DNA of 64,000 nt from Chamaesiphon minutus PCC 6605 (GTDB taxonomy: Bacteria > Cyanobacteriota > Cyanobacteriia > Cyanobacteriales > Chamaesiphonaceae): assembly GCF_000317145.1 (NCBI RefSeq), contig NC_020053.1, forward strand, positions 208,519-272,518, written 5' to 3'. Positions 1 to 64,000 of this stretch are shown in pieces. The notes under the pieces are model-generated. The model saw nothing but the letters and a program-made list of their open reading frames with translations, did no database searches and was not told the origin of the DNA. The position numbers and the translations under genes are program-made. Positions within the stretch are counted from its first letter, which is position 1. Every line of letters starts with the position of its first letter.

Positions 1-13
1 AACCACCATACCT

Positions 14-568
14 ATGTCCGCGATCGACACCCCCGTTACCTTGCGCCTCATGACCGAGCAAGATCTTCCGATGCTCCATGACTGGCTGAACCGACCCCAC
101 ATATTCGAGTGGTGGGGCGGTGAAGAGGAACGCCCGACTCTTGATGAAGTGCTGGAACACTACCTGCCAAGAGTTCTGGCAGAAGAGTCCGTCACGCCGT
201 ACATCGCAATGCTGGGCGAGGAGCCGATCGGCTACGCCCAGTCTTACGTCGCACTCGGCAGCGGTGATGGATGGTGGGAAGACGAAACTGACCCAGGAGT
301 GAGGGGAATTGACCAGTCTCTGGCTAATCCGACACAGTTGAGCAAGGGTCTGGGAACAAAGCTTGTCCGTGCGCTCGTTGAGCGGTTGTTCTTGGACTCC
401 ACTGTGACGAAGATCCAAACCGACCCAACTCCGAACAACCATCGGGCGATCCGTTGCTACGAGAAGGCGGGGTTTGTACGGCAGAAGATAATCACCACGC
501 CTGATGGCCCAGCCGTCTACATGGTTCAAACACGTCAGTCATTCGAGAACGCGCGTAGTACTGCCTAA
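14..568 (+). CDS. aac(6'): AAC(6')-Ib-like aminoglycoside 6'-N-acetyltransferase
   Basis: This GNAT-fold enzyme is expected to transfer acetyl from acetyl-CoA to the 6'-amino group of aminoglycosides in the cytoplasm. The 184-residue protein matches my memory of AAC(6')-Ib along its whole length. Landmarks are EWWGGEE near residue 32, SVTPYIAML, the acetyl-CoA loop QLSKGLGTKLVRALV and the C-terminal AIRCYEKAGF. The GDGWWEDETDPG segment and TTPDGPAVYMVQ keep the Trp and Asp of the ordinary enzyme rather than the -cr variant residues. The stop codon lies inside the R'' box of an attC-like site, as in a gene cassette. No clear ribosome-binding site precedes the ATG; only 13 bases are visible upstream. 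Family assignment is firm; substrate range is inferred. Confidence 0.9.
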   Translation: MSAIDTPVTLRLMTEQDLPMLHDWLNRPHIFEWWGGEEERPTLDEVLEHYLPRVLAEESVTPYIAMLGEEPIGYAQSYVALGSGDGWWEDETDPGVRGIDQSLANPTQLSKGLGTKLVRALVERLFLDSTVTKIQTDPTPNNHRAIRCYEKAGFVRQKIITTPDGPAVYMVQTRQSFENARSTA

Positions 569-647
569 CCAGCCAATGGAGCCGATGCGGTGACGTATTG
601 CGAGGTTTTAGTTCGGTGGCCCGCGCGGCTCATCGGCAACGTTGTGC
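563..647 (+). repeat. attC-like recombination site (cassette 1)
   Basis: The site has an R'' box GCCTAAC at 563-569 and an R' box GTTGTGC at 641-647, 85 bp overall. The inner arms pair: GCCAATGGAGCCG just after R'' is nearly complementary to CGGCTCATCGGC just before R', with one unpaired G, as in the extrahelical bases of attC hairpins. It overlaps the stop codon of the aac(6') gene. Confidence 0.8.
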
Positions 648-809
648 CGCTCAGGTTATTTATTGGGGCAGTAGTTTAGAACTTGTCTGTTGGTGTTCGG
701 CATCTAGTCATCTTGAGATGGTTGATGGGACGTGTTTTTCGATCGGTTGGTGAGGCGATCGCTGCTGATTCTACAATGGGGAAAGTTTTTGCTCACACTA
801 GAAATTCAG

Positions 810-1238
810 ATGAAGCCACAACTCAGAATTGAGATAGCCGATGAACCAAAGCTTGATGAGACTGAATTCATTGTTCGACAACTAATCCAATTCAACAGTC
901 GTTGTGCTGGTGAAGGCAGTTTTCGGCAATTAGCTATTTTCTTACGAGATGCAGACGAGAATTTAGTCGGTGGGCTAGTTGGGTCAACATATTGGCAGTG
1001 GCTATACGTTGATGTTTTTTGGATACACGAATCATACCGAGGAGGCGGTTACGGTATCTCCCTTCTAGCTGCTGCGGAGCAGGAAGCTGTTAAGCGGGGT
1101 TGCCAATATGCCTATTTAGATACGTTTAGCTTTCAAGCACCAGAATTCTATCAAAAGCATGGATACGTTGTATTTGGAGAGCTATCAGACTTTCCAGCAG
1201 GGCACAGCCGATTCTTCTTAAGAAAAGTGCTGCAATAA
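810..1238 (+). CDS. GNAT-family N-acetyltransferase (cassette gene)
   Basis: A 142-residue GNAT acetyltransferase of unknown substrate. The acetyl-CoA binding signature is seen as SYRGGGYGISLLAAAEQEA, followed by the strand and helix YAYLDTFSFQAPEFYQKHGY. I chose the ATG at 810 because the upstream in-frame codons give no GNAT sequence, and MKPQLRIEIADE is a normal beta-1 start. The gene lies between two attC-like sites (563-647 and 1244-1332), and its stop is 5 bp before the R'' box of the second, which fits a single-gene integron cassette. Substrate unknown. Confidence 0.85.
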   Translation: MKPQLRIEIADEPKLDETEFIVRQLIQFNSRCAGEGSFRQLAIFLRDADENLVGGLVGSTYWQWLYVDVFWIHESYRGGGYGISLLAAAEQEAVKRGCQYAYLDTFSFQAPEFYQKHGYVVFGELSDFPAGHSRFFLRKVLQ

Positions 1239-1243
1239 GCGCG

Positions 1244-1332
1244 GCACAACAATCCGCCTGCACACCGACCGTTTAGGAATTACTGGTTGAGTCCGAAAGT
1301 CTACTAGCGGCGGGTGATTGGGAACGTTGTGC
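1244..1332 (+). repeat. attC-like recombination site (cassette 2)
   Basis: R'' GCACAAC at 1244-1250 and R' GTTGTGC at 1326-1332 are exact complements of each other. The inner arm CAATCCGCC pairs with GGCGGGTGATTG before R'. Its 3' part GCGGCGGGTGATTGGGAAC is identical to that of the site at 10634-10718, so the two belong to one sequence family. Confidence 0.85.
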
Positions 1333-1423
1333 TACTTGAGCTATCGGTAAGAATGTAGTCCTAGTTTTCTGCCAAACACAGGACTACGCTTGAGGTGCTG
1401 TTCGAGAACTTGCCAGCTTTGTC

Positions 1424-1455
1424 TTTACATTCTCCAAGACATATGTATAATACAT
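1424..1455 (+). promoter_or_regulatory. Promoter with overlapping MarR-type palindrome
   Basis: TTTACA (1424-1429) and TATAAT (1446-1451) are separated by 16 bp. The -10 box sits inside the palindrome ATGTATAATACAT (1443-1455). The operon that follows encodes a MarR regulator, so autorepression at this site is likely. A strong AGGAGG ribosome-binding site follows just before the ATG at 1507. Confidence 0.6.
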
Positions 1456-1506
1456 ACATATATAGTTTATCGATAGTTAACGTTCAACAATTTTTTAGGA
1501 GGACAC

Positions 1507-1920
1507 ATGAACACTGAATGGCAAAACCGCATTCAGGAGTATTGCGAGGCGTGGACGACTGATAGTGGTTGTCCAAACTTCGATCGTCTTGAAACGTTCT
1601 ACGCAATGGACTCAGATGTTGTCATTTACGATTCGCTACCACCGCTTGAGGGGTTTACTGGGTTTGCACAAATGCGATCCATTTACCCAGGACTATTGCG
1701 GCTTACGGTGTCTCCGAATCAAGACTTGCAAGTAAAGCTACTGGCAGATGGGCAAGTAGCGGTCACTGCCTTTACTTCCCATATGGCATACAGGTTCGAG
1801 GATGGCAACGAGTTTAAGGTGAATGCCAGACATACAGATGTTTGGGAAAAACGGAACAATCAGTGGCTCATCGTCCATGAGCATCCGTCAACAGTGATTA
1901 ATCCAAGCAGGATTGAGTAA
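1507..1920 (+). CDS. SnoaL/NTF2-like domain protein
   Basis: A 137-residue protein with the single-domain SnoaL/NTF2-like cone fold, often seen in ketosteroid-isomerase-like or DUF4440 proteins. The pattern is an N-terminal helix (MNTEWQNRIQEYCEAW), FYAMDSDVVIYDSLPP, then the strands HMAYRFEDGN, ARHTDVWEKRNNQWLIVHEHPS. Translation starts at ATG 1507 behind AGGAGG. It is the first gene of an operon with MarR, EamA and VOC genes. Function unknown; it may modify or bind a small molecule linked to the MarR ligand. Confidence 0.75.
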   Translation: MNTEWQNRIQEYCEAWTTDSGCPNFDRLETFYAMDSDVVIYDSLPPLEGFTGFAQMRSIYPGLLRLTVSPNQDLQVKLLADGQVAVTAFTSHMAYRFEDGNEFKVNARHTDVWEKRNNQWLIVHEHPSTVINPSRIE

Positions 1921-1924
1921 TTTT

Positions 1925-2449
1925 ATGACTATGACTGAACGAACTCTCAATCTTCTCGGTGCGCTGGCTTTAAGTGTAGTCGATGGGATAAATGTGGTTG
2001 TTGAAGCAAGTGTGGGGCATGGTGGAGAGACTCCTGCGGCTCTGGTCACACTAGGCGCAGAACCTGGACTTTCTATCAATACTTTGCGCCAGATTTTGAA
2101 CCTTTCTCACCCTGGAACTGTCCGTTTGGTCGATCGGCTAGCAGCGCAAGGTTTGGTCGAACGTAGAGCAGGCATAGATGGGAGAACGCTAGCATTGTTT
2201 CTCACGAATGCAGGTCATCAACGGCGACAGGCAATTTTGACTGAACGGCGGCAGCAGTTACAGCTTGCAGTGAACGCTTTAACACTCAATGAGCAAAAGC
2301 AGTTAACTCAGCTTATGGAGAAGATGCTTGCTGCCATGACCACCAGTGAGCTACGTGCTTATGCAATTTGTCGTCTTTGTGAGGGCGAAATGTGCCCAGG
2401 CGATCGCTGCCCTGTAGAACAAAAATATTGCCAAATGTTAAATTTATGA
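1925..2449 (+). CDS. MarR-family regulator with cysteine-rich tail
   Basis: A dimeric winged-helix repressor. The recognition region is LSHPGTVRLVDRLAAQGLVERRAGIDGRT. I chose ATG 1925 over the TTG at 1913, which overlaps the preceding stop. The last 35 residues contain a cysteine cluster (CRLCEGEMCPGDRCPVEQ followed by one more Cys) that could bind metal or sense oxidation. The stop overlaps the next start as ATGA, so the EamA gene is translationally coupled. It probably acts on the palindrome at 1443-1455. Confidence 0.85.
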   Translation: MTMTERTLNLLGALALSVVDGINVVVEASVGHGGETPAALVTLGAEPGLSINTLRQILNLSHPGTVRLVDRLAAQGLVERRAGIDGRTLALFLTNAGHQRRQAILTERRQQLQLAVNALTLNEQKQLTQLMEKMLAAMTTSELRAYAICRLCEGEMCPGDRCPVEQKYCQMLNL

Positions 2450-3354
2450 ACAATATCATTATGGCTCTCAGCTACGCCTTTTGCTGGGGAGTTGGGGTAA
2501 CACTGACAAAAATCGCCCTCTCAGAGATTTCAGCGACAACACTCCTGATTATTCAACTCTCGTCTAGTGTTGCATTTCTGGCAACGGCTTGTTATGTGAG
2601 GGATCGCCAACTACCTTTTTCCTGGAAACATCTCAAACAAGGTTTTGCGGGGATCTTTGAACCTGGTTTAACCTATATGGTTGGTATTTTTGGTGTCCAA
2701 ATGACAACCGCCAGCAATGCAACACTAATCGGTTCATCAGAAGTGGTGCTGACGATTTTATTTGCAGCAATGTTTCTCGGTGAAAAATTGACGCGGATGA
2801 AATTACTGCTTGCTGGCCTCAGTTTTTCAGGGTTGCTGTTGTTACTGCTCAAGGATGCTCATCAAGGGGCTAGTCATTCTTCGCTAATCGGTAATTTACT
2901 GTTGCTGATGAGCGTAATCTTTGCGGTTTTTTATGTTCTCTTCAGTAAGAAGCAGATCGCATCATCAGATCCGCTACAACTCACCTCGTCGCAACAGTTA
3001 GTCGGCTTAATCGTGACCGTATTCTGTTTTAGTATGCTATCGATCGTAAATCCCAACTACGAAGTAAATGCTGCTGGGATTTCGCCGCAATTTTGGTTGC
3101 TGGCAATAGGCTCAGGAATTATGGCGTATGGTTTGGGGTTCTTGCTCTATCTCATTGCATTGCAGAACATACCTGTAAGTCAGGCTGCTTTTTATGTTGC
3201 TCTGATTCCTGTTTTTGGTGTAGCTAGTGCAGTTGTGATGATTGGTGAGCAGCCTAGTCTGGCACAGTGGATTGGTGGTTTACTGGTCATTGTTTCGTCC
3301 TATTTCGCTAACAGGTTGCAAACTACTCCGATTCACGACAGAGGACACTTATGA
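2446..3354 (+). CDS. EamA/DMT-family transporter
   Basis: An inner-membrane protein of 302 residues with about ten hydrophobic helices and the two EamA repeats. The first half starts ALSYAFCWGVGVTLTK; the repeat ends show LFAAMFLGEKLTRMKLLLAG and VASAVVMIGEQPSLAQWIGG. It likely exports a metabolite or drug. The ATG at 2446 overlaps the MarR stop by 4 bp (ATGA), and its own stop overlaps the next gene in the same way. Repression of an exporter by an adjacent MarR protein is a common arrangement. Substrate unknown. Confidence 0.85.
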   Translation: MNNIIMALSYAFCWGVGVTLTKIALSEISATTLLIIQLSSSVAFLATACYVRDRQLPFSWKHLKQGFAGIFEPGLTYMVGIFGVQMTTASNATLIGSSEVVLTILFAAMFLGEKLTRMKLLLAGLSFSGLLLLLLKDAHQGASHSSLIGNLLLLMSVIFAVFYVLFSKKQIASSDPLQLTSSQQLVGLIVTVFCFSMLSIVNPNYEVNAAGISPQFWLLAIGSGIMAYGLGFLLYLIALQNIPVSQAAFYVALIPVFGVASAVVMIGEQPSLAQWIGGLLVIVSSYFANRLQTTPIHDRGHL

Positions 3355-3776
3355 TCGCATATGTTTGTCTTGGCACAAATGACATAGTTCGCGCAAGTGT
3401 CTTCTATGACGCTGTACTCGGCGCGCTTGGATTGTCGCGTTGCGATATCTCAGGCGATCCGGACTTGGAAGGCTGGGTCGGTTGGTGTACCTACGGAGAC
3501 CAAGGCATCAAAGAAGTTGTGCTTTGGCTTTGCAAACCCATTGACGGAAAGGCTGCTACCCTTGGCAACGGCTCGATGGTCGCACTGCGGGCAAAAAACT
3601 GGGCAGCAGTTGAAGAGTTCTACACTGCCGCCCTGTCCAATGGTGGTACACCCGAAGGGGCACCGGGACTCCGCCTGCAATATAACCCTGACTTCTACGC
3701 TGCCTACGTGCGCGATCTAGATGGAAACAAACTGGCGGTTGTGTGTCGCGGGTTTACGGAACGGGCAGGGCAGTGA
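3351..3776 (+). CDS. VOC/glyoxalase-bleomycin resistance family protein
   Basis: A 141-residue vicinal-oxygen-chelate fold protein. It begins AYVCLGTNDIVRASVFYDAVLGALGL and ends YAAYVRDLDGNKLAVVCRG, the paired beta-alpha-beta-beta-beta units of the family. It could be a lyase, dioxygenase or drug-binding protein; metal ligands cannot be assigned safely. The ATGA overlap with the EamA gene makes it the fourth gene of the MarR operon. It carries no attC of its own directly downstream. Confidence 0.8.
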   Translation: MIAYVCLGTNDIVRASVFYDAVLGALGLSRCDISGDPDLEGWVGWCTYGDQGIKEVVLWLCKPIDGKAATLGNGSMVALRAKNWAAVEEFYTAALSNGGTPEGAPGLRLQYNPDFYAAYVRDLDGNKLAVVCRGFTERAGQ

Positions 3777-3813
3777 TGAATCCAAGAGATAGTAAGTCAA
3801 GAGATAGTAAATC

Positions 3814-4263
3814 ATGACACCAGAAATTAAGATAGCTTCGATCGAAGATCTGGAAATTCTTTTGCCACTCGTTCGGGCGTTCCACGAATTTGAGGATCTC
3901 CACATTACAGAAGAACAAAGGAAAAGCTCACTTACTACATTGTTAGCCAATGTGGAACTTGGCGGGATTTGGCTAATTTATTACAACCGCCGACCTGTTG
4001 GATATATAGCACTGTGTCTTGGTTATAGTATTGAGTTTGGTGGAAAAGATGCTTTTATTGATGAATTCTATATTAGACCTGAATTTCGAGGAGAGGGACT
4101 AGGGAGACAAACCTTAGAATTTATTAAAATCGCGGCGAAAGATCTTGACATTCGCGCAATTCATCTTGAAGTTGCAAGAACGAATACTAATGCTCATAAG
4201 CTTTACTCTCGCTCTAACTTCGAGGTTCGTGAAAAATATGTACTCATGTCAGTCAATTTATAA
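3814..4263 (+). CDS. GNAT-family N-acetyltransferase, paralogue of 24155-24604
   Basis: A 149-residue GNAT protein. The acetyl-CoA loop is RPEFRGEGLGRQTLEFI, followed by IHLEVARTNTNAHKLYSRSNF. It is closely similar over its whole length to the minus-strand protein at 24155-24604, including the identical end KYVLMSVNL. An attC-like site follows at 4378-4455, so this copy looks cassette-borne while the other is not. A short AAGAGATAGTAA duplication precedes the ATG. Substrate unknown. Confidence 0.85.
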   Translation: MTPEIKIASIEDLEILLPLVRAFHEFEDLHITEEQRKSSLTTLLANVELGGIWLIYYNRRPVGYIALCLGYSIEFGGKDAFIDEFYIRPEFRGEGLGRQTLEFIKIAAKDLDIRAIHLEVARTNTNAHKLYSRSNFEVREKYVLMSVNL

Positions 4264-4377
4264 TGAAACGTATCAATTAATTCCAGCCTTTACTCATTAT
4301 CTCTACAAAGTTAAATTGTCAATCAATGATGTGAAAACCGTTAGAATTTGAACCGCATAAAGTATGAGTGGTAGCGT

Positions 4378-4455
4378 GCCTAACAATCCCGTTGCACGCC
4401 GACCGTATTTAATCTCTTCGTTATTACTAGCAGCGGGTGAACGGGGGCGTTAGCC
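4378..4455 (+). repeat. attC-like recombination site (cassette 3)
   Basis: R'' GCCTAAC at 4378-4384 and R' GTTAGCC at 4449-4455. The arms AATCCCGTT and AACGGGGGC pair, and TACTAGCAGCGGGTGA belongs to the same family as the 3' halves of the sites at 1244, 10634 and 29558. The other sequence in 4264-4660 is non-coding; I see no gene in it. Confidence 0.8.
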
Positions 4456-4660
4456 ATCAGGTTACTGGTGATAGCGTAAACAAAAAATCATCTGTCAGAA
4501 TTAATTCAAAGATTGTTGAGGGAGCGATCGCCCCTTCAAGCCCCGAATACTTACCATAGAAACTCTTGATACTTGCAAAGCACAAGCCTGATGGAAATTT
4601 CTGACCCTCCATTACAATGGAGGAATATTAAGCAACTGTAAATCTTCTTCTCAAGTCTTT

Positions 4661-5506
4661 ATGCCGTCTTCCATGCTTCAACCCGCTGCAACGATTCTGA
4701 CAAATGAGTGGGATGGTCTGCGGGTCGAGTATGGGCGGCTTGATGCCGTAGGCGACTTTGATTTTGCCATGCCGAAGCAGGGTTTAAGCGTTGCATTTGA
4801 ACCCCACGAGCAAGTAGTCTGGTCGGTGGATGGGCAATCCCAACAGACGAGCTTACCCGCAGGTAGTGTATTTCTGTATGGCGATCGAGAGTTTGTTTGG
4901 CATCGCCGAGTCAAACCGAGTGAATATGTGAACTTGGAGATCGATCCGGCCTTGTTGCCGCAGATCGCCGTCGAAAATGGATTATCTGCGACGACAGAAG
5001 TTGAACATCGGATTATTTTTCAAGATCCAACGGTTCTCCATGTCTCACAATTGTTGAAGGCAGAAGTGCTCAGTGGTGGGCTGGCGGGCAACTTGTATGT
5101 AGAGTCGCTGCGGAATTTGTTAGCTGTGCATCTGTTGAGGAACCACACTAGAGGCATCCTTCAGCCAAAAACTGAAGTCGTTTGTCTAGAGGGTTTGAAG
5201 CTCAAACAACTGAAGGACTACATTGAGGATAATTTGGCTGAGGAGCTGGCGATCGCGACCCTTGCGACCCTAATTCCTATGAGTCAATTTCACTTTGCTC
5301 GTGCTTTTAAAGCTGCCACTGGAGAACCACCTCACCGTTACATTATGCAGCGGCGGATCGAACGGGCAAAAATGCTGCTTTCGGTCACACGGCTTTCGGT
5401 GGCAGAAGTCTCGTACCAAACGGGATTTTCTAATCAGAGCCATTTCACGGCGCAGTTTCGGAAAGCGATCGGCATGACTCCAAAGCATTTTCGAGAGCGC
5501 GTTTGA
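4661..5506 (+). CDS. AraC-family transcriptional regulator
   Basis: A 281-residue activator: an N-terminal cupin-like sensor (about 1-165) and a C-terminal double helix-turn-helix (about 175-281). The HTH is clear in ELAIATLATLIPMSQFHFAR and RLSVAEVSYQTGFSNQSHFT, ending AIGMTPKHFRE. It is followed by a broken paralogue (5621-6662) and a truncated one (6673-7062), so this locus is an AraC duplication cluster next to aldo/keto reductase and SDR genes that it may control. Confidence 0.9.
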   Translation: MPSSMLQPAATILTNEWDGLRVEYGRLDAVGDFDFAMPKQGLSVAFEPHEQVVWSVDGQSQQTSLPAGSVFLYGDREFVWHRRVKPSEYVNLEIDPALLPQIAVENGLSATTEVEHRIIFQDPTVLHVSQLLKAEVLSGGLAGNLYVESLRNLLAVHLLRNHTRGILQPKTEVVCLEGLKLKQLKDYIEDNLAEELAIATLATLIPMSQFHFARAFKAATGEPPHRYIMQRRIERAKMLLSVTRLSVAEVSYQTGFSNQSHFTAQFRKAIGMTPKHFRERV

Positions 5507-5620
5507 ACAAAAGGTTCATTGTCTACAATTCTCCATGCAAAAATTCTGCAATAATAACTGGTAGAATCGCCCTAATTTTGCTCAACTTCAAAGCTTGCGT
5601 AGCTTCTTGGAGAACCCTTC

Positions 5621-6662
5621 ATGTCTTCTCAATCTCCGTCCGAACTGCTCAACGATGAATGGGTTCAGGTCAGCCAATCGATCGCTGCGGATGGGTTGGT
5701 TGTGCGGCATGATATTGAAACTCCTGATGAGATTGCAACCTCTGGCGCATCACATCATTTTCTCTGTTTGTTCCTAGATATACTCCGCACGGGCATAACC
5801 TGAGCTTTCTAGAATCAGGAAAATCTGGAGGATACTTTTTCTCCCCTTCCCCTGTCTTGTCTCGCTTCTATCGGCGGGAAACCCGCCGAGCGCGAGCCGC
5901 TTTCCCCTCTAAACACAAGCAATTTATGACCGTGCAAAGTATAGCTGGGGAAATCAGCGTCAAGTGACTCGCTGCGAGGGTCGAGAATTTGATGGAGAGC
6001 AAAAGCGAGGAGATCTTTGGTTAGTTCCAGCGGAGCGGTCTGCATACTGGCACTGGGAAAGTACAGATGAAGTAATGCTTTTTATAGTAGATCCAGTCTT
6101 TCTATCGCAGATTGCGGCTGAAACACATGGCATAAAGAGCGATCGCGTCGAACTACTCAGCACGGTTCAAGCACACGATCCAAAGCTATTGTCTTTAGCC
6201 GTATCATTTCAGCAGGAAATGCAGCAACCGCAGTGGGGAAATCAGCTCTATCTGGAATCTTTAGCCAATCTATTCTGCATTCATCTATTGCGGCACCATT
6301 GCGCCCATCAGCCCAAACTGCGCGACTACGAAACCGGACTTTCGCCTTATCGACTCCAGCAGGTGCGAGACTTTATTCAGGCTCATCTCGATCGAGACAT
6401 TCAGCTTGCTGATTTGGCTGAAACTGTGAATGTGAGTCGTTATTACTTTATTAGATTATTCAAACAATCAACCGGAATTACTCCCTATCAATATCTGCTT
6501 CAGCAGCGTATTCGTCGGGCTAAAGAAATACTGACACAGCAGCGGGAAGTAGCGATCGCGGAGATTGCCCTTAAATGCGGATTTGCTAATCAAAGCCACT
6601 TTACCGCGCAGTTTGGTAAAGCGATCGGTATGACTCCAAAACAGTTTCGAGCGAGTGTTTAA
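5621..6662 (+). pseudogene. Disrupted AraC-family regulator
   Basis: The N-terminal part reads from ATG 5621 (MSSQSPSELLNDEWVQV to HHFLCLFL) and stops near 5800. The C-terminal part reopens at 5913 in another frame as YSWGNQRQVTRCEGREFDG, then continues to a complete AraC double HTH ending GMTPKQFRASV. About 110-130 bp of unrelated sequence separates them, including a CGGCGGG/CCCGCCG hairpin (about 5872-5888). A protein from the GTG at 5964 could still be made, but it would lack part of the sensor. Best read as an insertion-disrupted paralogue of 4661-5506. Confidence 0.8.
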
Positions 6663-6672
6663 TCAAACCTAT

Positions 6673-7062
6673 TCATTGCCTAAATTGCTCCATCTGAAAG
6701 TTTCGCAATAAGTGTGTGGTCAAAACTGTGACGATCGAGGCAACAAACATTTGATTCATCAGTTGTGGTACTTGAATTTCGGTTTGCAGCAGTTGGAGCA
6801 GGTGCAAGATGGATGGATCGCTCACTGTTTGGGAGTCGTTGAACGGGAGAGTCAGGGATTGGAACTGTTCTGCCATGTTTAGCTGGATCGCGCTGGGCTG
6901 GATTGTCAGATGCAGATGACTAGTGAGCGGGGATGTGAGCATCGGTGAGTCTAGCGACGGATGCGCGATCGCTAAACTCACCACAACATTTGAGTCGGCA
7001 TCAGGAACCAACTGTAAGCATTCGACTGTCACCCCGTCCCAAGCGGTACGGAGCTTTGACAT
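6673..7062 (-). CDS. Truncated AraC-type sensor domain without HTH
   Basis: A 129-residue protein resembling only the N-terminal sensor half of the neighbouring AraC regulators. Its DGVTVECLQLVPD matches the DGLRVEYGRLDAV region of 4661-5506, and ILHLLQLLQTEIQ to VLTTHLLRN matches VSQLLKAEVLS to LAVHLLRN. There is no DNA-binding domain. Its ATG shares a base with the TAA of the aldo/keto reductase (TAATG), so it may be co-translated. It could be a remnant, or a sensor that modulates the neighbouring regulators. Confidence 0.6.
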   Translation of the reverse strand: MSKLRTAWDGVTVECLQLVPDADSNVVVSLAIAHPSLDSPMLTSPLTSHLHLTIQPSAIQLNMAEQFQSLTLPFNDSQTVSDPSILHLLQLLQTEIQVPQLMNQMFVASIVTVLTTHLLRNFQMEQFRQ

Positions 7063-8174
7063 TATGCAACTCCTGCTCCAGTCGATTGGATCGACCGCTC
7101 AGGGGCATAACCGATGGGCTGCTGACCCACCGCGACACCGCCATGAATCATGCCCTGAATTTCGTCGCCAAAAAAGCTGTAGGGGAACTGAGCTTCAGGA
7201 CGACTGACGCTTTCTAAGCGATCGCACAACTCAGCCGGAATCGTAAAGTCTAGCGCCTTGAGGTTATCTTCTAGTTGCGATAACCGGGTTGCACCGATAA
7301 TCACCGAAGCGATACCGGGACGATTGGCAGTCCAGTTCACCGCCACTTGAGCCATGCTGCGATCGAGTTCTTGGGCAACCTTTTCCAGTTCAGCAACAAT
7401 CTTCCAGTTGCGATCGCTAAACTTCTGAAAGGCTGGATTAGAAACGCCTTTGACGGTTTCTAGTCGCCCTTCCCCCGTAGACCCGCCTTCGCTGGGTTTA
7501 TATTTGCCGCTCAGTAAGCCACTGGCCAATGGACTCCATACCATCACGCCCATGCCCAAGGCTTGCCCTAAATCAATAAACTCGCGCTCGATGTTGCGCT
7601 CCACTAGAGAGTATTCCAATTGCAGCGTCGAGATCGGTTCGTACCCGCGCCATTCTGCTAAAGTTTGCGATCGAGCCGCATACCAAGCAGGCGTATCGCT
7701 TAAGCCTACATGACGCACTTTACCCGATCGCACCAGATCGTTTAGCGTCCGCATCACTTCTTCCGCAGGTGTAATCGTGTCCCAGGTGTGCAGAATATAG
7801 AGATCGATGTAATCGGTTCCCAATCGTTTGAGCGATCCTTCTACGGCTCTCAGAATATTCTTACGTCCATTACCGCCCGCGTTGGGATTTCCAGGTTCAG
7901 CGTTGTAAGTAAATTTGGTTGCGATTACGGTGCGATCGCGCAGATTGCGTTCATAGATGAACTTTCCGAGCCAAGATTCACTGGTTCCATTCGTGTACAA
8001 ATCGGCAGTATCGATAAAATTTCCCCCTGCTTCAGTGTAGGTGTTGAATAGCTGTCGGGCAGTCTCTTCATCCGCTCCCCAGCCCCATTCCGTGCCAAAA
8101 GTCATCGTACCAAGGGCTAAACGACTGACCCGTAAGCCCGATTTGCCAAGGGTGTAGTAAGTATTGATAGACAT
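7062..8174 (-). CDS. Aldo/keto reductase
   Basis: A 370-residue NADPH-dependent oxidoreductase of the AKR (beta/alpha)8-barrel type, likely cytoplasmic. Catalytic residues are visible: Asp and Tyr in FIDTADLYTNG, Lys in TVIATKF, and His in LYILHTWD. The cofactor-binding end SVIIGATRLSQLEDNLKALD is typical. The length is somewhat long because of a C-terminal tail. Located between AraC-type genes and an SDR, it probably belongs to a carbonyl-detoxification group. Native substrate unknown. Confidence 0.9.
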   Translation of the reverse strand: MSINTYYTLGKSGLRVSRLALGTMTFGTEWGWGADEETARQLFNTYTEAGGNFIDTADLYTNGTSESWLGKFIYERNLRDRTVIATKFTYNAEPGNPNAGGNGRKNILRAVEGSLKRLGTDYIDLYILHTWDTITPAEEVMRTLNDLVRSGKVRHVGLSDTPAWYAARSQTLAEWRGYEPISTLQLEYSLVERNIEREFIDLGQALGMGVMVWSPLASGLLSGKYKPSEGGSTGEGRLETVKGVSNPAFQKFSDRNWKIVAELEKVAQELDRSMAQVAVNWTANRPGIASVIIGATRLSQLEDNLKALDFTIPAELCDRLESVSRPEAQFPYSFFGDEIQGMIHGGVAVGQQPIGYAPERSIQSTGAGVA

Positions 8175-8242
8175 GAATTGATTCCTATTTCAATGCTGAA
8201 TGATTAATTGCAAAACGAGAGATGTCTTTTGAGTGGCTTTGC

Positions 8243-9145
8243 CTATTTTGCCAACTCTCCACCAGTAACATCTAAATCCATTCCCGTGATGCTGGTCGCA
8301 TCATTAGAAGCTAGGAACATAACAGCACGAGCAATTTCGTCAACAGACATAATCCGGGGTGTAACAAAGGTTTTAGCGACTTCCTGAGCATTTACCTTTT
8401 GATAGGTAAAGGATTCCTGAAGTTGAGGGGTGTCAACAGCAAGTGGTGAAATTGAGTTAACGCGGATTCCGTACTTCGCATTGGCAAGTGCGACAGCTTT
8501 AGTCATGCCAATGATTCCGTGTTTAGAGGCATTGTAGTGTGCAGTATTGGGAAAGCCAGCGTGACCTGCCACACTTGCCATATTAATAATCGCCCCGCGA
8601 CCCTGCTGGCGCATCTGAGGAATTTGGTACTTCATCGCAAAGAACTCGCCCATGACATTAGTTTGTAAAATGTCGAGAAAATTTTCGGCGGTAATATCTT
8701 GAATTTCAGCAGGGGTCATAAAAATCCCTGCATTGTTGAAGGCGATGTCAATTCGACCGTATTTTTTGACTGCCGCTTCGGTAAATTTTTTAACATCCGT
8801 TTCATTCCGAACATCGGTTCGCATGTAGGTGGCTTCTCCGCCAAAGGCTTTAATTTTTGCCTCCACTTGCCGTCCTAAATTTTCTCTTCGTCCACAAAAG
8901 AAAACCTTGGCTCCTTCTCGCGCAAAGGCGTAAGCTGTCCCTTCACCGATCCCCGAAGTGGCTCCTGTGATTAGAACGACTTTTCCGGCAAATCTGCCAT
9001 TGGTATTGATTTTAGCTTGGGGAGTAGGAGCTTTTTGGGTATTGGCGATCGCTTCTTCAGGTTTGGAAGATAGAATTTGCGGGGCGATCGCCGCAGCCAA
9101 TCCAGTTGCTCCAACGGTAAGCATATGACGACGGGATAATGACAT
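8243..9145 (-). CDS. SDR-family oxidoreductase with Tat-like leader
   Basis: A 300-residue short-chain dehydrogenase. From about residue 50 it has the Rossmann glycine motif LITGATSGIGEG, NNAG, and the catalytic YNASKHG. The first 35 residues (MSLSRRHMLTVGATGLAAA) look like a twin-arginine signal, unusual for a nucleotide-dependent enzyme. A glucose/3-oxoacyl-type reductase subfamily is likely, but the substrate is unknown. It lies 135 bp downstream of the secreted hydrolase gene 9280-10311 on the same strand. Confidence 0.88.
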   Translation of the reverse strand: MSLSRRHMLTVGATGLAAAIAPQILSSKPEEAIANTQKAPTPQAKINTNGRFAGKVVLITGATSGIGEGTAYAFAREGAKVFFCGRRENLGRQVEAKIKAFGGEATYMRTDVRNETDVKKFTEAAVKKYGRIDIAFNNAGIFMTPAEIQDITAENFLDILQTNVMGEFFAMKYQIPQMRQQGRGAIINMASVAGHAGFPNTAHYNASKHGIIGMTKAVALANAKYGIRVNSISPLAVDTPQLQESFTYQKVNAQEVAKTFVTPRIMSVDEIARAVMFLASNDATSITGMDLDVTGGELAK

Positions 9146-9279
9146 ATTGACTCCTTCAAAGTTGAGATGGAAATGTGAGTGAGAATGTGAACGATTAGAG
9201 GGTTGACTTGCGGCAATTGTGAATGAAGTTTAAAGTATTCGTCATAGATTTATCCCCCTATTTTTCTGCTGCAAGTAAA

Positions 9280-10311
9280 TTACAAAGTCTTTTGAAAATG
9301 ACTGGTTAAAGCAGTAACGGCTGCGCTAACTTGAGGCTTGCGATCGTAAAAATCCAAGTGATTGCCCTCTGCCCAGACCAATTGTTTCTGTCCGCCCAAT
9401 TGCTGATAAAACTTACGCGCATTGTCAGGTAATGCCGACCCATTACTATGCACGATTAGAGTTGGCACTTTCACATTCGGCGCGATCTCTAATGAGTTAA
9501 ATCCTTGCCATTCATGCCACGACATCACGGCAAAGCGATTTGTCCATGCAGGAATAACGCCGCGATCTTTGTTGCCGTAATAGCTAACATCTCCACTCAT
9601 TGCCGCATTTTTATCGGTTTGAGCATAGGCAGGAACGTAATCTACTTGTCCCGTGCGATCGTATTTCTCCCGTGCCGCCAAGCCCAGAGCGTTTCGGCGT
9701 GAGATCGTCTCCCGACCAAATACAGTACTTAATGAGTTGTCGTCATGTAGCCAAGCTGCAACTGTGGCAAAGGATTTAAAATTAGGATCATTTGCCACAG
9801 CCTGTGCCATATAGCCCGCGCTAGCACAAATACCCAAACCACCAAGGCGATCGCCATCTACTACTGATAAAGTTTTCAAGAATGATGCTGCATTACGGAT
9901 ATCCTGTACCTTGGCATTAGGGGACTCATACTGACGCGGCGCACCACCACTCTCTCCCCAATAGCGAAAGTCAAATGCAAATGTGGCGAATCCCCGATCT
10001 GCCAGTTTTTGAGCATAAACATTAGGCATTTGTTCTTTTACAGTCGTCCAAGCTCCTGTTACGATTACGGTTGGCAGTTTGTCACCAGTTTTGTAGTTAG
10101 CAGGGAGATAGAGATTGCCAACCAAAGTTTCGCCTTCGCTTTGGAATGTGACCCGATTGATCCCCGGCTGTAGGGTGCTACGATTGCTCAGTACGTTTGA
10201 ATTGGAATTTTGTGGGAATGATGTTTGGGAATAGACGGTATGAGCGGTGAGAGCAGCAGCACTACCGACAACAACGAGTGAAAGTGCCCAGAGGCGAGAT
10301 TGTAATTTCAT
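9280..10311 (-). CDS. Exported alpha/beta hydrolase
   Basis: A 343-residue serine hydrolase with an N-terminal signal peptide (MKLQSRLWALSLVVVGSAAA, cleavage near HTVYSQ). The fold begins RVTFQSEGETLVGNLYLPA, with the nucleophile elbow GLGICASAGYMAQ where Cys-Ala-Ser-Ala replaces the usual GxSxG, then VPTLIVHSNGSALPDN and EGNHLDFYD for the acid and histidine. It resembles dienelactone-hydrolase or S15-peptidase-like proteins. The 77-residue ORF upstream overlaps it by 4 bp. Substrate unknown. Confidence 0.85.
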   Translation of the reverse strand: MKLQSRLWALSLVVVGSAAALTAHTVYSQTSFPQNSNSNVLSNRSTLQPGINRVTFQSEGETLVGNLYLPANYKTGDKLPTVIVTGAWTTVKEQMPNVYAQKLADRGFATFAFDFRYWGESGGAPRQYESPNAKVQDIRNAASFLKTLSVVDGDRLGGLGICASAGYMAQAVANDPNFKSFATVAAWLHDDNSLSTVFGRETISRRNALGLAAREKYDRTGQVDYVPAYAQTDKNAAMSGDVSYYGNKDRGVIPAWTNRFAVMSWHEWQGFNSLEIAPNVKVPTLIVHSNGSALPDNARKFYQQLGGQKQLVWAEGNHLDFYDRKPQVSAAVTALTSHFQKTL

Positions 10312-10541
10312 AATTGGGAGTCCTTAATCAACTGCGATGCTCTTAATGTATCGGTTGAGCTATCGGCAGTGATATTGAATTCTTGCGCGGGTTTATCAAA
10401 ATCTTGCTCAACCTCAACTTTTTGGCTACGTAGATGGGCTGGCTCTACCAGATCTCCCGTGATAGCTCTTGCATATAGTGCCAGGGAAGCAGAAGATTTT
10501 ATTTTCAACACCACATCTAGTGCTGGGCTAGTTTCTATCAC
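10308..10541 (-). CDS. Small hypothetical protein
   Basis: A 77-residue frame with no family that I recognise. It contains ASLALYARAITGDLVEPAHL and QDFDKPAQEFNITADSS. The only support is the ATGA overlap with the secreted hydrolase gene and reasonable amino-acid composition. It may be a remnant of a larger gene rather than a functional protein. Confidence 0.35.
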   Translation of the reverse strand: MIETSPALDVVLKIKSSASLALYARAITGDLVEPAHLRSQKVEVEQDFDKPAQEFNITADSSTDTLRASQLIKDSQL

Positions 10542-10633
10542 AGGAATTATAGGAGAACCAATGGGCTAACCGTTATGCTGCTCAAATAAAGTTAGTGTGT
10601 ACAGTTGAGTCACCGAGTCTGTGAGCGATCGTC

Positions 10634-10718
10634 GCATAACAACGCCCACGCACGCCGATCGCCGAGAGTTGGTTATAATACAGAGGTTGTCTGCGGCGGG
10701 TGATTGGGAACGTTATAC
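10634..10718 (+). repeat. attC-like recombination site (solitary)
   Basis: R'' GCATAAC at 10634-10640 and R' GTTATAC at 10712-10718. The central part GCGGCGGGTGATTGGGAAC is identical to that of the site at 1244-1332. No plausible plus-strand cassette gene lies upstream; a lone GTTATGC at 10572-10578 may be the relic of another site. The rest of 10542-10841 holds no gene. Confidence 0.75.
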
Positions 10719-10841
10719 GGCTCAGTCTACTGGTGAGGGCAATGGGTGGAAAATCATTATGAGTTGTCAGGATCGTCTGGAGATTCATTAGAGATAATGA
10801 AAAACGAAGGAAACTGCAAATGAGTCATGGTGAAATGAGTT

Positions 10842-11609
10842 ATGGTGAAAGACCTATTTAGTGTCGAAAACAAGGTGGTTTGCATTAGTGGTTCAAGCCG
10901 AGGGCTAGGTAAAGCGATCGCTCAAGGCTTTGCCGAACGCGGCGCAAAGGTAATCATTTCATCATGGGATCGCGAAGAACTTGAAAATACTAGGCAGGAG
11001 TTTAATTCTTGCGGTTTAGCTGTTGAATCAGTCGTTTTGGATGTGCAAAACCGGGCTGACTGTCAACGCTTTGTTTCCACTGCCCTTGAGCAACATGGAA
11101 CGCTTGATGTCACGATCTGTAACGCTGGAACTGACATCATTAAACCTGCTGAACAATATGCAGAAAATGAGTGGGACAAAATCCTAGACATTAATCTGCG
11201 TGGCTACTATTTCTGTGCTCAATTCGCGGCGCAACACATGCTAAGTGTTGGTTGTGGCAGCATTATTATGACTTCTTCGATCGCAGGAAGTGCAGGTATT
11301 CCTGGATTGGCTCCATACGCAGCTTCCAAGGGTGGCATCAATCAACTCGTTCGCACAATGGCGGTGGAATGGGCACAGCGAGGAGTGCGCGTCAATGCCG
11401 TGGCTCCTGGCTATATCGAGAACATCATGGCAGATGTTCGGTTCGATGCAGAAGATCCCTATCAGCAGCGCGTCGTAACGTTTACACCAATGGGACGACG
11501 TGGAACCGTTGATGAATTTTTGGGTGCTTATTTGTTTTTGGCGAGTGATGCCTCTTCTTACGTCACAGGTGAGATCCTATACGTAGATGGTGGTTATCAT
11601 GCTGCGTAG
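10842..11609 (+). CDS. SDR-family oxidoreductase
   Basis: A classical 255-residue short-chain dehydrogenase. The NAD(P)-binding motif is CISGSSRGLGKAIA, then ICNAGTD, the catalytic Ser in IIMTSSIAGSAG, YAASKGG, and the C-terminal SYVTGEILYVDGGYHA. It starts at the ATG at 10842; an ATG 15 bp upstream is followed at once by a stop. It is probably co-transcribed with the nucleosidase-like gene 22 bp downstream. Substrate unknown; related enzymes reduce sugars or 3-oxoacyl compounds. Confidence 0.9.
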   Translation: MVKDLFSVENKVVCISGSSRGLGKAIAQGFAERGAKVIISSWDREELENTRQEFNSCGLAVESVVLDVQNRADCQRFVSTALEQHGTLDVTICNAGTDIIKPAEQYAENEWDKILDINLRGYYFCAQFAAQHMLSVGCGSIIMTSSIAGSAGIPGLAPYAASKGGINQLVRTMAVEWAQRGVRVNAVAPGYIENIMADVRFDAEDPYQQRVVTFTPMGRRGTVDEFLGAYLFLASDASSYVTGEILYVDGGYHAA

Positions 11610-11631
11610 TACCTTAATGGAATAACTTGAT

Positions 11632-12327
11632 ATGATCGAGACTGCTATCCTCACCCCACTTGAAGAAGAGTTATTTGCGCTTGTGAACGCATTGGAACAG
11701 TTTGGATTCAAAAAGCACAAATCTCTTTTGGGTAGCTTAGAGATTTTTGAGTTTCATGAACTGAACTTACTGCTGGCATTGGGTGGACACGGTAAGACAC
11801 AGTTTGGCGTACAGTCACAATACTTACTTTGTCAATTACCCCAAGTCGAATTGCTGATTTGTGCAGGAGCAGCCGGAGCATTATCAAACGAGTTAGAGAT
11901 TGGAGATATTGTTGCAGCGACTGCAACCGTTGAGCATGATTACAATCTCAAATTTGTGAACCGTCCATTGCCTCGATTTACTGGTACTCCTCAAGTCATT
12001 GACACGCTAAAGCAGCTCCCGCGAACAGAGTGGGACTTCCGGTTGCATTTTGGCTTAATTGCGAGCGGAGATGAAGACGTTGTTACGGTTGAGCGAGGGC
12101 AAGAACTAGCCTATCTCACGGGTTGTGTTGCAGTCGCTTGGGAAGGAGTTGGAGGTGCAAGATCGAGCCAATTTGCTCAGAAGCAATACGTTGAGCTACG
12201 GGGTATCACAGATACAGCAAATCACTGTGCTGCTGCCGATTTTGAAGTGAACTTAGCGAGTGCAATGTTCAATCTTGCTAAACTTATCGTGCGATGGCAA
12301 GCAGCGAAAGATTATTGCGCCGTATAA
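11632..12327 (+). CDS. Nucleoside phosphorylase/nucleosidase superfamily protein
   Basis: A 231-residue protein related to MTA/SAH nucleosidases and purine phosphorylases. Visible features are IETAILTPLEEEL, the glycine turn LLALGGHGKTQFG, LLICAGAAGALSNELEIGDIV, and the late VAVAWEGVGGARSSQF and YVELRGITDTAN, which hold the purine and ribose pocket (Glu and Asp). It should cleave an N-glycosidic bond of a purine nucleoside. It lies downstream of an SDR gene, with a strong hairpin after its stop. The exact substrate is not clear. Confidence 0.85.
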   Translation: MIETAILTPLEEELFALVNALEQFGFKKHKSLLGSLEIFEFHELNLLLALGGHGKTQFGVQSQYLLCQLPQVELLICAGAAGALSNELEIGDIVAATATVEHDYNLKFVNRPLPRFTGTPQVIDTLKQLPRTEWDFRLHFGLIASGDEDVVTVERGQELAYLTGCVAVAWEGVGGARSSQFAQKQYVELRGITDTANHCAAADFEVNLASAMFNLAKLIVRWQAAKDYCAV

Positions 12328-12330
12328 TCG

Positions 12331-12361
12331 GGTAACTGGGAGGTTTTCCCTCCCAGTTACC
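12331..12361 (+). terminator. Perfect hairpin after the nucleosidase gene
   Basis: GGTAACTGGGAGG pairs perfectly with CCTCCCAGTTACC (13-bp stem, 5-nt loop) three bases after the stop codon. A T-run is lacking, so it may terminate weakly or protect the 3' end of the mRNA. The remainder to 12617 is AT-rich and appears empty. Confidence 0.6.
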
Positions 12362-12617
12362 CAGTTCGCGTCTGATTTAGCAATTCAAGTTCGACAGCAG
12401 TGAGTTCGATCGAAGTAGCCGCAGTACTTTTTTAACCAAAAGATTCGAGCGAGCAGTATTCAAATAATTCTAAGTTGGTTAAAATTTCTAAATATTAATT
12501 GTATATTAAAATTTCCATTTATTTAAATAAGTTTTTGCTGATAAATTCTATCTAATAGAACAAAGATTACGTTACAATAGAAAGCTAAGAGATACTGTCA
12601 CCATTCATTCAAATGCA

Positions 12618-13151
12618 ATGCGATCGACCATCGCTAGACCACTCGCTGAATTCCTCATGCAGCAAAATATCGAGGCTTCTCCGGCATGGGAATTTATCAA
12701 TGGCACTGCCCGCCAGAAAACCATGCCCACCCTCTACCATTCTCGTCTTCAGCGAAACTTAGTCAATTGGATTAATCAAAATACCGATCTCTACGAGGCG
12801 ATCCAGGAGCTGCGCTGCATCATTTCGCCGATTTCGCCCGTTCCCGATCTTGCGGTAATCGCGATCGATCGTCTTCCTCAAACTGATGGCCCGTTTGAAG
12901 GTGCGCCCGATTGGGTAATTGAAATTAGATCCCCCGACCAAAGTATCCTGGATCTACAAAATAAAATTCTCCACTGTTTGACCAATGGTACTCAATTGGC
13001 GTGGCTTATCGATATTCAGAGAGAGCAAATTTGGGTGTGGCAGGCGGATGAATTGCCGATCGTCTACGCTGGTACCGACATTTTGCCAGGATTAGCTGGA
13101 CTTCCCAATATTAATGTTGCAGCAGTCATCGCCATGACTCTGCAACGATAA
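12618..13151 (+). CDS. Uma2-family (DUF820) putative endonuclease
   Basis: A 177-residue protein of the Uma2 family, greatly expanded in cyanobacteria and related to PD-(D/E)XK nucleases. The core is visible: PVPDLAVI (Asp), WVIEIRSPDQS (Glu), and the QNKILHCLTNGTQLAWLID helix with Lys. The N-terminal pattern NGTARQKTMPTLYHSRLQRNL matches the short Uma2 type. Biological role unknown; many are thought to be mobile-element associated. Confidence 0.85.
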   Translation: MRSTIARPLAEFLMQQNIEASPAWEFINGTARQKTMPTLYHSRLQRNLVNWINQNTDLYEAIQELRCIISPISPVPDLAVIAIDRLPQTDGPFEGAPDWVIEIRSPDQSILDLQNKILHCLTNGTQLAWLIDIQREQIWVWQADELPIVYAGTDILPGLAGLPNINVAAVIAMTLQR

Positions 13152-13172
13152 TATCCTCGATAACATCATTTC

Positions 13173-13742
13173 ATGCTTCCTCAATCTACGCTAGAAACGA
13201 CCAGATCGATCCTGCGCCCCTTATCCCTTGCAGATGTGCCGTCAATCCAACGTGTGGCGAGTCGTCGTGAAGTTGCCGATACGATGATTTCGATCCCCCA
13301 CCCATATCCTAATGGTGAGGCGGCGCAATATCTCCGAAGACAAATTGCCGAATTTGAGGCAGGGCATTCAGTTTCATTTGCAATCGAGCGCAAATCCGAT
13401 CGAGCATTTTGCGGAGTTATCGAGATTCGAGATATTGAGACAGAGCATTCTCAAGCTGAATTGAGTTTTTGGTTAGCAGTTGAGATGTGGGGACAAGGAT
13501 ATATGAGCGAGGCATTAAAGCCGATACTTCGCTTTGGATTTGAAGATTTAGATCTCAATAGACTCTATGCTTATCACATGAATAGAAATCCAGGATCGGG
13601 CAAAGTATTGCAGACAAATGGGTTTTTACCAGAAGGGCTGCTGCGTCAGCGAGTCCGAAAATGGGGAGTGTTTGAGGATGTAAAGTTATGGGCAATTTTG
13701 CGAAGAGATTGGCAGAGCGAAATGGCATCACAACCTAGCTAG
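13173..13742 (+). CDS. RimJ/RimL-type GNAT acetyltransferase
   Basis: A 189-residue acetyltransferase of the RimJ/RimL type that acetylates protein N-termini or small amines. It opens TTRSILRPLSLADVPSIQRVA and contains VEMWGQGYMSEALKPILRFGFEDL, NPGSGKVLQTNGFLPEG and the end VKLWAILRRDW. Its stop lies within a possible degenerate attC site (13728-13813), so it may have arrived as a cassette. Confidence 0.88.
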   Translation: MLPQSTLETTRSILRPLSLADVPSIQRVASRREVADTMISIPHPYPNGEAAQYLRRQIAEFEAGHSVSFAIERKSDRAFCGVIEIRDIETEHSQAELSFWLAVEMWGQGYMSEALKPILRFGFEDLDLNRLYAYHMNRNPGSGKVLQTNGFLPEGLLRQRVRKWGVFEDVKLWAILRRDWQSEMASQPS

Positions 13743-13813
13743 AGTTGACTGTTGCAGTCGATCTCGGTGGTGGAGCAGAGGTTGCTCAGAGCCGCTCAAC
13801 CGAAACGTTAAGC
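13728..13813 (+). repeat. Candidate degenerate attC-like site
   Basis: TCACAAC at 13728-13734 and GTTAAGC at 13807-13813 are 86 bp apart, and GTTGAC pairs with GCTCAAC as a possible inner arm. The spacing fits and the preceding gene stops inside it, but its sequence departs from the other sites, so the call is weak. Confidence 0.35.
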
Positions 13814-13940
13814 GACTCAGACTATCGATCGGTGCCAGTATTTAAAGATTGCCTGTCAAATATTAATAGACTTGTTGCTTGCTAAGATCGCAGGAATTAG
13901 AGCAGATGTGTAAACCTCAGAATTAGTGGAAAGCACTGGG

Positions 13941-14723
13941 ATGAAGATTATCGACAGTCAAAACAGTGATGTTGCCATCTTAGGTAATATCGTAATTCGC
14001 CGCCCTCGCCATGCTGAAGCGATCGCAGGAGTTTGTCGAGAAGCTACAGTTTTGCCGCTCCTTCGAGATCGGCTCATTCTGCCAGTTCCCCACATGCAAT
14101 TAGTAGAGGTTGGAGACGAAATCATTACACTTCATCAACAACTTCCTGGCGAACCGCTCTGTTCGGTGCAAAATCTTAACGACTCGATCGAAGAGCGTCT
14201 AGCAACTCAGCTTGGTAGTTTCTTGAAGTCTTTACATGAGATCGAGCCAGTTGTCTTGAGTAATATCGATCTGCCTCAGATCGATCGCCGATGGTGGACA
14301 AATTTGCTTAATAAAGCAGAGCGATTTGTTTTTCCCAAGGTGGCTTCGACAACTGCCGAGCTGTTGCGTTCTCAAATTCAATCTCATATCGAGCAACTGC
14401 CAAGCCTACCTTGTGTGCTGAGACACGGTGACTTTGGTTCGAGTAATATTTTATGGGACGGCGAGAAGAATATCACTGGGATCGTAGACTTTGGTTCATT
14501 AGGATGGGGCGATCCTGGTTGGGACATAGCAGGACTTTTCGTTAGTTATGGTAGTTCGTTTGTCGAGCGGCTGACATCAACGTACCCAGCGATTGACTCA
14601 TTGCTGGAGCGATTGCCTTTTTATGAATCGAAATTCGCTTTGATGGAAGCAATTTTCGGTGCCGAACATTCGGATCGGGAAGCTCTCAATTCTGGATTAG
14701 ATATGCTTAAGCAGATCGTCTAA
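13941..14723 (+). CDS. APH-type phosphotransferase
   Basis: A 260-residue kinase-fold phosphotransferase (aminoglycoside/choline/homoserine kinase family). Brenner's motif is CVLRHGDFGSSNILWDG, with catalytic Asp and the magnesium-binding Asn, followed by the metal Asp in ITGIVDFGSLGWGDPGWDIAG. I used ATG 13941 rather than the GTG at 13926. It may phosphorylate an antibiotic or a small alcohol; sequence alone does not decide. It sits next to a GNAT gene in an area rich in cassette sites. Confidence 0.85.
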   Translation: MKIIDSQNSDVAILGNIVIRRPRHAEAIAGVCREATVLPLLRDRLILPVPHMQLVEVGDEIITLHQQLPGEPLCSVQNLNDSIEERLATQLGSFLKSLHEIEPVVLSNIDLPQIDRRWWTNLLNKAERFVFPKVASTTAELLRSQIQSHIEQLPSLPCVLRHGDFGSSNILWDGEKNITGIVDFGSLGWGDPGWDIAGLFVSYGSSFVERLTSTYPAIDSLLERLPFYESKFALMEAIFGAEHSDREALNSGLDMLKQIV

Positions 14724-14750
14724 CATGTTTCAAGCAGCCGCAGTTGAACT

Positions 14751-15284
14751 CTAGAGTTCGGCAGAGTGCCCGCTGCCTGGAAATTCATCGGCATGAGCAA
14801 GATCGTATTCAGCCGAGCGCGCTCTGCGTTGACTCATTTTCTTGGCATACCGATCGTATGCAATACAGATCCACACCAATGTCATAAAGAAAATGTTTTT
14901 ATTAAAGCTTTCCGCCGCATTGGGAAATAGAGTTCCCGCAGGGACGACACCAAAGGCGAGAATAATACTAAAAGTCAAGAGGATCAGTAGCAATCCCGTC
15001 CACTCGATCCAGAAATTAAACGCGAATAAGGCTCCTAACACAATTTCTGCCAATGGCAACAACCAGCCATAAGGCACAGCGATAAGATCGGGCAATGGGC
15101 CAACTCCCTGCCAGCCAGCGGGGAATGGCCCCCACAATTGGAGTTTTTGGGTCAGTACGGTTTGATAGAAGCCATTTTTAATGCTGAAGTTGAGATAGTT
15201 GGAAATACCAGAGACAAAGAAAAATAGTCCGAGTACGACGCGATTGACAGTGACAGCGGTATGGAGATTGTAGATAGTTTTCAT
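14751..15284 (-). CDS. DoxX-like integral membrane protein
   Basis: A 177-residue membrane protein with four hydrophobic helices: VNRVVLGLFFFVSGISNYLNF, YGWLLPLAEIVLGALFAF, TGLLLILLTFSIILAFG and NIFFMTLVWICIAYDRY. It resembles the DoxX/DUF417-like group that acts with quinone-linked oxidoreductases. It lies 46 bp downstream of the NDH-2 gene on the same strand, so an operon feeding the quinone pool is plausible. Function not established. Confidence 0.75.
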   Translation of the reverse strand: MKTIYNLHTAVTVNRVVLGLFFFVSGISNYLNFSIKNGFYQTVLTQKLQLWGPFPAGWQGVGPLPDLIAVPYGWLLPLAEIVLGALFAFNFWIEWTGLLLILLTFSIILAFGVVPAGTLFPNAAESFNKNIFFMTLVWICIAYDRYAKKMSQRRARSAEYDLAHADEFPGSGHSAEL

Positions 15285-15330
15285 AGCAAGATTCTCGTGT
15301 AGGAATTTTGGATTTTGGATTAAAATCGCC

Positions 15331-16752
15331 TTATTTTTTAGGTGCCATTCGATCGAGTAAAGTTGGCATCCCTGTCGAATTCATCTGTTGTTGAAACTGT
15401 GTTGGTTGGGCGGCACGCCAGATCAGCGGCGTGGCGATGAGGACTCCGGCGGCGATCGTCGCCATACCTGAGAGCCAAGGCGTGCGACCCAATCTTTGGG
15501 AGTGAAAAGGTTGATGCTGTTGAAAAATTTCGTCAGTCAGCCAATCGGCAGTAACTTTGACATTGCGCCAGATGGTGGGTAGTAATTCGAGATAGGTAGC
15601 CGTGCGAATTAAATGTCCTGGCTGACCTTTGATGGGGAATTTATCGAACAAGTTGGCAACGCCTTCATTTAGCCCCAATTTCATTAAAGTGCCCCGCAGA
15701 TGTACCATAGCTGGTGCTAGGGGTTTGCCCTCCTCGATCGCTTGTAAATTGTGGGCGATCGCTTTACCTTGTTGATAAGCAACTTGAGCGGTAGGCGGTT
15801 GCGGGTCGTCACGATTAGTAGCGCAGTCTCCAGCAGCAAACACCTCTGGAAAATCGGGCAATTGCAACGTCGGGGTGACGAGTAATCTGCCCCGTCGATC
15901 GCGATATTCCGGCTTACTAATGGGTAATTCCATCAATAACGGATGAGGTGAGGTTCCGGCTGTCCAGGCAATCGTGCCAGCTTTGATGGAGTAGGTACGC
16001 TCGCCCCGTTTGAACTCCACCGCATCGGGGTGAATGGCGGCAACTGCGGCATCGAATAGTAATTGTACGCCCCGCTGCTTGAGCGCACGGTAGGCATTAG
16101 AGCGCAATTTGCTATTGATATCGCCTTTGAGCAGTTCGCCGCTGCGATTGATGAGTATTACCCGCACTTCATCGACATCGCCACCGAGATCTTCGTACCA
16201 CAGGGGCAATAAATCGCCCAGAGTGCAGGCTAATTCGATCCCCGCAGGCCCTGCTCCAATAACGGCTACCGTCAGTAACGGACAACGTTCCTTGGGGTTT
16301 GGAGTCATTACGGCTCGTCGCAATTGCGCTTGTAACCTGTCGCGTAAAGCGATCGCCTCTGCACCAGATGTCAGCGGCAGTGCATACTCCGCCGCGCCAG
16401 GGGTCTCCAAGTAAGTCACCTTACTACCCAATGCCAGCACCAAGCGATCGTAAGCATAATCTCGTCCAGAAGCCAATACAACCTGCTGGCGGTGCAGATC
16501 GATCGATTTTACAGTGTCTTGGACGAACGTAACACTCGATTCGGCAAGCAAGTCGGTATAGCGCGGATGAACTTGGCGAGGGTGCAGTTCGCCGCTGAGT
16601 AGTTCGTAGAGGAGTGGTTTAAAACTAAACCGATCTTCTCGATCGACTAACACGATCGGTTGTTGGTAGTTTTGACGGCTCAGATGCAGAGCCGTAAATA
16701 GCCCGACAAAACCACCTCCCAAGATCAGAGTTGGATTGGATTTCTGGTTCAT
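15331..16752 (-). CDS. ndh: Type II NADH dehydrogenase (NDH-2-like)
   Basis: A 473-residue FAD flavoprotein that passes electrons from NAD(P)H to quinone without proton pumping. FAD-binding LILGGGFVGLFTALHL is at the N-terminus; the NADH-binding site is AVIGAGPAGIELAC near residue 165; VFAAGDCAT closes the FAD site. A hydrophobic stretch near residue 435 (WLSGMATIAAGVLIATPLIW) may anchor it to the membrane. Its upstream region carries the 11-bp-period CTCAG repeats (16874-16900), suggesting response-regulator control. Confidence 0.9.
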   Translation of the reverse strand: MNQKSNPTLILGGGFVGLFTALHLSRQNYQQPIVLVDREDRFSFKPLLYELLSGELHPRQVHPRYTDLLAESSVTFVQDTVKSIDLHRQQVVLASGRDYAYDRLVLALGSKVTYLETPGAAEYALPLTSGAEAIALRDRLQAQLRRAVMTPNPKERCPLLTVAVIGAGPAGIELACTLGDLLPLWYEDLGGDVDEVRVILINRSGELLKGDINSKLRSNAYRALKQRGVQLLFDAAVAAIHPDAVEFKRGERTYSIKAGTIAWTAGTSPHPLLMELPISKPEYRDRRGRLLVTPTLQLPDFPEVFAAGDCATNRDDPQPPTAQVAYQQGKAIAHNLQAIEEGKPLAPAMVHLRGTLMKLGLNEGVANLFDKFPIKGQPGHLIRTATYLELLPTIWRNVKVTADWLTDEIFQQHQPFHSQRLGRTPWLSGMATIAAGVLIATPLIWRAAQPTQFQQQMNSTGMPTLLDRMAPKK

Positions 16753-16871
16753 AGTTGGAGCAGAGGTACAATACCATTTGAATCTGCTGTTAGTATGACT
16801 TGAGAATCCAGGCGGTGAATGATGAGGAGCTAAACATTAGCTGAGAAATTCGAGAGATTATACTTATAATA

Positions 16872-16901
16872 TATTCAGCAATTTCTCAGGAAAAACTCAG
16901 G
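16872..16901 (+). promoter_or_regulatory. Three direct repeats, CTCAG with 11-bp period
   Basis: TTCAG, CTCAG and CTCAG have their CAG cores at 16876, 16887 and 16898, exactly 11 bp apart. The phased pattern is what OmpR/PhoB-type regulators bind. It is about 120 bp upstream of the NDH-2 start, and CTCAGGAAAAACTCAGG recurs with one change at 29136-29153 on the minus strand. The rest of 16753-17050 is AT-rich with no gene. Confidence 0.6.
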
Positions 16902-17050
16902 TTGTGAGTTTGTAATTAGTAACGATCTAAATATTTTGAGAAATTAAATAATCTGAACATAAGATTTGCAGCTATTTCTCGAATAAAACATCATCCGATC
17001 GATAAGTAGCGATCGATCGCTGTTTTGAGAGGCTGCTACTTTTCAACCAA

Positions 17051-17578
17051 TTAATCTGCACTAACTTGACCTTTTGCCGAATCCGGTCGTCTTCCCCAAG
17101 GTTTGAGTACCGAAATCCCAATGATGAAAGCCAGAAAAAGAACTTGAATTATCGTTCCAATCAACACACCCTTAGCATCAAATTCATACACTGGATTACT
17201 CCACGCTTGCAACCCCTCTTGCGCTGATATTCGTTCGGCAGCATTACCCCACGGAAATAGCCAAAACGTTCCAAAGACAACCAATCCAGTCGTTAGCACC
17301 CACTTCGTTATCACCCAATAAAACTTGGTAAATCCATAATTTGTCGTCCAGCACAAAAACGTTGCTGTCACCACCGAACCAATGGCAGCAGGAATGACGA
17401 TCCAATCATCTAGTAGATTAATCGCGGAATCTAGTGCGTTCAATACAGCTCCATCGGCTGATTTGGTATTTCGCAGTGAGAGCAGAAACATACTCAAGAC
17501 GGCTCCCGTCCACAATGCCGCAAAACCAACGTGAGCTGAGAGCAACCAGTTTTTTTGTTTGATACTGAGTTTTGGCAT
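17051..17578 (-). CDS. DUF2269-like membrane protein
   Basis: A 175-residue protein with four membrane helices (about 12-30, 57-78, 86-105 and 138-158) that resembles the DUF2269/CopD-like membrane group. It begins KQKNWLLSAHVGFAALWTGA with a helix-1 histidine and has a conserved DDWIVIPAAIGSVVTA helix. The MarR regulator is encoded just upstream on the same strand, with two palindromic operators between them, so MarR-controlled expression is likely. Role unknown. Confidence 0.7.
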   Translation of the reverse strand: MPKLSIKQKNWLLSAHVGFAALWTGAVLSMFLLSLRNTKSADGAVLNALDSAINLLDDWIVIPAAIGSVVTATFLCWTTNYGFTKFYWVITKWVLTTGLVVFGTFWLFPWGNAAERISAQEGLQAWSNPVYEFDAKGVLIGTIIQVLFLAFIIGISVLKPWGRRPDSAKGQVSAD

Positions 17579-17655
17579 TTTACCTCCTAAGTTAGTGAAA
17601 TTCGATTGTCACGAATATCTGTTGCCCGTACCGCACGATTCAGGTCAAGCAATTA

Positions 17656-17684
17656 ATTAATATATTGATAGTTAATATATTAAC
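17656..17684. promoter_or_regulatory. Twin MarR-type operators
   Basis: GTTAATATATTAAC (17671-17684) is a perfect 14-bp palindrome, preceded by an imperfect copy ATTAATATATTGAT (17656-17669). They lie between the MarR gene and the membrane-protein gene, in front of the latter. A related palindrome occurs upstream of the MarR gene at 18220-18233. Confidence 0.65.
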
Positions 17685-17721
17685 TAATTAGGTAAAGGTC
17701 AACCCCCGACCGATCGCGTCG

Positions 17722-18189
17722 TTAGCTAAAATTTTGAGCGATCCGATCGAGGAGATCGATAATAGTGGCTTGTTCGGCTGCTGACAAGCGATCGGTCGCT
17801 TTGGCGATAGTTTGTGCGCCCAGTGGTGGGAGAACGTACATTAGTTGTTTGCCTTCATCTGTGAGCCAGACTCGGACGATCCGGCGATCGTCTAAGTTAC
17901 GCTGTCGATACACGAGGTTACGCTCTTCCATCCGATCGACTACTCCAGTTAGCGATGCACCGAGTTGTTTGAGTCGATCGGCAATGCCTGTAGTTGAGAG
18001 ACCGTCTTCTTCCCACAAGCAGCACAAAACTAAGTAGTGAAATGGAGTTAAGCCATAGGGTTCGAGCCGCTCTAGAAAATCTCGATACATCAGTTGGGAT
18101 GTGAGCTTCAGTTTATGACCTAAGTTGTAAGGAGCTAGAGCGTATCTCCATTGCTGTAAAAAGTCGAAATTTGAGGATGAGCTGGGCAT
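17722..18189 (-). CDS. MarR-family regulator
   Basis: A 155-residue MarR winged-helix protein. The HTH and wing read LSTTGIADRLKQLGASLTG and RQRNLDDRRIVRVWLTDEGKQ. It opens with a long helix (WRYALAPYNLGHKLKLTSQL) used for dimerisation. Matching palindromes in its own upstream region (18220-18233) and ahead of the next gene (17656-17684) imply that it represses itself and the membrane protein. Its ligand is unknown; nearby msr genes hint at oxidant sensing, but no cysteine cluster is seen. Confidence 0.88.
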   Translation of the reverse strand: MPSSSSNFDFLQQWRYALAPYNLGHKLKLTSQLMYRDFLERLEPYGLTPFHYLVLCCLWEEDGLSTTGIADRLKQLGASLTGVVDRMEERNLVYRQRNLDDRRIVRVWLTDEGKQLMYVLPPLGAQTIAKATDRLSAAEQATIIDLLDRIAQNFS

Positions 18190-18219
18190 TTAGGTCGAGG
18201 TTAATTTATCAGCCAGATC

Positions 18220-18233
18220 GTTAACGTATTAAC
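18220..18233. promoter_or_regulatory. MarR autoregulatory operator
   Basis: GTTAACGTATTAAC, one mismatch from the perfect palindrome at 17671-17684, is centred about 37 bp upstream of the MarR start codon. Same regulator inferred. Confidence 0.55.
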
Positions 18234-18327
18234 TATTTTATGTCGATGGTTCTACAAATAGCCTTAATTCATCACCTAAGCTAAAACCTCAATTCGATCG
18301 CCAGACTTCAGACTAGCCAGACCCCAC

Positions 18328-18834
18328 TCAAATAAGATTAGAATCAATGATAAACTTCATCGCAACTCCATTCATGCAATAGCGTAGTCCAGTCGGTTTT
18401 GGGCCATCTTCAAATACATGTCCCAAATGCCCCCCACAGCGACGACAGTGAACCTCCGTTCGAGTCACACCGAATGATGTGTCTACCGAAGTTTTAACGG
18501 CATTAGCGATCGGTGCATAAAAACTCGGCCAGCCAGTACCGCTTTCAAACTTGGTTTCGGAAACAAACAGCGGCAAATTACAGCCAGCACAAGCAAATTT
18601 ACCCTGACGGTGTTCTGCCGTTAGCGGGCTAGTACCAGCACGTTCTGTACCCTCTTTTCGGAGTACCTCAAATTGTTCTGGAGTCAGAATCTTGCGCCAC
18701 TGAGCTTCAGTTTTTGTTACCTCAAATTTACTGGAAGTTTTGGCGATCGATTCAGATTTTCTGGACGAGAAAAATAGTGCGCTAGCCGTACCGATCGGTA
18801 CGAGCGAGGCAAATAATAAAGTTCGTCTGTTCAT
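18328..18834 (-). CDS. msrB: Exported methionine-R-sulfoxide reductase MsrB
   Basis: A 168-residue reductase of methionine-R-sulfoxide. An N-terminal Tat-like or signal-anchor segment (MNRRTLLFASLVPIGTASAL) places it outside the cytoplasm. The zinc CxxC pairs are CAGC and CRRC, the substrate loop is FESGTGWPSFYAPI, and the catalytic cysteine is in LRYCMNG near residue 153. It is encoded 77 bp downstream of exported MsrA on the same strand, so both stereoisomers can be repaired at one site. Electrons may come through the CcdA/thioredoxin pair at 26637-27904. Confidence 0.92.
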   Translation of the reverse strand: MNRRTLLFASLVPIGTASALFFSSRKSESIAKTSSKFEVTKTEAQWRKILTPEQFEVLRKEGTERAGTSPLTAEHRQGKFACAGCNLPLFVSETKFESGTGWPSFYAPIANAVKTSVDTSFGVTRTEVHCRRCGGHLGHVFEDGPKPTGLRYCMNGVAMKFIIDSNLI

Positions 18835-18911
18835 TGTAATTAGTTAGTTGATGGAACGATTTCACAAAGTGGATGCTACGCGAATGGGTCGCTAGAAGCT
18901 CGATTAAAGCT

Positions 18912-19622
18912 CTAACCTTTTTTTATCAGGTTGGGAAATTGCTGACGCAGTTGTGCGAGTTTTGGTAAATCGAATCTGACGATATAGGCTTGAGTAGGAT
19001 TGCGGACGATAAAATTCTGATGGTATTCCTCAGCGGCATAGAATTTAGTTAATGGTACTACTTGGGTCGCAATCGGTTTGGGGAAAATGCGAGATTTATT
19101 CAGCCTGTCGATATAAGCTTTGGCTACTTGCTGCTGTTCGGGATTATTGAAAAATATTGCCGATCGATATTGAGTACCGCTATCGGGTTCTTGACGATTT
19201 ACTTGAGTCGGATCGTGGGCAATTAGAAAATAAATCTTTAATAACTGCCCATAAGAAATTTGTTGGGGATCGTAAGTAATTTTGACTGCTTCGGCATGAT
19301 CTGTCATGCCAGTACTGACGAGATTGTAATTAGCAGTTACCGCAGTGCCGCCAGAGTAGCCAGAAACGACACTAGAAACACCTTTAAGATCCTCGAATAC
19401 TGCTTCTATGCCCCAAAAACAGCCGCCAGCTAAGACGATCGTTTGTTCGCCTTTAACTTTAGTTGCGGGAATATCGACTGGCGGATCGATTTTTATTCCT
19501 GCTAATATGACAGGAGCCGAATCAGCAACAGGGCTAGATAAAATCGCGTGCGGAATGCCATAGGCAACTATGATTAGTGACAGAATCGAGAGGCTAAATA
19601 GAAACGGATATTTATATGTCAT
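18912..19622 (-). CDS. msrA: Exported methionine-S-sulfoxide reductase MsrA
   Basis: A 236-residue reductase of methionine-S-sulfoxide. A hydrophobic N-terminus (FLFSLSILSLIIVAYG) is a signal peptide or anchor. The catalytic site is GGCFWGIEAVFEDLKGV near residue 68, followed by VSGYSGG, the active-site acid region DHAEAVKITYDP and the conserved QYRSAIFF. Together with MsrB downstream it forms a periplasmic protein-repair pair. CTCAG direct repeats lie about 330 bp upstream. Confidence 0.92.
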   Translation of the reverse strand: MTYKYPFLFSLSILSLIIVAYGIPHAILSSPVADSAPVILAGIKIDPPVDIPATKVKGEQTIVLAGGCFWGIEAVFEDLKGVSSVVSGYSGGTAVTANYNLVSTGMTDHAEAVKITYDPQQISYGQLLKIYFLIAHDPTQVNRQEPDSGTQYRSAIFFNNPEQQQVAKAYIDRLNKSRIFPKPIATQVVPLTKFYAAEEYHQNFIVRNPTQAYIVRFDLPKLAQLRQQFPNLIKKG

Positions 19623-19943
19623 GGTGGGAAAATTATTAAGTGTTAGATGGCTTGAATTTAACTATTAATTGTGTTTTCTGGTTCCAATAGCAAAATATCT
19701 GCAAATGATTGAGTTTTGATAAAGTCCTAGTTGGACATACAAACTTAAAGTCCGATTGAAATCATTTACTAGCAGATTTATCGATTCTCCACTGGAGAGA
19801 CTACTCGTAACAGAGGAGTCGAAGTACGCCATTGAGATAAGTGCTTGTGAATGATTCATCGGCTTGTCAATCCAAGTATCTCTGACAAAAACACAATTTC
19901 TCTGAGAAAAAACCAGGAATTATCTAAATTTATGCTGAGATTT

Positions 19944-19973
19944 TTCTCCTGTTATTCTCAGCAAATTCTCAGA
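19944..19973 (+). promoter_or_regulatory. Phased CTCAG direct repeats
   Basis: TTCTCCTG, TTCTCAG and TTCTCAG have their CTC elements at 19946, 19957 and 19968, 11 bp apart. Same motif as at 16872, 29136 and 41207; it lies upstream of msrA-msrB on the minus strand. Confidence 0.55.
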
Positions 19974-20015
19974 TTGTCTTGCTATAGTCTCTCTGGAGTT
20001 GCTCTCAGCAAAATC

Positions 20016-20047
20016 GGGTAGAATGTAGCTGTCGCTACATTCTACCC
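20016..20047. repeat. Perfect 14-bp-stem palindrome
   Basis: GGGTAGAATGTAGC pairs completely with GCTACATTCTACCC around a 4-nt loop. There is no flanking T-run on either side, so it looks more like a REP-type palindromic unit than a terminator. Confidence 0.6.
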
Positions 20048-20297
20048 TCAAGATTTTCATGGACTTTCACCTGAATTCTCTGCTGAATTTACCTAATGCA
20101 ACAGTAACAGAACTACTAGTGGTGTGACCGAGGAAATTAATACTAAAATCAAGCTAATTCTCAGGCAAAGTTATGGCTTTGTCAGTTTTGAATTGATGAG
20201 AGAAAAACTATTGGCTTGCTTATTCAAATAAGCTGCGCTGCGCCTATTTGAATAATTTTAGTTTATCACTCTAAGTCCGAAAGAGCCAAATTCTTGT

Positions 20298-21179
20298 CTA
20301 AATAGTAGGGATATATAGCCGAACAACCCCTGTAATGTTGTTGTTGCCAAAACCTAGATCGATCGCTGCCTGAAAAATGTTGTGAATGGCTGTAGATAAT
20401 GGCATTGAAGCATCAGCCGCTTGTGCGGTTTGCAGAACATACCGAAAATCCTTTTCCACTAAATCGATCGGGAATAGTGGTGCATGATTATTCGTTACCA
20501 TGAGACTGCCAGCTACTTTTGCTGCTGGACTGATGACGGGTAATTCACCGAGACTTGCCATCGCTCGATCGCTTGAAATTCCTTGCTTGTCTAGTAGCCC
20601 AAGTATTTCTGCTAATGCCGCAACCTGAACGCCAAACAGGGCATTAACGGCAAGTTTCATGGCCATCCCGCTACCGATCGAACCCAGATGATGCACGATC
20701 GCACCCCCTGCGGCTAACAGCACAGGCTCCGCTGTTGTTAAGACTTCCGCATTGCCGCCAACCAGATAAATCAGTTTTCCAGCTTCCGCTTGTGGACGCG
20801 AGCCGACAACTGGCGCATCGAGAAATGCCGATCCATGTCGCTCGATTGCTGCTGCCAATTCGATCGACCATTCTACCGTTAGGGTGCTAGATTCGATCGC
20901 GATCGCCTCTTTTCCCAAACCTAAGATCGCCCCAGATTCTGGATCGAGCCAAACCTGTCGAGAGGCATCATTATCTCTGACCATACTAATTATAATATCA
21001 GCTCGATCGGCAGCTTCTCTGGGCGTTACTGCATAAATAGCTCCTCGATCGAGCAGTGGCTGTACTTTATCCGCCGTGCGGTTGTAAATCGTGACTGGAT
21101 AACCAGCAGCGAGCAGGTTTTGCACCAGCCGCGATCCCATCGCGCCTGTACCTAAAACGGCAATTTTCTTGGTATTCAT
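20298..21179 (-). CDS. NAD(P)-dependent beta-hydroxyacid dehydrogenase family protein
   Basis: A 293-residue member of the 3-hydroxyisobutyrate dehydrogenase family. The Rossmann motif is AVLGTGAMGSRLVQNLLAAG; the substrate motif is FLDAPVVGSRPQAEAGKL; the catalytic Lys is in GSGMAMKLAVNALFG. It likely reduces or oxidises a small beta-hydroxy acid or succinic-semialdehyde-type substrate in the cytoplasm. It heads a minus-strand run with a broken GST gene, DUF1330 and an SDR. Confidence 0.9.
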   Translation of the reverse strand: MNTKKIAVLGTGAMGSRLVQNLLAAGYPVTIYNRTADKVQPLLDRGAIYAVTPREAADRADIIISMVRDNDASRQVWLDPESGAILGLGKEAIAIESSTLTVEWSIELAAAIERHGSAFLDAPVVGSRPQAEAGKLIYLVGGNAEVLTTAEPVLLAAGGAIVHHLGSIGSGMAMKLAVNALFGVQVAALAEILGLLDKQGISSDRAMASLGELPVISPAAKVAGSLMVTNNHAPLFPIDLVEKDFRYVLQTAQAADASMPLSTAIHNIFQAAIDLGFGNNNITGVVRLYIPTI

Positions 21180-21194
21180 AGCTATTTATGTAAA

Positions 21195-21869
21195 ATTATC
21201 GCGATTGATTCGATCGCCAATGTGGTGGATAGGTGCGTTGATAACCGGGCAAAGCGACGATCGTGCTTTCCCAGCGCATGATGTTTACAGCGTTTGCCAG
21301 CAGATCGGCTAATGTCTGGCTGATGGGATCTTGTTTTTAGTGAGGGCACGTCGAAGCCATTGCCAACTGGGATAAAACGTAATGTCAGTTGCACTCAACG
21401 AACCCTCATATAGATACTGTTGTTGAGATAATCGAGAATCGATCTGCTGAATTTCAGCCATAACTATCTCGATCGCGGCAGCAATTTCATCAACTCGATC
21501 TTCAACCCGATCGCGGAAAATTGCTTGGGCTACGGTTGCTAATGCTGGACATAAATTATGCTCGAAATCCATTAACCATTGCCAGATTGCCGCTGTCGAA
21601 ATCGGATCGATTCCTAATAGCGGTGGAGTGGGTTGCAACCGATCGAGATAGGCGATAATTGCCAGAGATTCACGCACGATCGCATCCCCTACCCGCAAGA
21701 CTGGTACTTGTCCGCGAGGATTAAGATTTAAGAAATCGGCAGACTTATGTTCGTTCGCCGCAGCATCTAATTGTCGAGAAATATAGTCGATTTCTTTAAC
21801 TTCTAGTGCCAGCATCACTCGCCAAGCGGGTGGGCTGCCGCTAATCCAAAAAAGTTCTGGTTTGGTCAT
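21195..21869 (-). pseudogene. Glutathione S-transferase gene with a frameshift
   Basis: The N-terminal thioredoxin-like domain begins PELFWISGSPPAWRVMLALE, with the PVLRVGDAIVRESLAIIAYLD cis-Pro region. The frame ends early after RRALTKNKIPSARH. In another frame the expected GST C-terminus continues from about 21333 as QTLADLLANAVNIMRW and ALPGYQRTYPPHW, to a stop at 21195-21197. A one-base loss near 21330-21336 explains this. I used ATG 21869, just after the DUF1330 stop. Sequencing error is the alternative. Confidence 0.75.
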
Positions 21870-21873
21870 TTCG

Positions 21874-22170
21874 TTAGAGTGTATTGCAAGCAAAAGTTCG
21901 GAGATATTTGAAAGCTCGTTCTCGATCGGGAATCATCGCACCATACGCATCGCTGGCGAGAAACTGTTTCATGGCTTCCAAGCTAGGGAATTCCATTACT
22001 GCGACCAAATCGAAGGGATGTTCGCCGACTAAGGCTTCGATGCCCTGATAGCGACCCAGAATTTTGACACCTGCCTGTTCGAGTAATGGGATTACCCCTT
22101 GTGCGTAACGTTCCAGTGATTCGGCACCATTTTCAGCTAGATTGCCAACAGTAATCATGATGGTAGACAT
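21874..22170 (-). CDS. DUF1330-family protein
   Basis: A 98-residue dimeric alpha/beta-barrel-like protein. The pattern is LERYAQGVIPLLEQAGVKIL, GRYQGIEALVG, DLVAVMEFPSLEAMKQFLAS and YGAMIPDRERAFKYL, as in DUF1330. Function unknown; related proteins act in small-molecule handling. The downstream GST gene starts 4 bp after its stop, so the two were co-translated. Confidence 0.8.
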   Translation of the reverse strand: MSTIMITVGNLAENGAESLERYAQGVIPLLEQAGVKILGRYQGIEALVGEHPFDLVAVMEFPSLEAMKQFLASDAYGAMIPDRERAFKYLRTFACNTL

Positions 22171-22233
22171 TGGGACGACTCTGTTAGATTGAATTGTGTT
22201 AATGAGGGACTGTTCGGTAACAGTCCCGATCTA

Positions 22234-22959
22234 TTACATCGTGGCGAATTGTTTTTCGATCGCTTTATGGTCTTGCCGCCATGCAGTGTAGACTCGATCT
22301 GACATGGGATCGGGGAAGATATCTTCCTGCCCAGCTTCGATCCCCAACAACACCGCCTTGACGATATCCGCAGGACTAGTCTTGGGCATATCGACACCTG
22401 CTAACATCTGTGTATCTACAGCACCAGGAAAGACCCCGTGAACGGCGATCCCCTTGGCGGCAACGCTGGCGCGAAGGGATTGTGTCATCGACCAAGCGGC
22501 TGCTTTGGAAGCATTATAGACAGCTAATCCTGGCATACTGGCAAGGGCAACTAAGGTTAGAATATTGACAATCGCCCCACCATTGTTACGCTCGATTACT
22601 GGAACGAATGCCCGTGCCATATTCAGAGAACCATAGAAATTGGTATTAAACTGGCTGGAGATAGTCTCTGTGGGTACTTCGAGGATATTGCCAAAGGCGA
22701 GAATGCCCGCATTATTAATCAAGAGATTGACATCAGGTGCTTGTGAGGGCAAGGCATGGACGAGGCTATGGTTGGTGACATCGAGTTGAAGTGGGATGAC
22801 TCGGCGCGGATCGAGAGCCGTTACTGCTGTCAAGCTATCAATTTTGCGGGCAGTTGCATAAACCTTCGTAACCCCAGCTTGTAATAGTCCATTGACGAAG
22901 GCATAGCCAATGCCGCGATTGGCACCAGTCACTAGTGCAATTGCATCTTGAATGTTCAC
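22234..22959 (-). CDS. SDR-family oxidoreductase
   Basis: A 241-residue short-chain dehydrogenase: ALVTGANRGIGYAFVNGLLQ, LLINNAGILAFG and VYNASKAAAWSMTQ. I chose the GTG at 22959 because an AAGGAG Shine-Dalgarno lies 9-10 bases upstream; a longer frame to 23025 lacks one. It is divergent from a LysR regulator (23161-24069), which probably controls it. Substrate unknown. Confidence 0.88.
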   Translation of the reverse strand: MNIQDAIALVTGANRGIGYAFVNGLLQAGVTKVYATARKIDSLTAVTALDPRRVIPLQLDVTNHSLVHALPSQAPDVNLLINNAGILAFGNILEVPTETISSQFNTNFYGSLNMARAFVPVIERNNGGAIVNILTLVALASMPGLAVYNASKAAAWSMTQSLRASVAAKGIAVHGVFPGAVDTQMLAGVDMPKTSPADIVKAVLLGIEAGQEDIFPDPMSDRVYTAWRQDHKAIEKQFATM

Positions 22960-23160
22960 GATCTGTTGCTCCTTGAGATTCCAGGTGGTTTGGTAGTCGA
23001 TCGAATCGAGCGATAACAACACCATACTTGCTGTAAAAGTAGCAGTAAATATAATTCAACGCACATCTCTCGTGCGTTTTTCGCATCAATGGCTGTTAAC
23101 TGGTGTAAAATTACCATGAGTAAAACAATGAATCGGCAAATTAGTGTCGATCGATTGGAA

Positions 23161-24069
23161 ATGGATGTATCCGGATTACAAATCTTTGTGGAGGTAGTGA
23201 GGCAGGGTAGTTTTGCCGCTGTTGCTCGCAATCGCAATCTCGATCCGTCTTCAGTTTCGCGATCGATCGCCAGTTTGGAAGCAGAATTGGGGATCGGGTT
23301 ATTTCAGCGGACGACGCGCCAATTGTCGCTTACCGAGGCGGGAGCGACTTATTTCGATCGCATCGAACCGCTGATTGAAGAAATCCAGCAAGCCACCAAC
23401 ATCGCTACAGATGTCTCTGGGCAACCCCAAGGCACCTTGCGCGTTACGGCTTCCGTTTCATTCGGGCACAAATGTATCGTGCCACTTTTAGCAGAATTCC
23501 AACGGTTGTATCCCGATTTGACAATCGATCTCCTGCTCGCCGATACAGTTGTCGATTTGGTAGTTGACAGAATCGATCTCGCGGTACGACTGGGACTCCT
23601 GGCAGATTCGACCCTAATTGCCCAACAACTGATGCGAACCCACTATTCGGTGTGCGCTAGTCCAGATTATCTGAAGCGATCGAGCAAAATCCAGTACCCC
23701 AGAGATTTGGAGCACCATAATTGTCTACTATTTCCACTCGCCGGATTTCGATCGAGATGGATCTTCAAGAATCGCCAGGGAGAACTAAGTGAAATTCCCA
23801 TCTTTGGACGCACGGTGATTTCTAGTGCGATCGCGCTTGGGCAATGCGCGATCGCGGGGATGGGTATAGCACTGCTCCCAAACTGGTTAATTGCCGCAGA
23901 TCTCCGATCGGGTAATCTGGTTGATGTTTTTCCTGATTATGCCGTAACCGCAACTGACTTTAACACCGCAGCTTGGCTAGTCTATCCTTCTCGTGCCTAC
24001 GTTCCGCTCAAAGTGAGGATATTGATTGAATTTCTCAAAAAGTCGATTTCAGGTTCGGCTGAGGTTTAA
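23161..24069 (+). CDS. LysR-family transcriptional regulator
   Basis: An LTTR with an N-terminal winged HTH (DVSGLQIFVEVVRQGSFAAVARNRNLDPSSVSRSIAS split at about 2-40) and a periplasmic-binding-protein-like effector domain. It looks like the small-genome CrgA/DmlR type (SVSFGHKCIVPLLAEFQ, DRIDLAVRLG). ATG 23161 matches the family start; upstream in-frame ATGs at 23089, 23116 and 23128 are possible. It is transcribed away from the SDR gene with about 200 bp between. Confidence 0.88.
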   Translation: MDVSGLQIFVEVVRQGSFAAVARNRNLDPSSVSRSIASLEAELGIGLFQRTTRQLSLTEAGATYFDRIEPLIEEIQQATNIATDVSGQPQGTLRVTASVSFGHKCIVPLLAEFQRLYPDLTIDLLLADTVVDLVVDRIDLAVRLGLLADSTLIAQQLMRTHYSVCASPDYLKRSSKIQYPRDLEHHNCLLFPLAGFRSRWIFKNRQGELSEIPIFGRTVISSAIALGQCAIAGMGIALLPNWLIAADLRSGNLVDVFPDYAVTATDFNTAAWLVYPSRAYVPLKVRILIEFLKKSISGSAEV

Positions 24070-24154
24070 TGATTAAATTCGGCTTTCATCCTAAAGTGCA
24101 ACTACCGATGTATTCTCCCGATTTGGCGATCGCGATCTGAGCGATTGACATCAG

Positions 24155-24604
24155 TTACAAATTGACTGACATCAATACATATTTTTCGCGCGTCTTGAAA
24201 TTGGATCGTTCGTACAGTCGATGAGCCTTAGTATTAGTTCTCGCGACTTCTAGATGAATCGCTCGAATATCGAGATCTTTTGCGGCTAGTTCGATCGATT
24301 CTAAGGTTTGCGTGCCGATCCCTCTGCCACGAAATTCTGGATTAATATAAAACTCATCGATGAAGGCATCTTTGCCACCGAATTCAATACTATAGCCAAC
24401 ACACAGTGTGATATAACCAACAGGTTGAAGATCGCTGTAAATTATCCAAATTCCACCGAATTCTTTATTGCCTAATAAAGTTATCAACGAACTTTTTCGG
24501 CGATCGTCTGCAATCTGAAGATTCTCAAATTCATGGAAAGCTCGAACGAGTGGTAACAGGATTTCTAGATCGGCGATCGAGGCGATTTTAATCTCTACTT
24601 TCAT
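24155..24604 (-). CDS. GNAT-family N-acetyltransferase, paralogue of 3814-4263
   Basis: A 149-residue GNAT protein with the acetyl-CoA loop NPEFRGRGIGTQTLESI and IHLEVARTNTKAHRLYERSNF. It is co-linear and strongly similar to the cassette-linked copy at 3814-4263. No attC-like site follows it here. It sits between the LysR gene and the molybdoenzyme gene. Substrate unknown. Confidence 0.88.
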   Translation of the reverse strand: MKVEIKIASIADLEILLPLVRAFHEFENLQIADDRRKSSLITLLGNKEFGGIWIIYSDLQPVGYITLCVGYSIEFGGKDAFIDEFYINPEFRGRGIGTQTLESIELAAKDLDIRAIHLEVARTNTKAHRLYERSNFKTREKYVLMSVNL

Positions 24605-24621
24605 TGTAAATATTTAGATCG

Positions 24622-25341
24622 CTAAATCCCAGCAAACCATTCATAACCTTGTTCTTCCCAGTAACCTTTCCCACCTTTAGGAATTTGACTGGTAAAAGTA
24701 ACTTTTGTGACCCATTTTGATAGTTTATAGCCCAATTTAATCGGCGATGCGAGGCGAAGTGGCGCACCATTATCGTCAGGCAGTGGTTGTCCATTCATTT
24801 GATAAGCGAGTAAGGTTTGCGGGTGAATGGCAGAAGCCAGATCCCAACTTTCAGTATATTTATCTGCCGATTGAAATAAGACATATCTAGCACTATCTTT
24901 CGGTTGCACCATTTTGGCTAAATCGCGGATTCGGAAACCACCCCATTGAACGATCACCGCCCAGCCTTCGACGCAAACATGTTGCATAATTATTGACGTT
25001 GATGGAATTTGTTTTAAAGCTGTTAATTTCAGCTCCATCGGAAATTTCACTTCGCCATCGATAGTCAACCGATATTCATCGGGATCGATTTCAGGAGTAC
25101 CCTCATAACTATTAAGTAGTAGAGCTTTGGGATCGATCGCACTTTTAGAAAATTCAGGGATGAGCAATTGAGGTCTGACAAGTAATTCACCAAACGACTG
25201 ATTTAATGGTTCTGATAGCTCGCCGATCTTAGTAGTCAATTCGCTACTACAACTTCCAAGCAGATAACCGATACCGGATATCCCTAACAGTTGAATAGCT
25301 TGGCGACGAGTGAGATGATTGGGGAGTTCGATCTGATTCAT
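24622..25341 (-). CDS. MsrP/sulfite-oxidase-like molybdopterin protein (Tat lipoprotein)
   Basis: A 239-residue oxidoreductase molybdopterin-binding protein. A twin-arginine leader with lipobox (TRRQAIQLLGISGIGYLLGSC) exports it. The molybdenum-ligand cysteine is in IIMQHVCVEGWAVIVQWGG, followed by YTESWDLASAIHPQTLLAYQ. It resembles MsrP, which reduces methionine sulfoxide of periplasmic proteins, and generic sulfite-oxidase-like proteins. A b-type cytochrome gene nearby (26004-26603) is the expected electron donor. Substrate assignment to methionine sulfoxide is inferred from neighbours. Confidence 0.8.
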   Translation of the reverse strand: MNQIELPNHLTRRQAIQLLGISGIGYLLGSCSSELTTKIGELSEPLNQSFGELLVRPQLLIPEFSKSAIDPKALLLNSYEGTPEIDPDEYRLTIDGEVKFPMELKLTALKQIPSTSIIMQHVCVEGWAVIVQWGGFRIRDLAKMVQPKDSARYVLFQSADKYTESWDLASAIHPQTLLAYQMNGQPLPDDNGAPLRLASPIKLGYKLSKWVTKVTFTSQIPKGGKGYWEEQGYEWFAGI

Positions 25342-25414
25342 AGAGATTAATGTGGTAGAAGAGTGAAAATATAATTAGTCGAGTAAATGTAAATAGTTCG
25401 ATCGCCTGGTATTA

Positions 25415-25891
25415 TCATCCGTCTGCGCTAAGCTGTTTGCGAAAGACAATTTTATCGACACTATCTGCATAAAAGTCACGAATCCTTGCCTCTTCTACAT
25501 AACCTTGATGGCGATAAAATGCCCGCACGTATTCAAAATCTTCAGTCCCAGCCGTTTCTACTAATAGCAAGCGTTCGCCGCGTTTAGCCAACATCTGTTC
25601 CACATGGGCGAGTATCGCTGTACCGCGTCCTTGCTGTTGGCGATCGGGATGGACGGCAATTAAATACAGATTCCAAGTCCCCTGAGTCATTCGCTCTGGT
25701 GCTACATATACGACGCTCACTAGCCCATTGTCGTCGTCAGTAAGCCAGAAGTCATGGCTATTAACTGCGTCATCGAAATGCCGCGTCAGCAAGTCCGAGA
25801 GTTCCTCGATCTCGTTTGGCTCGAATGGAATCGCTGCTTTGGCTAGAGCGATTAATGCCGCAGTATCATCAGGTGCGATCGATCGAATCAT
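25415..25891 (-). CDS. GNAT-family N-acetyltransferase, paralogue of 37310-37792
   Basis: A 158-residue GNAT protein. It contains YVAPERMTQGTWNLYLIAVHP, the loop DRQQQGRGTAILAHVEQML and the end DSVDKIVFRKQL. Very similar to the TetR-controlled copy at 37310-37792, of which a third decayed fragment lies at 38113-38231. It separates the molybdoenzyme from its cytochrome gene. Substrate unknown. Confidence 0.88.
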   Translation of the reverse strand: MIRSIAPDDTAALIALAKAAIPFEPNEIEELSDLLTRHFDDAVNSHDFWLTDDDNGLVSVVYVAPERMTQGTWNLYLIAVHPDRQQQGRGTAILAHVEQMLAKRGERLLLVETAGTEDFEYVRAFYRHQGYVEEARIRDFYADSVDKIVFRKQLSADG

Positions 25892-26003
25892 GGTTGTATC
25901 GTTGTATCTGGTTGAGTTGGTTGGGTTGCTGTTGTTGGGTAAGGATTGACATGGATCGACAGTTGAATTGCGATCGTCAATTGTGTAATGTTGCCATAAA
26001 TTT

Positions 26004-26603
26004 TTAAGGTTGAAACATCGATCGAGTCAAACTCAATCCGCCAGCCCTAATTCCCATAACCACATGAAACAGGATAAATAATAATGAGATTGGCACCGTC
26101 AAAAAATGTACCGTCCGTAAAATCTGCCAATTGATAAATAGTCCTGCTAGCCAATGTAATTGAGCGGGTTTGTACATTGCCAATCCTGATGCGATCGACA
26201 GTAATAACACCGGAATAATTCCCGTGTAGATGATGCGGTGCCAAGCATAAGTACGTCGCTTAGGATTTTGCCCGACTTTCAAGGCTTTAAGATCTTGTTC
26301 GGAGACAAATTTCCTTTTCCAGCGTTTAGTTAGGAAGATATAAATCCCATAAATTAGTAAGGTAAAGGCAAACACCCACATAGCTGCAAAGTGCCAATTT
26401 CGACCGCCAGCTAACCAACCGCCTAAAGTTGCCCACTTCGGAAAAGACCAACCACCTTTACCGCCAAATACTGGAGTCGCATTGTAGATTTGCAAACCAC
26501 TACCAATCATGATAAACAGACTGATAATAATTAAACCGTGGAGGATTTTAACGAAGTTTGTTTGTGGTGGAACGGGTGGAGATTTTTTTGGTTTTTTATT
26601 CAT
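26004..26603 (-). CDS. Membrane cytochrome b (DUF4405/b561-like)
   Basis: A 199-residue membrane protein with four helices carrying histidines suited to b-heme: KILHGLIIISLF, GRNWHFAAMWVFAF, YAWHRIIYTGIIPVLL and LRTVHFLTVPISLLFILFH. It is the probable quinol-to-molybdoenzyme electron carrier for the MsrP-like protein at 24622-25341, analogous in role to MsrQ but of a different family. Heme assignment is inferred from His placement. Confidence 0.8.
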   Translation of the reverse strand: MNKKPKKSPPVPPQTNFVKILHGLIIISLFIMIGSGLQIYNATPVFGGKGGWSFPKWATLGGWLAGGRNWHFAAMWVFAFTLLIYGIYIFLTKRWKRKFVSEQDLKALKVGQNPKRRTYAWHRIIYTGIIPVLLLSIASGLAMYKPAQLHWLAGLFINWQILRTVHFLTVPISLLFILFHVVMGIRAGGLSLTRSMFQP

Positions 26604-26636
26604 GGTAAATAGCGACGATCGCTCTCGATCTATTAT

Positions 26637-27329
26637 TTATAAAGGAAGTTTGGGAAATAAAGGAGCCAACCAAAGTTGAAGTTCGACATCCCAACCGAAT
26701 AAAATGGCGATCGCCGTTCCTGCCATCAGTATCCCGCCAATCCGTTGCAATGTCCCCGCGTAGGGTAACAATCGCCGTGAAGAATTGCTGATGTGACGAC
26801 TACTATACGCGATCGCCAGCAGCGGAATTCCGGCTCCTAAGCCGTAGACAGTTAATAATGCCAGCGCACCCAAAACCTCATGGTGGACGGCTGCCAGGAC
26901 TAAAATACTGCCCAATGCTGGCCCCGCACAGGGTGTCCATAATAATCCCAACTGAGTGCCGATCCAGAATTCGCTCCACAAGCCTGGTTCCTTCGGTTCC
27001 CACGCTTTACCGAATTGTAAAGAGCTGCTTAAGCGGTAGCTCAAGGTCGGGAAAATTGCCAATACCCCCAAGCCAAAGAGCAAGCCTACCGCCACATTTC
27101 GCAGCAAATTGGCAAAACCAACGAACCAGGAACTGGCGACACCTAAAAGGCTACCGATGAGGGCAAAACCGCTCACCAAGCCCAATACCAACATCACTGG
27201 GCCGAGTCGATGAGACTTGAACGATCGACCTAATACTAATGGGATGACTGGTAAGACGCAGGGTGAGAGAATAGTTAACAGTCCACCACCGAGGGCGAAA
27301 CCGAAGGTTAGGGGTGAAATTTCATTCAT
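26637..27329 (-). CDS. ccdA: CcdA-type thiol-disulfide transporter
   Basis: A 230-residue membrane protein of the DsbD/CcdA family. The two cysteines needed for moving reducing power across the membrane are in LSPCVLPVIP (helix 1) and WTPCAGPALGS (helix 4). Six hydrophobic segments fit CcdA. Its ATG overlaps the stop of the upstream thioredoxin gene (27326-27904) by 4 bp, so they form one unit that reduces a periplasmic thioredoxin, plausibly for MsrA/MsrB or cytochrome c maturation. Confidence 0.9.
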   Translation of the reverse strand: MNEISPLTFGFALGGGLLTILSPCVLPVIPLVLGRSFKSHRLGPVMLVLGLVSGFALIGSLLGVASSWFVGFANLLRNVAVGLLFGLGVLAIFPTLSYRLSSSLQFGKAWEPKEPGLWSEFWIGTQLGLLWTPCAGPALGSILVLAAVHHEVLGALALLTVYGLGAGIPLLAIAYSSRHISNSSRRLLPYAGTLQRIGGILMAGTAIAILFGWDVELQLWLAPLFPKLPL

Positions 27330-27904
27330 GCTGACTGTCCCAATAACTGCCGAATTTTCGCTTCAGTTTCGGCGTAAGCTCCCTCGCCAATATGGTCGTA
27401 ACGAATGATGCCCTGTCTGTCGGCTAAAAATAAATGCGGCCAATATTCATTCTTAAATGCTTTCCAAGTTTGAAAGTCATTATCTACACCGACAGGGTAA
27501 GTAATCCCATGTTTGGCAATCGCCCGACGAATATTTTTACGATCGCGCTCGAACGGAAATTCTGGTGTATGAATCCCGATCGTTTGCAATCCCTTGGCTG
27601 CATACTTTTTATGCCAACTGGTGACGTAGGGTAATGTCCGTTGACAATTGATACAACCTAATGTCCAAATTTGAACTAAAACGACTTTTCCGAGTAAATC
27701 GTTGGTTGTAATCGGACTCGAATTCATCCACTCGCTAATCCCTTGAAATTCTGGTAATCGATTTGCAGATGTGGCGATTGATTTAGTTTCAGGTGTGATA
27801 ATTTGGGATGCCAAGGGACGAGTCGTACAGCTAGCTATTTGCCAGCCGAGCGTTCCCAATCCTAGATAAGTTAAAAATTTCCGTCGTGGTAATGATAATG
27901 GCAT
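27326..27904 (-). CDS. Exported thioredoxin-like protein (TlpA/ResA type)
   Basis: A 192-residue protein with a Tat-like leader ending in a lipobox (LPRRKFLTYLGLGTLGWQIASC) and a thioredoxin fold whose redox site is WTLGCINCQRTLP (CxxC). The later TIGIHTPEFPFERDRKNIRR and YWPHLFLADRQG match the DipZ/TlpA group. It overlaps CcdA, so CcdA should keep it reduced outside the cytoplasm. Combined with exported MsrA and MsrB it parallels the split domains of the Neisseria PilB protein. Confidence 0.88.
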   Translation of the reverse strand: MPLSLPRRKFLTYLGLGTLGWQIASCTTRPLASQIITPETKSIATSANRLPEFQGISEWMNSSPITTNDLLGKVVLVQIWTLGCINCQRTLPYVTSWHKKYAAKGLQTIGIHTPEFPFERDRKNIRRAIAKHGITYPVGVDNDFQTWKAFKNEYWPHLFLADRQGIIRYDHIGEGAYAETEAKIRQLLGQSA

Positions 27905-28008
27905 AATTTTGTGTACTTGGTTGATAACTTAAATACAAATTAGATTGATAATTAGATTCAATACTGACGAACGATTTAGTAACTTTATTTGGTTGCAGAT
28001 TAATTTAT

Positions 28009-29091
28009 CTAGATTCCTCTGAATCCCATTCTGGCTTCAATTTCCTGCTCCGTTTCGATCGAATTAACTCCCATCCTGTTGAGCCGTTCGGTTCTGGCTT
28101 TAATTCCCACTCGACCTAAAAATAGACCTAGTAAAATTACCATCCCGCCGATATATTGAGCGCGAGTTGGCATTTCACCCAGGATTAAATATGCGGCTAA
28201 AATACCCACGATCGGGGCAAAAGAACCGACGAGCGAGGCAGTGGCGATCGATGAATTCCGCAAACCAGCATTCCATAAAGATTGCCCGATGACGACGATA
28301 ACCGTCCCGTATAGCAACATCCACTGCCAAAGAAATGGCGATAATACGCCAGTAAAATGCTCGGCACCATACATCCACAATGCCAACCAGAAATAAACGA
28401 TCGTTCCCAATCCAGTTCGCATGGTGTTATGAATGCCCAATGGCACATGAGTCAGGTACTTTTTGGCAACGATCGTGGCAACAGATAAACAAATCGCCCC
28501 CGATACCGCCATTAGTTCCCCCAATCCAACCTGCAATCCAGCTACTGTAGCCATGTGCGAGCGATCGGTTTGCAAGACGATCGTCAGTACCACCCCCGTA
28601 AAAGCCACGATCGATCCCAGTATTTCCCACCGATTGAGTCGTTCCCGTAATAGCCAGATCGATAATGCCAGTGTCAATGGTGGCTCCAATCGACCGAGTA
28701 GCAAGACATTTGTGACTGGAGTTAATGACAATGCTTGAAAGATTAAGCCTGGAGCCAGCGCGCCAGATAAGATCGCCACAGCGACCAAACCGAGCCATTC
28801 CCGCCTCGATATTTGCCGCCAAGTATTCCGGCTCCACTGGTGACGGTGGAGCGCGATTAGCACCAACAGCGCACAGAGATTGCCCGTAAACAGGACATTA
28901 CAGTAAGAAATCGGGTTGTGCCCGCCGACGAAATGCTCGGCACCGATTTCAGTAATCTTCCGCGTGACGGCACTAGCAGAGCCGAAGATCGGGATTGCCA
29001 ACCACAAATAAACGTGTCCGGGGATGCGTGAGGTTAAGTTTGTCAGTCGTTGGGAGAATGTAAGCATCGTGAGTACGGGGAATAACGGCAT
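28009..29091 (-). CDS. EamA/DMT-family transporter
   Basis: A 360-residue inner-membrane permease with about ten helices and two EamA repeats (YLWLAIPIFGSASAVTRKI and ILSGALAPGLIFQALSLTPV in the first; ASLVGSFAPIVGILAAYLIL in the second). The longest start is used; internal ATGs close by are possible. CTCAG repeats in inverse orientation are 45-60 bp upstream, so response-regulator control is likely. Substrate unknown. Confidence 0.85.
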   Translation of the reverse strand: MPLFPVLTMLTFSQRLTNLTSRIPGHVYLWLAIPIFGSASAVTRKITEIGAEHFVGGHNPISYCNVLFTGNLCALLVLIALHRHQWSRNTWRQISRREWLGLVAVAILSGALAPGLIFQALSLTPVTNVLLLGRLEPPLTLALSIWLLRERLNRWEILGSIVAFTGVVLTIVLQTDRSHMATVAGLQVGLGELMAVSGAICLSVATIVAKKYLTHVPLGIHNTMRTGLGTIVYFWLALWMYGAEHFTGVLSPFLWQWMLLYGTVIVVIGQSLWNAGLRNSSIATASLVGSFAPIVGILAAYLILGEMPTRAQYIGGMVILLGLFLGRVGIKARTERLNRMGVNSIETEQEIEARMGFRGI

Positions 29092-29135
29092 CGACTAGAT
29101 CGGATGCAGGTATAGACCGATTTTAAACTCACAAC

Positions 29136-29153
29136 CTGAGTTTCTCCTGAGAA
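29136..29153 (-). promoter_or_regulatory. Phased CTCAG direct repeats (minus orientation)
   Basis: Read on the minus strand there are two CTCAG elements exactly 11 bp apart, followed by GTTGTGAGTTT, the same words as at 16885-16912. They sit 45-60 bp upstream of the EamA transporter start. Confidence 0.55.
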
Positions 29154-29557
29154 AACGATTAAGAATTTGGTAGCAAAATCTGTGCTAATTTCTCAGCCAA
29201 TCTTTAACCCCAAATCATTCACAACCGAAAGATAACAGCCATACTAAAGAAATTCATGGGACTACTTGGTACCGAAACCTAGAGCGTGTCATCAATTAAA
29301 TCTGGATACCCGATTGCCTCAAGTTTTGAACCGATCGGGTGCGATCGCATCATCAACAGCTACAATCATTCAGGATAGAGACTTCGATTGCTAATTGACG
29401 ATCGACCCCCAGTAGTCGATCGCTAATTTGTTTACTGATGCTTGCCATTGACAAGTTTCGATTCAACTTAAATTATGAGTAATCTTTAAGCGATCGCCTC
29501 AAGCCAATTAAAAGTCAAACGAGCACAAATAAGTCTCAAATTTTTGCCTTTACAGAC

Positions 29558-29645
29558 ATCTAACGACCCCGTTCACCCGCCGCTAGTAACCTCTCGGACT
29601 TAGCCAACCGCCTGATACGGTCGTGGTGCAACGGGATTGTTATGC
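29558..29645 (-). repeat. attC-like recombination site (minus orientation)
   Basis: On the minus strand R'' is GCATAAC (29639-29645) and R' is GTTAGAT (29558-29564). AATCCCGTTGCAC and GCGGCGGGTGAACGGG form the inner arms, nearly as in the site at 4378-4455. The TAA stop of the P-loop gene lies inside R''. Confidence 0.85.
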
Positions 29646-30179
29646 TGCCGCGATCGCCTGCAAAAATACCACATTAACAGACCTCACAACTTGCTCCAGT
29701 GTTTGGTGTGACGTATCAATAATTGGTAAGTCTTTACGTTGTGCTTGCTTTCGTAAGAAGGTTGCCCAATTTTTCATATCTTGATTAACTAAATCTGGTT
29801 GTTGCCGATTATGGATAAGCCGCTCACGCATTGTTTCCCAGTCACAGTCAATAAGCACAATGAAGTACCTTGCAATCTCAAACTTATGAAATGCAGCCTC
29901 GATAAAATCTAAATTGACTTGCCCTTCAATGACAACAATCTTTTTATCCTGATACTTAACAGTAATCTTTTCGATCCATCGGTATGTTGTAAGCTCTTGC
30001 CACTTCTCCCCTGAACCTGCTTGCTCGATCATTTCTTCGGGTGAGGGAACTCCAATAGAGTCGAAATGCAAAAACGCATAATCATCAAAGGAATGATAGT
30101 GTGCTTTCAGCTTCTCAACAATGCTGGTCTTGCCAACACCTGACGCACCCGACAGAAAGACAATTGCTGGGATTTCCAT
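29640..30179 (-). CDS. P-loop NTPase/kinase-like protein (cassette gene)
   Basis: A 179-residue P-loop protein. Walker A is FLSGASGVGKTSIVEKL at the N-terminus and a Walker B-like KKIVVIEGQVNLDFIEAAF follows, then DCDWETMRERLIHNRQQ, a lid-like region. It resembles small nucleoside/nucleotide or antibiotic kinases of the AAA_33/zeta type. It lies between two attC-like sites with its stop inside R'', the classic single-gene cassette arrangement. Substrate unknown. Confidence 0.85.
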   Translation of the reverse strand: MEIPAIVFLSGASGVGKTSIVEKLKAHYHSFDDYAFLHFDSIGVPSPEEMIEQAGSGEKWQELTTYRWIEKITVKYQDKKIVVIEGQVNLDFIEAAFHKFEIARYFIVLIDCDWETMRERLIHNRQQPDLVNQDMKNWATFLRKQAQRKDLPIIDTSHQTLEQVVRSVNVVFLQAIAAA

Positions 30180-30273
30180 AGCCGACCCCCTACGCCGTAA
30201 TTAACGAGCTTGCATCTTCACCCCCATTGTTACGCTCCCAGCTTCAAGCCACTGACTTGCTGAAGACTTTGCT

Positions 30274-30360
30274 GCATAACGGTGAAGGTCAGCGGACACA
30301 AATACTCTTTGCAACTCACCAACCACTTGACATTGTTCCGGTGCATTGGGATTGTTATGC
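30274..30360 (-). repeat. attC-like recombination site (minus orientation)
   Basis: On the minus strand R'' GCATAAC (30354-30360) and R' GTTATGC (30274-30280) are exact complements. Inner arms AATCCCAATGCACCGG and GTCCGCTGACCTTCACC pair partly. It ends the cassette that carries the ASCH-wHTH gene and precedes the P-loop cassette. Confidence 0.8.
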
Positions 30361-30390
30361 GGTGTCGCTAAGGGTGTTGCACAAAAATGT

Positions 30391-30978
30391 TTAAGTAGAG
30401 TCAAGACGATTGAGAATCTCGCAACCTCGTGGCGATAGCCGATAGCCTCCGCGCGCAATACTTTCAGTGAGTCCAATCTCCTTGAGTTTACGTACCTTGA
30501 CTTTGAGTATTTGTGGATCTAGATGTGCTGAAGCTGCAAGCTCTGTAGCACGCAAACCTGGATGCTGTTCGATCAGTCGTAAAACTGTCATCGTCCAGGA
30601 ACCCTCTTGGCTTTTTAGATCGAGTTGCGTGAGCTTTCGATGAACTTCAGCTAGTTCGTCATCGGTAAGATCGATCTGCTCTCTCAGCACTTCACGAGGA
30701 TCTTGTCCCACAAAGTGAAAACTAATGCGATATACTTCACCATCTCCATTTTTGTTTAGCGTGTGCAATAATTCTGAGCAAGATGAGTAACCAGCCTTTT
30801 GAGCCTCTTCTTGTGTAATTTCATTAATATTAATCACAGTCACTGCGTCGATCGCCAAAATACCGACGACTGTTCTAAGCTGACCACCCGTTTTAACCGT
30901 TGGGCGCTTCCACCGACGAAATGCTAACGTGACTGTTCCATCTGCGATCCACTCAAGAACTTGATGCTTGATTAACAT
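30391..30978 (-). CDS. ASCH-like domain fused to winged HTH
   Basis: A 195-residue protein. Residues about 5-75 read like an ASCH/PUA-type RNA-binding domain (VLEWIADGTVTLAFRRWKRP, LRTVVGILAIDAV, ITQEEAQKAGYSS). Residues about 125-190 form a winged HTH (LIEQHPGLRATELAASAHLD, KVRKLKEIGLTESIARGGYRL). The combination suggests a nucleic-acid-binding regulator. It is 18 bp downstream of the flavodoxin gene and 30 bp upstream of an attC-like site. Function unknown. Confidence 0.7.
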   Translation of the reverse strand: MLIKHQVLEWIADGTVTLAFRRWKRPTVKTGGQLRTVVGILAIDAVTVININEITQEEAQKAGYSSCSELLHTLNKNGDGEVYRISFHFVGQDPREVLREQIDLTDDELAEVHRKLTQLDLKSQEGSWTMTVLRLIEQHPGLRATELAASAHLDPQILKVKVRKLKEIGLTESIARGGYRLSPRGCEILNRLDST

Positions 30979-30996
30979 GATGACAAAAGGTTGGAG

Positions 30997-31584
30997 CTAT
31001 TTGATTCGATGCACCCATTTTGCGATGTGTTGTCCAAAGTGTTCGCAGCTTAGGCGGTCGCCTGGATGAAGTTCTGGCTCTTTTCGCTCAAAGTCTAAAT
31101 AGGTTTGTCCCATCACACCCAAATAAGATCCGAGGCGATTTGTTTCATCGATTGTACCTCTTGCTGTGCAATCAATTTCTCCAGGATTTACCCACACCAT
31201 GCCATGTTGGGCTGCTAGAATGCTGAAATAAATCAATGTATTCAGTTTGTCACCACTGAGAGCCGCACCATGCGTAAATCCACCTGCTAGTTTATCTTTC
31301 CAAGATTCCGCAAACCATGTCTCACTGGTGAAATCAGCGAATGCTTTGAACTGAGCAGCAGCCCCACCCATATAGGTCGGAGAACCAAATAGAATTGCAT
31401 CTGCCATTTGGAGGCTTTCCATAAACTTTTCATCGAACCACCGCCCATCTTTGATTTGTATTCCTTCAATTCGCAGTAAATCAACGCGAGTATCGGCGTG
31501 ACGAACCCCAGAGGCGATCGCTTCAGCCATAAGATGCGTATTTCCCGTACCAGAAAAATAGATAATTGCGACGCTGCCCATCAT
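30997..31584 (-). CDS. Flavodoxin/WrbA-like NAD(P)H oxidoreductase
   Basis: A 195-residue FMN-binding flavodoxin-fold protein. The phosphate-binding loop is YFSGTGNTHLMAEAIA; the isoalloxazine loop is LFGSPTYMGGAAAQFKAF and FTHGAALSGDK. I placed the start at the first of two tandem ATGs (31584), behind AAGGAA; a longer frame to 31620 lacks support. It probably reduces quinones or carries electrons. It is transcribed together with the ASCH-wHTH gene. Confidence 0.85.
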   Translation of the reverse strand: MMGSVAIIYFSGTGNTHLMAEAIASGVRHADTRVDLLRIEGIQIKDGRWFDEKFMESLQMADAILFGSPTYMGGAAAQFKAFADFTSETWFAESWKDKLAGGFTHGAALSGDKLNTLIYFSILAAQHGMVWVNPGEIDCTARGTIDETNRLGSYLGVMGQTYLDFERKEPELHPGDRLSCEHFGQHIAKWVHRIK

Positions 31585-31669
31585 GCTTCCTTCAAAGTGA
31601 TAGTGAGGTGAAACCATCACAGGACATTATGGAGCAGTATGGCTGCTAAAGGATTGTAAAAAAATGACC

Positions 31670-32482
31670 TCAATCCCATAGCTCTACATGGCAGGGGTGA
31701 ACGCCGCGCTTCGCCACATACTCAGTGGGTGTACAAGTTGCAAACGCCCGAAAATCATGGATAAGGTGAGCCTGATCGAAGTAACCACAGATAAAAGCGA
31801 TATCCGTCCAATCGATCTGCTTTTTGCCCTCTATGAGACGAAGCACTCGCTGCAATCGCCGAACTCGACAATACAATTTGGGGGTTAACCCCACCCGATC
31901 GCGAAATAGCTGGTTAAAGTAGCGAGTACTAAACCCTATTTGACTTGTCACTGTACCGATCGGAGAAGTCGGTGAGCGTTCAAACTCCCGCAAGGCAAAA
32001 TCAATCATTGGATGGCGAGCCAGAGGCTGCATCAAACTTAATAAAAACCGCTCCAGTGCCAGAAAACGGGTTGCTGTCGTCGGGTTTTCTAGCAAGCGAT
32101 CCCGTAGCTCTGCCGCATTCCCCTTCCACAGTTCTTCCAACGAAATGATTTGATTATGCAATTCCCCCGCAGGAATTGCGAAGAATGCAGCACTTCCTCC
32201 TGGCTTAAAATGCGCGCCCATCACGGAACAGTTTCGATCTTTGTCAATGATAAAGCCTTCGGAATGGACACCACAGATCCTTGCACCTTTGGTACTACCA
32301 AACTGAGTCTGACTGTAAAGATCGAAGAGTGGGATTTTGTCTTCGTGGAGGTCAATCACCAACTCCATCGAGCCAATCGGCAATACGCACGATCGCGACG
32401 GTAAGTTATCTCCTTCCCAGTACCATAGAAATTCAACGAACTGCGAGAGCGGCGATCGAGGCTGGTAAGTCTGATAAATCAT
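31670..32482 (-). CDS. AraC-family transcriptional regulator
   Basis: A 270-residue AraC regulator with the DUF6597-type N-terminal domain (YQPRSPLSQFVEFLWYWEG, SVMGAHFKPGGSAAFF) and a C-terminal double HTH (PIGTVTSQIGFSTRYFNQLF, DIAFICGYFDQAHLIHDF). The ATG at 32482 begins the usual family sequence. It precedes the flavodoxin gene by 85 bp on the same strand and probably controls it. It lies near the right end of the inverted-repeat unit. Confidence 0.88.
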   Translation of the reverse strand: MIYQTYQPRSPLSQFVEFLWYWEGDNLPSRSCVLPIGSMELVIDLHEDKIPLFDLYSQTQFGSTKGARICGVHSEGFIIDKDRNCSVMGAHFKPGGSAAFFAIPAGELHNQIISLEELWKGNAAELRDRLLENPTTATRFLALERFLLSLMQPLARHPMIDFALREFERSPTSPIGTVTSQIGFSTRYFNQLFRDRVGLTPKLYCRVRRLQRVLRLIEGKKQIDWTDIAFICGYFDQAHLIHDFRAFATCTPTEYVAKRGVHPCHVELWD

Positions 32483-32509
32483 ATAGTTTTGTCGATTAAT
32501 CAGCCTCAA

Positions 32510-32965
32510 CAGATAATCTTTAGGCTACAGTACCAGCCTAGAAATTGAGCCGCATAACTATTATTATGCGGAAACTTTCCACCTATCTACCCAGATCTGG
32601 GCAGATACACTGAAAAATTTAGCATATTCACTAGCGTAAAAGCCGAAATTTTCCACCGATCCTACTATTCAAGGTGGATCTACTGAATTTGTCAACATAT
32701 TTTCATCGAACCTCTGCAAATTCACATTCAGCAAGTTCACCTAATTCATCAGCAAGATCTAGAACTATGTAATGGTGCGACAATTTTGGCATTTGCATTC
32801 GCTTAGCCGCTCGCGTGTTTAGATTTAATTGATGACACGCCCTAGTATTTCTCAGCAAAAATTAATCTGGCTATTAGGGTCGTCTCATGACGCGATCGAC
32901 TCTTTAGATTACAGTGAAGAAGAAAATGTTTAAATAACATAAAGTAACGGTGCCACCAAATTCTC
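32510..32965. other. Non-coding region between AraC and histidine kinase genes
   Basis: No gene is supported. It holds the right inverted repeat (32821-32840) and, just outside it, a single TTCTCAGCAAA element (about 32848-32858) about 110 bp upstream of the kinase start. Short TTCAC/TTCAG words recur around 32715-32755 without clear phasing. Confidence 0.5.
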
Positions 32966-34390
32966 ATGAAACCCTTCGCTCAACTTAAAGAGAGATTCCA
33001 TCGAATAAAGCAGCGGCATCTCGACCCAGCTTCGCTTCAGTTTCGACTTACCCTAGAAGTATCATTACTATCAATCCTCGGCTTGAGTAGCGTCGCCGTC
33101 TGGACGAGTTGGAAAATGCAACAACTGTTGATTACCACGCATACCCAGCAAGTCGAGTATATTGCCAATCGCTTTCCGCGCGATGTCGAACTTTACAGCG
33201 GTATGCTACCAGTCAATGCAGGATTACAAAAAACGATCGATAATGTCTCGGTACCAGGATTGGCAATTTGGTTCAAAAATACGGACGGCACGATGATTTT
33301 GGCTAAGTCCAGTCAAACAACTGCCAAACTAATGTCCCTCGGCGATATGCCGCTCGAACCCCAGGTGTACCAAGTCGGCGATCGCTATATGATTTTATAT
33401 AGTGGCGACGTGAAGACAGCGCGGAATCAGCCACTAGGCAAGGTGTACATGGCGCAGGATGTCACTACCGAGCAATATCAACTAATTACTGCCATTCAAG
33501 GACTCACCGCCGTTTGCATTTTAGCAACCCTAGCCACCATCCTGGCGATCGCGATCCGGATTCGGCACTCACTGCAACCTTTACAAGAGATGAGTCGGAT
33601 GGCAGGGACGATTTCCGCAGCAGATCTCAATAACGCACGATTGCAACTCGGCAACGCGCCAACGGAAGTCAAGGAGTTAGCCCAAGCTTTTAATATTATG
33701 CTGTCAGGGTTGGGGGATGCGTGGGAGCAACAACGGCAGTTTATCGGTAATATTTCTCATGAGTTACGCACGCCGTTAACGGTGGTATCTGGCTATTTAC
33801 AGAGCTTACTGCGCCGCAGTAATAACCTCAACGACTATCAGCGCGAAGCACTCGAAACAGCCGGAGCCGAAGCAGATCGCACCGTCAGGCTACTTCAAGA
33901 TTTACTAGATTTAGCACGGGCAGATAGTGGTTATACCCGCTATCATTTGGAACCGTTATTATTGAACGATGTGGTGTCAGAAGTAGTCGATATGAATGCC
34001 AAGTTCGGCGAAAGATCGATTCAAATCACAGCCACAGAAAATGTCGAAGCGATCGTCGATCGGGAGCGATTGAAACAGGTATTAATCAATTTATTAGATA
34101 ATGCGATTAAATATTCAACAGCAGCACAACCGATCGATTTGATTGTCGAACGCGACGAAAAACAGGCAATTATTCGGGTTCGAGATCGTGGCATTGGGAT
34201 TCCCCTCCAAGATCGGGGACGGATTTTTGAACGCTTTTATCGAGTCGATGCAGATCGCGCTCGCACGACTGGTGGCTATGGCTTGGGATTGGCGATCGTC
34301 AAGACACTTGTAGAAGGGATGGGTGGCAAAATTATGGTGCGATCGACCGTTGGTGAAGGCAGTGAATTTACGATCGTCTTCCAGCAGTAA
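32966..34390 (+). CDS. Membrane sensor histidine kinase
   Basis: A 474-residue two-component kinase. Two membrane helices (about 29-50 and 176-198) flank an extracytoplasmic sensor domain (about 51-175). Then come HAMP, HisKA with the phospho-His in FIGNISHELRTPLTVVSGYL near residue 264, and HATPase with the N-box QVLINLLDNAIKYS and G-boxes GIGIPLQDRGRIFERFY and GGYGLGLAIVKTL. No regulator gene is adjacent; the OmpR-type regulator at 38956-39627 is the nearest candidate partner. Confidence 0.9.
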   Translation: MKPFAQLKERFHRIKQRHLDPASLQFRLTLEVSLLSILGLSSVAVWTSWKMQQLLITTHTQQVEYIANRFPRDVELYSGMLPVNAGLQKTIDNVSVPGLAIWFKNTDGTMILAKSSQTTAKLMSLGDMPLEPQVYQVGDRYMILYSGDVKTARNQPLGKVYMAQDVTTEQYQLITAIQGLTAVCILATLATILAIAIRIRHSLQPLQEMSRMAGTISAADLNNARLQLGNAPTEVKELAQAFNIMLSGLGDAWEQQRQFIGNISHELRTPLTVVSGYLQSLLRRSNNLNDYQREALETAGAEADRTVRLLQDLLDLARADSGYTRYHLEPLLLNDVVSEVVDMNAKFGERSIQITATENVEAIVDRERLKQVLINLLDNAIKYSTAAQPIDLIVERDEKQAIIRVRDRGIGIPLQDRGRIFERFYRVDADRARTTGGYGLGLAIVKTLVEGMGGKIMVRSTVGEGSEFTIVFQQ

Positions 34391-34449
34391 AATCCCACTA
34401 TTGGGAAACATTAATTATTTAATATCGATTAATTTGGAGTAGAGAAATA

Positions 34450-36540
34450 GTGCTGGATCGATTGTTAGTAAAATTGATGATAAGCGCGATCGAAAATTTC
34501 GGCGCACAGCGAGGCTGTCTACTATTAGATCGCGATTGTCAATTAGAAATCGTCGCCACGATCGAGTCACAAACTATCTCCCTTTTACCAGCAATTATCC
34601 TCGACAGTGAAGTTGGCAGGGGTTTAGTTTCATTAGCCGTTGTCAACTATGTGGCGGATACTCAGGAAAATATCGTCATCGAGCAAACTAACCAAGAAGG
34701 TTTATTCGATCGAGATACTTATATTCTCGATCGACAACCGCAGTCAATTCTATGTGTACCATTAATTAACAAAGGTCAACGCGTTGGCATTCTCTATTTA
34801 GAAAATTTTCCGACTGCTCCTTTGACGACCCAACGGTTAGAAATTCTCCAATTTCTCTTCACCCAAGTAGCAATTTCCCTCGACAATACTCAAATCCACC
34901 ACCAGCTAGAGTTTGATGCGGACGAAAGCCATAATCAACTGACACAGGCAAACGATAGACTTCAGACCGAAATCTTAAAACGCCAAAAGTCCGAACAAAT
35001 CCTCAGATCGATCGTGGCAGGTACAGTCTCAGCTACAGGTGTAGACTTCTTTCGATCGCTCGTCCGCTCTCTGGCACAAGCTTTGGGCGTTCGCTACGCC
35101 TTCATCAGCGAATGTATGGATGCGCCACCGACACGCGGTCGTAGCTTTGCCTTTTGGCAGGGAGATAAGTTTGGGGAAGAGTTTGAGTATAATTTCCACG
35201 GTACGCCTTGCGAGCGAATTATTGACAGTAAAAGCTATCAATGTTTTCCCGCCCAGATCCAAGCCCTATTTCCCGAAGAAAAAGATGAACTTGAGGCAAT
35301 GGAAGCCCAAAGCTATGCTGGAGTCCCGTTACTAACTTCGACGGGCGATCTGTTGGGACACTTAGCAGTACTCGACGATCGACCGATGGCATCTGACGAT
35401 GCTGCGCACCAGAAGCTCCGCGAACGCGATCGATCGATTCTGGAAATCTTCGCGGCGCGGGCGGCGGCGGAGATGGAACGCTTGCAGGTAGAAGACGAGC
35501 TGCGAGTTTCGGAAACCAAGTTTGCGACTGCTTTTCGAGCTTCACCAGATGCGATCGCCATTAGCAATCTCAACGATGGTACTTACATCGAAATCAACGA
35601 TCGCTGCTTGCAAATGTTGGGCTATTCCCGTGCTGAAACGATCGGGCGTAGCGACCTAGATTTGGCGATTTGGGCACATCTAGCCGAGCGGATGACGATC
35701 GCCACACAGTTGCAAGATCGCGGCACCGTCAGCAATCTAGAGGTATGGTTGCGCCGCAAGTCGGGTGAAATTTTCCCCGCACTATTGTCGGCTGAAGCCA
35801 TCGACTTAGAGGGCGAATCATGCCTGTTGGCTGTGGCTTCGGATATTACCCTACTCAAGCAGGCCGAAACAGCGGTGCTCAGACTAGCCGAAATTGGCGA
35901 ACTAGCCGCCACGATCGTCCATGAGGTACGAAATCCCTTAACTACGATTATGATGGGCTTGACTGCCTTTAAAAAGCTCGAACTTGACGATCGATTTCAA
36001 GAATATTTGGCTTTATCAATAGACGAAGCCGATCGATTACAACGGCTGCTGAATCAGATTTTGCTCTATGCTAAACCTCAAACACTCGATCGATCTGAGC
36101 TAGAACTAAATAGCTTCATTTCGGAAATATTAAATACCCTACAAACTGCCCCAGTTGCGATTGGCAAGCCACTCAATTTTGTCGCCATGCGATCGCCTGT
36201 GAATATATCAGTCGATCGAGATAAATTCAAGCAGGTTTTAATCAATCTCGTCACTAATGCTTGTGAAGCAGTAAGTGTCGGCGATCCGATTACCATTCAG
36301 ATTAGGGAAAGCGAATCTCGGCGAATTTGTATTCAAATTCATAATGGTGGGATGCCGATTCCTACCGATCTTTTACCACAACTTACTAAACCATTTTTTA
36401 CTACTAAAGCTAGTGGTACGGGATTGGGTTTAGCGATCGTCAAACGGATTGTCGAAGCTCATGATGGGGAGTTGCAGATCGAGTCGAGAGAGGGAATTGG
36501 CTCGATCGTCACAGTTCAACTTCCTCTATTTTTATCCTAA
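34450..36540 (+). CDS. Cytoplasmic GAF-GAF-PAS hybrid sensor histidine kinase
   Basis: A 696-residue soluble kinase. A GAF domain (about 15-165), a short coiled coil, a second GAF-like domain (about 200-345), a PAS domain (about 355-465), HisKA with VHEVRNPLTTIMMGLTAF and HATPase with KASGTGLGLAIVKRIVEAH. It starts at GTG behind GGAG. Its first residues (LVKLMISAIENFGAQRGCLLL) are the GAF of the giant Ser/Thr-kinase-AAA-GAF-HK proteins of cyanobacteria, so it may be an N-terminally truncated member. Signal unknown. Confidence 0.88.
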   Translation: MLDRLLVKLMISAIENFGAQRGCLLLDRDCQLEIVATIESQTISLLPAIILDSEVGRGLVSLAVVNYVADTQENIVIEQTNQEGLFDRDTYILDRQPQSILCVPLINKGQRVGILYLENFPTAPLTTQRLEILQFLFTQVAISLDNTQIHHQLEFDADESHNQLTQANDRLQTEILKRQKSEQILRSIVAGTVSATGVDFFRSLVRSLAQALGVRYAFISECMDAPPTRGRSFAFWQGDKFGEEFEYNFHGTPCERIIDSKSYQCFPAQIQALFPEEKDELEAMEAQSYAGVPLLTSTGDLLGHLAVLDDRPMASDDAAHQKLRERDRSILEIFAARAAAEMERLQVEDELRVSETKFATAFRASPDAIAISNLNDGTYIEINDRCLQMLGYSRAETIGRSDLDLAIWAHLAERMTIATQLQDRGTVSNLEVWLRRKSGEIFPALLSAEAIDLEGESCLLAVASDITLLKQAETAVLRLAEIGELAATIVHEVRNPLTTIMMGLTAFKKLELDDRFQEYLALSIDEADRLQRLLNQILLYAKPQTLDRSELELNSFISEILNTLQTAPVAIGKPLNFVAMRSPVNISVDRDKFKQVLINLVTNACEAVSVGDPITIQIRESESRRICIQIHNGGMPIPTDLLPQLTKPFFTTKASGTGLGLAIVKRIVEAHDGELQIESREGIGSIVTVQLPLFLS

Positions 36541-36591
36541 AAATATCCTAGCCAGATCTGAGTAATTTGAACGTTAATCATCGTTCTTCCT

Positions 36592-37176
36592 TCAAGATAA
36601 TGTTAATAAAACATTGATATGTCGCCGCACCAGGTATTTTTGTTGCTCTGCCGAGAACTGCTCGGGGTAGATGACTACCCCTGTCCCAATTCCATCCACT
36701 AGCGCAATGAGTGCATTTGCTTCGAGGGTTAGATCGAGATCGGCTCGAATCAGCTTAGCTGCTTGTAAGTTAGTTAACTCTTGAGAAATAATCTGCCGTA
36801 AGAAATCATAGCGTTTTCGATGTTCCCGAACTAGTTGTTCTCGCCCGATCGAATAGCCCAAAAATGCCATCCAAACTTTCCACTCGTCTCTGTCAATGTT
36901 CTCTAGTGGTAGAGCGACAAAAATCATTTGCTCTAATCTTTCAATTCCCTGCTGTCCCTTGGCGCAGGCTTTCATTTCCGCTGCAACGTTTTCAAATACT
37001 TGCTCTAACGCAAACAAAGTGAGTTCTTCTTTATCTCGAAAGTAGTGAGTGACAACTCCAGTCGAGGAGCCAAGTTCTTGCGCTATCGCCCGCATACTAG
37101 TGCGATCCAATCCTTCACGGACAATCACCTGCCATGCGGCTTTAGCGACTTCAATCCGGCGATCGTCAAAACTCAT
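36592..37176 (-). CDS. TetR-family repressor
   Basis: A 194-residue TetR regulator. The HTH reads GLDRTSMRAIAQELGSSTGVVTHYFRDKEE; the C-terminal ligand domain is of the BetI/TetR_C_6 kind (DEWKVWMAFLGYSIGREQLV, ANALIALVDGIGTGVVIYP). It is divergent from a GNAT gene, with two palindromic operators between them (37222-37266). It likely represses both itself and the acetyltransferase. Confidence 0.9.
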   Translation of the reverse strand: MSFDDRRIEVAKAAWQVIVREGLDRTSMRAIAQELGSSTGVVTHYFRDKEELTLFALEQVFENVAAEMKACAKGQQGIERLEQMIFVALPLENIDRDEWKVWMAFLGYSIGREQLVREHRKRYDFLRQIISQELTNLQAAKLIRADLDLTLEANALIALVDGIGTGVVIYPEQFSAEQQKYLVRRHINVLLTLS

Positions 37177-37210
37177 AACTCTCCTTGGTTTACAGCAACA
37201 TCAAACAACC

Positions 37211-37266
37211 TTGACATTCTATCACAACAGTTGTTATGCTGTATTCGAGAATCACAACTGTTGTGA
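37211..37266 (+). promoter_or_regulatory. Promoter with twin TetR operators
   Basis: TCACAACAGTTGTTA (37222-37236) and TCACAACTGTTGTGA (37252-37266) are palindromes, the second perfect around a central base. They are 30 bp apart, about three helical turns. A -35 TTGACA (37211-37216) and a -10-like TATGCT (37235-37240) overlap the first. Confidence 0.7.
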
Positions 37267-37309
37267 TATTATCTCCATTGACCTAATTTATACACACTTA
37301 GAATACACG

Positions 37310-37792
37310 ATGATTCGATCGATCGAACCTGATGAAACCAGCGCAGCACTCGCTTTAGCAGCAGCTACGGGTCTGTTCCAGCCCCACGAGACTGAGGTAC
37401 TTGCCCAAATGCTGTCCGAGCACTTCAACGGCGAAACCGATCGCCAAGATTTATGGCTTGTCGATGATGATGATGATGAGCTGGTGGGAATTGCTTATGT
37501 CGCGCCAGAGCGCATGACCGAGGGAACGTGGAATTTATATTTAATTGGCATTCATCCCGATCGTCAGCGGCAAGGACGCGGCGCGGCATTGATCGCTCAT
37601 GTCGAACAGATGTTGGCCAAGCGAGGTGTGCGGGTGCTATTGGTGGAAACATCAGGAACGGAGAGCTTCGAGTACGTTCGAGCGTTCTATCGTCAGAGTG
37701 GTTACGACGAGGAAGCACGAATTCGGGAGTTCTACACTGCTGGAGTTGACAAGATCGTTTTCCGCAAAGCCATAGTCGCTCCAGTGAAATAA
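37310..37792 (+). CDS. GNAT-family N-acetyltransferase under TetR control
   Basis: A 160-residue GNAT protein. It contains YVAPERMTEGTWNLYLIGIHP, DRQRQGRGAALIAHVEQML and FEYVRAFYRQSGYDEEARIR. ATG 37310 is the family start; the same frame is open further upstream but only across the operator region. It is a paralogue of 25415-25891 and the parent of the broken fragment at 38113-38231. Its control by a TetR protein with twin operators suggests an inducible detoxification role. Substrate unknown. Confidence 0.9.
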   Translation: MIRSIEPDETSAALALAAATGLFQPHETEVLAQMLSEHFNGETDRQDLWLVDDDDDELVGIAYVAPERMTEGTWNLYLIGIHPDRQRQGRGAALIAHVEQMLAKRGVRVLLVETSGTESFEYVRAFYRQSGYDEEARIREFYTAGVDKIVFRKAIVAPVK

Positions 37793-37813
37793 GCTGGTGG
37801 ATAGAGTAGTTTA

Positions 37814-37844
37814 GCGTTGGCGGAGCCGCGTCGCGAGGTAATCG
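37814..37844. repeat. GC-rich palindromic repeat, left copy
   Basis: GCGTTGGCGGAGCCGCG followed by TCGCGAGGTAATCG. Its inverse, with a few changes, is at 38885-38915, so the pair flanks the gene 38272-38820 at about 1.1 kb. Related short repeats (GGCTACGCCAACG or GGCTTCGCCAACG) occur at 39864, 54569 and 61989. Confidence 0.6.
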
Positions 37845-37945
37845 TCAAACGGATTGTCGAAGCTCATGATGGTGAGTTGAGGATCGAGTCGGGTGAGGGG
37901 ATTGGTTCGATCGTCACAGTTCAATTGCCAGTGGTGTTGTTTTAG
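37841..37945 (+). pseudogene. Duplicated C-terminal fragment of a histidine kinase
   Basis: 35 codons starting IVKRIVEAHDGEL repeat the last part of the kinase at 34450-36540 (from about 36436), with changes but an intact frame and stop. No start or rest of a kinase is present. The palindromic repeat GTTGGCGGAGCCGCG lies at its 5' junction. It is part of a decayed duplication together with the GNAT fragment downstream. Confidence 0.8.
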
Positions 37946-38112
37946 AAATACAGACGCTAACCGATCGATGGGTGGATGGATGGATTGGTGATATTGCAGG
38001 TAGAATTCGATCGATATCATAGCCCTAAAATATCAGCCGACCTCATCGAACGGTCGATCGTTGACAGGGGTGCTCTCACCCTCCAAGCACCAACATTTTT
38101 TAGTTGATTTTA

Positions 38113-38231
38113 AAGGACGCGCGGCAGCACTCCTGGCTCATATCGAACAGATGATGGCGGAGTGAGATGTGCGTGTGCTGTTGGTGGAAACATCTGGAAC
38201 CGAGAGCTTCGAGTACGTTCAAGCGTTCTAT
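38113..38231 (+). pseudogene. Duplicated GNAT gene fragment
   Basis: The segment repeats the middle of the GNAT gene 37310-37792 (from about 37573 to 37690), including TTGGTGGAAACATC and GAGAGCTTCGAGTACGTTC, but carries a stop and lacks both ends. It keeps the order kinase end then GNAT seen in the parent locus, with the TetR gene missing. Confidence 0.8.
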
Positions 38232-38271
38232 AACGCCAATTAATGTTAAATTGCGAGGCAATTTGAGAGAT

Positions 38272-38820
38272 ATGGGTATGAGAAAAAGCTGGATAGGGGC
38301 GATGAGGGTAAGTTTGGCAACTTTACTCCTAAGTACAATTCCCATAGCGGCTATTAGTCAGCACGCACCCAAACCAACTTCTGAGCTTAACCAGCTTACT
38401 TTTTTTGCAGGAGTTTGGTCGTGTCGAGTTAGACCGACAGATTCAGCCGCGATTGAGGAATTTACATGGAATGTTCAACGCACCTTGAAAGACTTCTGGT
38501 ATATCGCAACTGTTCAAACCAAGCAGACTTCCAAGCTGACAACGATTCAACACGAGTTTTTAGGATACGACACTGCGGCTAAGAAGCTGTTGCGAACTTT
38601 TGTGAGCGATAAAGGTAATTTAATCGAGATGAATTCATCTGGATGGGAAGCAAACACATTTGTCTGGGAGGGTAGTGTTGTTACTAATGGCCGCAAAATA
38701 CCCCTACGTGAGGCAATTACTAGAAAAGCTGCAACTGAGTTTACGGCAACTTGGGAGGTGAGAAAAACTGGGGAGCAGTGGGCGGTTGTTAGTAATGAAA
38801 CCTGCCGAAAGCTGAAATAA
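38272..38820 (+). CDS. Secreted DUF1579-like protein
   Basis: A 182-residue exported protein. After MGMRKSWIGAMRVSLATLLL there is a signal peptide, then a domain starting LNQLTFFAGVWSCRVRP, with VQRTLKDFWYIATVQTKQ, EFLGYDTAAKKLLRTFVS and WEVRKTGEQWAVVSNETCRK. It resembles the DUF1579 lipocalin-like proteins. I used ATG 38272 because the longer frame runs through the GNAT fragment. Function unknown. The gene lies between two inverted copies of a GC-rich repeat (37814-37844 and 38885-38915). Confidence 0.7.
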   Translation: MGMRKSWIGAMRVSLATLLLSTIPIAAISQHAPKPTSELNQLTFFAGVWSCRVRPTDSAAIEEFTWNVQRTLKDFWYIATVQTKQTSKLTTIQHEFLGYDTAAKKLLRTFVSDKGNLIEMNSSGWEANTFVWEGSVVTNGRKIPLREAITRKAATEFTATWEVRKTGEQWAVVSNETCRKLK

Positions 38821-38884
38821 GTCACAATTAACGAAGCTAATGTTTTAGCTACTTGAGTAAGCTGACGGACGATCTCATCAAGAT

Positions 38885-38915
38885 CGATTACCTCGCGGCG
38901 CGGCTACGCCAGCGG
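38885..38915. repeat. GC-rich palindromic repeat, right copy (inverted)
   Basis: CGATTACCTCGCGG followed by CGCGGCTACGCCAGCGG, an inverted and slightly diverged copy of 37814-37844. Non-coding. Confidence 0.6.
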
Positions 38916-38955
38916 TTCAGAGCATTTTCTGCAACGAATCGCAGATCCCACAATA

Positions 38956-39627
38956 CTACTCCCGCAACGAATAACCGACTCCCCGCGCGGTATGAATCAA
39001 TCGCTTCTCATTATCCTGCTCTAACTTCAACCGCAGGTAGCGAACGTAAACCTCAATAATATTTGAGTCGCCCAGAAAGTCATACCCCCAAATATTTTCG
39101 AGAATTTGGTCTCTGGTAAATACCTGACGTGGATGACTCATTAAATATTGCAGCAGATCGAATTCCTTGGCAGTTAAATCGATCGATCTTTGCCCGCGAT
39201 GGACTTCACGAGTGCGGCGATTTAAAGTTAGATCTTCAAACTGCAATAGATCTTCATCGGTTTCTTGCGTGCGCCGCAGATGAGCGCGGATTCTAGCTAA
39301 TAACTCCTCTATGCTAAATGGTTTAACCAAATAGTCATCGGCTCCTGCATCTAAACCCGTCACGCGATCGCCAACTTCATCTCTAGCTGTTAGTAAAATC
39401 ACCGGAATTTTAATCCCAGTCGATCGCATTCTCCGACATAATTCTACACCAGTTAAACCGGGCAGCATCCAATCTAAAATCGCTAAATCTGGCTCCGACT
39501 CGCGTACCAAAGCTAGCCCACTCATCCCGTCGTGTGCCACGCTGACGCGGTAGCCCTCACTCCCCAATTCCAGCTCGATAAAGCGGGCGAGTTTGACTTC
39601 ATCTTCAACTAATAGAATATGTGACAT
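38956..39627 (-). CDS. OmpR/PhoB-type response regulator
   Basis: A 223-residue response regulator. The receiver has the acidic pair in LLVEDE, the phospho-acceptor Asp in LAILDWMLPGL, and Thr/Lys in VILLTARDE and DYLVKPFSIEELLAR. The C-terminal winged helix has LTAKEFDLLQYLMSHPRQVF and NIIEVYVRYLRLKLE. I chose ATG 39627 over an upstream ATG 33 bp earlier. No kinase gene is adjacent; the kinase at 32966-34390 may be its partner. The 11-bp-period CTCAG repeats fit its type of DNA binding. Confidence 0.92.
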   Translation of the reverse strand: MSHILLVEDEVKLARFIELELGSEGYRVSVAHDGMSGLALVRESEPDLAILDWMLPGLTGVELCRRMRSTGIKIPVILLTARDEVGDRVTGLDAGADDYLVKPFSIEELLARIRAHLRRTQETDEDLLQFEDLTLNRRTREVHRGQRSIDLTAKEFDLLQYLMSHPRQVFTRDQILENIWGYDFLGDSNIIEVYVRYLRLKLEQDNEKRLIHTARGVGYSLRE

Positions 39628-39685
39628 TATCTGTTTTTCCTTCATCTCGCATGTGCTCATGCACTAATTATCTGTGGTCGGGTAG

Positions 39686-39930
39686 TTATTTGGGCATTTT
39701 TATCGCTGGAGCTGACTGCACGGTACAAGGCTTTTTGTCACATTGCTGCTCGTAGAGATTTTTGACATAGGGCTTCTGCCAAGCAAGGGGAATTTCGAGC
39801 AATGACTTGACTCCAGTAAAAGCCTGTCCGATAAATAGCAGCAGGGCGATTCTCTTTCAGAGAGGCTACGCCAACGAATTTAAAATAATATGAATATTCC
39901 GCCACCGATGAGTACGATCTTGATATATTT
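39686..39930 (-). pseudogene. Small membrane-protein gene broken by a palindromic repeat
   Basis: On the minus strand one frame reads EKYIKIVLIGGGIFILF, then stops. After the palindromic repeat GGCGTAGCCTCTC (39861-39873) another stretch reads LLLFIGQAFTGVKSLLEIP and YVKNLYEQQCDKKPC to a TAA at 39686-39688. The two parts look like one short single-helix protein interrupted by the repeat. No family recognised. Confidence 0.5.
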
Positions 39931-39942
39931 CTCTAACGATCG

Positions 39943-40443
39943 CTAGGGAAAAATCATCAGTAATGCCGCAACAATACCGTAATAGTAATGAGAAATATAC
40001 CATTGTTCATCATTACGATAAACCCCATCTTGACTGCCCAGCATAATCAGTGCAACACTGGTAAAGATGGCAAAAATGCCCCGCCAGAGTCTGGTTTTCG
40101 CACGGCAAAGTAATGATAATGATGCGATCGCGGTTACAAAAATCAGGCTAATTATAATTACCTGAAATGGACTTTTTGCCCATACTTGCCGATCGACAAT
40201 GTTACCAAATACGTCATTGGCAAATGCTAATAGCACGATGCCCACTACCGAACCTGTCAACCACCGACCTAATCGAGCATGTTCTGGCCCCGCGCTGGGC
40301 GGAATGGTACTTTTAGATCCAGTCGCTAGCTGTAACCGCCGCTGACGAGTTTGCAACGCATGATTGACAACTATGCCAATTAATGGAAATACGACAGTAA
40401 CTGCAAAAAATGGATGTAGTAATAAAATCGTATCCCTATCCAT
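39943..40443 (-). CDS. DUF4079-like membrane protein
   Basis: A 166-residue protein with four membrane helices: LHPFFAVTVVFPLIGIVVN, WLTGSVVGIVLLAFANDVFG, VIIISLIFVTAIASLSLLC and WRGIFAIFTSVALIMLGSQDG, then the motif WYISHYYYGIVAALLMI. This His-rich pattern is that of cyanobacterial DUF4079 proteins, related to b-type cytochrome-like membrane proteins. Function unknown. Confidence 0.8.
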   Translation of the reverse strand: MDRDTILLLHPFFAVTVVFPLIGIVVNHALQTRQRRLQLATGSKSTIPPSAGPEHARLGRWLTGSVVGIVLLAFANDVFGNIVDRQVWAKSPFQVIIISLIFVTAIASLSLLCRAKTRLWRGIFAIFTSVALIMLGSQDGVYRNDEQWYISHYYYGIVAALLMIFP

Positions 40444-40576
40444 GAATCATCTCCCGATTTGCGGTTAATACCGAACTAATAAAATAAAAAGTTAAGGATA
40501 TAAAAAACACAGAAGTACAAAAATCTACGCTGGAGGAATGAGAACTACATAAGATCCAATCTTGCCCTCACCCCAA

Positions 40577-40600
40577 CCCTATCCCATGTTTGGGATAGGG
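40577..40600. terminator. Palindrome in the 40.4-40.7 kb gap
   Basis: CCCTATCCCA and TGGGATAGGG form a perfect 10-bp stem with a 4-nt loop. No T-run follows on either strand. It lies upstream of DUF4079 and downstream of the secreted-protein gene, both on the minus strand, and may terminate or be a dispersed repeat. Nothing else is seen in 40444-40707. Confidence 0.45.
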
Positions 40601-40707
40601 AGCAAGAATTGTAAGTTATTCAGTCCCGATCCCTTAGTTCTTTATTCCCTCAACTTCAGGATCGACAAATTTTCATGTCAATAACTACGACCTAGCAAAT
40701 TAGGCTA

Positions 40708-41082
40708 TTACTTAACTTCATTTGCTGGGAAAGTAGTTATTCTGCCTTTTTTAACCGCCACTACCACATCGTAAGTAGCGCAATAGGAAAAAGTGACGTT
40801 ATTCGCTTTGTTGTATAAACTGACGACCATACCTGCTCCGCCAGGTTGAACTCCTAGCGGTTCTAAATCCCCATAGAAGAAGCGGCGCAGTTGGTCGCCA
40901 CCACCGATCTGACCCTTGTTTTTAGTAACTAGCGCAATTTTTTCTTGGACGGATGGGCCTTCAGCAGCATGTGCAACTATCCCGATCGATGGAGTAAATG
41001 TGTTAGGTGCAACGTGAGCGACAGTAACTAAGCCCAACAGTGCAACACTTGTAACCAAAGAAGTTAATTTCATAGAATTCAT
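40708..41082 (-). CDS. Small secreted protein
   Basis: A 124-residue exported protein. A clear signal peptide (LTSLVTSVALLGLVTVAHVA, cleavage near AHAAEG) precedes a mature part with GGGDQLRRFFYGDLEPLGVQ and FSYCATYDVVVAVKKGRITT. No family recognised. Phased CTCAG repeats 125-150 bp upstream suggest that it belongs to the same regulon as NDH-2. Confidence 0.65.
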   Translation of the reverse strand: MNSMKLTSLVTSVALLGLVTVAHVAPNTFTPSIGIVAHAAEGPSVQEKIALVTKNKGQIGGGDQLRRFFYGDLEPLGVQPGGAGMVVSLYNKANNVTFSYCATYDVVVAVKKGRITTFPANEVK

Positions 41083-41206
41083 GATGAATATCGATAGAAT
41101 GTTTTTCAGCAGAACCCAATTGGCTCACTGAATCAACTATCGCAGCCTGTAATGAAAGCTATCTGAACTCAACCGATCGATTTCCTGAATTTATGCTGAA
41201 ATTTTA

Positions 41207-41233
41207 CTCATCTAAATCTCAGCAATTTCTCAG
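41207..41233 (+). promoter_or_regulatory. Three phased CTCA(G) repeats
   Basis: CTCAT, CTCAG and CTCAG have their CTC at 41207, 41218 and 41229, 11 bp apart. Upstream of the secreted-protein gene on the minus strand. The rest of 41083-41532 shows no gene. Confidence 0.55.
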
Positions 41234-41532
41234 ATTACTCACGATCTAAGATTCGACCTGAAGGTCATCAAATATCGATCGATGATGTGCTGGAGATAAC
41301 TATCAAGCTGACATTGTTGCACGATGGCTCTTTAAAGTTTCCTAAATTACCAGGAATGCTGTATTGAGCAGATAAAATTGCTAGTTCTAGATTAAGAAGG
41401 GTCGATCTATCTCAAATGCACCACCAGTCTTGGTTGGGATTTTTCCACTGCATTAATACAGTGGAATTTAAAATCGATACTTTATATCGTTCGTAAAATA
41501 TCTATGGAATCACTCTCTAAGTTTGGATTAGC

Positions 41533-41841
41533 TCAGTCATCCTTCATCATTCGATCTAATCGATGATTCGCTGCTGTGGCAATTTTCTCAAACCTATTGT
41601 TAGCTAGGAATCCACAGATCGAAGCCAGTACGCCGATGGTTATTTGCCCATTTATCACTAGAATTATGCCGACGAAATCGCTCACACTGGAGATCCCCGT
41701 TACAACCAGGGCACAATAAGAGCTAATCCGTGCATAATTTACTCGATCTACCAAAATCTCCCGTTCGATCTCTCGATCGTGAGTGGAACTGGACAAGGAG
41801 GACTTAGCGAACAGCATTGATATTTTTTTGAATGACAGCAT
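41533..41841 (-). CDS. Small two-helix membrane protein
   Basis: A 102-residue protein with a charged N-terminus (HDREIEREILVDRVNYARIS) and two membrane helices (SYCALVVTGISSVSDFVGII and GQITIGVLASICGFLA), ending RFEKIATAANHRLDRMM. It resembles the small TRADD-N-associated membrane proteins found near conflict-system genes, from memory. It lies 140 bp upstream of the NACHT gene, in the opposite direction. It could be a membrane effector; this is inference. Confidence 0.55.
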   Translation of the reverse strand: MLSFKKISMLFAKSSLSSSTHDREIEREILVDRVNYARISSYCALVVTGISSVSDFVGIILVINGQITIGVLASICGFLANNRFEKIATAANHRLDRMMKDD

Positions 41842-41981
41842 AAATGTTATTTGAAAATAAATTGATTCAGCTTCATGTGTAATTTCGCCTTATCTCCATT
41901 AGCTCATGAAATCCTCAATACGCTGTCCAATAAATGTGTTCGAGCTATGTTCAACCTTCGTCCAAGTATTTTTAAAACTTT

Positions 41982-44261
41982 ATGATGACAACTTTCAGAG
42001 CGAGTATAACGGGAATTCAACAAGCTCAAACTGCTTTGAAAAGTTACCACGGTAAGCATAAAACTTATTTAGCAGGTGAAGCAGGATGCTCTCGTACTAA
42101 AGTTTATGACTTTTTTAAGGGTCAAAAAGTTCAAGACGAGATCTTTAAAAACATTTGTGCGGCATTGTCTTTGGATTGGCGATCGATCGCCGATGTAGAG
42201 ACAGAAGAAATAGACACAGAATCAACTCCAGAGATCGATAGTCTCGTTCAAACCATCCGTCAACAAGTCAGTGATGATATCCTCCACCGCTGCGGTAAGA
42301 TGCGGATTCTGGATATGGAACAGCCGATCGAGTATGGTGACATCTACACCAGTGTCAATATTCTAGAAAAGAGTGCGGGCAACACTCGATCGGAAATTAC
42401 CAAAATGTTGGCTCATTGCCAAAGAGAGGATTTCGAGCGACCGTTTTTAGGCAAAGTTACACAGGCACGAGTACCAGGGGTAGACGCGGTAGATCTGCAC
42501 GATAAACTGATGATCTTGGGTAAACCAGGAGCAGGTAAAACCACCTTCATGAAGCGGTTAGCGATGCTTTGTTGTGGTAGTAACTTTCAACCGGAAAGAG
42601 TGCCCATTTTTGTGACGCTGAAGGACTTTGCTGAAGCAGCAGCACAGCCGAGTGTCCTAGAATATATCGATCGTCAATGGGCAGACTGTGAGGTTACAGC
42701 GACCGCTAAGACACTGCTCGGAGCAGGTCGAGCATTAGTATTGCTGGATGGTTTGGATGAAGTGCGAGAAATCGACCACGATCGAGTGCGGAAGGCGATT
42801 GAGAATTTTTCTAATCTATATCGGAAATGCCAGATTGTAATTACTTGTCGGATTGCCGCATGGGAATACAAATTTGAGCATTTTACCGAAGTAGAGGTTG
42901 CAGATTTTGACGAGCAGCAGATTGCCGAATTTATCAACAAATGGTTTCAGGCTGAAGGCAAACCGCTCACAGCCAAGCGAATGCTATCGAAGCTAAAAGA
43001 GCGCGAGCCAGTCATGGAATTGGCGACGAATCCGCTGCTATTGACCTTGCTGTGTTTGATTTTTGGAGAGGGAGCGGAGTTCCCCAGCAATCGCTCGGAA
43101 TTGTATAAAGAAGGGCTGGATGTGCTGCTAAAAAAGTGGGATGCCAAACGCGATATCGATCGACATCAAGTGTATAAAAAGTTGTCGCTCAAAAGGAAGG
43201 AAGATTTATTAAGTCAGATAGCCTTCGATACATTCGATCGAGGTGAGTACTTCTTTAAACAAAGCACAGTAGAACGTCATATTACCGACTATATTTGCAA
43301 TCTCCCAGGTACGGCGACAGATGAAGAGGCTTTGCAGCTAGATAGTGAATTGGTATTACGATCGATTATGGCGCAACATGGTTTATTAGTCGAACGTGCT
43401 AAGGAGATTTTTTCTTTTTCCCATCTCACTTTTCATGAGTATTTTACAGCGAAGTGGATTGTAGATAGTTTTGCAGTTCAGGGCGAGCGATCGTTTCTAA
43501 AATTAGTTGAGAAGGTTAGCGATAGACGCTGGCGAGAAGTATTCTTTTTGGTATTGGCAATGCTCCCTAATGCTAGTTCTCATTTACTAGCAATCAAACA
43601 AGAAATTGATGGGATAATAGCTGGTGATGAGAAGGTACAGGAATATTTAGAGTGGCTAAATGAGAAATGTCAATCGATCGAGTCTGAGTTAAACGATCGA
43701 ACATCCTCAGACCTATTAATAATACGTTTACTTTACTTAGATCTCCCCGTTTATTCTTCTTATAAAGACTACAGCGCACAGTCACAGTCATATTTACTAA
43801 GCCTCGATCTCTCTGAAAATGATATCTCCGCGCCATTTTCTACGAAGATGTTCATGGCACTTCCTCTTCCTTTACGGCTTGAATTTTGTCTTTACTTCTG
43901 TATCTACTACTTCCAACTACCTATTCTCCTTGAGTTCAATCTTATCGAGCAAGCCATTGGCAATGCTCAAATGCTCGAATGTAGCGATGAGTTTGTGAGT
44001 GAGCTAAAAAATCTAAACCAGCAGATTCCTCTTCAATCCGAAAATCTCATCCAATGGCAACAAAAATTGCTAGCAGTGCTAATTAAATATCGAAATGTTG
44101 GTTGTGATTGGCAATTCACATCACAGCAAAAAGATCGTATTTATAAATATTATAATGCCAACAACCTTTTGAGAGAATGCTTGGAATTAAAAGATGAATG
44201 CTATATCGACATTGCTACGCGCCAGTACATCACAAATATTTTTTGCCGTCTAGAAAATTAA
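41982..44261 (+). CDS. HTH-NACHT NTPase (putative antiphage STAND protein)
   Basis: A 759-residue STAND NTPase. Residues about 25-70 form a helix-turn-helix (AGEAGCSRTKVYDFFKGQKV). The NACHT module has Walker A LGKPGAGKTTFMKRLAML near residue 180, Walker B LVLLDGLDEVREI near 250, sensor VITCRIAAWEYKFE, and the NPLLLTLLCLIFGEGAEFP region. The C-terminal 250 residues are helical. Proteins with this arrangement are known bacterial NLR-like defence proteins. Phage sensing is inferred from the family and the neighbouring genes. Confidence 0.85.
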   Translation: MMTTFRASITGIQQAQTALKSYHGKHKTYLAGEAGCSRTKVYDFFKGQKVQDEIFKNICAALSLDWRSIADVETEEIDTESTPEIDSLVQTIRQQVSDDILHRCGKMRILDMEQPIEYGDIYTSVNILEKSAGNTRSEITKMLAHCQREDFERPFLGKVTQARVPGVDAVDLHDKLMILGKPGAGKTTFMKRLAMLCCGSNFQPERVPIFVTLKDFAEAAAQPSVLEYIDRQWADCEVTATAKTLLGAGRALVLLDGLDEVREIDHDRVRKAIENFSNLYRKCQIVITCRIAAWEYKFEHFTEVEVADFDEQQIAEFINKWFQAEGKPLTAKRMLSKLKEREPVMELATNPLLLTLLCLIFGEGAEFPSNRSELYKEGLDVLLKKWDAKRDIDRHQVYKKLSLKRKEDLLSQIAFDTFDRGEYFFKQSTVERHITDYICNLPGTATDEEALQLDSELVLRSIMAQHGLLVERAKEIFSFSHLTFHEYFTAKWIVDSFAVQGERSFLKLVEKVSDRRWREVFFLVLAMLPNASSHLLAIKQEIDGIIAGDEKVQEYLEWLNEKCQSIESELNDRTSSDLLIIRLLYLDLPVYSSYKDYSAQSQSYLLSLDLSENDISAPFSTKMFMALPLPLRLEFCLYFCIYYFQLPILLEFNLIEQAIGNAQMLECSDEFVSELKNLNQQIPLQSENLIQWQQKLLAVLIKYRNVGCDWQFTSQQKDRIYKYYNANNLLRECLELKDECYIDIATRQYITNIFCRLEN

Positions 44262-44303
44262 AGATGGCTTAAATAGTATTATATATATCTGTAACTTACA
44301 TAT

Positions 44304-44675
44304 TTAATTTAAAGCAAATTTTTCCAAAAACTCATGATAAGATATTGTTTTAATATGTTTATCATTACAAGCAAATATTAAACATTTAGAATTGGTTACA
44401 AGCGTTCGCTGACAAGAGATTGCATAATGCAGGTTTAAGATATCGTGAAAACTCAAGCTTGGCGATCGAGAGTAATTAACTTCTGGTAGCAAAGTTGGAT
44501 TGGCAATAACAACAGATAAACCAGATCGTTCGATAAATTGGTGGGCATTACAATAATCTGGATAATGACATTCTGAAACCACCAGATCGAGGACTTCAGA
44601 TGAAGTCAGCGATAGCAGTTTTCCATCGGATTGAGATAATGATATCAGTGCATCTGCATCTAGAAGAGGAATCAA
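44304..44675 (-). CDS. PIN-like toxin domain protein
   Basis: A 123-residue protein with a PIN-like N-terminus (MIPLLDADALISLSQ, two Asp) and the late acidic/Ser positions in LVTNSKCLIFACNDKHIKTI. It starts at TTG overlapping the TGA of the XRE-ImmA gene (TTGA), so its translation depends on the upstream gene. Pairing of PIN proteins with XRE-COG2856 antitoxins is known from comparative genomics. Some catalytic acids cannot be confirmed, so activity is uncertain. Confidence 0.7.
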   Translation of the reverse strand: MIPLLDADALISLSQSDGKLLSLTSSEVLDLVVSECHYPDYCNAHQFIERSGLSVVIANPTLLPEVNYSRSPSLSFHDILNLHYAISCQRTLVTNSKCLIFACNDKHIKTISYHEFLEKFALN

Positions 44676-45781
44676 TCACTAACCTCAACATCATATTGTT
44701 TCCAAGTTTGCAATTCCTGATGCACTTCCGAAGTTTTTTTACCCAAAATTTCAGCAGCACGAGAAATAGTTAGCGGTTCATCTTCCAGAAGTGCAGTATA
44801 TGTCAACCTCTCCAGACGAGTTAGTCTTTGTGGCATGGGGATCTCAGAATTAGGGAGATCCTTATCCTTCCCACCACATTTCTTATTAAGAACGCCCATT
44901 TGTGTACCGCTTTGCTGTTTGGTAATAATACCAGCTTGTTCGGCTCTAATCAGAATAGTTCTTAGACTCACACCATATCGTCGCTTGATATCGATCAGCA
45001 AAGGATCTGGTATCCAGCGATCTCGATAAGCACGCATTTCTCTACGAATGACATTTTTTGGCAGCAAAATAGCTCCAGCTAAATGATTGGCAGCCTTCTC
45101 ACGGGGATCTGAAGATTTAGTACGTTCTGGCGGCTGTCGATATTCTTTATGATGAAAAATTAAGTGAGCAAGTTCATGTAGTGAAGTGAAAAATTGTCGT
45201 TCGGCGACATCATTGCTATTAACGACAACAAGACATCCCCAATCCTCCTCACAGGCTGAGAACCCTGAAATTTTGGCAGGAAGGGGGTAGGGTAAAACTT
45301 TTAACCCTTTGCTTTCTAGAAGCGACAGAGAGTCGCCAACAGGTGCTGACTCGCCTAATCCCAGCCAGTTGCGTACTTCCTTAGAATAGTCTTCTATTAC
45401 TTCAGATTCATAACCATCTAAGGGGAATTTAGCTGGAGATACTGGTATTTCTCCAAGCAGCTTTTCTACAGCGGCATAGTCAGCAACTTTTTGGATGAGA
45501 TGTTGTTTGATCGTCGGAGTAAGTGCAGAAGGCTCATCTGCCCGGAAGAGTAAGGATGAAAAAAAAGAATTTGGATCTCTAGAGTTTGGCAACTCTAAAC
45601 CTTGAAGTAGCTCGACTGCTACCCCCATGATCCTAGCAATACTGCTTAATTGAACTAAGCTCGGCTCCCTTTCTCCATTCTCCCACGCCGCGATTGTCTG
45701 ACGAGTTACGCCAGCCTGTTCGCCCAATTCCTCCTGCTTAAATCCAAGCTGATCTCGGTAAGCTCGAATCTGATTTGACAT
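44672..45781 (-). CDS. XRE-type HTH fused to ImmA/IrrE metallopeptidase
   Basis: A 369-residue protein: N-terminal HTH (LGFKQEELGEQAGVTRQTIA, WENGEREPSLVQLSSIARIM), a central zinc peptidase with HEXXH seen in FFTSLHELAHLIFHH, then AANHLAGAILLPKNVIRREM, and a C-terminal extension. COG2856 proteins cleave repressors or act as antitoxin partners. It forms a two-gene unit with the PIN-like protein. The dyad at 46099-46119 is one possible operator. Confidence 0.88.
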   Translation of the reverse strand: MSNQIRAYRDQLGFKQEELGEQAGVTRQTIAAWENGEREPSLVQLSSIARIMGVAVELLQGLELPNSRDPNSFFSSLLFRADEPSALTPTIKQHLIQKVADYAAVEKLLGEIPVSPAKFPLDGYESEVIEDYSKEVRNWLGLGESAPVGDSLSLLESKGLKVLPYPLPAKISGFSACEEDWGCLVVVNSNDVAERQFFTSLHELAHLIFHHKEYRQPPERTKSSDPREKAANHLAGAILLPKNVIRREMRAYRDRWIPDPLLIDIKRRYGVSLRTILIRAEQAGIITKQQSGTQMGVLNKKCGGKDKDLPNSEIPMPQRLTRLERLTYTALLEDEPLTISRAAEILGKKTSEVHQELQTWKQYDVEVSD

Positions 45782-46090
45782 TTATAGCTAAAAAAGTAAA
45801 ATTTTAAACGAAGATAATGTTAGATTTCGTTCCAAATGGCGATCTTGGTCGATCGGCGATCGCAGTCGTTCGGTGTTCTGGGGTTGAACTGGCTCGCGTT
45901 TAGAGGTGCTAACTCATAACCCGCACTAGAGAACTTCTGTAAGGATAGAAATTTCAAGGTTTTTATAATCACCCACTCGCTTCCACATCTTTTCCAGACT
46001 GGCTATGGGTGAGTAAGACTATTATGCCCCACTTCAAGCACCCGATCGGCACTCTTGTTAACAAAATTCTAGAAAAATCCACACAATCTA

Positions 46091-46119
46091 TTGACATGAT
46101 GTTAGATCGGACTTAACAT
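46091..46119 (+). promoter_or_regulatory. Promoter with ATGTTA dyad
   Basis: TTGACA (46091-46096) and TAACAT (46114-46119) are 17 bp apart, and the dyad ATGTTA(N9)TAACAT (46099-46119) overlaps them. ATGTTAGAT recurs at 45821-45829 and 46155-46163. It reads toward the interrupted gene at 46178; the rest of 45782-46177 shows no gene. Confidence 0.5.
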
Positions 46120-46177
46120 TTAAATAGTCTGTTTGAAGAAAAAGCTTCAACAGAATGTTAGATCGCAGGTAAGCTAA

Positions 46178-46906
46178 ATGGCTAAAAATACAGGAAAAGG
46201 CTATCGCAAAGGTGCCGTTGACCAACGCAGTCAAACGTACAACTGTGACTTCTGGCATAAATTGGCACGATCGTCAACCATAAATTGGCTTCGCAATAAC
46301 GAAAATACGTCGTTTCAGGGAATGCTAGCGATCGAGTTTTCAATCATAACTTGGCATTGAGTACCTAAATTCAATCATAATAAGGCATGAGTTCTTTTTT
46401 GAGAATTGTGTACTAACATCGCTAGAAACGGCAATTTTCAAGAACTCTCAGCCAAGTTATGGTTGATTTTCGGGGAGATTAGAGCGCACGATCGAGACAA
46501 ATTTACCCTCCTGATTCAGCACAAAGTCATTGCTAGGCACGATCTAATGGTGAGAGGAGCGTAACTAGGAGTACTGGATCGGATTTGAGAGTAATCGGTC
46601 ATGCTTGAGGTATTCGATCGAGTGCTTTAAATACGATCGCAAAGTGTTTCGCCAGGGAGCCGCAGTTGCAATTAAGGTAACTGATTTCCCTTCGGGATGG
46701 CTGTAGAGCACACTTGAGGGCACTCAATTTTTAAATCAAGGTACTTGGAGTTGTCAAGCATAACTTGGCCGTTTCGGCCAAGTTATGCCAGAAGTCACAA
46801 CAACCCAGTCACAGAGACTTGGACGAAGCGCGATACCGCCACAGGGAGATTTCTTGATAGCAAGCAAGATGGCGATCCATTCAAGGGAGTTAGGAAAGAA
46901 GACTAA
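46178..46906 (+). pseudogene. Small conserved cyanobacterial gene split by a mini-transposon
   Basis: The first 22 codons (MAKNTGKGYRKGAVDQRSQT followed by YN) end at 46243. Removing the 556-bp element and one copy of its 5-bp duplication joins them in frame to PVTETWTKRDTATGRFLDSK, then a few residues, PFKGVRKED and the TAA stop at 46904-46906: a 55-residue protein. The joined sequence matches my memory of a small cyanobacterial family starting MAKNTGKGYR. An ISAzo13-type IS follows immediately after the stop. Function unknown. Confidence 0.85.
46244..46799. mobile_element. 556-bp non-autonomous transposon (Tn7/Tn552-like ends)
   Basis: The ends are exact inverted repeats: TGTGACTTCTGGCATAA (46244-46260) and its complement (46783-46799). 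ACAAC is duplicated on both sides (46239-46243, 46800-46804), giving a 5-bp target duplication. Sub-repeats CATAA(C/A)TTGGC occur at 46256, 46279, 46345 and (variant) 46376, and inverted or direct at 46451, 46759 and 46777. TGT ends, 5-bp duplication and multiple internal sites are characteristic of TnsB/TniA-type elements. No ORF is present. Confidence 0.85.
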
Positions 46907-48219
46907 GGAGATTTCCACAAAAAAAGGTACCTAAGGATTAAAATAGGGGGAGGAAGCGATCGAGAAGAGTAAAACCGTTGAAGAACCCTGAAAGTAACAA
47001 GAGAAATTTAAGTAATGAACAAATCGAAGACCTGAAATTAGCAGCGTCAAAAATGGTGGGAGTAAAACGCCGAGCATTCATTGCACAGATGACGAACAAA
47101 TATTGTCAGGGGAGTGCGAGAAAAGCAGAGCGAGAGTTTGGATGGAAACGGACAATGGTAGAGCTAGGTTTGGCAGAAGAGCGGAGTGGTATTGAATGTA
47201 TCGGCGCACAATCATACCGCAGTGGCTCGAAAAGATGGGAAGAACAACAACCAGAAACAGCCAAAATACTGATTGAGATAGCCGAAGCACATGGACAACA
47301 AGATCCCAGCTTTAAAACAACCATTGCTTACACGAGATTAACCGCAAGCCAAGCAATCTGTGAATTAAAACAACGAGGTTATGAGGAAAATCGATTACCT
47401 GCACCGAGTACGATGACAGTAATTCTCAACCGTATGGGTTATCGTCTACGCCCAGTGATGAAAGCTAAGCCTCAAAAAAAATTCCAGCCACCAATGCAAT
47501 TTTTTTGAACATCAAACAAAAAGACCAACACCAAACCCCAGGGGTAAAAAGATTGAGTCTGGACTGTAAAGCTACCGTAACGATCGGGGATTATAGTAAA
47601 GGTGGTAAAACTAGAGGAAATAACCAAGCCTTAGACCATGATCTGGGCAGTAAGGAAAAATATATTCCGTTCGGCATCGTAGATGAAGATAGTGGTCAAC
47701 TCTATCTTAGTTTCGGCAGTTCGTATAAAACCAGTGACTTCATTGTTGATACCATTGAACAGTGGTGGTCATCACTTTCTACTCTTGAACGCTGTGCCAC
47801 TAATTTAATTCAACTTAAAGTTGATAATGGCTCGGAGAGTAGCGGCATTCGGACTCAATTCTTGTACCGGATGGTCGAGTTTTCTCAGCGAATTGGAACT
47901 CCTGTTCAACTACTCTACTATCCTCCCTATCACAGTAAATATAATCCAATTGAACGGTGTTGGGGAATTTTAGAGCAGCACTGGAACGGGGCTAAATTAA
48001 TTGATGTCGAAACTATGCTAGCCTGGGCACAAAGCATGACGTGGAAAGGAATTAACCCGATTGTTAATCTGAGTCAGTCGATTTATGCTAAGGGTATTTC
48101 TTTATCTAAGCAACAGATGGAAATTGTTGAACAGTCTTTAAAGCGAAATCCTGAATTACCCAAGTGGGATATTCTGATTTGTCCCTAATTCTTGGGTACT
48201 TTCTTTCTTGGAAATCTCC
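46907..48219 (+). mobile_element. ISAzo13-family insertion sequence
   Basis: Imperfect inverted repeats start GGAGATTTCCA at both ends (46907 on; 48219 back) and extend about 35 bp. TAA is duplicated (46904-46906 and 48220-48222). Total 1313 bp. It holds one transposase split over two frames. It inserted precisely at the stop codon of the interrupted small gene. Confidence 0.85.
46978..48188 (+). CDS. ISAzo13-family transposase (two frames, likely -1 frameshift)
   Basis: The first frame (TTG 46978 to 47508) has the N-terminal DNA-binding part (EFGWKRTMVELGLAEERSG). The second (to 48188) has the DDE core: SLDCKATVTIGDYSKGG, KVDNGSESSGIRTQFLYR and YHSKYNPIERCWGILEQHW. Eight consecutive A residues near 47473-47480 allow a -1 slip, joining KPQKK to IPATNAIFLNIKQ. 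This may be programmed, or a base loss. Expression could come from a weak start behind GGGGGAGG. Confidence 0.85.
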
Positions 48220-48318
48220 TAAGCATTATTGCTTGGTCGGTTAAAGCGAGGGGAGAGTAGTTTCCGCTATCGCTCTCCTCCTATTCGAGACTAGAAACCA
48301 AATTAGGTAATCAAACCA

Positions 48319-49044
48319 ATGACAAATATCAATCAAGTCTTACAAATCGCTCAAAGAGAGCTAGGCGTGAAAGAACTAGGTAATAGCAACATCGTCAAGT
48401 ATGGTGAATGGTACGGGCATGACCTTAATGGCCAATCATGGTGTGCCATGTTCGTTTCTTACTGCCTGTATAATGCAGGATTACAGACTTACATCGAGAC
48501 AGAAAAAGGATTTCACTACACTCCTAGTGGAGCAAAATGGTTCAAAGAGCAAAAACGGTGGTTTAAAGATCCATTGCCTGGAGACATCGTTTTTTTTGAT
48601 TGGCAAAATGAAACCGACTCTATTCCAGGTGCCGCTAATCATGTTGCTTTTTTCGTTGCTAAAACAAAAAAAGGTCAAATTATTACGATCGACGGTAATA
48701 ATCCGCCAGATGATAACTCCAATGGAGGGGAAGTTCGCTATCAAGTACGACCGCTCGATTTCACTGTTATGGGATTTGCTCGTCCTGCCTATACAAACAC
48801 GATTGTAGAGCCTTTACCTCTATTGAACGGAACCAATTTATCTTCTCTCACAACTGGCGAAGATATTAGGGTCTGGCAAAAGAGAATGATAGCTCGTGGC
48901 TATGACTTTGGCACTAGTGGCGCAGACGGAGTTTTCGGTAGGCGTTCTAAAAAAGTGCTGGAAGAGTTTCAGCAAAAGCTGGGCTTTAAAGTTAATGGGG
49001 TTCTCGATGTGCTGTCATGGCAAGCTGCTTGGACGGCAATTTAG
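48319..49044 (+). CDS. CHAP-domain amidase with peptidoglycan-binding domain
   Basis: A 241-residue cell-wall hydrolase. The CHAP-like domain (about 1-150) has catalytic Cys in NGQSWCAMFVSYCL and His in AANHVAFFVAK with GNNPPDDNSNGG. The C-terminus has a PG_binding_1 repeat (DIRVWQKRMIARGYDFGTSG, FGRRSKKVLEEFQQKLGFKV). No signal peptide is seen, so it could be phage-like (endolysin), an effector, or released by another route. It lies between IS and KAP-NTPase genes. Confidence 0.85.
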   Translation: MTNINQVLQIAQRELGVKELGNSNIVKYGEWYGHDLNGQSWCAMFVSYCLYNAGLQTYIETEKGFHYTPSGAKWFKEQKRWFKDPLPGDIVFFDWQNETDSIPGAANHVAFFVAKTKKGQIITIDGNNPPDDNSNGGEVRYQVRPLDFTVMGFARPAYTNTIVEPLPLLNGTNLSSLTTGEDIRVWQKRMIARGYDFGTSGADGVFGRRSKKVLEEFQQKLGFKVNGVLDVLSWQAAWTAI

Positions 49045-49203
49045 TTAATTTCTAAATATGTTCGATCGATTGGTAGGAGTAAAACTAGTTAGAAGATCTT
49101 ACTCCCAATTCAATCGAATATTTCAATATCTAATTATCATATTGGTTGAGAAACCAATATGATTTCTAACGCAAGCAAAATATTATATCAAGAGAAATTT
49201 AAT

Positions 49204-49818
49204 ATGTCCAAAATAAGAGAAGAACTTTTAGATACAATTCATACTTTAATTAAAACTAGTAGGGCCTTACCTAAAGAAGGCTCAATGAAAGAAATGATGT
49301 TGCTGTTGTTAGCAGAAATCTGGGATTTTCTCAAATTGCCTGTGGGTTCAATAAGAGATTATTTGAAATCATTGAGATTGAGCAGAAAAAGCAGAATATC
49401 AAAGATAGAAGACGAACACATGTCGAGACTCAATAGGATAGTAGGATATAGAATCTTCAGAGAAGACGATCTAGCTATATTTGACAATCGGATCGACGAG
49501 ATTAAAAGAAAATATCCACCACAGGATCTTGAGGTAGAAGTAAAAGAGATGAAGGATTCAACAGATGAACACTTGGAATATCAAAAAGATCGGAACGAAA
49601 TACTTGGTTCATATTTACCAGTGTTGGGAATAGCATTTATAACTCTTTTGTTCATTTATGTGTATGGTACAGAATTCATCTACTCAAAACAAGGATCGCT
49701 CGTGTTAGCATTAGTTATTTCTTTTTTTACATGTAAGAATAAATTTATGCTGACTTATGATATTTCAGTTGCTAAACATGTAAAACTTTTATTAGAGCGG
49801 ATTGAGAGTAATATTTAA
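49204..49818 (+). CDS. Membrane protein upstream of the KAP NTPase
   Basis: A 204-residue protein from ATG 49204 (an upstream in-frame ATG at 49159 is possible). It has a charged helical N-terminal part (REELLDTIHTLIKTSRALP; EVEVKEMKDSTDEHLEYQKD) and two adjacent membrane helices (about residues 136-155 and 160-180). It is AT-rich like the KAP gene 190 bp downstream. No family recognised. It may be the membrane partner of that NTPase; this is inference. Confidence 0.6.
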   Translation: MSKIREELLDTIHTLIKTSRALPKEGSMKEMMLLLLAEIWDFLKLPVGSIRDYLKSLRLSRKSRISKIEDEHMSRLNRIVGYRIFREDDLAIFDNRIDEIKRKYPPQDLEVEVKEMKDSTDEHLEYQKDRNEILGSYLPVLGIAFITLLFIYVYGTEFIYSKQGSLVLALVISFFTCKNKFMLTYDISVAKHVKLLLERIESNI

Positions 49819-50007
49819 TCTGATTAGAGTCACAAAGAACAAACTACACTAATCTATCCCGATCGCATATCGTGTAAAAGTAGTTCCAAAATCAGTGAAT
49901 CAAACCCAATGTGAGCGAACGTTAAAGTTAATTAGCATCGTTCGCGCCAGCGTCGGCTCTGCCGAATCGCACTCAAAAACCTATCCTTTTTCAGAGCAAG
50001 CAAATAT

Positions 50008-51492
50008 ATGTGGTCGGATAAAGAGTCAGAGATTGATTATTTGAATTTTGGAGAAGTATCTGAACTGATTGTTGATATACTCGCATCGCCAGATATGCTA
50101 CCAGTATCATTAGGAATATTTGGTAATTGGGGAGCGGGTAAATCTTCTTTACTTAAGCTTGTCGAACGCAACCTAACATCTATAGAAGATCGAGAAAACT
50201 CCAAGCAAGAATATATAATTGTCAATTTTGATGCTTGGTTATATCAAGGATATGATGATGCTCGTTTAGCACTACTTGAAACAATCGCAACAAAATTATG
50301 TGAAGCGACCAAAGGTAATAAAACATTATTTGATAAAGCAAAAAATTTCTCAAGTCGCGTTGATTTATGGCGGATGATGGGTTTGGGAGCAGAAGCCATT
50401 GCTTTAGCTCATGGCATCCCTACAGGAGGGATTCTCAATCGCGGAATTAGTTCTGTTGGTAAATTGATAAATCCTGGCACAGATGATGAAGAAACAAAGC
50501 ACAAAAACTATGAGGAATTAGCTAAAGAAGGAAAAGACTTAAAAGATACAGCATCAGCGATACTCAAACCCGATCGAAAGAATACTCCTCCTCAACAAAT
50601 TTCAGCTTTTAGAAAAGAATATAGTGAGATCCTTCAAGAACTGAAAAAACCATTAATAGTAATAATTGACAACTTAGATCGATGCTTGCCAGCTAATGCC
50701 ATCCATACATTAGAAGCAATGCGTTTATTTCTATTTCTTCCCAATACTGCATTTATCATTGCTGCTGATGAAGATATGATTAGAGGTGCAGTCGCCGATT
50801 ATTTCAAGGGCACAAGCGATCGGCACCAAATAGATTACATTGATAAACTAATACAAATTCCTATCCGAGTTCCGAAAGCTGGAATTCGGGAGATCAGATC
50901 TTATCTATTTATGCTATTTGCTATTCAGAATAGAATCTCTAAGTCATCGTTAGATAGCTTACGAGATCTTCTCGAAGAATCACTCAGAAATTCGTGGAAG
51001 GAGGAACCAATCTCTATAGAGAAGCTATTATCCATAGATAATCTAAAAGATGATAAGGAGTTAGCTACTGCTTTTGAATTAGCCGATCGAATCGCTCGTA
51101 TTTTAGCTACTTCACCTAAGATTCAGGGTAATCCCCGAATTGTCAAGAGACTGCTTAATACAATAAAAATGAGATCTAAAACTGCCCAGCGTCGAGGAAT
51201 GGATCTTGATGAAAATATCATTACTAAATTAGCAATCTTCGAGCGTTGTGCTGGTGCCGATGCAACATTAGAATTTTACCGAATGATCGATCATGAAGCA
51301 GGTAAACCAAAAATTATTAAGGAACTTGAAGAATTAGATGGATCGAAAGACACTTCATCTAATTATCCAAAAAGTTGGCTAGACAATGCCGAATTTATCA
51401 AACAGTGGAGTAAACTCAAACCAGCATTACAGGGTATAGATTTACGAGGAGCAGTTTATCTATCTAGGGAAACCATGCAAATGGGTGTGTAG
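50008..51492 (+). CDS. KAP-family P-loop NTPase
   Basis: A 494-residue KAP NTPase. Walker A is FGNWGAGKSSLLKLVE near residue 41; the KAP signature VNFDAWLYQGYDDARLALLE follows; Walker B is VIIDNLDRCLPANAIHTLEA near 216; then AFIIAADEDMIRGAV. KAP proteins include PifA (T7 exclusion) and the QatA component of Qat defence, so an antiphage or membrane role is likely. An insert (about 110-200) has a charged linker. No Qat genes are next to it. Confidence 0.88.
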   Translation: MWSDKESEIDYLNFGEVSELIVDILASPDMLPVSLGIFGNWGAGKSSLLKLVERNLTSIEDRENSKQEYIIVNFDAWLYQGYDDARLALLETIATKLCEATKGNKTLFDKAKNFSSRVDLWRMMGLGAEAIALAHGIPTGGILNRGISSVGKLINPGTDDEETKHKNYEELAKEGKDLKDTASAILKPDRKNTPPQQISAFRKEYSEILQELKKPLIVIIDNLDRCLPANAIHTLEAMRLFLFLPNTAFIIAADEDMIRGAVADYFKGTSDRHQIDYIDKLIQIPIRVPKAGIREIRSYLFMLFAIQNRISKSSLDSLRDLLEESLRNSWKEEPISIEKLLSIDNLKDDKELATAFELADRIARILATSPKIQGNPRIVKRLLNTIKMRSKTAQRRGMDLDENIITKLAIFERCAGADATLEFYRMIDHEAGKPKIIKELEELDGSKDTSSNYPKSWLDNAEFIKQWSKLKPALQGIDLRGAVYLSRETMQMGV

Positions 51493-51693
51493 AGATCGAA
51501 ATAGATCGAGATCCGAAACTAAATCGATCCTCAATTCCTGTAACTTATACCCCAAGACAGCTTCAGAAAATACAACTTGATAGAGTTCGCTCACTCGATC
51601 GCCTGAATTCCAAACCCAGAAACGATTTCATCAGATGAGATCGAAATAGATTGAGATCCAGATCTATTTCAACGAAACTCTATCTTTGACCAT

Positions 51694-52767
51694 TTACTCA
51701 TCCAGCAAACTACCCAACAGCTCGGTGGCTCCTTTTTGATGCTGGTGGCGGTTATCATCATATAGCGACAGCGTTTTGATGTCGGCATGGCGACTCAATG
51801 CTTGAGCTGCCCGAATATTCCCATCTGAAGCATTAAGGTGAGCCGTAAGCGCACTATGGCGCACTCGATGAGGGGACATAATTTTCTCGATCTCCTGCTC
51901 CTGACAATACTGCCTCACGATCGCATAGATCGCCGACCCACCCAGCCGATGACCTGGTTGATTGCGACTCAAACTGATAAACATTGGATCGTCATCACTA
52001 TACCTGCCACGCTCTCTTGACGAGCCGACCATCGTGGCGTTCGCCAAGACGGTCGCTCGTCGCAATTCCAGCCAGTGTGAAATCGCCGAGGAAGCCCCAC
52101 GACTGAGATCGATCGGGGTTTTAGAGATTTTACCTTTGCCTAAAATCATTAATTTGCACCCCGATGCAGAGAAATCTCCAACATCAAGAGAGCACACCTC
52201 GCCCCGCCGGAGTGCATTGTCCCAGAGTAGCCGCAGAATTGCATAATCTCTAGCACCACTGACCGTATTCACATCGGCTAATTTGATTACACTCTTAAAC
52301 GCTTGGGCATCAATCCCCGTAGTGTCGCGGTAATTCTCCGTTTTTAACCCAGGCACATCATTGAGAGAAAAGGCACATTCACCCATTTTCCGAGCATAAT
52401 CAACGAGTGATTTGAGTGCGGATAATCGCACATTAATTGTGCTGGGGGCTAACTTCGCCTCAATCAGCATCCGGCGATAGTTGAGAACTTGAAACAGAGC
52501 CTCCGCTGGCGGGAGAGTGAGGAATCTAGCGATCGATTCCGGTGAAACTGCCTCATTATAAACTCGTTGATAGAAATCTGCGATCGCCTTGGCGTAAGCG
52601 CGTTGAGTGTTCGCCGAAATCTTGAGGCTCAAGAAATCCACCCAAATATCTCTTGCTTGAACTAGACATCGGCTAGTAGTTTGGCAAAGAGGATTTGCTG
52701 TAGCAATTGGTGCAATTGCAGTAATGACAATCGATGGTAGATCGGGCATCTCAAAATTCAATCCCAC
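51694..52767 (-). CDS. Tyrosine-type site-specific recombinase
   Basis: A 357-residue phage-integrase-family recombinase. The SAM-like N-terminal domain is SANTQRAYAKAIADFYQRV. Catalytic residues are visible: Arg in LRRGEVCSLDVGDF, Lys in LGKGKISKTPI, HxxR in SPHRVRHSALTAHL, His in LSRHADIKT and Tyr in LSLYDDN. It probably moves this island or a plasmid. I see no IntI-specific insertion, so it is not taken as the integron integrase. An in-frame ATG at 52749 is an alternative start. Confidence 0.9.
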   Translation of the reverse strand: MGLNFEMPDLPSIVITAIAPIATANPLCQTTSRCLVQARDIWVDFLSLKISANTQRAYAKAIADFYQRVYNEAVSPESIARFLTLPPAEALFQVLNYRRMLIEAKLAPSTINVRLSALKSLVDYARKMGECAFSLNDVPGLKTENYRDTTGIDAQAFKSVIKLADVNTVSGARDYAILRLLWDNALRRGEVCSLDVGDFSASGCKLMILGKGKISKTPIDLSRGASSAISHWLELRRATVLANATMVGSSRERGRYSDDDPMFISLSRNQPGHRLGGSAIYAIVRQYCQEQEIEKIMSPHRVRHSALTAHLNASDGNIRAAQALSRHADIKTLSLYDDNRHQHQKGATELLGSLLDE

Positions 52768-53317
52768 GATAGACTCGTTCGATCGGGAAAGTCAGATCGA
52801 TACTTTCTAGTTCGACAGTATCCCCTGCTCGGAAGTAGATAGATTGCCACCGATCGAGATCGTCCTTGCGATGTAGATCGATAGCGATCTTATCAGCACT
52901 AACTAGGACATATTCTCGCAGGGAAGTAGATCTTCGATACAGCTCAAATTTATCTCCTCTGTCGTAAGCTTCAGTGCTAGGTGATAAGACCTCGATAATC
53001 AGACAGGGATGAGTGATAAATTGGGGTGTCTCTCGGTCGCGTTCGTCACAAGTTACGCTGGCATCGGGATAGACATATTTTTCGGATGCTTGGATCTTTA
53101 CTCGTGCGTCGGAAGTGAGGACAACGCATTCGCTATTATCGAGGTGAAGATCGATTAGAGAGAAGAGCCGACCACCGACCCGCGAATGATTTTGGGTGCC
53201 GCCACTCATTGCGTAGACTTCACCCTCGAAATACTCATGCTTGACCTCCTGCTGTTCCTCCCAAGCGAAGTACTCTTCGGGGGTGAACTTTGGTAAATGC
53301 TCTCGTGCAGCGACCAT
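52751..53317 (-). CDS. Uma2-family (DUF820) putative endonuclease
   Basis: A 188-residue Uma2 protein with all expected elements: the opening FTPEEYFAWEEQQEVKHEYF, the core YPDASVTC (Asp), CLIIEVLSPSTEAYDRGDKF (Glu, Lys) and SLREYVLVSADKIAIDLH. It overlaps the recombinase gene by 17 bp in the same direction. It is distinct from the shorter Uma2 protein at 12618-13151. Function unknown, likely nuclease-fold. Confidence 0.9.
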   Translation of the reverse strand: MVAAREHLPKFTPEEYFAWEEQQEVKHEYFEGEVYAMSGGTQNHSRVGGRLFSLIDLHLDNSECVVLTSDARVKIQASEKYVYPDASVTCDERDRETPQFITHPCLIIEVLSPSTEAYDRGDKFELYRRSTSLREYVLVSADKIAIDLHRKDDLDRWQSIYFRAGDTVELESIDLTFPIERVYRGIEF

Positions 53318-53479
53318 TATTTAGACCTCAAGTAGCTAACTAGTAGGATGATACCAGATTTTGACTAGCGATAACTGTTATTATCGTTAGTTACACATCT
53401 ATTAGACAACTTTTCGGCACTCGCCCCGATCGTGATATAATATCGAGTAGTCAAAACCACCTCACCATCGGTATTTGAG

Positions 53480-53731
53480 ATGACCACAGTTCGCACGGTC
53501 GCTGACTTAACAGCTCAACAGCAGATAGAGCTGCTGGCTCAAGAGCATCACCTCATCCATAACCATTCTCAACTCGATGAGATCGGTGCAACCTTCGCGC
53601 GACTGTCTGACAATGATGTTGAATTGGATCGAACTCAATGGTTGCTGGTAGAACTCAATCGTGCTGGTATTTTAACAGGCAAAGATAATACGTTGCTTCA
53701 CGCTCGGTATTTACAGGAGCGAGATGCGTGA
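53480..53731 (+). CDS. Small Fic-partner (antitoxin-like) protein
   Basis: An 83-residue protein with two helical parts (TVADLTAQQQIELLAQEHHL; LDRTQWLLVELNRAGILTG). It ends in GTGA overlap with the Fic gene, as VbhA-type antitoxins do. The usual inhibitory motif (S/T)xxxE(G/N) is not intact; the closest string is HSQLDEIG, with Ile after Glu. It is probably an antitoxin or regulatory partner, but the mechanism may differ. Confidence 0.65.
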   Translation: MTTVRTVADLTAQQQIELLAQEHHLIHNHSQLDEIGATFARLSDNDVELDRTQWLLVELNRAGILTGKDNTLLHARYLQERDA

Positions 53732-54378
53732 CCTTTGACCCATTTGGTGACTTTGAGAGCCGAGGTTACTTGCGTAATTTCGCTAGCATTAAAGATGTCT
53801 CAAAGGTCAAAGATCTCGAATATGCCTCGTTTCAAGGTAATCTCAGTCGAGCGATAAATGCGCTGGCAGCTATCGATTTTATCGAATACAAGCACGTTCT
53901 ATCGATTCATGAAACTTTGTTTGGCGATGTCTATCCTTGGGCTGGTCGGGATCGGGTACTAACCGCACCAAACATCAATATCAGCAAAGGCGGTTACGGA
54001 GAGATGTTTGCCCAACCGCCATACATCAGAAGGGTGACTGACTACGCGCTAGATCTCGGTCGAGATCCTAACGTTATGCGCGAACGGCCTGGGCACATTA
54101 TGGGATCGCTGGCTCACGCACATCCTTTTCTCGATGGCAATGGACGTACTATCATGGTGCTTCACACAGAGTTGGCATATCGGGCGGGAATAAGTATCGA
54201 TTGGGGACAAACTGACAAGACAGATTATCTAATAGCACTAACAAAAGAACTCAATGACCTAGATTGGGGACATCTAGATAATTATCTTAAGCCGTTTATC
54301 CGACCAGCGATCGAACGCAAACAGTCAATATCGGCATTGAAGTCGTTACGAGGGTTGGGAGAGACAAAAAACACCTAA
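53728..54378 (+). CDS. Fic/Doc-family AMP-transferase
   Basis: A 216-residue Fic-domain enzyme starting at GTG, overlapping the preceding gene by 4 bp. The active site is complete: AHAHPFLDGNGRTIMVL (HxFxDGNGR), with the GDVYPWAGRDRVLTAPNI region upstream that is typical of Fic proteins. It is expected to AMPylate protein targets; as a toxin it would need the upstream partner. The target is unknown. Confidence 0.9.
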   Translation: MTFDPFGDFESRGYLRNFASIKDVSKVKDLEYASFQGNLSRAINALAAIDFIEYKHVLSIHETLFGDVYPWAGRDRVLTAPNINISKGGYGEMFAQPPYIRRVTDYALDLGRDPNVMRERPGHIMGSLAHAHPFLDGNGRTIMVLHTELAYRAGISIDWGQTDKTDYLIALTKELNDLDWGHLDNYLKPFIRPAIERKQSISALKSLRGLGETKNT

Positions 54379-54465
54379 AAATCAGCCTCAGCAGGATTTG
54401 GAGGACACAGTATGATATCTAATTAGAACACATTCACTTTGAGCTTATGGAGATTTTGTAACACT

Positions 54466-55008
54466 ATGACCGATCGGGAAATTATCGAGCGAATTGAAAG
54501 TCTATCAGTTGAAGAACAGGACAATTTATTTGAGCTAATCCGCAAACGTCGCAGTCCGCAGAGCGGAGGCTTCGCCAACGAACAGCGGCGAACTGAAATT
54601 GCGGAAGTAGGCGAACGATTGCGTCAAGCTGTCAAAATGGGCACAGCCCAAAGCTTTGATAATGTCGAAGATTTAAAATTGTATTTACAGGCCAACTCAG
54701 AGGATGAAATTGATTATATCGATCGGGATGGTAATCCTTTGACCTATCACATTAAAGATTTGTATCCCACTGAGGAAAGTTATGACTATGTAACCAGTCA
54801 AGGTAAAATTTTTGATACTTGTCTCCCAGATTTAGTTAGTAAGTATGCTGGGGAATATGTTGTATTTGAAGATGGTCGAGTCATCGATAACGATCTCGAT
54901 GAAGATGTTTTACTCGATCGTGTTTGGCAGACGGAGTTCGCAATAAGCAGACGAGATCGATATCACGGAATATTTTGCGAATTAGTGCCGGAAGTATTGA
55001 ATGCTTAA
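54466..55008 (+). CDS. DUF5678-domain protein (copy 1)
   Basis: A 180-residue protein. The N-terminal half is helical (REIIERIESLSVEEQDNLFE). The C-terminal part has the DUF5678-like motif KYAGEYVVFEDGRVIDNDLD. A palindromic repeat (54555-54580) is inserted in frame and translated as SGGFANE. I used ATG 54466. It overlaps the aspartic-protease gene by 8 bp. A second, shorter copy of this pair is at 56517-57203. Function unknown. Confidence 0.75.
   Translation: MTDREIIERIESLSVEEQDNLFELIRKRRSPQSGGFANEQRRTEIAEVGERLRQAVKMGTAQSFDNVEDLKLYLQANSEDEIDYIDRDGNPLTYHIKDLYPTEESYDYVTSQGKIFDTCLPDLVSKYAGEYVVFEDGRVIDNDLDEDVLLDRVWQTEFAISRRDRYHGIFCELVPEVLNA
54555..54580. repeat. Palindromic repeat inserted in a coding region
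   Basis: TCCGCAGAGCGGA hairpin followed by GGCTTCGCCAACG, in frame within DUF5678 copy 1. Similar repeats with a small hairpin plus GGCTTCGCCAACG or GGCTACGCCAACG are at 61976-62000 (inside the SNF2 gene) and 39851-39875 (inside the broken small membrane gene). Confidence 0.65.
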
Positions 55009-55405
55009 ATTTTCATATACCAAGTACCCTGGTAATATTTCACCAATTCCAATCGTTAATTTTCACTTCAGAAGTTTAGAATTTCCTCTGTTGGTTTCAT
55101 CTACCGATTTAGGGATTCTGGATACTGGATGTGACGTAACTCTTATCTCTTATACAATTGCCTCAAAATTGCAATTAGAGTTTTCAGGTAGGAAAAAGCC
55201 GATTCTGACGAAAAGCTCAAATCAGATTGTAATGGGCGTACCGTTTAGGGTTGATGTGAGTTTTGATTTAGACAATTATTTTACTACGAAAGTTTACGCT
55301 CTTCCCGATGATTTTATGCGAGATGAGGTAATTATTGGTAGAAATATTCTCAATCGCTATGTCATCCATTTAGATGGTCGCAATGGTGTTTTTACAATTT
55401 CTTAG
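55001..55405 (+). CDS. Retropepsin-like aspartic protease (copy 1)
   Basis: A 134-residue single-domain aspartic-protease-like protein. The catalytic motif is LGILDTGCDVTLISYTIA (DTG), followed by the conserved MRDEVIIGRNILNRYVIHLDG. Such small proteins dimerise to form one active site. It overlaps DUF5678 copy 1, indicating coupled synthesis. Whether the DUF5678 protein is substrate or inhibitor is unknown. Proteolytic activity is inferred. Confidence 0.8.
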   Translation: MLKFSYTKYPGNISPIPIVNFHFRSLEFPLLVSSTDLGILDTGCDVTLISYTIASKLQLEFSGRKKPILTKSSNQIVMGVPFRVDVSFDLDNYFTTKVYALPDDFMRDEVIIGRNILNRYVIHLDGRNGVFTIS

Positions 55406-55427
55406 AATTTTATCGGTTGAAACCTAG

Positions 55428-55895
55428 ATGGCTAAATCTAGAGAAACCCCTGCTAAATGCCTTCGCTGCGCTCCTCTATCCCCAGCCGAGGCTAGAGCGA
55501 AACATCCTAATTGCTGGGATGATAAGCTTTGCACTGCTCGACGGTTTTACATTAATAATCGCGATCGAATCAACCAGAAACGAGCGCGCAAACGGATCGA
55601 GCGGGTACATAATATCCCCACACCTCAAGTCAAGCATGGAATTCTGCAAGTATGGCGAGAGAATCGCGAGGATTCGCCAATTCATGCGATCGGGGTGGAG
55701 ATTTGGGAGCAGGAGCGCAAAATAGCGATGATAGCTCCAGTTCACTGTGCGGGATGGTTGCCGTCTCAGGTACACGAATATCTACGGCAGGTGTTGGAGG
55801 TATTAGGGGCAGAATATGGGTTTAAGAAGTTTGCATCCCAGGTGTTAATTAGTCCAGAACAGTGCGAGATTTACGCTTGTCCGCTCAAATATTAA
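55428..55895 (+). CDS. Cysteine-rich protein of unknown function
   Basis: A 155-residue protein. The N-terminus has a probable zinc site (CLRC, then CWDDKLC) followed by ARRFYINNRDRINQKRARKR, reminiscent of zinc-finger or HNH-like modules. The C-terminal half (WLPSQVHEYLRQVLEVLG, FASQVLISPEQCEIY) is conserved with a decayed copy at 56205-56420. It belongs to the duplicated DUF5678/protease module. Function unknown. Confidence 0.65.
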   Translation: MAKSRETPAKCLRCAPLSPAEARAKHPNCWDDKLCTARRFYINNRDRINQKRARKRIERVHNIPTPQVKHGILQVWRENREDSPIHAIGVEIWEQERKIAMIAPVHCAGWLPSQVHEYLRQVLEVLGAEYGFKKFASQVLISPEQCEIYACPLKY

Positions 55896-55929
55896 TTGGA
55901 GAAATTGGCATGACAATTTGGATTAATGA

Positions 55930-56420
55930 TTGTTTAGCGATAAATCTCATCACGTTCAATTGTCAATCTGGGATGTTCTAGAAAGCGCGTCGGTTCGTCC
56001 GTTAGATACCGATTTTGCGATGTTGTTGGTGCGGGTGGATGAATCGATCGCTTCTCTACCGATCGGCGAGCGATTGTCAGCAGCGGGAGATGCGATCGCC
56101 TGTTTGGGTGCGATTTATGGGGAGCGTTGTGCTGTAAGATTGGCGGAAATCGATTATTTGAATCACCCAGATTGGGAGCCGTGCTTGAGTTTGGATCTTG
56201 CGTTGATATTTGGGAGTCCAATCGTCATAGATCGAGATCCGAGATTAAATCGATCCCTACACAGTCCATTGTGCTGGCTGGTTGCCCTCACAAGTTCACG
56301 AGTATCTCCGGCAAGCCCTGACGGTATTAGATACTGAATATGGGTTTAAGAAGTTTGCGTCTCAGGTGTTAATTAATCCGGAGCAATGTCCGGTTCGTCC
56401 TTGTTTTCTGTGCCAGCGGT
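55930..56420 (+). pseudogene. Truncated copy of 57210-57875 joined to a remnant of 55428-55895
   Basis: From the TTG at 55930, HVQLSIWDVLESASVRPLDT to WEPCLSLD matches the N-terminal third of the protein at 57210-57875. After about 56205 the DNA instead resembles the 3' half of the cysteine-rich gene 55428-55895 (VDIWESNRH and the GAATATGGGTTTAAGAAG block at about 56335-56352). The join is a recombination scar between module copies. Confidence 0.7.
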
Positions 56421-56516
56421 AGTTACCGCTCTCGAAGAAAAATACATCGTCTAATGACGCTCGGATAGACATTATTTTTGCTATGATAAACATATCTGAA
56501 ACTATTATCAATAATT

Positions 56517-56795
56517 ATGACTACTAATAATTTAGATCGTTCTCGACTTGAATACTTTGAGAATCAAAAAGCCTTATATGAAACAGCAAAGCCAGCACTA
56601 GTAAAGCAATATTTAGGTGAATTTATTGCTTTTGAGGATGGTCGAGTCTTAGACCACGACCTCAACGAGCAAAAATTAGTTCAAAGAGTTTATCAACAAT
56701 ATGGCTATCGAGATTTATTAATCCGACAAGTTTGGTTGGAGGAGCCACATTTATCTGTAGCTGGTGCCTTCCATTCTGCTGGAGAACGATTGTAA
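56517..56795 (+). CDS. DUF5678-domain protein (copy 2)
   Basis: A 92-residue protein with ALVKQYLGEFIAFEDGRVLD and HDLNEQKLVQRVYQQYGYRD, the same DUF5678-like segment as 54466-55008 without its long N-terminus. Its stop abuts the start of the second aspartic-protease gene (56796), so the pair is co-translated. Preceded by 56421-56516, which holds a plausible AT-rich promoter. Function unknown. Confidence 0.8.
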   Translation: MTTNNLDRSRLEYFENQKALYETAKPALVKQYLGEFIAFEDGRVLDHDLNEQKLVQRVYQQYGYRDLLIRQVWLEEPHLSVAGAFHSAGERL

Positions 56796-57203
56796 GTGCA
56801 ACAGTTTGATTATGTAAATGTAGGTGATGGTTTACCTTCAGCACCAATTATTTCGGTCGAAGTCACACCACCCGATTGGCTAAACAAAACTGGAAAATAT
56901 CAGATCGAGGCTTTTTTAGATACGGGGTCGGACTGTACTTTAATTCCATTAGAAATTATTTCTAGTCTGGAGTTGTCAATTGTGGATACCGCTGTGGAAA
57001 TTACTGGAGTTGCTGGGGGTCGAGTAGAGGGCTATGCCTGTTATGCAAATATTTGGTTGGGGAAGAAATGCGTTCGGGCAGTAAGAGTCTATGGTTGTGT
57101 GAGTAAGAGTTTGGATAACCGAGTATTAATTGGAAGAGATGTTTTAAATCAATGTTGCATTGAATTTGATGGAGTTAATTCTCGACTGACAATTAGGGAC
57201 TAA
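56796..57203 (+). CDS. Retropepsin-like aspartic protease (copy 2)
   Basis: A 135-residue aspartic-protease-like protein with a GTG start directly after the DUF5678 stop. The catalytic motif is FLDTGSDCTLIPLEIIS (DTG); the flap or core region is EITGVAGGRVEGYACYANIW, and NRVLIGRDVLNQCCIEFDG closes it. The sequence differs considerably from copy 1, so the pair has been retained through divergence. Activity inferred. Confidence 0.82.
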   Translation: MQQFDYVNVGDGLPSAPIISVEVTPPDWLNKTGKYQIEAFLDTGSDCTLIPLEIISSLELSIVDTAVEITGVAGGRVEGYACYANIWLGKKCVRAVRVYGCVSKSLDNRVLIGRDVLNQCCIEFDGVNSRLTIRD

Positions 57204-57209
57204 TCGCTC

Positions 57210-57875
57210 ATGTCAGAAGTAATCCAACTTTCGCTCTGGGATTACCTGGATACGGCATCTAAAACGCCAGTGGATGCGGATTTGTTTGGGTTGCTCGATC
57301 GGGTGGAGGAATCGATCGAGTTTCTGCCGACAAGTGAGAAGTTAGCGGTGGCAGGGGAGGCGATTCTGCGGTTGGGGGAGATTTATGGCGATCGCTGTGC
57401 GGTGACGCTGGCGGAAATTGGGTATTTGTCTCATCCTGAGCGGGAACCTTGTCTGTCTTTGGATGCTTTCGATTGCTATGTGCGGCAGTCGAGTTTTGTG
57501 GATTTGGAGCAGTTTATTGAAGCTCCAGAACTACCGGAGGTGGAGCGAGGCTACGAGCGAAGTAGTGTGGTACGGGAGCTATCGGTGAGTGAGGCTTTGA
57601 CCCAAATTGAGGATGAGGTGGCAACTCAAACAATCGATTTACAGACAGCTTATCAACAAGCAATTGGGCTGGCTCACGATGAAAATGTAGCCGAGTGGGG
57701 TGTAGCGATCTTGGCGCGGCTAGATGAGTGGGATCGGCCTGTGTCATTGCTGGAACTACAGGAGTCCATCGAGATGCCGCTGGTGCAGGTTTGGCTGGCG
57801 TTGCTGCTCAATGGGATGACTCTCGAACAAAGGGGTGACTTTTATCAGACGGAGCAGGTGTGGATCTTGCGCTAA
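57210..57875 (+). CDS. Conserved protein of the DUF5678/protease module
   Basis: A 221-residue protein of unknown function. N-terminus: LSLWDYLDTASKTPVDADLF, ESIEFLPTSEKLAVAGEAIL, the conserved YGDRCAVTLAEIGYLSHPER and EPCLSLDAFDCYVRQS. The C-terminal 75 residues (EWGVAILARLDEWDRPVSLL, EMPLVQVWLALLLNGMTLEQ) look like a small winged-helix-like domain. The gene starts 6 bp after the protease stop. A truncated copy is at 55930. No family recognised. Confidence 0.7.
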   Translation: MSEVIQLSLWDYLDTASKTPVDADLFGLLDRVEESIEFLPTSEKLAVAGEAILRLGEIYGDRCAVTLAEIGYLSHPEREPCLSLDAFDCYVRQSSFVDLEQFIEAPELPEVERGYERSSVVRELSVSEALTQIEDEVATQTIDLQTAYQQAIGLAHDENVAEWGVAILARLDEWDRPVSLLELQESIEMPLVQVWLALLLNGMTLEQRGDFYQTEQVWILR

Positions 57876-58048
57876 ATTTCAACTACTTCGACATAATCGC
57901 ATTCTTCACAGCTCATTTGTCCGGTTTCATCGTGACTCAAGCCACCCCAACCACAGACAGGGCAACAGATTTCGATAAATTCGGATAAGCTTTGTTGGCT
58001 GGCAGTCAGCTCTGGAATCACGATCGAGCGTACGTCCTGAGATGTCAT
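57872..58048 (-). CDS. Small zinc-ribbon protein (58 aa)
   Basis: A short gene on the minus strand. The protein begins MTSQDVRSIVIPELTASQ and contains two CxxC knuckles, ICCPVCGWGG and MSCEECDYVEV, typical of a zinc ribbon. A GGAGAG ribosome-binding site lies 8 bases upstream of its ATG. Its stop overlaps the end of the opposite-strand gene by 4 bp. Function unknown; small zinc ribbons often act in transcription or plasmid processes. Confidence 0.75.
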   Translation of the reverse strand: MTSQDVRSIVIPELTASQQSLSEFIEICCPVCGWGGLSHDETGQMSCEECDYVEVVEI

Positions 58049-58248
58049 AAGTTACTCTCCATAGATTTCTTCTAAGCACTGTTGTATACCTACCTCATCG
58101 TCGAGTCAACCCACAACAGGCAATCGATCGAGCACTCTACTGGGAGCAAATGTTCATCACACCACATTCCGCTAGTCCAAGCGATCGAGATAGTTGTTGC
58201 CGATTAGATCGGCAATTCTTAACCCATCAGTGCCGATCTCACAACCGC

Positions 58249-59085
58249 TCAACTATTTTGCTTGCGTACCCGCTCGTACAATTCTGTCATCACCTCGATA
58301 AAAGAGTTGTCCTGCGTCCAAAACGGCGGAAAATCACCCCCCTTCTTGACGACAACGGCAGGAATAGTGGCAATTTCGCCCACGTCTACTGTTTGTGGCA
58401 ATCGTTGCGCTCCTTGCCAAAAATCCTTGGGCGTGGCGGGGAGAACGAGGGCGATTTTTTTAGGCTTGGTATAATAAGAATCTGTCGATTCGATCGGTAG
58501 TTCCACCTCATCGAGAGTTGAAGCTAGAGCTTTGCCTAATGGCGATTTGGCTAATTCCTGTTGGATTTTCGATCGAGAAATTCCCCGCAGTTCAAATAAT
58601 AAAAACGGATCGCGATCGAGTTCGGCTGCGACTAGATAGTAAACTCCAGCAATATGTTTACAGGGATTACTATAATCGGGACAGGAACAATCAGTCTTGA
58701 AATCTTGACGATTGTGGGGAAGTAGGTGGAGATTGAGTTCGGCAAAGGTTGCTTCGATATTATCTGGTACTTCGCCTAAAAGGAGTTTAGAGATTAAACT
58801 TGCTTTAGCACCGATCCGAGCAATTACTTTCGACCAGTCTGCTGCTGAGATCTGTTTAATCTCGATCGAGATTTTGTATGTTGGTTCTTTATATACGCCA
58901 AAATAGGGATTGACAGAACCTCTAACTTTAGCAGTGATTTTACCGTTGGCAATCTGATGTTCTTTAACTTTACCGTTACGGGCATAGCCACGTCCACGTC
59001 CCAATCTTGCCTCATCGGTAAACTCTTCTAATGCCTGAATAAATCGCTGTCCCCACCAGGTTCTACTAAATTGTGCCATAGTCAT
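58249..59085 (-). CDS. SWIM zinc-finger protein
   Basis: A 278-residue protein. The SWIM motif CxCx(n)CxH is seen as CSCPDYSNPCKHIAGVYY near residue 130. The rest includes ARLGRGRGYARNGKVKEHQI and a repeat-like N-terminal region. It starts 10 bp after the SNF2 gene stop on the same strand; SWIM-SNF2 pairs are frequent in bacteria. SWIM domains bind DNA or protein, so it probably guides the helicase. Confidence 0.9.
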   Translation of the reverse strand: MTMAQFSRTWWGQRFIQALEEFTDEARLGRGRGYARNGKVKEHQIANGKITAKVRGSVNPYFGVYKEPTYKISIEIKQISAADWSKVIARIGAKASLISKLLLGEVPDNIEATFAELNLHLLPHNRQDFKTDCSCPDYSNPCKHIAGVYYLVAAELDRDPFLLFELRGISRSKIQQELAKSPLGKALASTLDEVELPIESTDSYYTKPKKIALVLPATPKDFWQGAQRLPQTVDVGEIATIPAVVVKKGGDFPPFWTQDNSFIEVMTELYERVRKQNS

Positions 59086-59095
59086 GCAAGCCTAT

Positions 59096-62000
59096 TTACA
59101 ATACTGTTTGTTTGTTCAGAGCAATCAATTTCTTAAAGCTTTCATTATCTAACTCCGTCAGCCAAGATTCATCGGCTCCGACGATCGAACTGGCAATTTT
59201 TTTCTTGTTCTCGATCGTTTCGTCGATGCGTTCTTCTAAGGTGCCTAGAGTGACGAACTTATGCACGAACACATTTTTCTGTTGTCCGATTCTAAAAGCT
59301 CGATCGGTTGCCTGATCTTCAACTGCCGGATTCCACCAGCGATCGAAGTGAAAAACGTGGTTGGCTTTAGTTAGGGTAATCCCTACGCCACCTGATTTTA
59401 ATGATAAGACGAAAGCTGAAGGTTCGGTTTCGGGATCTTGGAATTCAGTTATCATTTGTTCTCGTTTGGGGCGAGAAGTGCCGCCATGCAGGTAATAGGT
59501 ACGGTAGCCGATATGTTTGAGATATTGTTGCAGAGCTTCGCCAATTTCGGTAAATTGGGTAAAAATTAATAGGCTCTCGCCTTCAGCCGTAATTTCTTCG
59601 AGCATTTCACCCAATCGTTGTAATTTGTGAGAGCGGTTAACGCTAAATTCACTATTGTCTTGCAAAAATTGGCGGGGATGATTGCAAATTTGTTTGAGTT
59701 TCATCAGGGTGGATAGAATCAATCCTTTTCGTCCGATTCCCTCGGCTGTTTCTAGCTGCTCGATGACATCTTTGACGACAGCTTCGTAGAGGGATGCTTG
59801 TTCTCTGGTGAGATTGCAATATTGCTTGTGTTCGACTTTATCCGGTAAGTCTTTGATAATTGTTTTGTCGGTTTTAACCCGACGGAGGATAAACGGTTGG
59901 ACTAACTTTTTCAGGACGATCGATTGAACTTGGTTCCGATCTTTTTGAATGGGAATTTCAAATGATTTGCGAAACTGAGCTTCTTTGCCTAAATAGCCAG
60001 GATTAAGGAAGTTGAAAATCGACCATAAATCTAATAAGCGATTTTCGACGGGGGTTCCGGTTAAGGCAAGGCGACGAGCGGCTGGTAGTTTGAGAATTGC
60101 TTTGGTTTGTTCGGCGGCGGGATTTTTGATGTTTTGGGCTTCGTCGATGACAATTCGATGCCAGTTTACGGCTTGTAATAATTTACTATCTTTTCTCACT
60201 AACGTATAGGAAGTAATGACTACATCACATGCGCGAGTCGCAGTTTTAAAGGCGGTTAATTCTTGAATGCGATCGCTACCATGATGGATTTTTACACTCA
60301 GATGCGGAGCGAATTTCTCGATTTCTTTACCCCAATTACCCAGTACGGATGTTGGGGCGATTAGTAGGGTTGGTGAAATTTTCCCTAAATTGGCTCTTTC
60401 GGCGATTAAGGTGGCAATTACTTGAATAGTTTTCCCCAAACCCATATCGTCAGCCAGACAACCATTCAAACCCAAGCGTTCGAGATATTGAATCCAGGCT
60501 ACCCCGCGTTTTTGATATTCGCGTAAGGTTCCTTGTAATAATGGCAGATTTTCAATCGGTTCGAGCTGACTGGGATCGTGTAAATTTGCCATCATTGCGG
60601 CTAAACTATCTTCGGTTTCGACTTCGAGTTCTTCGTTAGCCGCAGCAGTTTTTTGGATTAATTCTAAGAGCGTTAATTCTGGTTGGGTGTCCTGATGCGA
60701 CTGCCAAAATTGGAGCATTTGCTGCATTTTAGCCAGATCTAATTCCATCCATTGCCCGCGAAAGTGGATCAGTGGGGTTTTGGCATCGACTAGTTTCTGC
60801 CATTCCTGGGGGGTGATTTGCTCGTCACCGATGGCAAGTTCGTAACGGTAGTCGATGAGATTGACGAGGTGAAATAAGCCTTTGTCAGCTTTACTCTTGC
60901 CAGATTTTTTCGGTGCGGCTTTGAGGCGGAGTTTAGCTCTAGCTCTACCTTGAGGAGTCCACCAAGCGGGAACGATCGTTTTATATCCGGCATCTTCTAA
61001 TACCCAAGCACTCTGGGCTAGGAAGTCAAAAGCAGCGGTGAGGCTGAGGAAAAAGCCGACGGGTTTATCTGTTTCTAATCCTTGCCAAATTTGAGGATAG
61101 ATCTGCGCGGCGTAACCTAAGTTCAGGAGTAAGTCTTTTTCAAATTCTTTACCAAATTGTTTGTGGATAGTTTGTTTGGTTTTACTGTCGAGCTGCCAAT
61201 AGTCATCGAGTTCGAGTTTTAAGGACGGATCTTGTTTGGCTGCGACTAGAAATTTGAGATACCAGCGATCTGGAGTTTGCGTGGATGCTTCTTGCAGTTG
61301 GAAACAGAGTTGAAAGGTGGAGTTATTTTGGGCGACTAGCAATTTTTGCTTCCAGGTTTGCCACTGTTTGTAGATAGCTACAGCTTGGCTATCCGTCCAG
61401 GGTATGCCTGAATTCTGGAGATTGAGACAACCAGTTAGCAATCTAGAATTGGCAATCTTTTTCTCGAAGGTACTGGGAATATGGGTATTGGCGACATAAT
61501 GATGCAGGAGACATTCAGAAAAATGACGTAGCAAGGTTTCTTTGTCATAGAATTCTATGGGTGCATCTGGCGTATCTAACCCACCCGTACAAACTAGGGG
61601 TAGATAATTGAGATATTTTTGGATGTTAGTTTCATAAGCTGGGGAGATAATCTCCCAGCTAGGATAAATTCGATCGTCTGGAGCTATTTTTTTATTCTTA
61701 CCTGCGGGTGGAGCTTGTTCCCGATATTTTAAAGCGGGAATATACCGATCTTTGTGTAAAAGCTCCCGAAGAGATTGACTGTAATGGTACCAGCAGAGTA
61801 AATCTGCTCCCATTTGAATTTCTGTGCTGTACAGACATAAAAAATGGATGTCGTTGAGCAGTTTAACAATTGGGTTGACTTGATAACAATCGATCGCCCA
61901 AATTTGCCAGGTTGTTGGGGCGGGAGATTCTGTTTCTAGATAGCGGCTGAGTTCGACGGAGGGTAAGGGTCGATTCTCCCTGGGAGAGGCTTCGCCAACG

Positions 62001-62251
62001 TCGGTGCTGGGGAGGATAAAATATTTGGTGATAATATCTCGACTAACTGAGGCATTCTTGGGAGCGATCCCTAATTCGTCGCTTAAAAATGCTGAGAGAT
62101 CGTCTTTGTTTAATTGCTGGGGGTGTCTATTTGCCGCCCGATCTTTCTGTTGTTTGGGCGGCGCATCGGTTTCTACCCACAGATAAAAGTTTCCTGCTTG
62201 GATAAATTCATCACCTGAGTTGGGAATCCATGTACCGTGCAGAATTTTCAT
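59096..62251 (-). CDS. SNF2-family helicase/ATPase
   Basis: A 1051-residue SWI2/SNF2 ATPase. The N-terminal 550 residues are the bacterial SNF2-associated region. Then the motor: motif I LADDMGLGKTIQVIATLIAE, motif II VIDEAQNI (DEAQ), motif III ALTGTPVENRLLDLWSIF, and the C-terminal motor with LLIFTQFTEIGEALQQYL, VLSLKSGGVGITLTKAN and RAFRIGQ. It uses ATP to move on duplex DNA. Residues near 85-90 (GEASPR) come from an inserted palindromic repeat. Cellular role unknown. Confidence 0.93.
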   Translation of the reverse strand: MKILHGTWIPNSGDEFIQAGNFYLWVETDAPPKQQKDRAANRHPQQLNKDDLSAFLSDELGIAPKNASVSRDIITKYFILPSTDVGEASPRENRPLPSVELSRYLETESPAPTTWQIWAIDCYQVNPIVKLLNDIHFLCLYSTEIQMGADLLCWYHYSQSLRELLHKDRYIPALKYREQAPPAGKNKKIAPDDRIYPSWEIISPAYETNIQKYLNYLPLVCTGGLDTPDAPIEFYDKETLLRHFSECLLHHYVANTHIPSTFEKKIANSRLLTGCLNLQNSGIPWTDSQAVAIYKQWQTWKQKLLVAQNNSTFQLCFQLQEASTQTPDRWYLKFLVAAKQDPSLKLELDDYWQLDSKTKQTIHKQFGKEFEKDLLLNLGYAAQIYPQIWQGLETDKPVGFFLSLTAAFDFLAQSAWVLEDAGYKTIVPAWWTPQGRARAKLRLKAAPKKSGKSKADKGLFHLVNLIDYRYELAIGDEQITPQEWQKLVDAKTPLIHFRGQWMELDLAKMQQMLQFWQSHQDTQPELTLLELIQKTAAANEELEVETEDSLAAMMANLHDPSQLEPIENLPLLQGTLREYQKRGVAWIQYLERLGLNGCLADDMGLGKTIQVIATLIAERANLGKISPTLLIAPTSVLGNWGKEIEKFAPHLSVKIHHGSDRIQELTAFKTATRACDVVITSYTLVRKDSKLLQAVNWHRIVIDEAQNIKNPAAEQTKAILKLPAARRLALTGTPVENRLLDLWSIFNFLNPGYLGKEAQFRKSFEIPIQKDRNQVQSIVLKKLVQPFILRRVKTDKTIIKDLPDKVEHKQYCNLTREQASLYEAVVKDVIEQLETAEGIGRKGLILSTLMKLKQICNHPRQFLQDNSEFSVNRSHKLQRLGEMLEEITAEGESLLIFTQFTEIGEALQQYLKHIGYRTYYLHGGTSRPKREQMITEFQDPETEPSAFVLSLKSGGVGITLTKANHVFHFDRWWNPAVEDQATDRAFRIGQQKNVFVHKFVTLGTLEERIDETIENKKKIASSIVGADESWLTELDNESFKKLIALNKQTVL

Positions 62252-62447
62252 ACAGGGTGCCGATCTTGCTGAAGAGACTTGTTTAGCTTTATTTTAGCCT
62301 GTAAGTGCCTGGTATTTGAGTGCCCCTTGGTATGATGGTGAAGGGCGAATCGAGTCCAGAAGACTTGGGATTAGAGCCACCACAGAATCCAAATGTTCGA
62401 GCGGCATGTAAAGGCTGAAGCACAGTTTACCGAGTAAGTTGAGAATT

Positions 62448-62930
62448 ATGGCTTTAACGCTGGAATATCCAGATAATTGGGCGGACATTGCCACTACAGT
62501 CAAGCAAGCGGCAGGATATCGCTGTAACCGCTGTGGCTTGAAGTGTCTGCCCCCAAATAATAGTTATCGCCATCTAGATTTATCTCTCAGACGTAAGCTT
62601 TCGGCGCAAGTCCACCACCTGGATGGGAATCCCGCACAGAACGACAGGTCAAATCTCGTCTGCTTGTGCAGCGGGTGTCATTTACGGATGCACCGCCATC
62701 GTCCTCAACCGACACCAGGGCAATTATCGCTGAAGTTAAAGCTTACCAAAGTACGCAGATCGCGCCAGAACAAGCAAAATTGGCAGTTAACCCTTGCTGA
62801 TTTAATCGATCGATTGCCCCGATTATCCACGGAATTGCATCGGCAAATGGAATTAGACTTGTCTATTAAGAAGGCTCTCTGCACGACTGAAGCTCATAGA
62901 GAAATAGCTGACAATAGCGAGATCGGCTGA
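62448..62930 (+). CDS. HNH-endonuclease-like protein
   Basis: A 160-residue protein of the HNH superfamily. Zinc ligands are in YRCNRCGLKCL and VCLCSGCHLRMHRH, with the catalytic core QVHHLDGNPAQNDRSNLV. I used ATG 62448; a TTG nine bases earlier is possible. The Arg/Lys-rich C-terminal region probably binds DNA. It stands alone between SNF2 and ParB genes; a mobile-element or plasmid function is possible. Confidence 0.82.
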   Translation: MALTLEYPDNWADIATTVKQAAGYRCNRCGLKCLPPNNSYRHLDLSLRRKLSAQVHHLDGNPAQNDRSNLVCLCSGCHLRMHRHRPQPTPGQLSLKLKLTKVRRSRQNKQNWQLTLADLIDRLPRLSTELHRQMELDLSIKKALCTTEAHREIADNSEIG

Positions 62931-62938
62931 CCATAAAA

Positions 62939-62966
62939 AATTGTGGGACAACGTTGTCCCACAATT
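62939..62966 (-). terminator. Perfect 28-bp palindrome, terminator of parB
   Basis: AATTGTGGGACAAC is followed immediately by its exact complement GTTGTCCCACAATT. On the minus strand the hairpin is followed by a run of T residues, giving a normal intrinsic terminator for the ParB gene that ends at 62984. It could also be a protein-binding site. Confidence 0.75.
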
Positions 62967-62983
62967 AAAATCGATGGTGGATG

Positions 62984-64000
62984 TCAAGTTGACTGCTGAA
63001 GCTCAGAACGTTTGATTTTCAATGCCTTTTGGATTTCCTTGAGTGCGCGTTCGAGGTCGGATAGTTCTCGATCGGTTTGAATATCTGATAGCAATTTGTT
63101 CACCTTCCCAGTTACTTGAACGACTCGATCTGGTTTGGAAATCGGCGTGGGTGAATGACTCTCGATAATGTCATTAACTAAAACCTTGGTTTCCATCAAC
63201 GATAATTTATCTTCAGCTATTTGTTGAATTACTTCAGCTCTGGCTTTGACAGCATCTTCCTCTGACTGTCCCAAATATTGAGGTGTAAGTCGATCGATCT
63301 GTTTTGCCTTGCTACCTTCAATCCCATACTCTCTAATCGCCGCTTTCACATCATCAGCTACCTTCAGCAACGGTAAAATGTGCTTACTGATGCTAGCAGG
63401 ATGGAGTTGCAGTGCCAGAATTACCTGAAAAATCTGTTTTTCCTCATCCTTATTATCGATCCGGTTCAGCCATGCTTGCTGCGTGTCGGGATCGGCAATT
63501 TTCAGCAGATTAAAATCTGGATTAGTCCCTTCTCGCTCCATCTTCCGCAAAGCAGCATGAAGAGTTTTAGGGATGTCAGTTTCTCGTCCGCTCCAATTGG
63601 GATAACGATCGACCGTAATTTTGACGATCGCTTCGGCGATATCGAGATCGTGAAGGCGTTGTGATTGAATGCTGGTGACGACCTGCCGCTCGAAGATCTC
63701 TGTCGCATTTAGAGATTCTGCTGAGGTTAAAAACACCGCATCCAACTTCTCCCAATCTAGTTTTTGAGCACTGCGCCAGCGCAATTCACCTTCAAATAAC
63801 TTGTAGCGATCGCCATTTGGAATGACGATAATCGGCGTGAGCTGACCCTTGGTGCGAAGACTTTCAGCCCGTTCTTGAATTAGCGCAGGGGGAATTACAG
63901 TACGCGGTTGAGCCTCATCCCGATCGATCGAACTTATTAAAATCTGATGAACGCCAGATCGCTCGGCTAATTGTGCCGTGAGCTGCTCGATCTGAAGTTC
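62984..64000 (-). CDS. parB: ParB-family partition protein (5' end off the window)
   Basis: The frame is open to the edge of the window, so the start lies beyond 64000. The visible N-terminal part has a coiled-coil stretch (ELQIEQLTAQLAERSG), then QPRTVIPPALIQERAESLRT, KGQLTPIIVIPNGDRYKLFE and GELRWRSAQKL, the ParB/Spo0J nucleotide-binding domain. A helical DNA-binding part and a C-terminal coiled coil (ELSDLERALKEIQKALKI) follow. It would bind centromere sites and work with a ParA ATPase upstream, off the window. Confidence 0.88.
   Translation of the reverse strand, partial: ELQIEQLTAQLAERSGVHQILISSIDRDEAQPRTVIPPALIQERAESLRTKGQLTPIIVIPNGDRYKLFEGELRWRSAQKLDWEKLDAVFLTSAESLNATEIFERQVVTSIQSQRLHDLDIAEAIVKITVDRYPNWSGRETDIPKTLHAALRKMEREGTNPDFNLLKIADPDTQQAWLNRIDNKDEEKQIFQVILALQLHPASISKHILPLLKVADDVKAAIREYGIEGSKAKQIDRLTPQYLGQSEEDAVKARAEVIQQIAEDKLSLMETKVLVNDIIESHSPTPISKPDRVVQVTGKVNKLLSDIQTDRELSDLERALKEIQKALKIKRSELQQST

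Follow-up and report, generated by a model that had tools for sequence, protein, structure and literature searches.

How can a cyanobacterial replicon hold a cluster of integron gene cassettes, among them an aminoglycoside resistance-type gene, when no integron integrase is to be seen beside it? The question arises at 563-4455 of the window, by which we mean the whole 64-kb stretch of DNA analyzed here (bases 208519-272518 of contig C3, 446,651 bp, in the 6.76-Mb, three-contig genome of Chamaesiphon minutus PCC 6605). A sequence-only reading had described this segment as an integrase-less array resembling a CALIN. Three psbA genes over the family cut-off in a profile search of the genome mark the DNA as cyanobacterial, and HIP1 octamers, which are typical for cyanobacteria, occur 39 times in the window versus 1.35 expected; Rfam gave no match at gathering scores within the 64-kb window.

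The cluster was recognized by three proposed attC sites on the plus strand, at 563-647, 1244-1332, and 4378-4455, and in each of them the boxes R'' and R' are accompanied by inner arms and extrahelical bases. A box-and-arm search of our own design, run over the replicon, returned 30 matches at scores of at least 20 versus 10.7 per shuffled replicon and separated only at a score of 22 (9 versus 1.3 per shuffled replicon); because this was too weak, profile and covariance models were used instead. The seeds of covariance model R1 were nine sites of the C3 replicon, four of them inside the window, whose matches are therefore given by construction. Model R2 was built from 21 sites in four other cyanobacterial genomes, with none from the present genome and with 16 of 20 stretches covered; its seeds were located with R1, which includes window sites, and R2 is thus independent in sequence and not in discovery. 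Searching both strands of the 64 kb with filters off, R2 places the three sites exactly where they had been proposed, at 29.0 bits (E 5.7e-5) for the site ending the aac(6') cassette, 72.3 bits (E 1.9e-16) for that ending the GNAT cassette, and 66.0 bits (E 8.8e-15) for the third. It finds seven attC in the window, four more than had been named before: one at 10634-10718 (plus strand, 59.3 bits), a weak candidate at 13725-13813 (plus strand, 27.4 bits, E 1.5e-4) that is absent both from the 24 R1 matches in the genome and from the R1 window matches at E≤5, and two on the minus strand at 29558-29645 (68.5 bits) and 30274-30360 (51.8 bits). Outside the window, the rest of C3 gives 11 R2 matches at E≤0.01. 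By R1, the genome holds 24 attC, 15 on C3 and nine on the chromosome; of these nine, one follows the attI site that we call attI4, two are neighbors of each other, and the others are solitary. Neighboring plus-strand attC lie up to ~17 kb apart (166706 to 184336), whereas a textbook array is far tighter.

The paired architecture of these sites is visible in the R2 alignment, in which, after fitting to the structure, the covariation score is 0.451 versus a shuffled mean of 0.153 (reached in none of 500 shuffles) and 89.5% of cells are paired versus 25-41% when the alignment is slid. The number of pairs with both sides changed (14 of 22) is less telling, with a shuffled mean of 11.2 and 16 of 500 shuffles reaching the observed number. 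Single-sequence folding of the bottom strands is unremarkable (z = 0.0, -1.0, and -1.7 for the sites at 563, 1244, and 4378, respectively), and the two-box hairpin anticipated by the sequence-only reading forms in part: the R''/R' helix closes in the sites at 1244 and 4378, while the site at 563 shows inner arms only. Imperfect pairing between the R'' and R' of one site is expected because R' in an array is part of the next cassette. RNAalifold found zero pairs in a first, mixed MAFFT alignment, owing to a shift in register between two arm types.

The first gene of the cluster (14-568, plus strand) encodes an AAC(6')-II-type aminoglycoside acetyltransferase, scoring 390.8 bits with the AacA4 family model TIGR04431 (cut-off 260), in agreement with its earlier assignment as a resistance-type gene, and falling below the cut-offs of the narrower AAC(6')-Ib and -IIc subtype models. 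Its cassette opens at a core GTT at C3:208505, 14 bp to the left of window base 1, with which the R'' of its attC pairs at 6/7 positions. As the sequence-only reading had noted, the stop codon (566-568) is part of R'' (563-569), and that of the first GNAT gene (1236-1238) lies 5 bp before R''. The encoded 184-aa protein is 88.6% identical in amino acid sequence to AAC(6')-IIa from clinical plasmids, and the DNA is 84.3% identical to clinical aac(6')-IIa over 14-569. In a comparison with aac(6')-IIa of an Enterobacter class 1 integron, 20 of 27 bases from the core GTT to the ATG and 470 of 555 bases of the gene are identical, versus 34 of 60 on each side outside the cassette, all values coming from a gapped alignment with no random baseline. 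Similarity to the clinical cassette lies between core and R'', as for an integron gene cassette, and the two share a stop codon in R''. They differ in 11.4% of residues, in the attC, which has 85 bp and another sequence here versus 60 bp in the clinical cassette, and in the upstream site, which is not the class 1 attI1. Because the similarity is bounded by the cassette, the sequence is divergent, and the G+C content of the gene is 57% (replicon, 45%), the gene most likely came in as part of a cassette, and its relation to the clinical gene would be one of divergence rather than of recent copying. The present protein and translated AAC(6')-IIa contain the residues GIDQS, and AAC(6')-Ib contains GIDQL; we take this Ser/Leu site to be position 119, at which Ser (the II type) is presumably linked to gentamicin rather than amikacin. 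The GTDB genome collection yielded 54 relatives, of which a single one (L144, 76%) bears a cyanobacterial title; R1 detected no attC on its 5.9-kb stretch, a result of little weight given that R1 equally missed most proteobacterial attC.

The GNAT acetyltransferase gene that follows (732-1238, plus strand; PF00583, 49.6 bits) forms a textbook cassette, in which R'' GCACAAC pairs 7/7 with the opening core GTTGTGC. Between the second and third attC lie five plus-strand genes (1507-4263), which by Pfam are SnoaL-like, MarR, an EamA transporter, an ORF at 3351-3776 with no Pfam match, and another GNAT gene. Given these five genes and a match of just 5/7, plus one G-T pair, between the preceding core and the R'' of the site at 4378-4455, the stretch is probably a fused or compound cassette.

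The C3 replicon contains three copies of an attI element and the chromosome two more, with the core TAATAATAG/TT, in which the slash marks the putative cut. attI1 lies 47 kb to the left of the window and comprises the 159 bp that adjoin a broken intI start (C3:161191-161361, minus strand); attI2 (C3:205562-205717, plus strand) lies 2.8 kb to the left of the window and is the attI nearest to the aac(6') array; and attI3 lies within the window (32549-32701, C3:241067-241219, minus strand; core GTT at 32558-32556; 82% identity to attI1). The four copies other than attI1 are 82-88% identical to it, and all five carry GGAAAGTTTCCGNNTAATAATAGTT with zero mismatches. The conserved element is ~155 bp long and ends at the intI start, the distance from intI start to core being 153 bp in seven loci and 174 bp in one. 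In an alignment of 21 copies from this genome and its relatives, the sequences align up to GTT and then diverge; the exception is the pair G007a and G007c, which have 0.77 kb in common including sequence beyond GTT. With up to three mismatches, 11 of 60 relatives hold the core pattern, at 21 places in all (three control matches), as do 26 of 194 members of the class, at 65 places (two control matches), the present genome being included in both samples. No more than 10 of 21 attI cores, and 8 of 22, agree exactly with GTTRRRY. We rejected the motif as a feature beside every IntI: 54 IntI loci yielded 21 starts readable by the pattern used, with the motif (at most six of 29 positions mismatched) in four and p≤0.02 in nine. 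The attI family therefore covers only part of cyanobacterial integrons.

If this element is attI, the bases after the cut belong to the inserted cassette and should pair with the R'' at that cassette's end. In a first set of eight pairs from the present genome and its relatives, four were perfect, and the sum of matches was 52, reached by 24 of 40,320 permutations. This set omitted attI2, L065 (a weak site, E 0.044), and attI without a model-found downstream attC; relatives were covered for 1.5 kb downstream, and the sites used for attI3 and attI4 of the present genome are 2.1-2.2 kb away. Once attI2 and L065 are added, at 4/7 each, the sum over ten pairs is 60, a value that 10 of 200,000 permutations attain; the mean under permutation is 50.0. 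An independent set from four other genomes comprised 22 attI, of which 17 had a downstream attC and five had none in the stretch; the match was a perfect 7/7 in 10 of 17 pairs, a number found in none of 100,000 permutations, and the sum was 108 versus a permuted mean of 90.1, reached by 1 of 100,000. As a control, R'' compared with the R' of its own site gave a sum of 91, which is the permuted level. This pairing above the permutation level strongly supports identifying the element as attI and attributing the downstream arrays to an integron integrase.

The array behind attI3 illustrates this within the window. Cassette A (minus strand, 30391-32509) contains AraC-like (31670-32509) and flavodoxin-like (30997-31620) genes, both named by eye, and a 195-aa ORF (30391-30978), and the R'' of its attC at 30274-30360 pairs 7/7 with the attI3 core. 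Cassette B, on the same strand, carries a gene for 179 aa (29640-30179; P-loop kinase-like start by eye) with its stop codon in R'', and all seven positions of the R'' (GCATAAC) in its attC at 29558-29645 pair with the core GTTATGC that precedes it. attI1 and attI4, like attI3, each precede a cassette with an R'' pairing 7/7 to the attI core, and attI5 has no attC in its 1.5-kb downstream flank. For the attI2 core GTTGCCG, no more than 4/7 positions pair with R'' in the attC that the model finds first downstream (207238), so that it is by position and strand that attI2 would belong to the aac(6') array.

The observation that the stretch holds no integron integrase is upheld and extends to the whole genome, in which none of 24 matches to TIGR02249 exceeds the cut-off. 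The best match is the broken start near attI1, an N-terminal piece of residues 1-57 with a stop; by tblastn, this remnant covers 77 residues with two stops. Directly beside attI3, an intI remnant (32702-32800, plus strand) comprises residues 176-208 only (tblastn 84.8%, E 4e-12), and the remnant at attI5 comprises 20 residues; all three lie at the expected place on the opposite strand, and tblastn found none alongside attI2 and attI4. The other 23 matches are partial and below the cut-off, resemble matches that turn up in all 14 control genomes, and are read as candidates for other tyrosine recombinases. The present genome thus has attI upstream of cassette arrays and no functional intI. Among the 21 attI of this genome and its relatives, IntI remnants are present at six with E<0.01 and weakly (E 0.03-0.9) at four, while none was found at 11, some of which are close to contig ends. 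The relative G002 has a near-full, frameshifted intI beside attI, and G008 of the same genus has an intact intI frame of 356 codons on a contig that ends within the attI region. A recurrent stop at one fixed place of intI across genomes was considered and dropped, as relatives had no stop there where readable. Retention of the intI start was scored in 40 broken loci hand-picked from partial matches, with some near contig ends omitted and reference matches of <38% identity dropped. Of the 31 loci from general surveys, 15 kept both ends, 11 only the N-terminus, three only the C-terminus, and two neither (binomial p 0.057 for 11 versus three); of the nine from genomes chosen for attI, and hence biased by choice, eight kept only the N-terminus and one both ends. 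Preferential retention of the intI start is suggestive only.

Taken together, these observations make it very probable that the cluster at 563-4455 is part of an integron that has lost its integrase gene, which we call decapitated; the genome around it has five attI. The CALIN-like description is right as to the cassette cluster, the position of the stop codons, the resistance-type gene, and the lack of an integrase in the stretch; it is incomplete in that the cluster belongs to a longer row of attC behind attI2, which lies just to the left, an array behind attI3 shares the window, and attI1 is accompanied by a broken intI start. In our model, cassettes including the aac(6')-II-type gene would have been inserted successively at attI by IntI, which, judging from the junctions, would cut at G/TT. 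The intI genes beside attI would have decayed afterwards, mostly by deletion, with attI and the cassettes staying in place. Since no IntI over the cut-off is present in the genome, the cassettes are presumably fixed now unless IntI arrives from outside. More tentatively, we suggest that cyanobacterial integrons may have been decapitated repeatedly, with intI lost from its 3' end inward and attI, the intI start, and the cassettes kept, perhaps because a promoter from which the cassettes would be expressed lies near attI.

Not every attI need mark a former complete integron, as attI might instead have spread inside cassettes of the delta-attI type, in which attI replaces attC. Such cassettes are described as functional in class 1 and 2 integrons (PMC12901181) and, with attI within arrays, are the nearest parallel that we found for this feature. 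This origin would fit the position of attI2, which sits within the attC row right after an apparent half attC, that of the relative's attI L069, which comes directly after an attC, and the missing intI remnants at attI2 and attI4. However, three of the five attI in this genome have adjoining intI pieces, and the common element extends over ~155 bp up to the intI start. The delta-attI pieces named in PMC12901181 include 14-18 nt of attI1, a complete attI1 of 65 bp, and a piece of attI2 with the label 238, and length is therefore not decisive. We regard spread in this form as rather unlikely.

Alternatively, the cassettes might have been inserted off target by an IntI encoded at another place in the genome. 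Off-target insertion figures among the mechanisms proposed for CALINs, with intI loss and rearrangement (PMC8618304); it may apply to several of the solitary chromosomal attC and would accommodate the failed core match (4/7) of the aac(6') array. For the cluster itself we consider it improbable: attC are co-oriented behind attI, first cassettes tend to have an R'' that matches the attI core, 7/7 matches anchor the arrays behind attI1, attI3, and attI4 at attI, and the present genome lacks an IntI over the cut-off. That another element (REP or MITE) without link to integrons supplied these sites as attC-like repeats, as their number and the solitary position of some might suggest, is hardly credible in view of the compensatory covariation, the linkage to attI and intI remnants, the contrary outcome of the junction test, and the fact that one site terminates a known integron resistance cassette.

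Read as a decapitated integron, the cluster differs from the systems that it resembles. Like a CALIN, it has at least two neighboring attC, three of them clustered at 563-4455, and no IntI over the cut-off; unlike in a CALIN, attI and intI fragments persist and tell how the integrase was lost. With sedentary chromosomal integrons and pseudo-integrons it shares intI opposite the array, attI, and cassettes with attC, but here there are five attI, none with a whole intI, and the attC are widely spaced. Unlike delta-attI cassettes, it has an element of the length given above, with intI pieces beside most of its own copies.

The sequence-only reading had found the array notable on the grounds that integrons are mostly described in Proteobacteria. 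This is a weak reason: cyanobacterial integrons are no rarity and have been published (PMC2426708, PMC8618304, and PMC9668308), and there is an attC model for Cyanobacteria (PMC8352920). Among 194 genomes drawn evenly from the class, the present one included, IntI exceeds the family cut-off in 62 and R1 finds attC at E≤1e-5 in 127, so that at least 65 genomes, incomplete assemblies among them, have attC without IntI over the cut-off. Among 60 nearer relatives (again with the present genome), IntI over the cut-off occurs in five, the attI pattern in 11, and attC at E≤1e-4 in 35. Individual genomes range from G065, with three attI beside three IntI, to G079, with 12 attI and, for IntI, just two pieces that match weakly (E 8e-16 and 5e-13), and G195, where seven attI stand without any IntI match at E≤1e-12. 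About a third of intI genes are reported to be pseudogenes, and 20% of bacteria to have more than one intI (PMC2426708). As far as a limited literature search reaches, the present attI family and attI-bearing arrays without integrase are new: among the matches listed, open PMC literature, with subscription journals mostly outside it, gave no description of cyanobacterial attI or attI-bearing CALINs by title or start of abstract.

According to PMC9024848, IntegronFinder 2.0 detects attI only for class 1, and attI outside class 1 are termed poorly described; loss of intI has therefore been hard to demonstrate. A recognizable attI together with the core-to-R'' signature makes the origin of CALINs by intI loss testable across many genomes. 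If repeated decapitation holds true, the attI family would let sequence tell which integrase-less clusters are dead integrons, and G079 and G195 would be collections of frozen integrons. Finally, an AAC(6')-II-type gene carried as a cassette in a photosynthetic host, with an attC different from that of its clinical counterpart, bears on the origins of clinical cassettes, though not on the direction of transfer.

The first cassette behind attI3, the genome's cassette insertion site within the window, occupies 30391-32509 on the minus strand and apparently carries three genes, which we named by eye as an AraC-like gene, a flavodoxin-like gene and a 195-aa ORF. This three-gene content is unusual for a cassette, yet the core and the R'' box pair at 7/7 positions. 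Directly behind attI2, a second insertion site on replicon C3, lies a hairpin (C3:205785-205855) that resembles an attC in reverse orientation, with the bulge on the other arm and GTTAGGC as its end. On the chromosome, attI5 (C1:1253939-1254090, minus strand) retains 20 intI residues and has no attC within 1.5 kb behind it; the sequence following its core may be an insertion.

Between attC 2 and attC 3, the 141-aa ORF at window 3351-3776 (plus strand) has a higher G+C content than the replicon (55% vs 45%) and is without a match in Pfam or NCBIfam. A relative of the AAC(6') at the left end of the window, 76% identical, is encoded in a Synechococcales MAG (L144) upstream of an ORF that by eye is protein-kinase-like, and model R1, the attC covariance model from replicon C3, found no attC at this locus.

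In other cyanobacterial genomes, the attI pattern occurs in 12 copies in G079 and 7 in G195, and no full integrase was found in either. In G007, two attI copies (L059 and L071) have 0.77 kb in common; this stretch, which is 96% identical between the two, takes in the cassette that follows each attI, and the pair is perhaps a duplicated integron. In our class-wide survey, an integron integrase scored above the curated cut-off in 62 of the 194 cyanobacterial genomes sampled, more than implied by the sequence-only reading, whose premise was that integrons are mostly described in Proteobacteria.
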